Shown one piece after another: positions 1 to 40,167 of a stretch of 40,167 nucleotides of DNA; position 1 is the stretch's first letter; every line of letters begins with the position of its first letter. The translations under genes and the position numbers were made by a program. Source of the stretch: an uncultured Desulfobulbaceae bacterium. GTDB taxonomy: Bacteria > Desulfobacterota > Desulfobulbia > Desulfobulbales > Desulfocapsaceae. The stretch spans positions 1-40,167 of the forward strand of contig CALENA010000144.1 in assembly GCA_937910875.1 (NCBI GenBank), given 5' to 3'. The notes beneath the pieces were generated by a model. The model saw only the letters and a list, made by a program, of their open reading frames with translations. It was not told where the DNA came from and searched no databases.

Positions 1-60
1 ACCGATGACCAGTTACAGTTCCCGGTTTATGGCTATTCCTGGGCATTACGGTGAAGTTAC
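1..60 (-). repeat. Partial copy of compound GTAAC repeat (family A), cut by window edge
   Basis: The reverse complement of these bases matches 17909-17970 with only a few substitutions and a 2-base deletion. The two GTAAC boxes are 44 bases apart here and 46 bases apart there. The final 16 bases, which flank the second box, are identical. The palindromic half of the element would lie beyond the left edge of the window. It lies downstream of the 3' end of the minus-strand gene ending at 312. Confidence 0.8.
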
Positions 61-65
61 ATCAA

Positions 66-92
66 AACAACCTTCCAGATCATGCCGGAAGG
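66..92 (-). terminator. Candidate rho-independent terminator
   Basis: Read on the minus strand, a CCTTCC/GGAAGG stem with a 10-base loop is followed by TTGTTTT. It lies about 220 bases past the stop of the PEP-binding protein gene, so it may be a backup to the hairpin at 158-177. Confidence 0.4.
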
Positions 93-157
93 CAAGAAAA
101 CACATTTCCCCAACTGCAGAAACTCCCTACATTCATAATCAAAGACTGCCCTAACAA

Positions 158-177
158 AAAATCCGTCTCAATGAGAC
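158..177 (-). terminator. Candidate rho-independent terminator
   Basis: On the minus strand, GTCTC-ATT-GAGAC forms a 5-bp hairpin followed by GG and a run of six T after one A. It is the first such structure downstream of the gene ending at 312. The stem is short, so this is tentative. Nothing else was recognised between 93 and 311. Confidence 0.4.
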
Positions 178-311
178 CTGCCCTTCACAGCGCGCAGATG
201 TCATCATAGAACAATAGCAGAGAATCATACAATTACTTGCCAAAAATCACGATCCAGACAACGAAAGCAACCCAACCCAAAATGAAAATGAGCGATCATG
301 TCAAAGATGAA

Positions 312-3300
312 TCACTCGGAAGTATCATCACCCGAGCATGCACTTGCCTCTTCATAGATCACTGCCTCACCCTTCCGGCCGTTGCATTTCAAAACAAAGG
401 GTCCTTGCAGGCGCAGATGACGGATAGAGCGCCCCTCACTCATCAGGTTCTGCCTGGCAAGCCACGACCAGTCAAGACGATCCTGCGTTACACCTTCGCT
501 CCCTCCTGCTCTTGCCACCTCATCAACCGTGAGATAGGGAATACCCAGCGAAGTAATATTCTGAAAAAAATGGGAGCCCTGCGAAGGGTCGGCTCGAAGC
601 TGGCTGTTGCGCAACTCGATGATTGCACCAACACCTGAAATATCACGCCACTGTACAGGAATACCCAGCCAGGGATCGGCCGATCCCCAGCGCCCGGGAC
701 CAATCAGGAGATACGGCCTGCCCTCGGCCACCAGCTTCCGATTGATGTTGCCGATCTCGACAGCTGTCTGTTTGGTCGCCGCAGGATCAAAGGCGTCTGG
801 TCGCACATGGACGATATCTGCCATCTCATCAAAGCGACCATGCCCCAGACTCTTACTCGAACAACAAACGGCCTGACTCCGTTCTCGATCACAGATATTG
901 ACATCAAATCGCTCCTCACCACTCACCATGGGGCGAAGTTGGAGAAAATAAAACACACTCCTGGCCGGATCAGGATCGAGACAAACCGCAAACTCCATCT
1001 CAATTTCGCAGCCCATTCCCTCGCGACCAAGGGCAAGCAGCGTCGAGATAATCTTGGGCAAGGGATAGAGATCATACTTGAGGATCTGAGCAAAAGTCAG
1101 GACCTTGAGACCGGGCAGGGCCACATCCCGAATCCGATGTTCATCGGCCACATAGGTCGAGGCCAGGGCCAGCACCGGAGCTTCGGCTTCAGCATCCTGC
1201 ACCTCACGCCGAACCAGATTCGACCCCTCACGAACCAGATGCTCCGAACGTGTCATATCCAGGGCATAAAACTGGCGCTGACAATTGGCCAGAATATCAT
1301 CAACCATGGAAAACTGAACCAGCCGTTTTGGCTGGGCCGGAGAAAAACGAAGCGATTTTTCTCCTTCAACCACGGTCTTCCCGATCCCTAAGGCAATATG
1401 GACAATCCCGTCCTCGGCTCGCATTCCCATGACCGGGTAATAATTATGAGACTGAGCCACACCAGAGATTGCCGGATAGTAGAAATCGCCATGCTGTTTC
1501 CCGGCCACTTCCTGAATCAAAACAGCCATGGCATCCTGCCGCCCCTGTTGAGTTGCCCGGGAAAAGGCCCGGGGACTCTCAAACCAGGTGGAAGCGTAGA
1601 CCAGTTTGACCGCCTCTTCCAGCTGACGGAAACGGATTTCAAAGTCAGCATGATTATTGGCCAGAAAATAGGTGGAATACAACCCGGCATAGGGTTTGAA
1701 CTGAGCATCTTCCAACAGGCTCGACGAACGGATTGACAGCGGAAAATCAATGTGGGCCAAATACTGCCGGAGGTTCACCGCCAACCATTGGGGCAATCTG
1801 GCCGCAAGAAAATAATCGGCCACATCCTCATCAGCCATCCCCTCCAGTGCATGCAGATCATTTTCCTGCACAAAATCATCAAAGCCCTTGCTGGCAATAA
1901 CGCAGGTCCGGGGAATCATCACCCGCAGCTTTGCCGGATCAAGATCGCCCCCCCGCAACTGCTGCAACGAGGCCCACATAAAGGCAATACCACGCCCCTT
2001 TCCCCCAATGGAGCCTTCGCCGATCTTGACAAAATCCATGATCTCCGGCTGATACGTGGCTGCTGAAAACCTGGCCACCACTCCCCGCTGCCGCAGCTTC
2101 CGCTGAGCATGAATCTTGGAGACCAGATCCTCACGTAATGTTTCACTGCCCGGAATCTCTCTCATCCGGTCTCGATGCAGACGGGCAGCCAGAGTGACCT
2201 CAGCCCGGGCCATGGTCCAGTTGAAGAAATGATTGCAATGGGCGTGATAAACAAGCGACTCGACCGGCATGGTTTTCATGGCCTGTTCCAACTCAAAAAA
2301 ATTGGTGGCTCGACCAAGGACCGTGCCATCGGGCAGGCGAAAAACAAAATCGCCAAAACCCAGGTACTGCAGAAAAAAATCATGCAGCTGAGCCGGCAGA
2401 GCCGCAGAATTTTTATCCACAAAGACCGCCGGGATCGACTCCGCCCTGGCCCGGTTGTCCGGCTGAGACGAGAGCAGCAGCAGGGGCATATCCGCAGACT
2501 CAGCCCTGATCTGTTCAATCAATCGAAAGCCCGCCTCACTGTCCAACTTATTCTGCCGGGGGAAACGGACGTCAGAGATCACCCCAAAGATATAGGGTTT
2601 GTAGAGTTCATAGAGGGTCAGGGCCTCCTCGTAATTAATGGCGGTCAGGATCTTGGGTCGGGCGCGCATGCGCAAGAGACGATGCTCCATGTTCAGGCTG
2701 TCGTCAAGAACGGCCTGGGTCTGCCGAACCAACTCCTTATAGAGCATGGGCAAAATAACCGAGCGGTACTGGGGCGAGTCCTCCACAAAAAGAATGACCC
2801 GCACCAGGGCGCGCTCGGTGTCATAATCGACATTGACCCGATCCTCGAAGTTCTTGACAATGGCCAGGATCAGGTCTGATTCGCAGCACCACCAGTAGAT
2901 CTCATCGATATCCTGACAATCCGCACCCTCAGGCAGGGGATACACCAGGCGGAGATTATGGGTCAGCAAAACAACGGGCAGAGTCGGGCGGATTTTCTTG
3001 ATGGCAGAACCCAGGGCAAAGCCATCCATCCTGCCAAGACGTGGCATGGAGATTACCAGATCAAAATTCTGCCGCTGAACAATGGCCAAAGCATCGACAC
3101 CGGAGGAAACCCAGGTGATGCGTGGAGCGCCACTGAGGTTCAGCCCGCGGTACTCATTGATGATCCGGCTGGCAATCGAGCCGTCTTCCTCCATGATAAA
3201 GGCATCATAGGGGCTGGAGACCAGAAGGATCTCCCGCACCTTAAAGGCCATGAGATCATGGAATATCTTGAAATGGGGATCAAAGCTGGAGATGTTCTGG

Positions 3301-3317
3301 TCGGGGCCAGGGGGCAT
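312..3317 (-). CDS. Receiver-domain/PEP-pyruvate-binding fusion protein (PpsA/PPDK N-terminal family)
   Basis: This 1001-aa protein has two response-regulator-like domains followed by a pyruvate/PEP-binding ATP-grasp region. The first receiver (about residues 28-150) is degenerate: Met91 sits where the phosphoacceptor Asp would be, just before the RMDG motif. The second (about 172-320) keeps Glu179-Asp180, Asp249 and Lys302, so it could be phosphorylated. The nucleotide-binding part begins near 430 with IGGKGRG (437-443) and has SIRSSSLLEDA (528-538) and a LQLRPM motif. I see no phosphohistidine swivelling domain and no PEP-utilising TIM barrel, so full PEP synthase activity is unlikely. A role as a signal-controlled phosphotransfer or ATP-grasp enzyme is inference. 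The start is uncertain; the ATG for Met23 is an alternative. It stands alone, 224 bases from mobBA. Confidence 0.85.
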   Translation of the reverse strand: MPPGPDQNISSFDPHFKIFHDLMAFKVREILLVSSPYDAFIMEEDGSIASRIINEYRGLNLSGAPRITWVSSGVDALAIVQRQNFDLVISMPRLGRMDGFALGSAIKKIRPTLPVVLLTHNLRLVYPLPEGADCQDIDEIYWWCCESDLILAIVKNFEDRVNVDYDTERALVRVILFVEDSPQYRSVILPMLYKELVRQTQAVLDDSLNMEHRLLRMRARPKILTAINYEEALTLYELYKPYIFGVISDVRFPRQNKLDSEAGFRLIEQIRAESADMPLLLLSSQPDNRARAESIPAVFVDKNSAALPAQLHDFFLQYLGFGDFVFRLPDGTVLGRATNFFELEQAMKTMPVESLVYHAHCNHFFNWTMARAEVTLAARLHRDRMREIPGSETLREDLVSKIHAQRKLRQRGVVARFSAATYQPEIMDFVKIGEGSIGGKGRGIAFMWASLQQLRGGDLDPAKLRVMIPRTCVIASKGFDDFVQENDLHALEGMADEDVADYFLAARLPQWLAVNLRQYLAHIDFPLSIRSSSLLEDAQFKPYAGLYSTYFLANNHADFEIRFRQLEEAVKLVYASTWFESPRAFSRATQQGRQDAMAVLIQEVAGKQHGDFYYPAISGVAQSHNYYPVMGMRAEDGIVHIALGIGKTVVEGEKSLRFSPAQPKRLVQFSMVDDILANCQRQFYALDMTRSEHLVREGSNLVRREVQDAEAEAPVLALASTYVADEHRIRDVALPGLKVLTFAQILKYDLYPLPKIISTLLALGREGMGCEIEMEFAVCLDPDPARSVFYFLQLRPMVSGEERFDVNICDRERSQAVCCSSKSLGHGRFDEMADIVHVRPDAFDPAATKQTAVEIGNINRKLVAEGRPYLLIGPGRWGSADPWLGIPVQWRDISGVGAIIELRNSQLRADPSQGSHFFQNITSLGIPYLTVDEVARAGGSEGVTQDRLDWSWLARQNLMSEGRSIRHLRLQGPFVLKCNGRKGEAVIYEEASACSGDDTSE

Positions 3318-3441
3318 GATCCTGTTCCAGGGAAAAGAGGGCTGAAAGACAGGCGTGTCACTGTCCTTTCAAGAGAGTTTGCAGGATGAGGGGAGCTGCA
3401 ACAAACAGAATCCACCTGCAACAACACCCTGTTATCCTATA

Positions 3442-3460
3442 CCCCTTTTGCGCAAAAAGG
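3442..3460. terminator. Inverted repeat between mobBA and the PEP-binding gene
   Basis: CCTTTTTGCGCAAAAGG on the minus strand is a palindrome with built-in T and A runs, placed about 80 bases after the mobBA stop. It may terminate the mqn-mob operon, or it may be a regulator-binding palindrome for the downstream gene. The sequence alone does not decide between these. Confidence 0.35.
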
Positions 3461-3541
3461 TAGGCCTGATCAAAAAAACTTACCCTGCACAGCCGCTGAA
3501 CCTGACCAGCTTGCAGCACAAGAATGATGACTTTTCTGCAC

Positions 3542-4573
3542 TCAGAACAGGGTACGGGCAGCCTTCAGCTCAGCCGGGGTGTTGATATTGAGCCAGGAAT
3601 CTCGAAGGGTATAGGGAATAACCGGAGTCTCAATCTTTGATCGGCGGGCAACCTGGCCGATCTTGAGACAGTCAGATGCGGCCAGATCTTCAAAATAGCG
3701 GATGGCACGAAAATCATAATGGGCGAGCAGGGGCTCCACAAACCCATCGTGCTCCAGACGGGGGACCGTTCCCCAGGAGCCCGGCCTGCGTCGAGCCAGA
3801 AGCCACTCAAGGGCCGGAGAACTGATCACCGGCATATCACAGGCCAGAAGGAGCCAGGAGAACCTGGGCCGCCAGCGCATGGCGGCCAGAATCCCGGCCA
3901 ACGGCCCCTGAATCCCGGGGGCATCGACCAGCCGAGGCAGATCTGCCAGGCTGGGTGGGACCTCACCGGCCCCGGAAAGAATAATTCCATCGGTCAGAGG
4001 ACGTAGCAGGGCCACGGTCTCTTCAAGCCAGGTCGTCTTATTCTTGGCCAGCAGATGTTTCGGACTGCCCATCCGGGAACTGCGACCGCCGATCAAAACA
4101 CAGGCCCAAACAGGCGTTGCCAGACAGAGTTGGGCCAACCAGGTCAGCACGGCCTGAATCGCCAGATGGGGATCGTCGTTCGGTCGAAAGACATGAATGA
4201 CATCCGCGCCAGACTCTCCGACCTGGTCCCCCACCGAGCGTTGAAGCAGAAACTGGGCTGCACCGCTGTGATAATCACCAACCAGGAGCACCAGATCGTG
4301 GCCTGCCACGAGATCCTCCAGGAAATTCAGATCTTCGGCATCAGTTACATCCAGGGCAGACCGGTAGACAACTGTACTGCCAGTTGCCCCCGCCAGCACA
4401 TGGCTGTCTGGCTCATCACGACAGACCAAGGCCAGACGCAGACCCTCAGATGCCAGTTGTCTCAACAGTCCGGACATAAACAGCCCACTTTGGCCATTGC
4501 CTGCTCCGCAGAACTCGATGATGGGCAGCCAAGATGACTGCCCCTGTTCAGTTCTGAGCGACCGACACTCCAT
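3542..4573 (-). CDS. mobA: Molybdenum cofactor guanylyltransferase MobA with degenerate MobB-like N-terminal domain
   Basis: The C-terminal half is MobA, which transfers GMP from GTP to molybdopterin. It shows LIGGRSSRMGSPK (161-173, counted from the upstream GTG), the metal-binding ACDMP motif, and the closing NINTPAEL segment. The first ~150 residues resemble the MobB P-loop NTPase, but the Walker A lysine is not present: the loop reads GAGNGQSG at 24-31. GTP binding by this domain is therefore doubtful, and it may only scaffold. The ATG at 4573 overlaps the mqnD stop; a GTG at 4576 directly upstream is an alternative start. It is the last gene of mqnB-mqnD-mobBA and points to molybdoenzyme-dependent respiration, which is inference. 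MobA is confident; the MobB assignment is moderate. Confidence 0.88.
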   Translation of the reverse strand: MECRSLRTEQGQSSWLPIIEFCGAGNGQSGLFMSGLLRQLASEGLRLALVCRDEPDSHVLAGATGSTVVYRSALDVTDAEDLNFLEDLVAGHDLVLLVGDYHSGAAQFLLQRSVGDQVGESGADVIHVFRPNDDPHLAIQAVLTWLAQLCLATPVWACVLIGGRSSRMGSPKHLLAKNKTTWLEETVALLRPLTDGIILSGAGEVPPSLADLPRLVDAPGIQGPLAGILAAMRWRPRFSWLLLACDMPVISSPALEWLLARRRPGSWGTVPRLEHDGFVEPLLAHYDFRAIRYFEDLAASDCLKIGQVARRSKIETPVIPYTLRDSWLNINTPAELKAARTLF

Positions 4574-5412
4574 CACGAAGCCACCAGCAACCCTTGATCG
4601 CTCTCGGGCAAGATGCCGGCTTGCCGGCCCCGGTCAAAAAAGGCCTGAACCGCGGCCAGCCCTTCACTGCCAAGATCAGATGAAAAATCATTCACGTAAA
4701 GTCCGATATGACTTTGCATCACCTGTTCATCGATCTCCTGGGCATGGGCCCGGATATAGGGCAGACAGTCAGCAGGATGGGCATGCGCCCAAGCCACCGA
4801 GGCCCGAATGGCCTGATCAATGGCGGTGATCCGTTCTTCCCCCAAAGAGCGCCTGGCCGCGATGCATCCCAGCGGAATGGGCAGGCCCGAGGTTTGTTCC
4901 CACCAGTGGCCAAGATCCTGTAGACAGATCAGACCAAACTGGTCATAGGTAAAACGACTCTCATGAATAATCACCCCGGCATCAACCTCACCGGCCTGCA
5001 CCGCTGCCATGATCCGGTCAAAACGCATGGGCACCAGTTCTGAACACTCGGGGCAGAAGAGAGAAAAAAGCAGGGCAGCCGTGGTCAGGCGACCGGGGAT
5101 GGCCACCCGACAGTGCGCCAGACTTCTTGATTCGATCTGCTTTCCGGCCACCAGCAAAGGGCCGCAGCCCCGGCCCAGGGCACTGCCGGCCGAAAGCAGG
5201 CAATACTCGTCCAGGACATGAGCCAGGGCATGAAAAGACAGCTTGGTGATGTCAAAACGACCGGCCAGGGCCCATTCATTCAGGGTCTCAACATCATCCA
5301 GAACAGGGGGGGCCAGGGTCAGTCCCGGCAGGGAGAAACGACCATGGATCAGGCCACAGAAGATAAACGTATCGTTGGGACAGGGGGAGTAGGCAAGGGT
5401 CAGGGGTTTCAT
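4573..5412 (-). CDS. mqnD: 1,4-dihydroxy-6-naphthoate synthase
   Basis: This 279-aa protein belongs to the MqnD family. That enzyme converts cyclic dehypoxanthinyl futalosine to 1,4-dihydroxy-6-naphthoate in the futalosine route to menaquinone. It is a periplasmic-binding-protein-like fold without a signal peptide. Recognisable features are the N-terminal AYSPCPNDTFIF motif, the segment ETLNEWALAGRFDITKLSFH, and the CGPLLVA strand around residue 90. Length is normal for the family. It begins 3 bases after the mqnB stop, and its stop overlaps the mobBA start, so the three genes are probably co-transcribed and translationally coupled. A menaquinone-using anaerobic lifestyle follows from pathway knowledge. 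Confidence 0.94.
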   Translation of the reverse strand: MKPLTLAYSPCPNDTFIFCGLIHGRFSLPGLTLAPPVLDDVETLNEWALAGRFDITKLSFHALAHVLDEYCLLSAGSALGRGCGPLLVAGKQIESRSLAHCRVAIPGRLTTAALLFSLFCPECSELVPMRFDRIMAAVQAGEVDAGVIIHESRFTYDQFGLICLQDLGHWWEQTSGLPIPLGCIAARRSLGEERITAIDQAIRASVAWAHAHPADCLPYIRAHAQEIDEQVMQSHIGLYVNDFSSDLGSEGLAAVQAFFDRGRQAGILPESDQGLLVAS

Positions 5413-5415
5413 GGA

Positions 5416-6084
5416 TTACAGGATCAGTTCACGGCAGAGGAGAGTCGCGCCCTGGCCACAGAGAGCACAGGCCTCAGTCAGACGCCAGCTCTCAAGGTCC
5501 CGATCCTCGACCAGGTTTGAGATGCAGCGCAGTTCCAGAAGCGGCAGCTCAAATTCTTCACAGACGCGGGCCACGGCCGCACCCTCCATATTCTCACACA
5601 GGCCATGATACTGACGGGCCAGCATTGTTCCCCGTTTCAGAGTGGCACTGGCACAGTTCACGGTCACAAAGGGGCCAGACAGACAGCCCAGCTGATGCGC
5701 CTGAAACACCTCCCTGGCGCGTCCTCGCAAAACCGGATCAAGAACGAAACCGGTCCTGGGGGCAACGGGAGCTGCCAGAGGCTCTATCCGCGTCTCGTAA
5801 CAAAGGCCACTGTCACCCAACACCTCGGTCTCGGCCAGACACAGGTCAAGCAGTCCGGCCCGCTGACCGTCCAAAGCAGAAAAAGAGACATAGGCCCCGG
5901 CCACTCCAATATTCAAGACCCAATCGATCTCTGACCGGTTTTGGACAAGGAAACGGGTCAAATGAAGCGCAGTCTCCACAGAGCCGACCCCGGCCACCAG
6001 GGTCAGGCAGTCCTGATCTCCGGCTACACGGGCCTGGCGAAATGCAGCCAGCTCAAATTCAGTTGCGGCAACTACAAGGATCAT
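5416..6084 (-). CDS. mqnB: Futalosine hydrolase
   Basis: This 222-aa protein is a nucleoside-phosphorylase-fold hydrolase that removes hypoxanthine from futalosine, one step before MqnD acts. The N-terminus MILVVAATEFEL, the LNIGVAGAY segment, the CENMEGAAVARVCEE motif that binds the nucleoside, and the late ELRCISNLVEDRD motif fit MqnB. The start was placed at the ATG at 6084, because the 38 residues encoded upstream do not resemble the family and run into the queA promoter region. No strong Shine-Dalgarno sequence is visible. It is first in the mqnB-mqnD-mobBA operon and is divergent from queA, with 97 bases between the two starts. Confidence 0.9.
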   Translation of the reverse strand: MILVVAATEFELAAFRQARVAGDQDCLTLVAGVGSVETALHLTRFLVQNRSEIDWVLNIGVAGAYVSFSALDGQRAGLLDLCLAETEVLGDSGLCYETRIEPLAAPVAPRTGFVLDPVLRGRAREVFQAHQLGCLSGPFVTVNCASATLKRGTMLARQYHGLCENMEGAAVARVCEEFELPLLELRCISNLVEDRDLESWRLTEACALCGQGATLLCRELIL

Positions 6085-6181
6085 GGTAGGTAAAAGAGTT
6101 TTCGCCCCATTGCGTATCAATCGAAAATTCCGGGCAAACCCGATTTCGCCCCCCATATATTTACTGGAAAACAAAACAAAA

Positions 6182-7288
6182 ATGCAACAGGATTTCACCC
6201 TTTCGGCTTACGACTATGAACTGCCGAAAGAAAACATCGCCCAGTTCCCGGTCGACCAGCGGGATAACTCACGACTCATGGTCATCAACCACCGAACCGG
6301 GGTTCGTGATCATCGCCGCTTCAGCGATATCTGCGATCTTATCCCCCCGGGTGACCTGCTGGTGGTCAATGACACCCGAGTCTTTCCAGCCCGGCTCCGG
6401 GGGCACAAGGGCACCGGCGGCAAGATCGAGATCTTCCTGCTGGCCTTTCCGGCAATCCTTGCAGACCGACCAGACCAGGCCACCACCCAGTCCTCCACGA
6501 AACAGGCCGAGGCCGAGGCCCTGATCAAGGCCTCAAAACGACCCAAGCCAGGTGAAGAGATCAGAATCAGCAAAGATCTCTCCTGCCGCGTCACTGAACT
6601 CCTGGACGGGGGCAAGGCGAAAATCCTCCTGGACTTCAACAGAGAACGGGAACTGAGCGAGATTCTCAGCGACTGTGGCCAGGTCCCCTTACCCCCTTAT
6701 ATCGAACGGAGCAAGGGCAGCACGCCCCAGGACCTGCAACGCTATCAGACCATCTACGCCAATCAGCCGGGGGCAGTGGCCGCCCCGACGGCCGGGCTCC
6801 ACTTTTCCGAAGAGTTACTGGGAAAATTATCAGGACAAGGAATAGAACTGGCCAAAATCACCCTGCATGTGGGCTACGGGACCTTTGCGCCAGTCCGCCA
6901 CGAGGCCATCCGTGATCACCAGATCCATGAAGAATATATTCACATCTCAGACGGGACTGCCCGGCAGATCAACCGGGTGCGCCAGGAAGGGGGAAAGGTC
7001 TGGGCCGTTGGTACCACCACGGTCCGAGCCCTGGAATTTGCGGCAGACAGTGAAGGACAGATACAGGAAACTGACGGCTGGTGCGACCTCTATATCATCC
7101 CAGGTTACCGGTTCAAGGTCGTCAACCGGCTGATCACCAATTTTCACCTCCCTCAGTCATCCCTGCTCTTTCTGGTCTCGGCGTTCTGCGGGCGAGAGTT
7201 TCTGCTCGAAAGCTACCGGGAGGCCATCGCCACAGGCTACCGTTTTTATTCCTACGGCGATGCCATGGCCCTTATTGAGGCTCAGTAA
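6182..7288 (+). CDS. queA: tRNA preQ1(34) S-adenosylmethionine ribosyltransferase-isomerase
   Basis: QueA transfers the ribose of S-adenosylmethionine to preQ1 at the wobble base of tRNA to make epoxyqueuosine. This 368-aa version has YDYELPKENIAQFP at the N-terminus, DLLVVNDTRVFPARL, GAVAAPTAGLHFSEELL, and the C-terminal region RLITNFHLPQSSLLFLVSAF. An extra hydrophilic stretch around residues 90-120 makes it somewhat longer than usual. The start at 6182 (MQQDF) was chosen because the 33 codons upstream do not match the family and overlap the mqnB start. It is a single gene on this strand, followed directly by a hairpin. Confidence 0.96.
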   Translation: MQQDFTLSAYDYELPKENIAQFPVDQRDNSRLMVINHRTGVRDHRRFSDICDLIPPGDLLVVNDTRVFPARLRGHKGTGGKIEIFLLAFPAILADRPDQATTQSSTKQAEAEALIKASKRPKPGEEIRISKDLSCRVTELLDGGKAKILLDFNRERELSEILSDCGQVPLPPYIERSKGSTPQDLQRYQTIYANQPGAVAAPTAGLHFSEELLGKLSGQGIELAKITLHVGYGTFAPVRHEAIRDHQIHEEYIHISDGTARQINRVRQEGGKVWAVGTTTVRALEFAADSEGQIQETDGWCDLYIIPGYRFKVVNRLITNFHLPQSSLLFLVSAFCGREFLLESYREAIATGYRFYSYGDAMALIEAQ

Positions 7289-7308
7289 GAGGACTCAAAG
7301 AGTCTCTT
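7287..7308 (+). terminator. Hairpin at the queA stop codon
   Basis: An imperfect stem, AAGAGGACTC-AAA-GAGTCTCTT with one bulged G, overlaps the queA stop. It lacks a T tract, so it is either a weak terminator or an mRNA 3'-end stabiliser. Confidence 0.35.
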
Positions 7309-7354
7309 GGGCCGGCAGCCACTCCAAACCAGACCGGAAAGGCACAACGATTCC

Positions 7355-7431
7355 AACCAGCATGGCTGGACCAAACCAGCCAGCCTCAACCAACCATGAC
7401 AGTTCGTTCCTTCGGCATGGCCAGTCATAGC
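7355..7431 (+). repeat. 77-bp dispersed palindromic repeat, family B copy 1
   Basis: This stretch matches the reverse complement of 29636-29712 over its whole length at roughly 85% identity without gaps. Both copies contain AACCAGCATGGCTGG and CTTCGGCATGGCCA. Internal GGCTGG/CCAGCC pairing gives it a REP-like palindromic character. It lies between the convergent queA and FmdB-type genes. No open reading frame is present. Confidence 0.8.
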
Positions 7432-7455
7432 ACCAGACGAACTTTCATTTAATAA

Positions 7456-7722
7456 TCAGCTGGTTGTGGCCGGGCATTGACTGCAAGCCCCCGCGGCAGG
7501 ACAGGCGGGAGCCGCGGCCGGCTTGGTCTCAGCAGGTTTTCCGGCACTGGCATAGCCATCGGCATACCAGCCCCCGCCCTTGAGCTTGAACGAGCTCATG
7601 GACATCAATTTTTTCACTGACCCGTCACACTCCGGACAGTGACTCAGCGGCTCGTCAGCCATCCGCTGCTGCACCTCAAAGACCTTCTGACACTCACTGC
7701 ATTCATATTCATAGACTGGCAT
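7456..7722 (-). CDS. FmdB-family zinc-ribbon protein
   Basis: This 88-aa protein begins MPVYEYECSECQKVFEV and has a second CPEC pair near residue 30. That is the CxxC...CxxC zinc ribbon of the FmdB/CxxC_CXXC_SSSS putative regulatory family. A GGWYADGY segment follows, then an Ala/Pro/Cys-rich tail with a second cluster of cysteines (ACPAAGACSQCP), which is common in anaerobe versions. The start at 7722 is supported by GGAG 8 bases upstream; the 12 residues encoded further upstream are not family-like. The function is unknown. Regulation of formamidase or amidase genes gave the family its name but is not shown here. It is divergent from murI. Confidence 0.85.
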   Translation of the reverse strand: MPVYEYECSECQKVFEVQQRMADEPLSHCPECDGSVKKLMSMSSFKLKGGGWYADGYASAGKPAETKPAAAPACPAAGACSQCPATTS

Positions 7723-7968
7723 TACTTTGGCTCCACACATGCTGGAATAACTTGTCACAACCCTTACAATTAAATCACTTCAAAGAGAAAGAGGCCTACC
7801 CCCTTCCCCATACGTCTGCCCTACAATAATTCTCTCTGGCTGTTCTGTCAATATCAGCCCTTTCCTCAGCCGAAAAGCTGCTTTCTGCTTCTTTCTTGTT
7901 GTTCTACACCCTTTTTGTTATACACATTCATCTTTCGTATTTCTAGTTTCCATTCAACCCTGTCCTCT

Positions 7969-8754
7969 ATGATTATGATTGGTATCTTTGATTCAGGCAT
8001 CGGCGGCATGACCGTGGCCCGGGCCGTAGAACAGCTGCTCCCTGAGCTCCCCCTGGTCTATTATGGCGACATTGCCCGTACACCTTACGGCAGCAAGAGC
8101 GCGGCCACCATCATCAACTACTCCCTCGAAAACACAGAATTTCTGCTCAAACAAGGGGCTGAGCTGATCATTATTGCCTGCAACTCAGCATCCAGCGTGG
8201 CCACCGAAGCCCTGCGCCAGGAATTCAAGGTCCCGATCATTGAAGTGATCAGCCCGGCCGCAGCCGAGGCCGTACGCCAGAGCCGCTCGGGCCGGATCGG
8301 AATTATCGGTACCCGGGCCACGATCAGGAGCGGCGTCTACGAGCAGACCATCCGCGAGCTTGCCCCTGACAGCCAGGTGGTGACCCAGGCCTGTCCCCTG
8401 CTCGTGCCCCTGGTGGAAGAAGGTTGGACCAATCGCCAGGAGACCAAGATGATCATCCGTCGCTACCTTCATCCCCTCAAGGACCAGCAGATCGACACCC
8501 TGATCCTGGGCTGCACCCACTATCCCGTCCTCAAGGAGCTGATCCAGCACCGCATCGGCCGCCGGGTAAGCCTGATTGACTCCTCTATCGAGACGGCCAA
8601 GGCCCTGCAACGCTTTCTGGCCCACAATCCAGACCTGATCAAGAGCACAGGCAGCTCCCCCAACCACAGCTACTTTGTCTCGGATCTTACCGATGCGGCC
8701 CAGGCAATGGCCCGTAAAATCTTTCAGCGCCCTGTGGAGCTTCGCCTGGCATGA
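7969..8754 (+). CDS. murI: Glutamate racemase
   Basis: MurI makes D-glutamate for peptidoglycan. The sequence shows GIFDSGIGGMTVA at the start, YYGDIARTPYGSKS, the first catalytic cysteine in IIACNSASS, and the second in LGCTHYPVL. Length (261 aa) is normal. Two in-frame ATGs, at 7969 and 7975, are both possible, and neither has a clear ribosome-binding site. The upstream 18 codons were excluded as non-family. Its stop overlaps the lolA start (ATGA), so murI, lolA and the radical SAM gene form one translationally coupled unit. The T-rich 7723-7968 upstream region probably holds its promoter, but none stands out. Confidence 0.96.
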   Translation: MIMIGIFDSGIGGMTVARAVEQLLPELPLVYYGDIARTPYGSKSAATIINYSLENTEFLLKQGAELIIIACNSASSVATEALRQEFKVPIIEVISPAAAEAVRQSRSGRIGIIGTRATIRSGVYEQTIRELAPDSQVVTQACPLLVPLVEEGWTNRQETKMIIRRYLHPLKDQQIDTLILGCTHYPVLKELIQHRIGRRVSLIDSSIETAKALQRFLAHNPDLIKSTGSSPNHSYFVSDLTDAAQAMARKIFQRPVELRLA

Positions 8755-9470
8755 ACAGACCTTGTTTTTATTACTCGCTGGTTCTTTCAGTCCTCATCAT
8801 CTCCATGCTGCTTCCAACCACGGCCGTATTGGGCAACAGCGATAAACCGACTGAAACAATTGCCCGGGTGCAGCAGACCTATGACCAACTCCAGAGCCTG
8901 AGTTTCAGTTTCAGCCAGAGCAGCCAGGGCCCGTTCAGCACTCAGGACCGACTGGGTCGGGGACAGGCCATATTTCTGCGCAGCGCAGAGGCCTCAGGCC
9001 AGGCCAGAATGCGCTGGGATTATGAGGAACCAGATCATCAGGTCCTGATCAGTGACGGTGAGACTTTGCGCATGTACTTTGCCAGACTCCAGCAGCAGAT
9101 CATCACCCCGACCACAGCTCTTGAACAGGACCTGACCTACTCCTTTTTCAGCGGTCGCACCCGCCTGGACGAATCCTTTGAGATCCTGGCCGCCGACCAG
9201 GCCCTTCCGGCTGACGGCCAGAACCTTTCGAATCTGGCCACGATCCGCCTGCTCCCCAAAAAAGAACAGTCTCAAATCCGTGAGATCCAGCTCATCATCG
9301 GGGCTGACTTTCTGATCAGGGGTATCGAAATCGTTGACCATTTTGACACCCGAACCATACTGACCCTGAGCGATATCCAGCCCAACAGTCTCAAGAACCT
9401 GGCCCCGGCTGAGCGCGACCAGCTCTTTTTCTTCAACCCACCGCCGGACACGGAAATCATCCGCCAATGA
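8751..9470 (+). CDS. lolA: LolA-like outer-membrane lipoprotein carrier protein
   Basis: This 239-aa exported protein has an N-terminal signal peptide (hydrophobic LVLSVLIISMLLPTTAVLG, cleavage near residue 28). It then has the LolA pattern: a helical start (ETIARVQQTYDQLQSLSFSFSQ), a RMRWDYEEPDHQVLISDG strand pair, and TYSFFSGR. LolA carries lipoproteins across the periplasm from LolCDE to LolB. Homologues in this group are often called outer membrane lipoprotein carrier protein LolA/DUF4292. The C-terminus FFNPPPDTEIIRQ is compatible. Its stop overlaps the next gene by 4 bases. The family is confident; true lipoprotein shuttling is inferred. Confidence 0.82.
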   Translation: MNRPCFYYSLVLSVLIISMLLPTTAVLGNSDKPTETIARVQQTYDQLQSLSFSFSQSSQGPFSTQDRLGRGQAIFLRSAEASGQARMRWDYEEPDHQVLISDGETLRMYFARLQQQIITPTTALEQDLTYSFFSGRTRLDESFEILAADQALPADGQNLSNLATIRLLPKKEQSQIREIQLIIGADFLIRGIEIVDHFDTRTILTLSDIQPNSLKNLAPAERDQLFFFNPPPDTEIIRQ

Positions 9471-11302
9471 CCCGACCAGCAGGACTTTCTTTATCAGGCC
9501 CCCTGCGGGTCGCCCTGATCTCCCTGCCCTGGGCAATATTCAATCGACCCTCGATCCAACTCGGAGCACTCAAGGCCTTCCTCGAACAGGACCCACAGAT
9601 CCGGTGTGACACCTTCCACCCCTATCTGCTCACGGCCAAGATCCTGGGAACCGGTGTCTATCACCGACTGGCTGAAAACAGCTGGGCCGGCGAGGCCCTG
9701 TTCAGCCCCCTGCTCTTTCCCGAACAACACCAGGCCGCAGACCGACTCTTCAGTAAAAGTTGGAGTCGTCAGGACAAGCCACCCCTTGATTTTACGGTCA
9801 CTGTCAAGATCCTGGATCAACTGCTTGCTGACTGGCTTACCAGGATTGATTTCAGCTGCTATCAACTGGTTGGGTTTTCCATCTGCTTCAACCAACTCCT
9901 CTCCTCGCTGACCGTGGCCAAACGCCTTAAGGACGAGCATCCGTCCTTGCCCATCGTCTTCGGCGGCTCGGGCTGTGTCGGCCCCATGGGAGAATCTCTC
10001 CTTCAGACCTTTTCCCAGGTGGACTATATTGTCCACGGCGAGGGTGAAAAAAGCCTCAAACGCCTGTGTGATCATCTGATCAACCGACACAAGCTGCTGC
10101 CTGCCCAGGTAAAACATCGTCAGCAGGTCATTCCGGGTGAGCCGGTCTCACCGATCCAGGATCTGGAAGAACTGCCTCTTCCCGACTACCGCCCCTATTT
10201 CAAGGAACTGCAGCAGATTTTTCCGGGACAGCCCTTCATCCCGATCCTGCCGGTGGAATTTTCGCGCGGCTGCTGGTGGAACCGTTGCACCTTCTGCAAT
10301 CTCAATCTGCAATGGCACGGCTACCGCTGGAAAAAAGCTCAACGGATGTGGACAGAAGTCCAGGCACTCTCCAGGGCCTACCAGTCCCTGGACTTCACCT
10401 TCACAGACAACGCCCTGCCCCCGGCCGAAGCCGATCAATTTTTCCAGAATCAGGACATGGCCCGAACTGACCTGGATTTTTTCGCTGAAATCAGGATCAT
10501 CACCGATCCCAGACGGCTGGCCCTGTATCGCCGAGGGGGGCTGAGCACTGTCCAGGTGGGAATCGAATCCCTCAGCAGCTCATTGCTGAAACGGATGGAC
10601 AAGGGAACCACGGCCATCGAAAACATTGCCGCCATGAAAGGGGCCCTGGCCTGCGGCCTTTGCCTTGAGGGCAACCTGATCATTCAATTCCCCGGCAGCA
10701 GTGAAGATGAAGCTCAGGAGACGTTGACAAATCTTGACTTTGTCCTCCCTTACCCACCCCTGAAAAGCGCCGCCTTTTTCCTCGGCCATGGCTCACCAGT
10801 GCAGCAGGAGCCCTCCCGTTTTGGTATTACAGCCATTACCCAACATCCCAAAAACAGACAGCTTCTGCCCGCCCCCTGCCTCAATTCCCTGACCATGCTG
10901 ATCAAGGGCTATCGTGCAGACCAGCGCCTCCAAAGGAAACGATGGCAGGAGGTGCGCCGCAAGATCAGCGACTGGCAGGCCTTCCATGAACAGCGTGGCA
11001 AACAGAAATACCCGGCCCTCAGCCAGCGCGACGGCGGTACCTTTCTCATCATCCGCCAGGAACGGCACCATGGCCCCACCCTCCTGCACCGCCTCCAGGG
11101 GCGCTCGCGCGAAATTTACTTGTACTGCGCAACGATCCGTAAACGCAGAGACGTCCACCAACAGTTTCCGATGATCCTTCCCGAGTCACTTGACCGCTTT
11201 CTGTCTGAATTGACCCAAAAACATCTGCTCTTTCAGGAAAAAGACCAACTCCTGGCCCTGGCCGTGCCGGTACCAGACACCATCACCCACGTTGAGGGGT
11301 GA
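9467..11302 (+). CDS. B12-binding-domain radical SAM protein (RiPP-methyltransferase-like family)
   Basis: This 611-aa protein has an N-terminal Rossmann-like cobalamin-binding region (about 15-215, opening RVALISLPWAIFNRPSIQLG, with IVFGGSGC and YIVHGEGEKSL). The radical SAM domain follows. The cluster motif is RGCWWNRCTFCN with Cys269, Cys274 and Cys277, that is CX4CX2C instead of the classic CX3CX2C; a CWW start of this kind occurs in B12-dependent radical SAM methylases. A basic C-terminal domain of about 180 residues follows. The N-terminal signature resembles proteins annotated as RiPP-maturation radical SAM C-methyltransferases, but no precursor peptide gene is visible nearby. The substrate is unknown. 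Coupling to lolA (ATGA overlap) suggests housekeeping co-expression, not a peptide cluster. Confidence 0.8.
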   Translation: MTRPAGLSLSGPLRVALISLPWAIFNRPSIQLGALKAFLEQDPQIRCDTFHPYLLTAKILGTGVYHRLAENSWAGEALFSPLLFPEQHQAADRLFSKSWSRQDKPPLDFTVTVKILDQLLADWLTRIDFSCYQLVGFSICFNQLLSSLTVAKRLKDEHPSLPIVFGGSGCVGPMGESLLQTFSQVDYIVHGEGEKSLKRLCDHLINRHKLLPAQVKHRQQVIPGEPVSPIQDLEELPLPDYRPYFKELQQIFPGQPFIPILPVEFSRGCWWNRCTFCNLNLQWHGYRWKKAQRMWTEVQALSRAYQSLDFTFTDNALPPAEADQFFQNQDMARTDLDFFAEIRIITDPRRLALYRRGGLSTVQVGIESLSSSLLKRMDKGTTAIENIAAMKGALACGLCLEGNLIIQFPGSSEDEAQETLTNLDFVLPYPPLKSAAFFLGHGSPVQQEPSRFGITAITQHPKNRQLLPAPCLNSLTMLIKGYRADQRLQRKRWQEVRRKISDWQAFHEQRGKQKYPALSQRDGGTFLIIRQERHHGPTLLHRLQGRSREIYLYCATIRKRRDVHQQFPMILPESLDRFLSELTQKHLLFQEKDQLLALAVPVPDTITHVEG

Positions 11303-11310
11303 TCTCTCTT

Positions 11311-11337
11311 TTGCTTCCGGACAGATCATGGTATGAT
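11311..11337 (+). promoter_or_regulatory. Possible sigma70-type promoter for the S1-domain gene
   Basis: TTGCTT and TATGAT are separated by 15 bases, about 90 bases upstream of the start codon at 11425. The -10 box is good, but the spacing is short, so this is tentative. Confidence 0.25.
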
Positions 11338-11424
11338 CGTCTGCCCAAGCATCGGGCTTCACCCAGGTCACCTGTGTTCAACCACGGTTACCTCCATTCA
11401 ATCAAGTAACAGACAGGTACAGAT

Positions 11425-12624
11425 ATGTCCCAGGACACCAGCGACGCGAGTTTTGCCGAACTCTTCCAGGAAACCACAACCCGCCTAAATCAACGGCTCA
11501 GCCCGGGTCAGAAGATCACTGCCCGGATCGCCGATCTTGCCCCGGAGACCATTTTCATCGATATCGGTGGCAAGAGTGAAGGTATCCTTGATCGGTCCGA
11601 GGTGGACGAGACAGAACGGCCTGCAGCCGTGGGTGATCCACTCTCTGTTTATTTTCTGCGCAGCACTGGTTCAGGAATGATCTTCACCACCAAGATCGGT
11701 GGCTCTGGAGGGGCAGCCCACCTGGAAGAGGCCTGGCAGGCTCAGATCCCTGTCCAGGGTGTGGTCAAAAAAGAAATCAAAGGCGGTTTCGAGGTCATGA
11801 TCAGTGGCTCGGTCCGCGGCTTCTGCCCTTTCTCTCAGATGAGTTTACGCCGGGTCGAAAACGCGGCCGAGACCTTCCTGGAACAGTCCATGACCTTCCT
11901 CATCACTCGCTATGAACAGGATGGCCGCAATCTGGTCCTCTCTGCCCGAGCCGTGCAGGAACGAGAACGGGAAGAACTGAAGGAAGAGTTGAAAAAAACC
12001 CTGAGCGAAGGTCAGACGGTCACGGGCACCATCAGCAGCATTCGTGACTTCGGGCTCTTTGTTGATCTGGGTGGAGTTGACGGCCTGGTCCCCCTGTCTG
12101 AGCTGGGCTGGAGCCGGGTTGAAAACGTCGCAGAACTCTTTACGGTCGACGACAAGGTCAAGGTCATGATCAAGGGGCTGGACTGGGAAAAAGATCGGAT
12201 CACCCTGAGCATCAAGGAGACCCTGGAGAATCCCTGGGACCAGATCACCATCACCTTACCCATTGGCATCACGGTCATGGGCCGGGTCGCCAGACTGACG
12301 AATTTCGGGGCCTTTGTCACCCTTGTCCCGGGCATTGACGGCCTGGTCCATATCTCCAAACTCGGCCAGGGACGCCGAATCAACCACCCGCGTGAAGTCT
12401 TGGAGGAAGGGCAGGACCTGGAAGTCCAGGTGGATGAGATTGATCTTGAGAAGAGGAATATCCGCCTGAGCCTGGCCGATCAGGCAGCGGTTGAGGCCGA
12501 AACAACTCCCAAACCAGCACCCGGGGGACAGGCGCCACGTGAGCCCGTCCAGCACCAGACCCCGAAATCGATGGGCACCCTGGGAGACCTGCTCGGGGCA
12601 AGCCTCAAAGAGAAACGGAAATAA
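11425..12624 (+). CDS. S1 RNA-binding domain protein (ribosomal protein S1 homologue)
   Basis: This 399-aa protein is built of four S1 OB-fold repeats at about residues 24-98, 105-178, 190-262 and 275-350. Repeats 3 and 4 are the most canonical (GTISSIRDFGLFVDLGGVDG and GRVARLTNFGAFVTLVPGID). A low-complexity Pro/Gln tail follows. Classic RpsA has six repeats, so this could be a short S1 paralogue or an accessory RNA-binding factor. Binding of single-stranded mRNA leaders on the ribosome is the family expectation, not something the sequence proves. The start at 11425 has a weak CAGGTACAG-type ribosome site. It is transcribed alone and faces rlmB across a split terminator. Confidence 0.88.
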   Translation: MSQDTSDASFAELFQETTTRLNQRLSPGQKITARIADLAPETIFIDIGGKSEGILDRSEVDETERPAAVGDPLSVYFLRSTGSGMIFTTKIGGSGGAAHLEEAWQAQIPVQGVVKKEIKGGFEVMISGSVRGFCPFSQMSLRRVENAAETFLEQSMTFLITRYEQDGRNLVLSARAVQEREREELKEELKKTLSEGQTVTGTISSIRDFGLFVDLGGVDGLVPLSELGWSRVENVAELFTVDDKVKVMIKGLDWEKDRITLSIKETLENPWDQITITLPIGITVMGRVARLTNFGAFVTLVPGIDGLVHISKLGQGRRINHPREVLEEGQDLEVQVDEIDLEKRNIRLSLADQAAVEAETTPKPAPGGQAPREPVQHQTPKSMGTLGDLLGASLKEKRK

Positions 12625-12692
12625 GTCGGCGTTGTCGTTCGCCTTAAGCACACAAAAAAAACAAGGGACGTCCTGCAAGGTGCCCCTGACTC

Positions 12693-12917
12693 AAAAAGCA
12701 TCCATCCCGGCTCACTAAGGGCCTGTAAATAAATAACCTGGTCAATCTTACATCTTACTTTCGGGTCATCTTTGAATGCGGCTCAATCACAAAATCCTCA
12801 ACGTAGCCCTGCTACATCTGCGGTTTTATTCAATCGCCGCACCCAAATCTGGCCCAAAACCAAGCGTAATATCAGCCAAGTTATTTATTTACAGGCCCCA
12901 AGGAATGGATGCTTTTT
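12693..12917. terminator. Bidirectional terminator stem split by a MITE-like element
   Basis: AAAAAGCATCCATCCC at 12693-12708 pairs with GGAATGGATGCTTTTT at 12902-12917, 15 of 16 positions, with an A run on the left and a T run on the right. Without the 180-bp element between them, the arms would form a normal bidirectional terminator hairpin for the convergent S1 and rlmB genes. That the insertion happened in the loop is inference from this symmetry. Confidence 0.65.
12719..12898. mobile_element. 180-bp MITE-like palindromic element (family C)
   Basis: The element is bounded by perfect 19-bp terminal inverted repeats, GGGCCTGTAAATAAATAAC at 12719-12737 and its complement at 12880-12898. Its interior is an imperfect palindrome: GCGGCTCAATCACAAAATC-like and GCGGCGATTGAATAAAACC-like arms surround a central GTAGCCCTGCTAC hairpin. 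No coding capacity is evident. This fits a non-autonomous miniature element mobilised by a transposase elsewhere. A clean target duplication could not be defined. Confidence 0.75.
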
Positions 12918-12969
12918 CATGTCGTCGCCTTGGTCACAAGACGACCCGATATCAATGAAGAAGTAAAAC

Positions 12970-13998
12970 TCAGACAGGGAGATGCCGGCGCATGATCTCG
13001 AACATGATCACTCCGGCGGCCACGGAACTGTTGAGCGAATCGAGATCACCCAGCATCGGGATTGAGATCAAAACATCACAACGGCGCTGAACCAGGGGCC
13101 TGATTCCAGGACCCTCACCACCGACCACCAGACACAGGGGCAGGTCAAAGTCAGTCTGATAGAGAGACGCTGCCGTCTCGTCCTTGACCGCGCCAAAAAC
13201 CCAGAGACCGGCATCCTGTAAGCGTTGAAGGCTCTCAGCCAGATTGGTCACCTGACAGATATCCATGTGGGCCATGGCCCCGGCCGCTGATTTGGCGGCT
13301 GTCCCGCCCAACGGAGCCGAACGCTCCCGGGTCACCAGCACCGCGGCCATGCCCGAGGCATGCGCCGAACGAATGATCGCCCCCAGATTGTGCGGATCCT
13401 GGAGACAATCCAGGGCAATAAGGCGCGGTTTTTCCCCGGCTGCCACCTGCTCCCTGAGACGGCCGAGCAACTCATCAAACTCCAGGAGTTCGGTCTGATT
13501 GACCCGGGCCACAACCCCCTGATGTCGGGCCTCCGATGCCTCCGGACCGGTCAGCTTCAAACCAGAGACAAAGGTCAGCCTGACACCCTGCTCTTTGGCC
13601 AGCTCGATTAACTCCTCCCGCTTGCCACCATGATGATCCTTGACCAGAATGATCTCAGCAATCCGTTCGCCTCCCTGCTTCAAGACCTCAAGCACCGGAT
13701 GAACGCCCCAGAGCAAGTCATCACTGAGGCGAATCAACCGGTCCTGGCCACCACTGCCTTTGGGCCGACTGCTGCCTGATGGACCACTGCCCTTGAGACC
13801 GATAACCTGGGCCTCTCCTGCCCTGACCGTCTCAGGCCGCCGGGTTCGGGTGACCGGGCTATTTTTTTCAACTTTTTTCGACCCGGACCGTGAGGGCGCT
13901 TCCCTCTTGGTGCTGGCGGACAAATTGCCATCTCTCCTGGCTCTACCTGCACCTGTCTGTTCTCCCGATCGTTTTGGTGCTGGTCTCTTTGTTTTCAC
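12970..13998 (-). CDS. rlmB: TrmH-family 23S rRNA 2'-O-methyltransferase (RlmB-like)
   Basis: This is a SPOUT methyltransferase that in E. coli methylates G2251 of 23S rRNA. The protein is 342 aa. The first ~90 residues are a Lys/Arg/Gly/Ser-rich, probably disordered tail. The substrate-binding domain (DLLWGVHPVLEVLKQGGERIAEIIL) follows, then the catalytic knot with ALDCLQDPHNLGAIIRSAHASG, LVVGGEGPGIRP and the closing SLNSSVAAGVIMFE. The GTG start at 13998 overlaps the gmk stop by 4 bases (GTGA). It is the last gene of the DUF3786-rfaE1-yicC-remA-gmk-rlmB operon. The long basic N-terminal extension is unusual compared with E. coli RlmB (about 243 aa). The exact target base is not provable here. 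Confidence 0.9.
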   Translation of the reverse strand: MKTKRPAPKRSGEQTGAGRARRDGNLSASTKREAPSRSGSKKVEKNSPVTRTRRPETVRAGEAQVIGLKGSGPSGSSRPKGSGGQDRLIRLSDDLLWGVHPVLEVLKQGGERIAEIILVKDHHGGKREELIELAKEQGVRLTFVSGLKLTGPEASEARHQGVVARVNQTELLEFDELLGRLREQVAAGEKPRLIALDCLQDPHNLGAIIRSAHASGMAAVLVTRERSAPLGGTAAKSAAGAMAHMDICQVTNLAESLQRLQDAGLWVFGAVKDETAASLYQTDFDLPLCLVVGGEGPGIRPLVQRRCDVLISIPMLGDLDSLNSSVAAGVIMFEIMRRHLPV

Positions 13999-14606
13999 AG
14001 TCCCTCCAGTACAATAGGCTGGCCCGAAGGCAGGCGATGCGCCCGACTCCTTTCGGCCAGAACCACAGCCTTCAGGACCGTGACGGCCTCCTCCAGCTGA
14101 TCATTGAGCAGCAGATAATCATACTCCACCGCCGCCCGCATTTCTTTTGCGGCATTGCGCAGGCGCAGACCAATGGTCTCGTCGCTGTCTGTCTTACGGC
14201 CCCGCAAACGGCGTTCGAGTTCGGCCAGAGACGGTGGACTGATAAAGACAAAGGCCCCATCAATCAGCTGAGAGGCCCGGACAATCGCCGCACCTTGGAC
14301 ATCAATGTCCAAAATCACGTCCACTCCCTGCGCCAACTGTGCCAGTACCGCCTCCCGGCTGGTCCCGTAGAAGTTGCCATGGACCTCGGCCCACTCCAGA
14401 AAGGCCCCCTGATCACGCATGGCCGCAAAACGCTCCTGACTGACAAAGTGATAATCCACACCATCAACCTCACCGGCCCGTGGGGCGCGGGTGGTATGAG
14501 AGACAGAAAAGGCCAGATTGTCAAGCTCGGCCATAACCCGTTTGAGCAAGGTGGTTTTACCGGCTCCTGACGGGGCGGAAAAGATAAAAAGGCGTCCTTG
14601 GGCCAT
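13995..14606 (-). CDS. gmk: Guanylate kinase
   Basis: Gmk phosphorylates GMP or dGMP to the diphosphate using ATP. The sequence shows the P-loop FSAPSGAGKTTLL near the start, SVSHTTRAPRAGEVDGVDYHFVS (GMP binding), DVILDIDVQGA, and the lid-region arginines. Length (203 aa) is normal. The ATG at 14606 touches the stop of the DUF370 gene (TGATG), with a GTG just upstream as an alternative. The yicC-DUF370-gmk order is conserved in many bacteria and supports the neighbouring assignments. Confidence 0.97.
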   Translation of the reverse strand: MAQGRLFIFSAPSGAGKTTLLKRVMAELDNLAFSVSHTTRAPRAGEVDGVDYHFVSQERFAAMRDQGAFLEWAEVHGNFYGTSREAVLAQLAQGVDVILDIDVQGAAIVRASQLIDGAFVFISPPSLAELERRLRGRKTDSDETIGLRLRNAAKEMRAAVEYDYLLLNDQLEEAVTVLKAVVLAERSRAHRLPSGQPIVLEGL

Positions 14607-14914
14607 CACTGCCCCCCCTTTTTTCTGCTCTGTTCCGATTTCTTCAGCTGTTCGATCTCGGCCAGCTGAGTCTCGATGCGCAATGCGCCCAGACGCTGGC
14701 TGATGGTCTCGGGCTGGACAGAAGAGAGAACCACGTGATTCGAGTCCATGACCAGGATCGACCGAGTCCGGCGGCCCTCGGTCACATCAATGAGCTGCCC
14801 GGCCTGTTTGGCACTCTCCTTGAGTTTCCGGGCCGGCGACGAACCGGTATTGATCACGGCCACAATTTTTTCAGCCATCACCGTATTGCCAAAACCAATA
14901 TTGATCAGTTTCAT
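14606..14914 (-). CDS. DUF370 / RemA-like regulatory protein
   Basis: This 102-aa protein starts [20 protein letters not shown] and contains [41 protein letters not shown], the DUF370 core. RemA of Bacillus is a DNA-binding activator of matrix genes. Function in this group is not established, although the position before gmk is typical. The C-terminal ~20 residues are a charged, coiled-coil-like tail ([15 protein letters not shown]) beyond the usual ~85-aa length. The start at 14914 follows GAGGTG by about 10 bases; an upstream GTG would add five residues. Confidence 0.88.
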
Positions 14915-14943
14915 ACTCTCTCTCACCACCTCTTCAGACCATC

Positions 14944-14964
14944 TTGGGCCTTGCCAAAGCCCAA
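14944..14964 (-). other. Small hairpin between yicC and the DUF370 gene
   Basis: TTGGGC and GCCCAA form a perfect 6-bp stem with a 9-base loop, 30 bases before the DUF370 start codon. There is no T tract, so it may be an mRNA-processing or translational control structure. The rest of the 160-base gap between yicC and the DUF370 gene shows nothing. Confidence 0.3.
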
Positions 14965-15074
14965 ATATTCTCGGGACAGCGCAACGTTGTCTCTCCTGCC
15001 TGACTCAATCAGCACAGTTCAAGAAAACTCAAAATCTGGACGCAATCCAGCCAGAGAAGAAACTGGCCGGTCTC

Positions 15075-15962
15075 TTATTCAATATTTTGGACCTGCTCGC
15101 GCATCTTCTCCAGCTCCCCCTTCAGATCAACGGTGAGATGGGCAATCGTCGCATCGTTAATCTTGGAGGCCATGGTATTGACCTCCCGCAGAAACTCCTG
15201 GAGGAGAAAATCCAGCTTACGCCCCACAGGCTCAGGCGCAGCTAAAAAGGCACGAAACTGTTCGAGATGGCTGCGCAGGCGAACGATCTCTTCGGTGACG
15301 TCGGTCTTGTCGGCCAAGATTGCCACTTCCTGCGCCAGACGCTGCTCATCCAGCTGAATCCGGTCCAGAAGTTTGACTAGACGTTCTGCCAGCCCCTGCT
15401 GCCGTTCCTGAAGAAGAATGGGGATAGCCGCCTCAATCTGCTCCACCACCGCCGTAAAATGATCCAGCCGGGCTGTAAGATCCACGGCCATGGCCTTACC
15501 CTCGCGAGTTCGCATCTCCTGACAATCGGCCAGGGCCCGGTCCAGGGCCTGGCCTGCCAACAAGAAGGCCACCTCTTCATCTTCACTCTGCTGTTCCAGG
15601 ACCAAGACATCTGGATAGGCGGCCAGATCGCGCAGACTGGGCCGTTCCTCCATTCCAAGTTCCCGGGCCAGGGTCAGCAGACCTGCGTGATAGTTGCCGG
15701 CCAGTCGGCTGTTTACCCGAACGGTCATCAGATCGGAAAAATCCCCACTCACGGTCAGCAGCAGATCGACCCGCCCCCGCTGATGCAGGACCGCGACCTT
15801 CTTTCTCAACCGTTCTTCAAGCATCCCATAGCCGCGAGGCAGCTTGATATTCACATCAAGATGACGGTTATTGACACAGCGCAGTTCCGCCTGCCAGGTC
15901 CTGCCGTCACTCTCGGCCTCACCCCGGCCAAAACCGGTCATGCTCATCACACTGGCCATCAT
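15075..15962 (-). CDS. yicC: YicC-family endoribonuclease
   Basis: YicC/YloC proteins are small endoribonucleases implicated in RNA turnover. The N-terminus MSMTGFGRGEAESDGRTWQAELRCVNNRHLDVNIKLPRGY and the C-terminal EPVGRKLDFLLQEFLREVNTMASKINDATIAHLTVDLKGELEKMREQ are the family's two conserved domains (YicC_N and DUF1732). Length is 295 aa. The start overlaps the rfaE1 stop (the TGA lies within ATGATG). It is part of the minus-strand operon leading to gmk and rlmB. Confidence 0.95.
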   Translation of the reverse strand: MMASVMSMTGFGRGEAESDGRTWQAELRCVNNRHLDVNIKLPRGYGMLEERLRKKVAVLHQRGRVDLLLTVSGDFSDLMTVRVNSRLAGNYHAGLLTLARELGMEERPSLRDLAAYPDVLVLEQQSEDEEVAFLLAGQALDRALADCQEMRTREGKAMAVDLTARLDHFTAVVEQIEAAIPILLQERQQGLAERLVKLLDRIQLDEQRLAQEVAILADKTDVTEEIVRLRSHLEQFRAFLAAPEPVGRKLDFLLQEFLREVNTMASKINDATIAHLTVDLKGELEKMREQVQNIE

Positions 15963-16960
15963 TTCTCTCCTTCATGCTGCAGTTCAACCAGCAATTCTTC
16001 CATATTCACCGTGGCCGTGCCCACCTTGCCGACCACAATTCCTGCCGCAACATTGGCAAGAGAGGCCGCATCAATAAGCGAGGCCCCGGAGGCCAGGGCC
16101 AGGGCCAGGACAGCCACCACGGTATCGCCGGCTCCGGTCACATCAAAGACCTCACGGGCCAAGGTCGGAATCGTAACCATCTTGGTCCCAGACTCAAGCA
16201 GGGCCATTCCGGCCTCACCCCGAGTGACCAGAACCGCCTCACAGGAAAAACGCTCACACAGCAGTTGGGCGGCCCGGGCCAGTTCCTCTCCTGTGCGAAT
16301 GGTCATCCCCGCCATCCGTTCTGCCTCCAGATGATTAGGGGTCATCACAGTGGCCCCGGCAAAACGCTCCGGCTCCTGGGGTTTGGGGTCAACCACCACT
16401 GGAATCCGGCGCCCGCTTTCCCGGGAAACCCGGTGCACAAGGTCAAGCAGCTGCTCCATAAGGGCCTGACTGACAACCCCCTTATAATAATCGGAGACGA
16501 CCACCGCATCAACCGTGGCCAGCTGCTCTGCCACACAACGCATCAGGGCCGCAACCACTTCAGGCCCTGGATCACCGACCTGTTCCCGATCAAAACGAAC
16601 GATCTGCTGGCCCTGCGCCACCACTCGAGCCTTGACCGTAGTCGGACGGTCGACAACAACCAGTCCGCAATCAGAAGTACCCAGATCAGCCATGAGCTCC
16701 CGGAGCCGTCCGCCCATCTCATCCGCCCCGACAATCCCACACAACAGGGCCTCGCCCCCCAGGGCATAGATATTGTGGAGGACATTGGCCCCACCACCCA
16801 GGAGCAGCTCTTCCCGGTTGACATTGACCACCGGTACCGGGGCCTCAGGCGAGATCCGACTGACACTGCCCCAGATAAAATGGTCGACGATAATATCACC
16901 GATCACCAGAATCCTACTTCCGGCCAGATGTCTAGCCACTTCCTGCAAATGTGTTGTCAT
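15959..16960 (-). CDS. rfaE1: D-glycero-beta-D-manno-heptose-7-phosphate 1-kinase (RfaE1/HldE kinase domain)
   Basis: This is a PfkB/ribokinase-fold sugar kinase of the LPS inner-core heptose pathway. It is 333 aa and contains only the kinase domain; the nucleotidyltransferase half of bifunctional HldE is absent and would be encoded elsewhere. Visible motifs are RILVIGDIIVDHFIWG, the GGGANVLHNIYALGG sugar-binding loop, VVSDYYKGV, and the PfkB signature DVTGAGDTVVAVLALALASG with the catalytic Asp. The ATG abuts the TGA of the DUF3786 gene (TGAATG). LPS with heptose implies an outer membrane, consistent with lolA and skp in this window. Confidence 0.93.
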   Translation of the reverse strand: MTTHLQEVARHLAGSRILVIGDIIVDHFIWGSVSRISPEAPVPVVNVNREELLLGGGANVLHNIYALGGEALLCGIVGADEMGGRLRELMADLGTSDCGLVVVDRPTTVKARVVAQGQQIVRFDREQVGDPGPEVVAALMRCVAEQLATVDAVVVSDYYKGVVSQALMEQLLDLVHRVSRESGRRIPVVVDPKPQEPERFAGATVMTPNHLEAERMAGMTIRTGEELARAAQLLCERFSCEAVLVTRGEAGMALLESGTKMVTIPTLAREVFDVTGAGDTVVAVLALALASGASLIDAASLANVAAGIVVGKVGTATVNMEELLVELQHEGEK

Positions 16961-17791
16961 TCAGGCACACTCCATTAAACGCTCGGCCGTTCGCTCAGAG
17001 GCAAAGACCAGCGATTCAATATCAAGAACGTCCAGGACATTCTGGGCAAAAAGAATCTTACAGCGGGCAGGAAAGCCATCGTCCAATTCCGCGTCCCAGA
17101 AAATCACCAGGAGAATCAGACGCGGCAGCACAGGGATCTGCAAGGCCACACTGCAACTTCCGGCCATGCTCTCATCAACCACACCGTCAATGGCTGCCGC
17201 TGCGCGCTGCAGGGCCTCCACCTGACCACTGAACCCGGCCGCAATCCGGTCTTCGCTGTAAACCTTAAGCGTCCTGATCTTGGCAATCGAATTGGGCAGA
17301 GACTCCATCCCAACCCACGGCCCCGGCACACCGCTGCCACCCCCAAAGTGAACATAATTATAGAGCAGGATCTGATCGCGCGGGTCTTCGGCCGGGGTGC
17401 CGTCAAGCTCGACCCGCAGATGGGCCAGAACCACATCACGCCCCAGACAACGAAAGCCCAGGGCATCGCGATCTGGGCCCAACCAGACACACCCCAGAGG
17501 GTTTGCCACGGCCTTGAAATCAAGCCGTGCCGCCTTGGCACGAAGGCACTCCACCAGGGCCAGATCTTTTTGTTGCAAGAGTTGATCCACCCGCTCCAGG
17601 CCGCCCCTCTCACCCGAATCCGCGGAAGATAGCTGACCCGCCAATTGAGCCGGATCAATATGGGGACACTTGCCCGGGTCTTCCCCGCCCTTGGTCACGG
17701 CCGCCGCAAAGGCCAGACAGGCCGGATAGCCACACTGGCCACAGTTGGTCATGGGCGTCAGCCTGACAAATTCCAAAGGTTGTAACGACAT
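16961..17791 (-). CDS. Fe-S cluster domain / DUF3786 protein
   Basis: The first ~45 residues carry CGQCGYPACLAFAAAVTKGGEDPGKCP, the four-cysteine [4Fe-4S] module also found in corrinoid Fe-S proteins and RnfB-like proteins. The remaining ~200 residues match DUF3786: an ILLYNYVHFGGGSGVPGPWVGMESLP motif and IFWDAELDDGFPARCKILF near the end. The family is largely confined to anaerobes with corrinoid or Wood-Ljungdahl metabolism. Electron transfer or corrinoid reactivation is plausible but unproven. It is first in the six-gene operon ending with rlmB. Confidence 0.82.
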   Translation of the reverse strand: MSLQPLEFVRLTPMTNCGQCGYPACLAFAAAVTKGGEDPGKCPHIDPAQLAGQLSSADSGERGGLERVDQLLQQKDLALVECLRAKAARLDFKAVANPLGCVWLGPDRDALGFRCLGRDVVLAHLRVELDGTPAEDPRDQILLYNYVHFGGGSGVPGPWVGMESLPNSIAKIRTLKVYSEDRIAAGFSGQVEALQRAAAAIDGVVDESMAGSCSVALQIPVLPRLILLVIFWDAELDDGFPARCKILFAQNVLDVLDIESLVFASERTAERLMECA

Positions 17792-17821
17792 TGCAACTGT
17801 TCCAGAATGAAGGGTACAAAC

Positions 17822-17862
17822 AAAAACGATGCCGTGGGATTACACCCTCCGGCATCGTTTGT
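17822..17862 (-). terminator. Rho-independent terminator downstream of skp
   Basis: On the minus strand, AAACGATGCCG pairs with CGGCATCGTTT across a 15-base loop and runs into TTTTTGTTTG. It separates skp from the DUF3786 operon start at 17791. The 11-bp stem and T tract make it convincing, although about 200 bases and a repeat element lie between it and the skp stop. Confidence 0.75.
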
Positions 17863-17908
17863 TCTCCCCCTATGACAGGCCAGAGACCGGCCTTGAACTT
17901 CTTATTTT

Positions 17909-18061
17909 GTAACTATTCACCGTAATGCCCGGGAATAGCCATAAATCGGGAAATGTAACTGGTCATCGGTGCGCCAGGTTCGTCCATTCTGGACTTTGAA
18001 GCATACTTGTGTATGTGAGAAGGTCAGAATGGGCGAAAATGGTGTGCCGCTGAACAGTTAC
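17909..18061 (+). repeat. Compound palindromic repeat, family A (complete copy)
   Basis: Module 1 (17909-17954) starts GTAACTATTCACCGTAATGC. Module 2 (17955-18061) is a 107-bp imperfect palindrome: GTAACTGGTCA...TGAACAGTTAC at the ends, CCATTCTG/CAGAATGG inner arms, and CATAC-TTGT-GTATG at the centre. The same architecture recurs at 29722-29872, and module 1 recurs inverted at 1-60. It ends 1 base beyond the skp stop codon, so its transcript hairpin could also stabilise or end skp mRNA. No coding capacity is evident. Confidence 0.85.
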
Positions 18062-18062
18062 C

Positions 18063-18596
18063 TTATTTTTTGGTCTGTTTGTTGAGTTCTTGAATCATTT
18101 TATCGCTCAGGTCGATCTTGTCATCAAAGAACAGGACACCGGCCTTGGAATCAAGAATTGCGGTGTATCCTTCCTTCTTGGCATAGGTTTCAACCACCGT
18201 CTGCAGGCTCTTCAGGATAGGCTCCAGTTCACGGTCCTGCAGCTGTTTCAACTCACCCCGGGCATCCTCGGTCTTGGCCTGGAGATCACGCCCCTTGCGC
18301 TGATACTCACGGACCTTCTCATCCTTGGTTTCCTTGCTCCAGACCGAACTTTTTTTCTCAATATCCTGCTGCAGGGCCATCAACTCATCTTCTTCAATCT
18401 GAAACTTGGCCTGAAGTTCCTGGGCCTTCTTTTCAAAGGCCTCTTTGGCTTCTTTGCCTGCCGTGGATTCCAACAGTACCTTCTGGATATTCATGACCCC
18501 GATCTTGGTTTCGGCAGCCTGAACATCAGTGATGATCGGTGCAGAAAAAGTCAACACGGCACAGAAAAGGCCGGCACACAACATACGTTTCAACAT
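18063..18596 (-). CDS. skp: OmpH/Skp-family periplasmic chaperone
   Basis: This 177-aa exported protein has a signal peptide (MLKRMLCAGLFCAVLTFSAP, cleavage after VQAAE-like Ala near 28). The OmpH pattern follows: KIGVMNIQKVLLES, a long charged coiled coil of about 100 residues rich in Lys/Glu/Gln forming the chaperone tentacles, and a C-terminal YTAILDSKAGVLFFDDKIDLSDKMIQELNK. Skp escorts unfolded outer-membrane proteins to the BAM complex. A strong GGAGA site lies 6 bases upstream of the ATG. It is divergent from glgP and not adjacent to bamA here. Confidence 0.92.
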   Translation of the reverse strand: MLKRMLCAGLFCAVLTFSAPIITDVQAAETKIGVMNIQKVLLESTAGKEAKEAFEKKAQELQAKFQIEEDELMALQQDIEKKSSVWSKETKDEKVREYQRKGRDLQAKTEDARGELKQLQDRELEPILKSLQTVVETYAKKEGYTAILDSKAGVLFFDDKIDLSDKMIQELNKQTKK

Positions 18597-18992
18597 ATCA
18601 ATTCTCCTTTTTCGTACGAATTATGGTTCAGAGTTATAGAACTCATCCGACCATCGACGGGTCGGTCACTATGACAAGATTCAACACCATCATAGGGTGT
18701 ATGATATACAAACAAACACGACGGATGACAAATACTATTCACTATTTTGCACAAGCGACCTGATTTTGCTTGTAAAAGGCAATCCTCTTTCTCTAATATA
18801 CAGAGAGAATGGACATGAAACCAATCATGTCACACAGTACCCTGACAAAACAGACAAAACACCATCAGATCAGACAGATGATTTATAACAGCCATGACCC
18901 AAGACAAATAAACCCGGGACACGTCCCGGATAAAACAGGGCTGAATTTCATTCAAAATCATCTTTTCGACAACTTTGCCACAGACAGGTATC
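18597..18992. other. Divergent control region between skp and glgP
   Basis: These 396 bases have no supported gene. They are AT-richer than the flanking genes and hold the skp ribosome-binding site (minus) and a candidate promoter for glgP at 18770-18799. Short open frames here, such as the one from 18809, overlap no recognisable motif and were not accepted. Confidence 0.6.
18770..18799 (+). promoter_or_regulatory. Candidate sigma70-type promoter for glgP
   Basis: TTGTAA and TAATAT are separated by 18 bases, about 190 bases upstream of the glgP start codon. Box quality and spacing are reasonable. It would leave a long untranslated leader. Confidence 0.4.
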
Positions 18993-21203
18993 ATGCATAC
19001 TCTCTATAAAGACAGCAACAGTCCTCGCATCGAACCGCAGGAACTGATCAGCAGCAATCCCTTTGGCACCTTTTTCGGAGTTTCCCAGGCTGTCCTTGAC
19101 CAGGTCTGGGGGCAGCTCACCCATGAAAACGGGAATTCAGTTGCCTATATCAGCATGGAGATCGGCGCTGATCCTGATGTCTGCAATCCGGTCAAGGATC
19201 TGCTGGGCGATCTCCCTGTGGCTGACATATCAGACCCCCAACTGCTTTCATTCATTGAAAAACTGCGCAAGGGGCCGGAAAAAATACCCAACTACAGCGG
19301 AGGACTCGGCGTCCTGGCCGGGGATACCCTGAAGAGTTTTGCAGACTGTCATATCCCGGTAGCCGCAGTCAGCCTTTTTTATCGGCACGGCTATTTTTCC
19401 CAGTATGTCGACTCACTGCTCGGCCAAATATCACAACAGGTTTCCTGGAAGCCAGAGAAAACTCACGGTCTTTACCTGCTCCAGGACCCGGACCATCCCG
19501 ACCAGCCCCTCACCATCGATGTCCCCTTTATCAACGAACACAATCAGGACAGCCTGGCCCAGGCCCAGGTGTGGATGAAGATGGAGATCAGCCAGCAGCT
19601 GGATTTTTTTGTCCCGGAATTCCTCCTCGATTTTCATCTGCCAGGCTCACCCGAACTGATCAAAAAAGCAGCGCGGCAGCTCTACAATGCCGAATCAACG
19701 ATCATCAAGGCCGTCCAACGACGGATGCTGGGCACAGGAATCCTCCCCTTGCTTGACACCCTGGGCCTCACCGCCAAGACCATTCACCTCAACGAACAGC
19801 ACGGGGTCAGCGTAGTCCTGCAACTCATCAGCCAGGAGTTGCGCCAGGAGTTGAACGGTCAGTCTCTGACCTCAGCCACCGACCAGCAGATTCTGGCCGC
19901 AGCCGACCGGGTGGCCCAGCATGTGGTTTACACCATCCACACCCCGGTCAAAGCAGGCCATGATCGCTTTGACAAGGGGATGTATGCCGGAATCAGCCGC
20001 TCATCCTGCCAGCACCTGCTGAACCTTCTGGCCCGCGATGACGACAGCCCGCACAGCTACAATTTCACCACCCTGGCCATGCAGGTCAACCGGGCCACCA
20101 ACAGCGTCAGCCGTCTGCACCGTGACGTGACCCGCAAACAATTTCCTCAATTTGCCCACAAGATCAGCGCCATCACCAACGGCGTCCACCATCCGACCTG
20201 GATCAGCAACAACCGGGCCCGGGTTTTTGACGATTTCGAGGAACTCCGCAACTGGCGACATGACCCTGGCGTCATGCGCCAAAGCGAACAACTCAAGGAC
20301 CAGCCCCGCTTTCGCAATCGCCTGCTCCAGGCCTGGCAGGACGACACCTCCCGCCTCTACCACCTGGTCAACCAGATGCTGATGGAGCACCGCAACCAAC
20401 GACAAAAGACCTGGATCGACCCGCCGAATTTCTACTCCTCACTGATCGACACGCACAACCGGCTGACTCCGGATACTTTTACCATCGGCTTTGCCCGCCG
20501 TTTTTCCACTTACAAACGGGCTGACCTGATCTTTGATGACATGGACACCCTCTGTGAAATCCTGATCGAAAATAACTGGCCGGTCAATTTTCTCTTTGCC
20601 GGCAAGGCCCATCCAGCCGATGAGCCCGGCAAGACCCTGATCAAAATGATCCTTGACAGCCAGGAGGAACTCTACCGCAAGAGTCGGGGACTGGCCAATC
20701 TGATTTTTATCCCCAATTACGACATGAAACTGGCCAAGATCATGGTGGCGGGCGTCCATGCCTGGCTGAACAGTCCAAAACGCCCTCTCGAGGCCTCGGG
20801 GACCAGCGGCATGAAAGCAGCCTTGAACGGAGTGCCCAATATCTCAATCATGGATGGATGGTGGGTTGAAGGCTATCATGAGGGGGCCACGGGCTGGAAA
20901 TTCGGCCATGAAGGACCAGTGGAAGAGGCCTGCCTCAGTGAAGACCCCTCGACCCTGCTCTACAAGGAAGACTCGGCGGCCTTCTATCAGCTGCTCCCGG
21001 AAATTCTGGCAGGCTTTTATACCGGCTCATCCCCTGAACTGTTTCTCGACAAGGCGGCCATGAATCTGGCCCTGAACATCCCGATCTTCAACACGCACCG
21101 GATGACTGCCGAATACCTCCAACGCTATCGGCTTTCGCTGCCCCGAGAACAGGAAAAAATCATGCTCCGACACAGCAGCTGCTATGACAGCAACAGACAA
21201 TAA
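18993..21203 (+). CDS. glgP: Alpha-glucan (glycogen) phosphorylase
   Basis: GlgP releases glucose 1-phosphate from glycogen or maltodextrin with a pyridoxal-phosphate cofactor. The 736-aa protein shows VAYISMEIGADP, PNYSGGLGVLAGDTLKSFAD, HLNEQHG in place of the usual HLNEGH, ITNGVHHPTW, TIGFARRFSTYKRADL, and the PLP lysine Lys608 in GTSGMKAALNG. It resembles the bacterial short TIGR02094-type phosphorylases more than the E. coli MalP type. The start at 18993 (MHTLYKD) uses an ATG 4 bases after CAGG; a TTG six codons upstream is less likely. It stands alone. Glycogen storage is the implied role. Confidence 0.93.
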   Translation: MHTLYKDSNSPRIEPQELISSNPFGTFFGVSQAVLDQVWGQLTHENGNSVAYISMEIGADPDVCNPVKDLLGDLPVADISDPQLLSFIEKLRKGPEKIPNYSGGLGVLAGDTLKSFADCHIPVAAVSLFYRHGYFSQYVDSLLGQISQQVSWKPEKTHGLYLLQDPDHPDQPLTIDVPFINEHNQDSLAQAQVWMKMEISQQLDFFVPEFLLDFHLPGSPELIKKAARQLYNAESTIIKAVQRRMLGTGILPLLDTLGLTAKTIHLNEQHGVSVVLQLISQELRQELNGQSLTSATDQQILAAADRVAQHVVYTIHTPVKAGHDRFDKGMYAGISRSSCQHLLNLLARDDDSPHSYNFTTLAMQVNRATNSVSRLHRDVTRKQFPQFAHKISAITNGVHHPTWISNNRARVFDDFEELRNWRHDPGVMRQSEQLKDQPRFRNRLLQAWQDDTSRLYHLVNQMLMEHRNQRQKTWIDPPNFYSSLIDTHNRLTPDTFTIGFARRFSTYKRADLIFDDMDTLCEILIENNWPVNFLFAGKAHPADEPGKTLIKMILDSQEELYRKSRGLANLIFIPNYDMKLAKIMVAGVHAWLNSPKRPLEASGTSGMKAALNGVPNISIMDGWWVEGYHEGATGWKFGHEGPVEEACLSEDPSTLLYKEDSAAFYQLLPEILAGFYTGSSPELFLDKAAMNLALNIPIFNTHRMTAEYLQRYRLSLPREQEKIMLRHSSCYDSNRQ

Positions 21204-21543
21204 CTGAGGACGTCGTAACCGTTGGGGTCGCTTTGGTTCTTTTCCGTGCTGACCCGTTCGACGTTCCATCCACTCAAAGCACCTTTTATTCGACATTCCG
21301 TTCGTTCGGCACATCATCTGGTTGAGTCTGGCTCATAAAAACTCTCTCTTCCTCTTCAACAAAACCTTTCACCTTCTCATCCTGGCCGTAGTCAGCTGTT
21401 TGTCAATAATGTGTTCCTCAAGAATTCAGCCAGATTTTGATTGGAAGATCACAACGGATGCAGTAAACTCCGACACCAATATTTTATCTGCAGCCGCTTG
21501 ACAGCTCAGCCTTTTCCCGGCACAACTCCACCTGGAGAGAACC
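21204..21543. other. 340-base intergenic region without recognised gene
   Basis: It lies between glgP and the 141-aa gene on the same strand. A short direct repeat of the type TTCGACRTTCC occurs twice, about 30 bases apart (21257-21300). A GGAGAG ribosome-binding site lies just before 21544. I see no hairpin with a T tract for glgP and no convincing promoter. Confidence 0.5.
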
Positions 21544-21969
21544 ATGGCCAAAATGCATATCAGCCCCAACAACGCCACAGACAAGACCATTCGCTCCATT
21601 GACCGCAAGCGGGAACAGGAAAGGCGTTTCATGATGAAAAAGGCGCGAGAAAACGCCGACGAACTCGTTTCCAAGCTCGTTCAACGCCTGATCGATCGCG
21701 AACTGGTCGAGACCACCTCGGTGCTCGACCTGCGCGAGGCCTTTGTCAACCAGCTGAATCAGCTCAGTTCCCTTGAAGAATTTGATGTCCAGCTCAAGGT
21801 AGCCCCAATCCGTACTCTGGTGCAGGACGCCAATATCGTCACCCTGTATCTGACTCAGTACATCATCGAAGACCTGATCAACCATCCGGCCATCCTCGAT
21901 ATCTTTGGCGAAGATCTCGAGATTTACCTGGCCACTGATTCAGTTTTCAAAGTCCTGCGTCCGCAGTGA
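21544..21969 (+). CDS. Uncharacterised 141-aa protein coupled to a radical SAM gene
   Basis: I do not recognise this family. The protein is soluble and mostly helical. It has a basic N-terminus (DRKREQERRFMMKKARENADELVSKLVQRLIDRELVETTSVLDL) followed by a more acidic, hydrophobic C-terminal half (LTQYIIEDLINHPAILDIFGEDLEIYLATDSVFKVLRP). There are no cysteines, no signal peptide and no membrane segment. A good GGAGAG site precedes the ATG. The stop overlaps the GTG start of the radical SAM gene (GTGA), so the two are translationally coupled and probably act together. It could be a small partner or substrate-delivery subunit, which is inference from linkage only. Confidence 0.8.
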   Translation: MAKMHISPNNATDKTIRSIDRKREQERRFMMKKARENADELVSKLVQRLIDRELVETTSVLDLREAFVNQLNQLSSLEEFDVQLKVAPIRTLVQDANIVTLYLTQYIIEDLINHPAILDIFGEDLEIYLATDSVFKVLRPQ

Positions 21970-23300
21970 GTCATCCGGACGAACTCCCAGTCCTGCTCTT
22001 TGCCGATCCCAGTGGTAAAATAATCGATTTCCCTGGCCTCAAGGCCGCCGGCATGAGCGCCGGGTCCTTTGTTCAACCCCAGCGCGAGGATTTCATTCCT
22101 TTGCCCGAGGGAAGTGAACTTTTTGTCCTCCCCAGCCGACTCCCGGTGGGCTGTGATCCGGAAAGCGGCGAACCATTGCTGCTGGCAACCAACCCCTATC
22201 AACCCGAGCAGCCTCTCCAGGCGGTGGCCGCCTTCATGTCTCCGGCCCATACCGCAATCTATACCAGCCCCTACCAGACATCAGGCCCCGAGGCCCCACG
22301 CCTGCCCCTCTTTGCCTACACGGCGGTGGGCTGGCACGACAACCGTTTCTGGGCCACGGCCTTTCGCAGTGATCCGGACCCGCGCCAGGACAGCAACCAG
22401 TTCAGCCAAGCCCAGATCACCAAAAAAACCCGCAAGCAACTGGTAAAATACAAACGGAACCGCCTGATCCAGCATTTGGGAAAATGCTGCCTGACCTATG
22501 GTTGCCCAGCTGCCCGCAACTATTTTCTCGGCCGCTGGGAGGCCCCCCTGCCCACCTCGCCGACCTGCAATGCCCGCTGTCTGGGCTGTATCTCACTCCA
22601 ACCTTCCGGCTGCTGTCCCTCAACCCAGGACCGGATTCGTTTTGTCCCCAGCCCCCAGGAACTAGCCGAAATTGCCATCCCGCATCTGGAGAACGCTGAA
22701 CGGCCCATTGTCAGCTTCGGTCAAGGCTGCGAGGGTGAACCCCTGCTCCAGGCCGAGGTTATTGAAAAAGCCATCCTCCTGATCCGGAGCAAGACTCAAA
22801 ACGGGACCATCAATCTCAACTCCAACTCCAGTCGCCCGGACAAGGTCGCCCGCCTGGCTGCAGCCGGGCTCAACAGCCTGCGGGTCAGCCTCAACTCCTG
22901 CCAGGAAGAATATTACCAGAACTATTACCGGCCCAGCGACTACAGTTTTGCCGATGTCAAGGAGTCGATCAAGGTCATGAAAGGGGCCGGTGGCTTTGTC
23001 TCTCTCAATTACTTTATCCTCCCGGGGGTCACAGATTCCCCGCAGGAATTTCAGTCACTCTGTGACCTGATCGCCACCTGCAACCCCGACCTGATCCAAC
23101 TCCGCAACCTGAACATGGACCCGGAATGGTATCTGGAGGGAATCAAGTTCAAAACGACGGAAAGGCCTATGGGCATGCGTCCCTGGCTGTCCCGACTTAG
23201 AGAACTTTTCCCATCTTTACGCCTCGGCTATTTCAATCCATTTCTTGGCAAAGAAGGCCATGAAAAGTCACCTCAAATACCAATGTCAGGGAAATCCTGA
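21966..23300 (+). CDS. Radical SAM protein of unknown substrate
   Basis: The protein is 444 aa with a GTG start. A ~165-residue N-terminal region without an assigned family precedes a Lys-rich linker and a GKCCLTYGCPAARNY segment. The radical SAM cluster follows at Cys201, Cys205 and Cys208 (CNARCLGC, the classic CX3CX2C). It continues with ISLQPSGCCPSTQDRI, a glycine-rich SAM-binding SFGQGCEGEPLL, and SSRPDKVARLAAAGLNSLRVSLNS. Extra cysteines at GKCC, YGC and SGCC could bind an auxiliary cluster. It overlaps the 141-aa gene upstream. The nearest style is deltaproteobacterial radical SAM proteins of unknown function. The reaction is not inferable. Confidence 0.85.
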   Translation: MSHPDELPVLLFADPSGKIIDFPGLKAAGMSAGSFVQPQREDFIPLPEGSELFVLPSRLPVGCDPESGEPLLLATNPYQPEQPLQAVAAFMSPAHTAIYTSPYQTSGPEAPRLPLFAYTAVGWHDNRFWATAFRSDPDPRQDSNQFSQAQITKKTRKQLVKYKRNRLIQHLGKCCLTYGCPAARNYFLGRWEAPLPTSPTCNARCLGCISLQPSGCCPSTQDRIRFVPSPQELAEIAIPHLENAERPIVSFGQGCEGEPLLQAEVIEKAILLIRSKTQNGTINLNSNSSRPDKVARLAAAGLNSLRVSLNSCQEEYYQNYYRPSDYSFADVKESIKVMKGAGGFVSLNYFILPGVTDSPQEFQSLCDLIATCNPDLIQLRNLNMDPEWYLEGIKFKTTERPMGMRPWLSRLRELFPSLRLGYFNPFLGKEGHEKSPQIPMSGKS

Positions 23301-23361
23301 CAGGTTCTGCGCACTTTTTCTCTTGATTTCCTCAAAAGTTAGGGATACGTTGGGATTAAGA

Positions 23362-23379
23362 TTGAATGATACTCATCAA
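23362..23379 (+). promoter_or_regulatory. Candidate Fur/PerR-type operator
   Basis: TTGAATGATACTCATCAA is a near-palindrome (TTGAaTGA-TAC-TCAtCAA), similar in style to Fur/PerR boxes, 35 bases before the Fur-family gene start. Autoregulation of such genes is common. No experimental support is available here. Confidence 0.45.
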
Positions 23380-23413
23380 AGGTTCTTAATATTAAAATCA
23401 ACAGGTAGCCAGC

Positions 23414-23830
23414 ATGGAAACATCCACGAACATGAGAATCACCACCCAGCGTCAGGTCATCCTTGAAGAGCTGGCCAAGGTTACCTCACATCCCACTGCC
23501 AATGAAGTCTATGACATGGTCCGCAGGCGGCTACCCCGAATCGGCTTGGGCACGGTCTACCGCAATCTTGACCTGATGGCCGAATCTGGAATGATCCTCA
23601 AAATCGAGGTGGGCGGGACCCAGAAACGCTTCGATGCGACCACGACCCCGCATTACCATATCCGCTGTCTTGAATGCGGGCGCGTCAACGATATCGACAT
23701 GGACTTTCAATCAGAGATTAATGATGCGGCAGCCGATGCCAGCCATTACCAGATATTCAGCCACCACATCGAATTCACTGGTGTCTGCCCCATGTGCGCC
23801 AAACAAGAACGCCACGCCTTGGCCAACTGA
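23414..23830 (+). CDS. Fur-family transcriptional regulator (PerR-like)
   Basis: This 138-aa protein has an N-terminal winged helix (RITTQRQVILEELAKVTSHPTANEVYDMVRRRLPRIGLGTVYRNLDLMAESG) and a dimerisation/metal domain. The latter has the HYHIRCLECGRV site and a second CPMC pair, which together give the structural Zn(Cys)4 site. The FDATTTPHYH loop is typical of PerR/Fur. Metal specificity (Fe, Mn or peroxide sensing) cannot be fixed from this. The first ATG, at 23414, was used; ATG 23432 (MRITTQR) is equally possible. It is a single gene with a likely operator upstream and a perfect hairpin terminator downstream. Confidence 0.9.
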   Translation: METSTNMRITTQRQVILEELAKVTSHPTANEVYDMVRRRLPRIGLGTVYRNLDLMAESGMILKIEVGGTQKRFDATTTPHYHIRCLECGRVNDIDMDFQSEINDAAADASHYQIFSHHIEFTGVCPMCAKQERHALAN

Positions 23831-23882
23831 GCACGACCAACGTCCTCCTGTCTGGCCTTACGCAGCTTTCATCCCCATACAC

Positions 23883-23926
23883 GCAGAAAGGCCTGGTTGT
23901 CGTTTTCGACAACCAGGCCTTTCTGC
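23883..23926. terminator. Perfect 20-bp bidirectional terminator hairpin
   Basis: GCAGAAAGGCCTGGTTGTCG pairs perfectly with its complement across a TTTT loop. AAAGG and CCTTT at the base provide short A/T tracts. It separates the convergent Fur-family and tyrS genes. The bases from 23927 to 24067 contain nothing else I recognise. Confidence 0.75.
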
Positions 23927-24067
23927 ATCTCGCATCCCGCAAATCAGAGAACAGACAGATTGTTCAGTCGATCAACTTGGACCACTGCTCGCAACCTCCA
24001 CACCTCTCCCACAGCCGTAACAGCCTGCCCAGTCAAGTTCTTCTCCTGCTCTTCAACAGGTCACCCG

Positions 24068-25285
24068 TCAAGGTTTGACAAACTGGACCCGGCAATAGCG
24101 AAGCTTGCCAACCTTGAGCAAGACCTCGCCCTGTGGATCAATCATGGCTCCCATGTCCACAACCTTCTCACCATCCACTGAGACGGCGTTCTGCTTGATC
24201 ATCCGCCGGCCTTCTGATGTGGACGTGACCAGCCCGGCATCCACCAGCAACTGGGGCAACCAGACAGGATCTGTCGCCTGCATGGTCATTTCCGCCAGAT
24301 CATCCGGCAGACCACCCTTCTTAAAGACCTGGTCAAAGTTTTGCTCGGCGCGTTCGGCCTCCTCTGCAGACCAGAAACGGGCCGTCAACTCACGGGCCAA
24401 CTGCTGTTTGATCACCTTGGGATGCATCTCTCCGCTCTCCATGCCGTTACGCAGCTTCTGGATCTCTTCACCGCTCAGGTCACTGAGCAGATCAAAATAG
24501 CGGAACATGAGAGTATCGGACACCGACAGCAGCTTGCCATAGATATCATTGGCGCTCTCGGTAATCCCAATATAATTACCCAGAGACTTGCTCATCTTGT
24601 TTACCCCGTCCAGGCCCTCGAGCAGGGGCAGAGTCAGGACCACCTGCGGCTCCTGACCTCGCGACCGCTGGAGATCACGCCCCATGAGAAGATTGAACAG
24701 TTGATCGGTCCCCCCGATCTCCACATCGGCCTTCAGGGCAACCGAGTCATAGCCCTGAATCAAGGGATAAAGAAATTCATGGATTGAGATCGGGTTTCCC
24801 TCGCGAAAGCGAACCTTGAAGTCTTCACGTTCGAGCATCCGGGCCACGGTCAGTTCCGATGCCAGACGAATCATGGCAAAGGAGTCCAGGGCCCCCAACC
24901 ATTCACTGTTGAAGACGACCCTGGTGCGCTCAGGGTCGAGGATCTTGAAGACCTGCTCCTTGTAACTTTCGGCATTTCGGGCCACATCTTCACGAGTCAG
25001 GGCCTTACGGGTTTCTGACTTGCCAGTGGGGTCACCGATCATGCCGGTAAAATCCCCGATCAGAAAATAGATATCATGTCCCAGGTCCTGAAAATGTTTG
25101 AGCTTCTGCAAAAGGACGGTGTGACCCAAGTGGAGATCAGGGGCCGTGGGATCAAATCCGGCCTTGATCCGCAACGGAACTCCGGTCTCCTCGGACCGCT
25201 GCAGTTTGTGAACCAGCTCCTCCCGGGCTATACACTCTACACAGCCCCGCTCAATCAGGGCAATCTGCTCATCAATGCTCGCCAT
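24068..25285 (-). CDS. tyrS: Tyrosine--tRNA ligase (TyrRS type with S4 domain)
   Basis: TyrS charges tRNA-Tyr. The sequence shows [19 protein letters not shown] (the HIGH motif, here HLGH), [19 protein letters not shown], the tyrosine-binding [27 protein letters not shown] in [13 protein letters not shown], and a C-terminal S4 RNA-binding domain ending [13 protein letters not shown]. Length is 405 aa. The start at 25285 ([14 protein letters not shown]) was chosen because GGAG precedes it by 8-9 bases and the 13 residues encoded upstream are not family-like. It follows rny on the same strand after 239 bases in which I see no terminator or T-box-like leader. Confidence 0.97.
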
Positions 25286-25524
25286 TACTCGTCTCCGACT
25301 CTCTCTGGGCCTGCAACCAGCCATAAAAACTGATCTTCGCGGCCCATCGCCTGCTCATGCATGAATCTTCCACCATGACACAGCCGCTGTACGCTCCACA
25401 TCATGACCTGACCCTGAACCCAAAACAACCCAATTTCACAGGCACCCTCCCGCTCTTGACCTGGAGCAACACGAATAACCCGGCCAGAAAGCACTCAGGC
25501 CCGCCACCCCTGGGACAAACACCC

Positions 25525-27090
25525 TTATCTGGCGTATTCCACCGCTCGGGTCTCCCGGATCACCGTGACCCGAATCTGGCCGGGATAGGTGAGCTTCTCC
25601 TCAATCCCCTTGGCAATGGCCTGGCTCAAGAGGACCGTATCCTCATCCTTGACCTTGTTGGAATCGACTATGATCCGCAGATCACGGCCGGCCTGAATGG
25701 CATAGGATTTTTCCACTCCCTCAAAGGCCGTGGCAATCTGTTCGAGGTCTTCAAGGCGCTTGACATAGGTCTGCAGCATCTCCTTACGGGCACCGGGCCG
25801 CGCCCCGGACAGGGCATCGGCGGCCTGAACCAGGACGTCCAGAACGCTCTTGGGCGGCTGGTCCTCATGATGTGCACCAATGGCATAGACCACTTCTTCC
25901 GGCTCACCATAGCGTTTGGCCAGATCACGACCAATGACCGCATGCGACCCCTCGACCTCATGATCCACGGCCTTGCCTATATCATGGAGCAGACCGGCCC
26001 GTTTGGCCATCTTGACATCGATCCCTAACTCGGCGGCCATAATCCCGCAGAGGAAGGCCACCTCAAGCGAATGCTGGAGGACATTCTGGCCATAACTGGT
26101 CCGATACTTGAGACGCCCCAGGAGGTTGATCAACTCCACATGAACCCCGTGCGCACCCACATCAAAGGTAGCCTGCTCACCGGCCTCGCGCATGACGACC
26201 TCCAACTCCTTGGTCACCTTGCCGACCACTTCCTCAATCCGCGCCGGATGGATACGACCATCACTGATCAGCTGGATCAGCGACAGTCTGGCGACTTCGC
26301 GCCGCACAGGATTAAAACCGGAAAGAATCACGGCCTCGGGCGTATCATCAATGATAATATCAATCCCGGTTGCCGCTTCGATCGCACGAATATTCCGACC
26401 TTCACGACCGATGATCCGGCCCTTCATCTCATCATTGGGCAGGGGGACGGTCGACACGGTCTTGTCGGCCACATAGTCGCCGGCATAACGGGAAATGGCC
26501 AGAGCCAGGATATTTTTCCCCTTGCGGTCGGCCTGCATTTTCATCTCGTTTTCGATACGAGCCAAAGTCTTGGCCGCATTCATCCGGGCCTCGCTCTCCA
26601 ATGATTCCATCAGCTGTTTTTTGGCCTCTTCCTGACTCAGTCCGGCCAACCGTTCCAGTTCATTGCGCCTCTGGGTTGTCAGCTGTTCAATTTCCGCCAA
26701 TTTGACAACCAGGACATCTTCCTGTTTTTTCAGAATGACATCGCGTCGCCCCAGCTTCTCCTGACGTGTCTCGAGCTCGAGATATTCCTGTCTCTGCTGC
26801 TCCTTTTTTTTGTTGAGTTCACGCCAGTGATCTTTCAGCTCCACCTGCTCAAGACGGATCTCTTCCTTGGCCTCCTGCATGAACTGATAAGCCTGGTCCT
26901 TGCTCTGAAGAAGGGCCTCTTTTTTGATCTGCTCCGACTCCACCAGAGCCGTTTCGATCAACTGCCTGGCCTGCTTTTCAATGTTGGCGCGATGTCCTTC
27001 AACAAGACGTTTACGCAACAGAAAGCCCACAACCAGACCGGCTATCAGACCCGGCAAAAGGAAATAAATTAATTGAGAGTATTGTTCCAT
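25525..27090 (-). CDS. rny: Ribonuclease Y
   Basis: RNase Y is a membrane-anchored endoribonuclease that starts mRNA decay. The 521-aa protein has a single N-terminal membrane helix ([17 protein letters not shown]), a coiled coil from about 30 to 210, a KH domain with [29 protein letters not shown], and an HD domain with [23 protein letters not shown] and AIGAHHED. The start at 27090 ([10 protein letters not shown]) is supported by GAGGTG 7 bases upstream; 52 further codons upstream lack homology. It follows an 845-base non-coding, hairpin-rich stretch after zapA. Confidence 0.96.
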
Positions 27091-27565
27091 AGGCACCCAC
27101 CTCGCTGGGGTAACACTGTCACGGGCAGATGGGCAGACAGAGCGTGAAGAAAAACAGCTCAACAACCGGAGACGAAACGAGGAAGGAAAGGGGCGGGATA
27201 TCCATTTAGTCAGAGGACCGGACAACACCGGACTGCTCCCTGACAAACAGAAAAACTAACTTAGCCGCGACATTGCTGCGTTCATAGAGAAGCACCCAAC
27301 AGCCAGGCCCTGAAAGACCCATCTGTTTTTATATATAAACGGCCAGAACTCAAACAAAGTCGCCAGCCGACAGGTTACTCAAGCAGTTTCTGCTTCCTTC
27401 AATTCGTGATCCGGTTCACCACCCAAACAGCCTGTACAGTGATCAGATCTTTGTGTTCAGCCCCTTTGCATCCCCAACCGTTTCTCACGGTCCTTGACAG
27501 TTCCGGAAGAAAAGTCAGCAATGGCCAGGAGCCAGATATATAAAAATGACAATAAGTCAGTTTGT

Positions 27566-27599
27566 CTCAGTACGACTCAGTACGACTCAGTACGACTCA
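27566..27599 (+). repeat. Tandem 10-bp repeat, 3.4 copies
   Basis: CTCAGTACGA occurs three times perfectly at 27566-27595, followed by CTCA. It lies in the non-coding region upstream of rny. Copy number may vary between strains. Confidence 0.85.
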
Positions 27600-27832
27600 A
27601 AATCCCCCACCCTGCCGTGTCGTCAGAATGATTAAACCTATGTAATAGGTGGGCAAAACTCATATCCCCGTCTGGAAATTCGCATGCGATTCTCCTTCTA
27701 GAGAAAGTGGAGATGCCCTTTTTGTGAGAGTTGGCTCAACACGCTGTCGATCACCAACAGGACAGGGGAAAAACATTCTCCAACAAGAGACTTATCAGAT
27801 TTTCTCCCAAACAACATCACAACATGAAACAA

Positions 27833-27878
27833 CAAAAATTCCAGCACGCCTGGCCTGATCTCCTGAGCAGGAGTTCAG
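27833..27878 (-). terminator. Terminator of the zapB-zapA operon
   Basis: On the minus strand, a stem of 11 pairs (CTGA-CTCCTG pairing with CAGGAG-TCAG around one A/A mismatch, 27855-27878) is followed by a CCAG-CTGG hairpin and AATTTTTGTTG. It lies 58 bases past the zapA stop. Confidence 0.6.
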
Positions 27879-27935
27879 ACAACAAGCAATGTCTCTACAT
27901 TGAGTATATCCGATCTGAAGACAAACAAAAGTAAA

Positions 27936-28244
27936 TTATCCGCATTCTTCTTCTTTTTCAACGGAAGCCACTCGACCAATCTCTTCGCAGAGAAGGTTGA
28001 GGCGCTGATCCATATCTTCTCGATATTGATCAAATTTACGATTGAGCTCAACATAACGGGAGGCCATATTCAAACTGGCAAGGACAGCCAACTTCCCCAC
28101 GGCCATCGATCCCTGGGGGCCAGAGGCGTTTTCACCGACCAGACCCTTGACCAGACCAATGACCTCATCAACCTCCTCCTCCGGGGCACCGGTAAAGAAG
28201 CTGTACTCCTGCCCAAGCAGTTCAAAGCGGACAAGCCGTTCCAA
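27936..28244 (-). CDS. zapA: Cell division protein ZapA
   Basis: ZapA binds FtsZ and bundles its filaments at the division ring. The 102-aa protein has a small N-terminal beta domain (RLVRFELLGQEYSFFTGAPEEEVDEVIGLVKGLV), the conserved VGKLAVLASLNMASRYVELNRKF helix, and a terminal coiled coil. The start codon is TTG at 28244 (L/M-ERLVRFE), preceded by AGGAGGAG. An ATG 8 bases upstream is in another frame and gives only an unrelated 60-aa product. It is downstream of zapB with 61 bases between them. Confidence 0.88.
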   Translation of the reverse strand: MERLVRFELLGQEYSFFTGAPEEEVDEVIGLVKGLVGENASGPQGSMAVGKLAVLASLNMASRYVELNRKFDQYREDMDQRLNLLCEEIGRVASVEKEEECG

Positions 28245-28305
28245 ATCGTCATCTCCTCCTTTTTTCAGGTCGGATCAGACCAGAGACCCCCACCACGAAA
28301 ACATC

Positions 28306-28638
28306 CTACTCGGCAGCAGAACTGTCCTGAGAGTCGACGGAAAACAGATTCCCCTGGATCCCGCCCTTGTCAGACGCACCACCCTTTGCAACAGGCGCCG
28401 CAACACCGACCTCTTCTTCCCAGGCCTCAATCTTGCCCAGCAAACCATTCACCCGAGTGGAGATCTCACCCCGTTCATCACTCATGGAAGCCAGATCAGA
28501 TTCCAACGACTCAATGGTGAAATCTCGCTCAGCAAGCAACTCGACCAGATTGTTTTTCTCGGCCAGCAGTGTATTATATTTTTCCAGCAAATTGGCAACA
28601 AACAGCTCAAGACGCTCCATCTCAGTGATCCGACTCAT
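28306..28638 (-). CDS. zapB: ZapB-like coiled-coil cell division protein
   Basis: The 110-aa protein has an N-terminal continuous coiled coil (residues 1-70, RITEMERLELFVANLLEKYNTLLAEKNNLVELLAERDFTIESLESDLASM). A Gly/Ala/Ser-rich, probably flexible tail of about 35 residues follows. Position directly upstream of zapA and the heptad pattern support ZapB, which bridges ZapA-FtsZ to MatP in E. coli; sequence conservation in ZapB is low. The ATG at 28638 has AAGGAG 10 bases upstream; a GTG at 28647 is an alternative. The tail is longer than in E. coli ZapB (81 aa). Confidence 0.75.
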   Translation of the reverse strand: MSRITEMERLELFVANLLEKYNTLLAEKNNLVELLAERDFTIESLESDLASMSDERGEISTRVNGLLGKIEAWEEEVGVAAPVAKGGASDKGGIQGNLFSVDSQDSSAAE

Positions 28639-28943
28639 CTCTTTCACACTCCTTTTTCGGCATATTTCATATTTTCATATCAATTCTCCGGCCGGCAGCG
28701 AGCTCACCGAACCAGTCTTTTTCCTCTCTCCTATATACAGCTGACGCCTCTTCTCCGCAAGGAATAACCCAAGCGCCACAAGTGGAGAAAAGAAGCTCCC
28801 TCAAAGCACACAACCACCCAGCACCTTTGCAAAAAACAGCATCAACATAAAGAATACCAGGGAAACAGCTGGTTATCATTCAGACACATCTCTGGCGCAA
28901 AAACCCGGCAAGAGACTGCTGCCCGATGGGGCGTGCCAGACTG
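28639..28943 (-). other. Upstream region of zapB
   Basis: These 305 bases lie between the Nudix gene's stop and zapB. They hold the zapB ribosome site, a GGCCGGC palindrome (28690-28697), and the promoter candidate at 28733-28761. No gene or terminator was recognised. Confidence 0.5.
28733..28761 (-). promoter_or_regulatory. Candidate sigma70-type promoter for zapB-zapA
   Basis: On the minus strand TTGCGG and TATATA are separated by 17 bases, about 95 bases before the zapB start. The spacing is ideal and the boxes are moderate. Confidence 0.45.
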
Positions 28944-29429
28944 TCAGGGCCGGGTACTCGTCCAGATTGGCGGGCCTTCTTCGCCATAGACCATATGACC
29001 ATGAAACTGGAGCGGATTATCATCAAAGACCAGGGGCAGAAAAAAACGATCTCCCTCCCACATGGGCAGGGTGGGCAGTTCATCAAGGTCGTGCCAGACC
29101 AGTTCACCCTCTTCATTGACCGACAAAGGATCACCGCTAAACCGGTCCACCCGGAAAATAAATCCGAACCAATCCTCCCCGGCCGGGCCAAACCCAGGCC
29201 AGCTGATGGTCCCACGCAGCACCGCCTGCTCACATTCGATCCCGGCCTCTTCCCGCAGTTCCCGACAGAGACATGAATAGATGTCTTCATGGAATTCCAC
29301 CTTGCCACCCAGACCATTGACCTTGTGCAGATGCTGGTCCTGTTCACGACGGTTGCGATGGATCAGGAGCGTTCGTTGTCTGTCGCTTGACAGCACAAAG
29401 GCCAACACGGCCAGAATAGGTTGATACAT
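28944..29429 (-). CDS. Nudix hydrolase (MutT/8-oxo-dGTPase-like)
   Basis: The 161-aa protein has a perfect Nudix box, GKVEFHE-D-I-Y-S-C-L-C-RELREEAGI (GX5EX7REUXEEXGU), at about residues 42-64. The pattern HKVNGLGGKVE before it and the WHDLDELPTLPMWEGDRFFLP segment after it resemble 8-oxo-dGTP diphosphatases of the MutT/YtkD group. It probably cleans oxidised nucleotides, but the substrate cannot be fixed. The ATG at 29429 follows AGGAGG by 11 bases; a GTG four codons upstream sits directly against the same AGGAGG and is less likely. It is a single gene. Confidence 0.88.
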   Translation of the reverse strand: MYQPILAVLAFVLSSDRQRTLLIHRNRREQDQHLHKVNGLGGKVEFHEDIYSCLCRELREEAGIECEQAVLRGTISWPGFGPAGEDWFGFIFRVDRFSGDPLSVNEEGELVWHDLDELPTLPMWEGDRFFLPLVFDDNPLQFHGHMVYGEEGPPIWTSTRP

Positions 29430-29635
29430 TGCCCAGAACACCTCCTCTTGACTCGAAAAAAAAACCTGTGACTGACCAGCACCAACGCAGCTGCCTTGTT
29501 TCCGGTTGGGCTCGACGAGTGGTAGAGTCCGCTAACATCTGTCGCGCCCTGCTGCACTTCCCTACAGTTGCAGCTCGGACAGAGCGCACCGCTTTCCGTC
29601 TTGGGCTTGATAGTTTACCCGAAAATTCACCAAGG

Positions 29636-29712
29636 GCTATCATTGGCCATGCCGAAGAAACAAACTTTCATGGATGGTTGTGGCTGGCCATTCTGGCCCA
29701 GCCATGCTGGTT
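29636..29712 (-). repeat. 77-bp dispersed palindromic repeat, family B copy 2
   Basis: It is the reverse-complement match of 7355-7431, same length, about 85% identical without gaps. It contains a TGGCTGG/CCAGCCA stem. It ends 9 bases before the family A repeat, so two unrelated repeat families are stacked here. Confidence 0.8.
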
Positions 29713-29721
29713 AGAAAAAAT

Positions 29722-29872
29722 GTAACCATTCAGCTACGATCGAGAGAACAAAAGAACCTACGAACTGTAACTGGTTAGCGCCGCCTCATATCCGAGAATG
29801 AGGCCTGTGAGCTATACACCCGTGTGTAAACAGGCCAATGACGCAGGAGATGGGGTGGCGTTGAACAGTTAC
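29722..29872 (+). repeat. Compound palindromic repeat, family A (second full copy)
   Basis: Module 1 starts GTAACCATTCAGC and reaches the next box in 45 bases. Module 2 (29767-29872) begins GTAACTGGTTAGCGCC and ends GGCGTTGAACAGTTAC, with GGCCTGT/ACAGGCC arms and a TACACCCGTGTGTA centre. Only the box sequences and the symmetry are conserved with 17909-18061. The arms differ but keep their pairing, which suggests selection for the hairpin. Confidence 0.75.
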
Positions 29873-30012
29873 GAAAAAATTATGATTTAATTATAAGGAC
29901 TCATACAGTACACTCTTTTCCACCTTGATCAAAGATTGATGAGCATGTAAAAATTTTGCTGAACCTCACTGAGGCACGCCCTGACGTGTTCGGACCCACC
30001 CTGTCCACATCG

Positions 30013-30073
30013 TGGCACCGAGGCCTGACTCTGATTCCCAGGGCCAACTTGCCGTCAGTCGCCACAGGTGCCG
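30013..30073 (+). promoter_or_regulatory. Nested inverted repeats upstream of the MoaE-like gene
   Basis: GGCACC (30014-30019) can pair with GGTGCC (30067-30072), enclosing CTGAC (30025-30029) with GTCAG (30054-30058), 100 bases before the start codon at 30174. This could be a structured mRNA leader. I could not match it to the Moco riboswitch consensus from memory, so the function is open. Confidence 0.35.
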
Positions 30074-30173
30074 ACAGACACCTCTCTATATGAGCAAATT
30101 GAGTACGTGACCGTCCAGGCAATTATTACTTATTCATCAGATTTCCCCCATCATCCTTCAGGAGTACAGTCAG

Positions 30174-30548
30174 ATGGACATTTCAAAACGCATTGCAGAA
30201 CTCAAACAGCAACCGGGATTTACCGACAACGTTGGAATGATCCTGATCCATAATGGCATTGTCCGCAACTGGTCACGCAAGGATCACAACCAGGTCATCG
30301 CCCTGGAAGTCACTCCTGACCTGCTTAAAATCAAAAAGCTGCGCCAGGAGTACCTGAAGCGTAAAGGAATTTTCGAAATCATCATCGAGCCTCTGTCTGG
30401 AACGTTCCAGCCCGGTGACGACCTGCTCTTCATCATCGTGGCCGGTGATCTCCGCGAGAACATCAAACCGGTCCTGGCTGAACTCCTGGATCGAGTCAAG
30501 GCCGAGGCCATCAGCAAGAAAGAAATCATGGCCGACACCTCCACTTAA
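30174..30548 (+). CDS. MoaE-like molybdopterin synthase catalytic-subunit homologue
   Basis: The 124-aa protein follows the MoaE pattern: a GMILIHNGIVRNWSRKDHN strand-loop near residue 22 (family GAxxxFxGxVR), a helix, then EPLSGTFQPGDDLLFIIVAGDLRENIKPVLAELLDRVKAEAISKKEI. The latter aligns with the MoaE GELxxGDxxVxVxxxxxHRxxAF...KxKxPxWKKE region. The His of the HR pair is replaced (DLR), and the Trp before KKE is missing, so activity as a molybdopterin synthase is uncertain. A GGAG site sits 8 bases before the ATG. The next gene, a sensor kinase, starts 48 bases later. A regulatory relative of MoaE is an alternative. Confidence 0.7.
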   Translation: MDISKRIAELKQQPGFTDNVGMILIHNGIVRNWSRKDHNQVIALEVTPDLLKIKKLRQEYLKRKGIFEIIIEPLSGTFQPGDDLLFIIVAGDLRENIKPVLAELLDRVKAEAISKKEIMADTST

Positions 30549-30595
30549 ACCATCCCTTCACCAGCAATGACGCACTTCGCTTCAAGTGACTTTCA

Positions 30596-32593
30596 ATGGA
30601 CGAGATGAGCCCCCTTGGCCAGTCTTTGGCCCATACACATCCTGCCATAAGCGCAGAGGAAGCCCTCAGCCTTTTGCGCGCCTCTCTTTTGGAGATTCCC
30701 CTGCTGCTTATCGACCAACAGGGGAATTCACACGGCGACTCTTCGCTGTTGCAGCCCACAAAGGTTTTACAAGAGCAACTTTGTCGCACAGCCCAGTCCC
30801 GACCGACCCAAACCACCACCTGCGGTGCCTTTCACAGTCGCGCCCTGCCCTTGCCGGACACGACCTTGATTTTTTCTGCCGTGGCAGATCCGGCACTGGA
30901 TCAAAGCCGCTGCCAGATCATCACCCTGGCCACTGATCTGCTGAGCCAGACCATTGAGTTGCGCAGGCTGACCAGTAAGCTTCATGACCTGCGCCACGAT
31001 TTGGACCAGACCAGAAACAACAGCCGGGCCAAAAGCGACTTCCTGGCCACCATGAGCCATGAAATCCGTACCCCCATGAATGGGGTGTTGGGATTCGCCG
31101 AGATCCTCATGACCAGCAAGCTGGATGAGGAGCAGGCCTTCAGCGTCCGGGCAATCAAGACCAGTGGCGAGTCATTGCTGGAACTGATCAATTCCCTGCT
31201 CGACTTTTCAAAGATCGAGTCCGGCGAGATGCACCTTGAGGCCATGGATTTTGACCCTGAGATTACCGCCCGGGATGTCTGTGACCTGCTTCGCCCCAAA
31301 CCCCCTGTACCAGAACTCACCATCAACTGTCGCATCGACCCGCAGGTGCCGGCCAAAATCACAGGTGATCCGACTCGCTTCAAACAGGTCCTGATCAATC
31401 TGGTGGGCAACGCCATCAAGTTCACCTCCCGGGGCGAGGTTGAACTCACCATCACGGTCGACGCCGAAGACCAGGACCACATCACCCTGCACACTTCGGT
31501 TCGCGACAGCGGAATCGGCATCCCCCCTGAGCGGCTGGAACTGATCTTTGACCCTTACAAACAGGCCCAGGAGGCTACCACCCGCAATTACGGCGGCACC
31601 GGGCTGGGCCTCTCCATCGCCCGGAAACTGGCTGGACTCATGAACGGTCGGATCTGGGCGGAAAGTACTCCCGGACAGGGCAGCACCTTTCACTTTACTT
31701 CAGTCATGGCCCGCTGCACCCAGGCGCAGGCACCCGATATCCAAGGTGGCAATCTGCAGCACAAACGGGTCCTGATCATCGACTCCAACCCGATCAGCGC
31801 CACCTCCCAGCTGGCAATCCTGACAGAGGCGGGACTGGTCACAACTTGCCTCTCTGATGCCAGCCAGACTCTGAACGCCCTTCATGCGGCCGAAGAAAAA
31901 GGGACGCCCTATGATCTGGCCATCTGCGAACTGAATTTCCCAACCCTTTCCGCCCCTGATCTGGCCCGGCAAATCCGTGAATCAAACTTGAGCTGCCGGA
32001 CCATGCCGCTTCTGGTCTACACCAACTCCACAGAAAAGGCCGCAGCACGCTGTCACACGGCCGGATTTAATGGATTTCTTGCCAAACCGGCCCGCAATTC
32101 CATCCTGTTCAAGACCCTGGCCGCCCTGCTCACGCCGCAGGCAAGTGACCCGAGCACCGGACACACCCGCTCCCTGATCACCCAGTATTCAATCCGGGAA
32201 AGACTCAAACAATCGACCCACATCCTGCTGGCCAAAGATAACCCAGTCAACCGCAAGATGGCCGAAATGATGCTTACCCGTGCCGGTTACCGGGTCAGCC
32301 TGGCCGAGACCGGACAGCAACTCCTGGATCTGTTCACTCAAGAGCCAGCCCTGTATGACATCATCCTGACCGATATCAGGATGCCCGACATGGACGGCTA
32401 CGAGGCCGTACGCCACCTCAGGGCCCAGGGGCACAGTGAAATTCCAATCATCGCCATGACCGCCTCGGCCATGACCGGCGACCGTGAAAAATGCCTGGCC
32501 GCCGGGATGAACGATTACATCAGTAAACCGATCAAACGTGATACGATCTTTGGTGTCCTTGACACATGGCTCTATGCCAGACAGTCAAGCTAG
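30596..32593 (+). CDS. Hybrid sensor histidine kinase with two C-terminal receiver domains
   Basis: The protein is 665 aa and cytosolic, with no membrane segment. A ~110-residue N-terminal sensory region (PAS-like or unknown) leads through a coiled coil to HisKA with SHEIRTPMN (His155). HATPase_c follows, with Asn272, DSGIGIP and GGTGLGLSIA. The first receiver (390-510) has Glu445 in place of the phosphoacceptor Asp. The second (542-655) keeps Asp593 and Lys644 but reads AKDN instead of the usual EDN at 546-549. Both receivers are therefore altered. No partner regulator lies nearby. The stop codon touches a 156-bp repeat. Coupling to the MoaE-like gene suggests a molybdenum or redox theme, which is inference. 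Confidence 0.88.
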   Translation: MDEMSPLGQSLAHTHPAISAEEALSLLRASLLEIPLLLIDQQGNSHGDSSLLQPTKVLQEQLCRTAQSRPTQTTTCGAFHSRALPLPDTTLIFSAVADPALDQSRCQIITLATDLLSQTIELRRLTSKLHDLRHDLDQTRNNSRAKSDFLATMSHEIRTPMNGVLGFAEILMTSKLDEEQAFSVRAIKTSGESLLELINSLLDFSKIESGEMHLEAMDFDPEITARDVCDLLRPKPPVPELTINCRIDPQVPAKITGDPTRFKQVLINLVGNAIKFTSRGEVELTITVDAEDQDHITLHTSVRDSGIGIPPERLELIFDPYKQAQEATTRNYGGTGLGLSIARKLAGLMNGRIWAESTPGQGSTFHFTSVMARCTQAQAPDIQGGNLQHKRVLIIDSNPISATSQLAILTEAGLVTTCLSDASQTLNALHAAEEKGTPYDLAICELNFPTLSAPDLARQIRESNLSCRTMPLLVYTNSTEKAAARCHTAGFNGFLAKPARNSILFKTLAALLTPQASDPSTGHTRSLITQYSIRERLKQSTHILLAKDNPVNRKMAEMMLTRAGYRVSLAETGQQLLDLFTQEPALYDIILTDIRMPDMDGYEAVRHLRAQGHSEIPIIAMTASAMTGDREKCLAAGMNDYISKPIKRDTIFGVLDTWLYARQSS

Positions 32594-32748
32594 ACCAGTC
32601 AGGAGTGAAATGTCGCAATATTGCGCCGGTGTTTTTTGTGCATGCAAGGCGCGTCGTCAGGCGCATAGCAGCGCTATGTAACTCAAGCCGCAACGAAGCA
32701 GACGCAAAAAACAATAAGCAATATGCGGCAGCTGAGCCTTGACTGGAC
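32593..32748. mobile_element. 156-bp imperfect palindrome, MITE-like (family D)
   Basis: The ends GACCAGTCAGG and the complement of CCTTGACTGGAC pair. Further in, CGCAATATTGC/GCAATATGCG and TGTTTTTTGTGC/GACGCAAAAAACA pair, and the centre is a perfect CATAGC-AGC-GCTATG hairpin (32664-32678). It starts at the last base of the hybrid kinase's TAG stop codon and ends 44 bases before the YihY start. No coding capacity is evident. Single copy in this window. Confidence 0.65.
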
Positions 32749-32792
32749 ACCAGGCAATCCGGTTGCCAATTCAATCGATGGAGCACAACTTC

Positions 32793-34235
32793 ATGTCCGA
32801 CACTGCTGCCACCAGTTTCAGCGACCGCCTGCTGAGATGGGCCGATCAACGGCCAGATAGCCACACCCCTTTGGCTCTGGCGCGCATTCTGGTTCGCATC
32901 TGCCTGATCACTCTTCGGGAATTCCAACGCAATAACCTCTCTCTGCACGCCAGCGCCCTGACCTATGTCATCCTGCTCTCTCTGGTCCCGATGCTGGCCA
33001 TGAGCACCGCCCTGGTCAAGGGCTTGGGCGGGGGCGGCCAGCTGCGACAGCTGACCTACAACTATATCGAAACCTTTGAGACCAACGACGGGCAGGCCGA
33101 AGCACCCCCGGGCACGGCTCAACTGCAACCATCCCTGCCCACAACAGCCACAGTCAAGCTCACCGACCACCTCCGTTCAGCCACCGACCGTCTGTTTAAC
33201 TACGTTGACAACACCAACTTCGCCACCTTGGGCACCATCGGGGTGATCGGTATCTTCATCAGTGTGATCCTGGTCTTCAGCAATATTGAAATGGCCATCA
33301 ACACCATCTGGCATGTGACACGGGGGCGTTCACTCCTGCGCAAACTCAGCGACTACCTGACCCTGCTGATCCTGATGCCCCTTTCTGTCAATATAGGCCT
33401 GGCCGCAAGTACCATCCTCAAAAACCCGACCCTCTCGGCCAGACTCGATCATTTCCTGCCCATGGCCTGGCTCCAGACTCTGCTGCTGACGCTGGTCCCT
33501 ATTCTGGTCATCACCCTGACCCTGGCCGTGGTCTATATCTTTTTTCCCAATACCCGGGTCAAGACCCTGCCGGCTTTGATCGGGGGGCTCTTTGCCGGTT
33601 CACTCTGGTATCTGACCCAGAACATCTATATCAACCTCCAGGTCGGCGTCGCCAATTATAACGCCATCTATGGTTCCTTTGCCACCCTGCCCCTGTTTCT
33701 GATCTGGATCTATCTCGGCTGGATCTTTATCCTCAGCGGAGCCCAGATCGCCTATGCCTGCCAGCAGCAGCAGAGCTATCGACTGACCCACGAAAAATCC
33801 TCGCCGGCCAGACAGTTGGCCGCGGCCTGCGATATCATCAATCAGGTCCATTTGGCCTTCCAGAAACAGACGCCCCTGACCCTTGACCACCTGCAGTTGT
33901 GCTGCCCACACTGCCCGGCCCGACTGATCCAGGAGACCACCCGGCAACTGATCACGGCAGGGCTCATCCGCCACACTGAAGACCAGGGCCTGCTCCTGCC
34001 AGCCACACCTCGCGACCAGCTTGACCCTGAAATCATTGTCAGCGCCATCATGGGCCGCACCAGTCAAACCAGTCCTGGTGACCGGTTATGCACAACGGCC
34101 CTCAGTCAGGCAGCGACCATCCTGGCCCAACTGCGACAGACACCGGACGCCACTGTGACTGCCCCCCAGTCTGCAGATCTCCAGCAGTCAAGCTCAGAGA
34201 CAGTCCTGTCTGTAACGGATGACCAACCGCACTGA
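32793..34235 (+). CDS. YihY/BrkB-family inner membrane protein
   Basis: The 480-aa protein has the YihY/BrkB membrane domain in its first ~330 residues: NLSLHASALTYVILLSLVPMLAM, IGVIGIFISVILVFSNIEMAINTIW, the YIFFPNTRVK loop, and YGSFATLPLFLIWIYLGWIFILSGAQIAYA. It has about six membrane helices. A cytosolic C-terminal domain of about 130 residues, resembling a winged helix (LDHLQLCCPHCPARLIQETTRQLITAGLIRHTEDQGLLL), follows. The start at 32793 has GGAG 9 bases upstream; ATG 32778 is an alternative. The upstream TTG lies in the repeat and was rejected. The family was once called ribonuclease BN in error; its transport role is unsettled. Confidence 0.9.
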   Translation: MSDTAATSFSDRLLRWADQRPDSHTPLALARILVRICLITLREFQRNNLSLHASALTYVILLSLVPMLAMSTALVKGLGGGGQLRQLTYNYIETFETNDGQAEAPPGTAQLQPSLPTTATVKLTDHLRSATDRLFNYVDNTNFATLGTIGVIGIFISVILVFSNIEMAINTIWHVTRGRSLLRKLSDYLTLLILMPLSVNIGLAASTILKNPTLSARLDHFLPMAWLQTLLLTLVPILVITLTLAVVYIFFPNTRVKTLPALIGGLFAGSLWYLTQNIYINLQVGVANYNAIYGSFATLPLFLIWIYLGWIFILSGAQIAYACQQQQSYRLTHEKSSPARQLAAACDIINQVHLAFQKQTPLTLDHLQLCCPHCPARLIQETTRQLITAGLIRHTEDQGLLLPATPRDQLDPEIIVSAIMGRTSQTSPGDRLCTTALSQAATILAQLRQTPDATVTAPQSADLQQSSSETVLSVTDDQPH

Positions 34236-34333
34236 GGAAAGGCCGATAATGAGCCAGAGTGCACCGTATTGCAGCCATGCACGTCTTGTATCCACACCGC
34301 CCAAGCAGATCAAACCATAGACCAGGAGCCCTT

Positions 34334-34927
34334 ATGCTGACCCAGACCTCCCGTATCCTGTTCCTCTTCTTTTTTCTTCTTCCCCTGCCACTGTCAGCCG
34401 CCCAGCAGTCAGACCCGGTCCTTGACACCATTGACCAGGCACTGGAAGAATATGCCGCTCAACAGTATTCAGGCGCCGCCGACAGCCTGGCCTACGCCGG
34501 AAAGCTGATCCGCCAGCAGAAGGGGGAGGCCCTGGGCCAGACACTCCCGAAACCACAAGAGGGCTGGACCGCCCGTGAGGTGATCAGCAAAACGCTGGGC
34601 GGGGCCGTTTTTGACGGTGGTTTGAGCGCCGAACGTCTCTACCTCCGCGGCGACAGTTCCCTCAATATCACCATTTTGACCGACTCGCCCATGCTCCAGT
34701 CCATGATCATGCTCTTTGGCAACTCAATCTTCACCACAGCCAACAAGACACTGGAACTGATCCACGGCCAGCGGGCCGTCGTCACCCACGAAGGAACCAG
34801 CGGCACGATCCATATCATGGCCGACAAGCTCTTTCTCATTACCCTTGAGGGCAATGCCATGAGTCGCGACGAACTGTTGAGCTATGCCAACCAGATTGAC
34901 ATGGAAAACCTGCTCCAGTTGCGATAA
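34334..34927 (+). CDS. Uncharacterised periplasmic protein
   Basis: I do not recognise a named family with certainty. The 197-aa protein has a clear signal peptide (ILFLFFFLLPLPLSAAQ, cleavage near 22). An acidic helical region (DTIDQALEEYAAQQYSGAADSLAYAGKLIRQQ) and a C-terminal domain with strand-like segments (RLYLRGDSSLNITILTDSPML, AVVTHEGTSGTIHIMADKLFLITLEGN) follow. There are no cysteines and no lipobox. AGGAG lies 6 bases before the ATG at 34334, which fixes the start. It lies between YihY and a 59-aa gene, with about 100 and 205 bases on either side. Confidence 0.78.
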   Translation: MLTQTSRILFLFFFLLPLPLSAAQQSDPVLDTIDQALEEYAAQQYSGAADSLAYAGKLIRQQKGEALGQTLPKPQEGWTAREVISKTLGGAVFDGGLSAERLYLRGDSSLNITILTDSPMLQSMIMLFGNSIFTTANKTLELIHGQRAVVTHEGTSGTIHIMADKLFLITLEGNAMSRDELLSYANQIDMENLLQLR

Positions 34928-35132
34928 GATAAAAAGATCCACGGGGATGGCCTGACCGTTATTCTCGAGCGGGACAGCCCCCTGCCGCCCATGACGAATT
35001 GGCCTTCTTCCGGCGGTGGGGGGCCTGCTGCCTTGAGCCCCAGTCTCTTCCCGCTCCACAGAACCGCCCTCCCGACCGGCACCAGCGACGATCCTTTCCC
35101 AAATCCCCTTCACCTGTACACGGTAGACCACC

Positions 35133-35312
35133 ATGACCAAAAACGAAACCAAGCCCAGCCAGGAGAGCGGTATCAGCGAAGAAACACTGCTCAAGATCAG
35201 CAAGGAAATTGCAATCAAATTTATTGAAGTGGGCCGGATCACCCCAACCACCTTCAGTGAGAGCTTTCCCAAAATTTTCACCACCGTCAAAGAGACCGTC
35301 AGGGAAAAATGA
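35133..35312 (+). CDS. Small 59-aa protein overlapping mpl
   Basis: The ATG at 35133 gives a 59-aa hydrophilic protein with a basic, helical centre (LLKISKEIAIKFIEVGRITP) and an SFPKIFTTVKETV tail. Its TGA overlaps the mpl ATG (ATGA), the same coupling seen throughout this window, which is the main reason to believe it. No signal peptide, membrane segment or cysteine is present. The ribosome site is poor. The 205 bases before it (34928-35132) hold no recognisable feature. Function unknown. Confidence 0.6.
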   Translation: MTKNETKPSQESGISEETLLKISKEIAIKFIEVGRITPTTFSESFPKIFTTVKETVREK

Positions 35313-36776
35313 ACTCTCTCGACCCAGCACTCAACCAGGCTCCGAGCAACATCCGCCATATCCATATCATGGGCATCGGTGGCACCGGCATGGCTGCCAT
35401 GGCCGGAATGCTGAAGGCCAGCGGCTACCAGATCAGCGGTTCAGATCTAACGATCTATCCACCCATGTCCGACTTTCTCTCTGACCAGGGGATCTCGGTG
35501 ATGAATGGGTACGCTACCGCCAATCTTACCCCCCCCCGACCTGGTCATCGTCGGCAACGTCATCAGACAGAGCAATCCCGAGGCCCAGGCCCTGGCCGAG
35601 CTGGGCCTGCCCTACCTGTCCATGCCCCAGGCCCTGGGACATTTTTTTCTCAGCGGCCGCAGGTCTTTGGTGGTGGCCGGGACCCACGGTAAAACCACCA
35701 CATCCTCGTTGCTGGTCTCCTGTCTTTTCCGGGCTGAACGCCATCCGTCCTGCCTGATCGGTGGCATTGTCCAGGAGTTCAAGGCCAACTTTCACCTGGG
35801 CTCCGGCCCGGATTTCGTGGTCGAAGGCGATGAATACGACACCGCCTTTTTTGACAAAGGCTCAAAATTTCTCCACTACCAGCCCCAGGTGGCCATCATC
35901 ACCTCCCTGGAATTTGATCACGCCGATATCTTTGCCGATCTGGAGGCCATTAAAGAGTCGTTCCGCAGGTTCGTGGCCTTGATGCCGGCAGATGGCCTGA
36001 TCGTGGCCCATCTCGATGATGCCAACGTGGCCGAGGTGGTCAGCAATGCCCCCTGCATGGTCCAGGGCTACGGCCTGGGCCCGGACAACCACTGGCGCCT
36101 CAGCGACCTCCAGGTGCACGAGCAGCACAGTCGCTTTTCCATCCACCAGCAGGGAGGAGACCAGGGACTGACAGCACACGAATGGGATCGCATCCAGGTC
36201 GCCCTCACCGGCCGCCACAACAGTCTCAATGCCCTGGCAGTGACTGCGGTCCTTCACCATCTCGGGCTCAGTCCGGCCGAGATCGACCGAGGCCTCAGGA
36301 CTTTTACAGGAGTCAAGCGCCGCCAGGAGGTGCGGGGAAAAGCTGCCGGAGTCACGGTCATTGATGATTTTGCCCATCACCCGACCGCAGTCCGCGAGAC
36401 CCTGATCGCGCTCAAGGCTGGCTACCCCGGCAATCGCCTGGTCTGCATCTTTGAACCACGCACGAATTCATCGCGCCGGGCCATCTTTCAACAGGACTAT
36501 GTCAGCGCCTTTGATGCCGCCGATCAAGTTCTGATCCGGGAACCTCTGCCCCTGGAAAACCTATTGCCGGAAGAACAATTTTCAGCGAGCCAACTGGCCC
36601 TTGCCCTGGGAGAGCGCCAGATCGATGCAGGCTCCTTTGCCGATACCGAGGCCATCCTCATGGAACTTGATCACTGTCTGAGGCCGGGGGATGTGGCTGC
36701 CATCTTCTCCAACGGTGGCTTTGACAACATCCACACCCGACTCCTGAGCCAACTGCAGCTGCGCGAAGAACCATGA
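35309..36776 (+). CDS. mpl: UDP-N-acetylmuramate:tripeptide ligase Mpl, frameshifted at a C9 tract
   Basis: Mpl re-attaches recycled L-Ala-D-Glu-meso-DAP to UDP-MurNAc in peptidoglycan recycling. The first ~73 codons give HIHIMGIGGTGMAAMAGMLKASG and GSDLTIYPPMSDFL, the Mpl-type N-terminal nucleotide site. After TANLTPP the reading frame is lost at nine consecutive C (35529-35537). The rest continues in the +1 frame with PDLVIVGNVIRQSN, VVAGTHGKTTTSSLL, GDEYDTAFFDKGSKFLHY, ITSLEFDHADIF, IDDFAHHPTAV and FEPRTNSSRR. Eight C would restore one ORF of about 488 residues. The cause is open: assembly error, a real mutation, or slippage-based switching. The stop overlaps the next gene by 4 bases. Confidence 0.88.
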
Positions 36777-38650
36777 TCGCCAGACACGAACTCACCACTC
36801 CCCAACGCGGAGTGATCTTCGTCCTGATCATTGGCAGCCTTTATCTGGTCTCTCAGACAAACTTTCTCCTCTTCCACTCCGTGGTTGAAATCTTTTCAAT
36901 CGTTGTTGCCAGCTGTATCTTTCTCATTGCCTGGAACACACGCCACCTGACCGACAACACCTTTCTCATCTTTCTGGGAATCGCCTATCTCTTTGTCGGC
37001 AGTCTCGATCTCCTGCACACCTTGAGCTACAAAGGGCTGGGCATTTTTGCCACCCAGGGCGCCAACCTCTCCACCCAGATGTGGATTTCCAGCCGCCTGC
37101 AGGAGAGCATCTCCCTGCTCCTGGCCACAGCCCTTATCGGCCGAAAAATCCAGATCAGGTTGATCCTGACCGCCTATCTCGTCATCAACACCCTGCTCCT
37201 GATCTCCATCTTCTGGTGGCCAATCTTTCCCACCTGTTTTATTGAAGGCAGCGGCTTGACTCCATTTAAAAAAATCAGTGAGATCATCATCATCCTGATT
37301 CTGGCCATCACCCTGGTCAACCTCCATAAAAAACATGACGCATTCCCCCATAATGTTCTCAGACAACTGTATGCGGCAATTCTCTGCACAATCCTGGCCG
37401 AACTCTGTTTCACCTTATATTACAGTATTTACGACCATCTCAATATCACAGGCCACCTATTCAAACTCCTTTCCTTTTATCTGATCTACCAGGCCCTGGT
37501 GGAGAGCAGCCTCAAGCAGCCCACCCAGACCCTGTTCCGTGAACTGGAAAAGCAGCGCACAACTCTGGCCAGGAGTGAGCGCCAGTTCCAACAGCTGGCC
37601 AACAGTATCGATGAGGTCTTCTGGACCCACAGCATCCAATCCGACACTCTGCTCTACGTCAGTCCGGCATTTACAACCATCTGGGGCCACGACCCCCAAG
37701 AGGTGTATCAGGACTCCGGGCTCTATCTCGCAACTATTCACCCGGAAGATCGGGGAAAAGTTCTACTGAGCCGGAAGGCGCAACAACTGCAGCAAGCCGG
37801 GGCCCTGGAATACAGAATCATTCGCCCGGATGGCTCGATCCGCTGGATTTCTGACAAATACTTCCCTGTTCACCAGGAAGACGGCACCACTCTGACCACT
37901 GGCCTGGCCGCCGACATCACTAAGCGAAAACTAGCCGAGATCGAACTGCACCAGCTCAATCAGGAACTGACTGAATTCAACTATGTGGTCGCCCACGACC
38001 TCAAGGCACCGCTGCGGGCAATGGGGAATTATTGCCACTTCCTCAAGGAGGATCTTGCAGGCATGGTCAGTGAGGAGCAGCAACTCTATCTGGACCAGCT
38101 TCTGTCCGCCTCCCAGGAAGCCTCACAACTGGTCCACGACCTGCTCCTCTACGCCAGGATAAAAAGAGACAATATCGAAGCAGTGCCCATCGACCCAGGC
38201 CTGCTCTTCCAGCGGATCATCAGCTCATTCAGCGACCGTGACGACCTCAAAATCACTCTCCCTGACCAGTGGCCACGACTCAGCAGTGACCCGCTTCTCT
38301 TGCAGCAGATTTTCCACAACCTGATCGAAAACGGGATTACCTTCAACAAATCCTCACCCAAGGAAATTGACATTACCTGGGAGATCACTGGCCCGAAGCA
38401 GGTCACTTTTCTGATCCGTGACAATGGGATCGGTATTCCTGAACAATTCCACCAGAAGATCTTCAACCTCTTTGAGCGCCTCACTCCTGACAGACGCTTC
38501 AAGGGCACCGGGATCGGACTGGCCATCGTCAAAAAGGCAGTCACCAATCTCGGTGGCATCATTCAAGTGCGGTCAGTTCCGGGAATGGGCACGACCTTCC
38601 TGGTCTCCCTTGCCAACCCTGTTCCCACCGGGCCAAGATCACCACCATGA
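36773..38650 (+). CDS. MASE3-PAS sensor histidine kinase
   Basis: The protein is 625 aa. Residues 12-245 form a MASE3 membrane sensor of about seven helices, with the family motif SLDLLHTLSYKGLGIF (77-92). A short coiled coil is followed by a PAS domain (270-390, ending ITKRKLAEIEL), a HisKA with NYVVAHDLKAPLRAM (His408), and HATPase_c with HNLIENGITF, DNGIGIP and KGTGIGLAIV. There is no receiver domain. No cognate regulator is adjacent. The start overlaps the mpl stop (ATGA). The ligand of MASE3 domains is unknown. Confidence 0.9.
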   Translation: MIARHELTTPQRGVIFVLIIGSLYLVSQTNFLLFHSVVEIFSIVVASCIFLIAWNTRHLTDNTFLIFLGIAYLFVGSLDLLHTLSYKGLGIFATQGANLSTQMWISSRLQESISLLLATALIGRKIQIRLILTAYLVINTLLLISIFWWPIFPTCFIEGSGLTPFKKISEIIIILILAITLVNLHKKHDAFPHNVLRQLYAAILCTILAELCFTLYYSIYDHLNITGHLFKLLSFYLIYQALVESSLKQPTQTLFRELEKQRTTLARSERQFQQLANSIDEVFWTHSIQSDTLLYVSPAFTTIWGHDPQEVYQDSGLYLATIHPEDRGKVLLSRKAQQLQQAGALEYRIIRPDGSIRWISDKYFPVHQEDGTTLTTGLAADITKRKLAEIELHQLNQELTEFNYVVAHDLKAPLRAMGNYCHFLKEDLAGMVSEEQQLYLDQLLSASQEASQLVHDLLLYARIKRDNIEAVPIDPGLLFQRIISSFSDRDDLKITLPDQWPRLSSDPLLLQQIFHNLIENGITFNKSSPKEIDITWEITGPKQVTFLIRDNGIGIPEQFHQKIFNLFERLTPDRRFKGTGIGLAIVKKAVTNLGGIIQVRSVPGMGTTFLVSLANPVPTGPRSPP

Positions 38651-38775
38651 ACCTGTATTTTAAAATCTCGATAAATAGTTACATGAAAACAAAGAATCGA
38701 CCCAGAACTGGACCGATATGTGGTTAACCGCGCAACCCTGACGTTACATCCTCAGACCAGGCAAGAGGCTTCAAG

Positions 38776-39702
38776 CTAACTTTTCAACTCCTCAGCCCGA
38801 CAGCACCTCCAGCCCTTGCTGAACCAGTCGAGACGAGGCCAGATCAGATTGCCTCGGAGAATATTCCACGCACCGCTGAAATACTCCCCCTGACGAAGCG
38901 CCATGAGACCACAACCGGAATAAATCTTTCCTTTGAAGCGCAACAGATCCCGACGGGGATGAGGACTCAATGCACGAACGTGCGGCTGATATTGCTCATA
39001 AATTCTTAACAGGGCGCGCAGACGGCGATCGACCTGAGTCGTGATACTTCCACCCCGCTTAAGCCAGGTGGTCAGGCAGCGATCAACCGCACAGAGACGA
39101 AATTCAGGCAGAAGGGCCATACGCAGCCACAATTCATAGTCCTGGGCCGACAGCAGGCTGGGCTCAAAGCCTCCAGATGCCTCAAAGAGTGTCCGGCGCA
39201 CCAGCGCGCTGGATGGTGAAAGATAATTTCGGCGATAGAGATCTAGAAAGGGATGAACAGAAGGGTTGTGCCAACTGGTAAAGGGCAGGACCCTGTGCTG
39301 ACCACTGGCTGGATCATAAATCTGTTCATTATGAAAAACAAACGTGGGATCAAACCGTTCAATGGCCAGGGCAACCTGCTCAAGCTTATCAGGTTGCCAG
39401 GTATCATCAGAGTCGAGAAAGGCAATCCAGTCCCCGGTCGCACAGGCCGCACCGCTGTTCCTGGTTGCCCCGGGTCCTTGATGGGTGTTTTCAATAACCG
39501 TATGTCGAATCAAAGGATAGCGGGCCAAAACCGCCCGTACACGCTGCACGGTCTGATCGGTTGAACCATCATCAGAGACAATAATCTCGCAGCAGGGATA
39601 CGTCTGTTCACAGACCGAGACCAGACTCTGTTCGACAAAATCTTCCGAAAAATATGTCGGAATAACGACGGATATTGTTATTTCGGAAGTGTTGTTATTC
39701 AT
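38776..39702 (-). CDS. Family 2 glycosyltransferase
   Basis: The 308-aa protein is a GT-A fold transferase: ISVVIPTYFSEDFVEQSLVSVCEQTYPCCEIIVSDDGSTD at the N-terminus, ATRNSGAACATGDWIAFLDSDDTWQPDKLE with the metal-binding Asp pair near residue 100, and a YELWLRMALL motif. There is no membrane segment. It probably adds a sugar to a surface polysaccharide or LPS, but donor and acceptor are unknown. It is a lone minus-strand gene facing the kinase gene across 125 bases in which I see no strong terminator. The ATG at 39702 has no strong ribosome site. Confidence 0.88.
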   Translation of the reverse strand: MNNNTSEITISVVIPTYFSEDFVEQSLVSVCEQTYPCCEIIVSDDGSTDQTVQRVRAVLARYPLIRHTVIENTHQGPGATRNSGAACATGDWIAFLDSDDTWQPDKLEQVALAIERFDPTFVFHNEQIYDPASGQHRVLPFTSWHNPSVHPFLDLYRRNYLSPSSALVRRTLFEASGGFEPSLLSAQDYELWLRMALLPEFRLCAVDRCLTTWLKRGGSITTQVDRRLRALLRIYEQYQPHVRALSPHPRRDLLRFKGKIYSGCGLMALRQGEYFSGAWNILRGNLIWPRLDWFSKGWRCCRAEELKS

Positions 39703-40139
39703 CCTGCCCCCATCCCCTCCCGGTCATGTGCCTCCTCGAGTCACATGGAGCCAAGATCATTCATCCTTTACCTGATCCTCTCGCATTCAAACCAGACATC
39801 ACTGGCTGAACCATAGCTTAACTTACCGATATTTGTCAAAGTAAATTCCAGACATTCCTGAGCAAGAATCAGGGAGCAGAAGATTGCGGTACTCATCCTT
39901 TTTGTTTATTGATCAGTACCTTGACCATTATCATTTTATATCGTAAGGTTAAGCCCGTATTTTGCAATCAGACACCTGATTGTGATCATGCAGTCATGCT
40001 TCCCTGCTTGACCATGACACATTTCTGCTGGTGTCGTAATTTTTCCAATCCATTTTTTCGTGGCGTATTTTAGCTCATTCAACAATCCATCAGTCCATCA
40101 GTCCATCAGTCTATTCCAAGAAAAGAGAGAACCCCAACC
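39703..40139. other. 437-base intergenic region before the last gene
   Basis: This AT-rich divergent control region has a GACAC/GTGTC stem followed by GTAATTTTT (40016-40044), which could be a terminator or attenuator on the plus strand. It also has three tandem CCATCAGT octamers (40087-40110) just upstream of the final gene's ribosome site. A TTGACC box at 39921-39926 lacks a good partner. No gene was recognised. Confidence 0.5.
40087..40110 (+). repeat. Tandem 8-bp repeat, 3 copies
   Basis: CCATCAGT is repeated three times without mismatch, followed by CTATTCC. It lies 30 bases upstream of the start codon at 40140, so length changes could alter spacing of control elements. Confidence 0.85.
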
Positions 40140-40167
40140 ATGAAACTCGCCGTTCTGAAGGAAAGTG
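40140..40167 (+). CDS. Start of a gene resembling NAD(P) transhydrogenase alpha or alanine dehydrogenase (partial)
   Basis: Only nine codons are visible (MKLAVLKES). This N-terminus with a following Lys-Glu is typical of transhydrogenase alpha subunit and alanine dehydrogenase proteins. An AAAAGAGAGAA purine-rich tract lies about 9 bases upstream. Nine residues are too few for a firm call. Confidence 0.35.

Follow-up and report, generated by a model that had tools for sequence, protein, structure and literature searches.

An uncharacterised, widely distributed radical SAM enzyme family with order-specific linkage to a small, probably DUF507-like protein

Two overlapping genes at positions 21544-23300 of the window (the whole stretch of DNA analysed, 40,167 nucleotides) raise the question of whether they form an enzyme system, as the initial annotation had proposed. 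The window is a contig of an assembly that is 92% complete and comprises 192 contigs. It comes from a sulfur-cycling bacterium whose named relatives put it within or close to Desulfobulbales, the order referred to below. The first gene encodes a small helical protein and the second a radical SAM protein, here termed rSAM. As had been claimed, both open reading frames are real and overlap in the sequence GTGA at 21966-21969, where the GTG start of rSAM overlaps the stop codon of the upstream small gene. A carbohydrate phosphorylase gene (18975-21203) lies upstream of the pair and a Fur-type regulator gene (23414-23830) lies downstream. Elsewhere in the window, a 6S/SsrS RNA is found at 27600-27771 on the minus strand (61.5 bits; gathering cut-off, 46.4). 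The features considered below are:

21544..21969, plus strand: gene for the small helical protein; open reading frame of 141 aa with an ATG start
21966..23300, plus strand: rSAM (radical SAM) gene; open reading frame of 444 aa with a GTG start, PF04055
21966..22400, plus strand: N-terminal all-beta acidic domain, residues 1-145; from DSSP of the model, family-restricted in the genomes searched
22485..22505, plus strand: C174-X5-C180, candidate auxiliary-cluster ligands upstream of the SAM motif; invariant in 125/125 orthologues
22566..22589, plus strand: SAM-cluster motif C201-X3-C205-X2-C208; read directly, conserved in 125/125 orthologues
22713..22742, plus strand: SFGQGCEGEP, residues 250-259, with the invariant C255; G252-E258 conserved in 125/125 orthologues

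By sequence and predicted fold, rSAM is a member of the radical SAM superfamily: it combines a CX3CX2C motif, a Radical_SAM domain above cut-off, and a predicted partial TIM-barrel fold. Residues 196-361 match the generic Radical_SAM model (PF04055) at 62.7 bits against a cut-off of 29.5 (E 6e-17). This is the sole Pfam match to rSAM, with none within residues 1-195. The MoaA-type matches in NCBIfam are all sub-threshold (MoaA model, 30.9 bits against a cut-off of 284), and that collection returned no specific family model. As neither resource provides one, copies of rSAM would be annotated merely as "radical SAM protein". No paper on the family was found in the literature. The initial view that neither gene has a recognisable specific function thus holds for rSAM but less fully for the small protein, given its probable likeness to DUF507.

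The rSAM family is well delimited and strongly conserved. Each of the 48 good genomes of the order carries one full-length orthologue, and the family is present in 56 of the 120 good genomes of the phylum. It occurs patchily in Bacteroidota, the phylum of Thermoflavifilum (7/198 genomes), and in 30 of the 140 genomes of the phylum that contains a metagenome-assembled genome (MAG) labelled Myxococcales; MAGs labelled KSB1, Spirochaetales and Chlamydiota, labels that may be wrong, are also among the matches listed. One genome collection holds at least 587 rSAM loci, and no plasmid copies were found. Between distant lineages identity remains at ~40-50%, with dozens of residues invariant. Full-length orthologues score E 1e-94 or better, compared with ~1e-7 for the next-best proteins of the same genomes, and it is this gap that sets the family apart. 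Domain fusions were set aside for the long frames at L211, L223 and L224, which on inspection look like upstream open-frame extensions rather than domains; long frames also occur in L257-L261.

Within the order, linkage of the two genes is real. Both are present in 55 of the 58 genomes searched and lie within 300 bp of each other in 46 of these 55, the usual spacing being 0-50 bp; in five more genomes they are 0.5-2.3 kb apart, and in four they are widely separated or lie on different contigs. The pair shares a strand in all 62 loci compared, and the small protein is conserved in 47 of the 48 good genomes. Beyond the order the linkage is not seen. Homologues are detected by a profile of the small protein in 22 of 148 genomes of the phylum, and the protein is not detectable in 42 of the 62 rSAM genomes of the phylum panel. 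Outside the order, all 14 rSAM genomes that have the small protein carry it unlinked, and ten rSAM genomes of other lineages gave no match to it. The conserved pairing sought across Desulfobacterota is therefore found in the order itself; elsewhere the genes are unlinked or the small protein is absent. Thus rSAM does not depend on this linkage. This family is an uncharacterised, widespread and strongly conserved one, with order-specific linkage to the small protein and without an obligate two-gene system.

What, then, does the linkage mean? One explanation is that the pairing reflects order-level synteny or shared transcription of proteins with unrelated roles. Consistent with this, the phosphorylase, Fur and TyrS genes are also syntenic around the pair in many of the same genomes, and the small protein occurs unlinked elsewhere. 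However, the pair persists where the genes for Fur, phosphorylase and TyrS escape detection, and co-occurrence in the panel exceeds chance (Fisher p 4e-7, or 4e-5 without the order), with the caveat that these values are uncorrected for relatedness, which inflates such statistics. Synteny without a shared function is a possible explanation, though less likely than not.

The same data bear on a dedicated two-protein system in Desulfobulbales, in which the small protein would be a partner, chaperone or substrate of rSAM. Such a system would account for the tight, same-strand spacing in 46 of 55 genomes, for its retention where the other neighbours are missing from view, and for the presence of rSAM in 20 of the 22 panel genomes that encode the small protein, the co-occurrence being subject to the relatedness caveat above. 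Against it, the small protein is missing from the majority of rSAM genomes outside the order and is unlinked in the others; two genomes have the small protein without rSAM; and rSAM is strongly conserved even where the small protein is missing. The enzyme system initially proposed thus survives as a conserved pair within the order and is not supported as a two-component system in general, and a dedicated system confined to Desulfobulbales is unlikely.

The small protein itself is, as first described, free of cysteine and helical: the AlphaFold model is all-helical except for two short strands (mean pLDDT 89.8). No Pfam model matches it, the cut-off for DUF507 (PF04368) not being reached, and a sequence search of the PDB returned nothing credible. 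Its top PDB alignment is to DUF507 (8t8k; Z 6.6 over 94 residues at 2.9 Å, which is low for helical proteins), pairing residues 29-137 with DUF507 residues 1-135. Globin and phycobilisome folds were also matched and were set aside as low-Z helical look-alikes. Four homologues outside the order match PF04368 above cut-off. In one longer homologue that was checked, residues 102-175 match model positions 103-176, in the same register as in the 8t8k alignment. About half of this match falls in a C-terminal extension absent from the window protein, making kinship with DUF507 probable rather than proven, and direct comparison of the small protein with DUF507 by hhalign is weak (probability 6.8%). 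The small protein probably adopts a DUF507-like fold, differing from DUF507 in having no C-terminal arm and no Pfam score. The function of DUF507 (PF04368; 8t8k) is not known (PMC10439177).

Outside the order, the small protein occurs in diverse surroundings: next to recJ and a beta-lactamase-fold gene, next to etf genes and an FmdB-like zinc ribbon, or next to a kdtA-like gene (the last two assigned by eye). At four loci (L145, L146, L152 and L155; families f47/f63), etfB, etfA, a ~180-aa protein, an FmdB-like zinc ribbon and a DUF507-like protein are encoded in a run, the etf genes being absent from the stretch shown for L155; no Pfam model matches the ~180-aa protein, as tested in L145. In many Desulfobacterota (loci L156-L180), DUF507 is present as two tandem genes or as a double-length protein; the tandem arrangement mirrors the internal repeat described for Aquifex DUF507. 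Genomes that have DUF507 without a match to the small protein tend to lack rSAM (p 0.009, uncorrected for relatedness).

The CX3CX2C motif of rSAM reads C201-N-A-R-C205-L-G-C208, at the residues originally given, and is conserved in all 125 orthologues compared. Six cysteines are invariant in this set: C174, C180, C201, C205, C208 and C255. The initial annotation had suggested that extra cysteines in GKCC, YGC and SGCC could hold an auxiliary cluster. Here, C174 of GKCC and C180 of YGC are fully conserved, while C175 (48%) varies. SGCC is not a conserved feature, because C216 is retained in 43% and C217 in 59% of orthologues; C312, C366 and C372 are likewise not invariant. The reader had overlooked C255, which sits in the SAM-binding GGE-type motif; this motif aligns to ...AGPGEP of NifB. 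The informative set is thus C174, C180 and C255, and the conservation pattern is compatible with a second cluster.

The AlphaFold model of rSAM (pLDDT 94.7) is all-beta to residue 134, followed by helices and then the barrel. A fold search returned 122 PDB matches at E<=0.001, those listed being radical SAM enzymes. Among solved structures NifB (6y1x) comes nearest, with Z 16.4 over 213 residues; BlsE, PFL-activating enzyme and lipoyl synthase are close behind at Z 14-15, and RlmN and TYW1 are also among the matches. The N-terminal region, described from the outset as unassigned, remains so: a profile of the domain found no sequence in the PDB, and the search of 58 related genomes gave no stand-alone copy and no other convincing protein. 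The domain is acidic (median pI 4.8), and the segment that follows it, residues 146-195, is basic (median pI 9.9).

Outside the order, the genes around rSAM vary from lineage to lineage, and almost no family recurs among 64 co-directional neighbours. Because these neighbours share nothing, rSAM appears to work alone; because they differ by lineage, they point to no pathway. In one lineage (L257, L258, L262 and L276), rSAM follows NusB-, PyrF- and SpoU/RlmB-like genes, as judged by eye. A stand-alone, conserved, housekeeping-like gene of this kind could encode an enzyme that modifies tRNA or rRNA. The scattered occurrence of LysS, HflX, RsmE, PrmA and RtcB as neighbours, together with the SpoU/RlmB-like gene of that lineage, would fit such a role, as would the basic segment at residues 146-195 and the fold matches to RlmN and TYW1. 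However, translation and RNA genes make up only a few of the 64 neighbours, and the N-terminal domain is acidic. We regard modification of RNA by rSAM as improbable, though worth retaining among the alternatives.

Comparison with characterised enzymes defines what rSAM shares with NifB and where it departs from it. Both have the radical SAM barrel (6y1x, 7jmb, 7bi7) and an LPxxPxCNxxC sequence leading into the SAM motif, and profile comparison with NifB of the same order gives a probability of 97% over residues 194-378. C180 of rSAM precedes the first SAM-cluster cysteine by 21 residues, and C30 of NifB precedes its own by 20. The K1 ligands of NifB include C30, H43, C63 and C129 (PMC7145814). 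When the K1 and K2 ligands were sought in rSAM, C180, the counterpart of C30, was the sole conserved one: H43, C63 and C129 have no conserved equivalents, and the C-terminal cysteine triad of K2 is missing. Conversely, rSAM has an additional acidic beta domain and the invariant C174 and C255. The NifB model TIGR01290 is absent from the NCBIfam matches to rSAM up to E 1. As the other NifB ligands are not conserved, rSAM shares the NifB scaffold but is not NifB. A nitrogenase role is also unlikely, in that true nifB is a separate gene, passing TIGR01290 in the same genome, and many rSAM genomes have no nifB at all.

Lipoyl synthase resembles rSAM in fold (LipA/LIAS, Z ~14), and LipA has cysteines before its SAM motif. 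Unlike LipA, rSAM has two invariant upstream cysteines only, and its distribution is not complementary to that of LipA. NCBIfam gave no LipA (TIGR00510) match to the window rSAM, and TIGR00510 found no match at E<=1e-60 in the rSAM-encoding genome itself. A role as LipA substitute is unlikely, there being no anti-correlation (41/62 against 49/86, p 0.31). MoaA, TYW1, BlsE and RlmN share the core barrel and SAM motif, and rSAM matches the profiles of MoaA and BlsE weakly; the MoaA, BlsE and TYW1 models nevertheless score rSAM far below their family cut-offs. Carbide or sulfur insertion of the NifB or LipA type, which the best fold and profile match, the C180 spacing and the upstream cysteines would favour, is very unlikely given the missing NifB ligands and triad, the separate nifB gene and a distribution that does not follow that of LipA.

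The preferred explanation, to which, taken as a whole, we give an even chance, is that rSAM represents a radical SAM enzyme family that is stand-alone and as yet uncharacterised. The superfamily motif and the predicted fold are strong grounds for 5'-deoxyadenosyl-radical chemistry: a [4Fe-4S] cluster on C201, C205 and C208 would bind SAM and cleave it reductively, yielding the radical. The radical would act on one conserved substrate, whose presumed site lies between the barrel and the N-terminal, acidic beta domain. Because that domain is acidic, the substrate is somewhat more likely to be a small metabolite or a protein than RNA, although a nucleic acid would fit the basic segment at residues 146-195. 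C174, C180 and C255 would hold a putative second Fe-S cluster close to the active site, which would anchor the substrate or accept an electron; the likelihood of this second cluster and its role is about evenly balanced. The family does not require the small DUF507-like protein. In Desulfobulbales this protein is probably co-transcribed with rSAM and may assist it, or may share its regulation only. A more ambitious form of this explanation, in which a multi-phylum family with a private beta domain uses a novel C174/C180/C255 auxiliary cluster for a new reaction, with a DUF507-like accessory in one order, falls short of an even chance but is a possibility that we entertain.

Radical SAM enzymes that are so conserved and stand-alone usually perform a fixed, important reaction. 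For rSAM, the invariant cysteine within the GGE-type motif provides a direct, testable handle on mechanism, and the order-specific link to rSAM places a DUF507-like protein in a genetic context.
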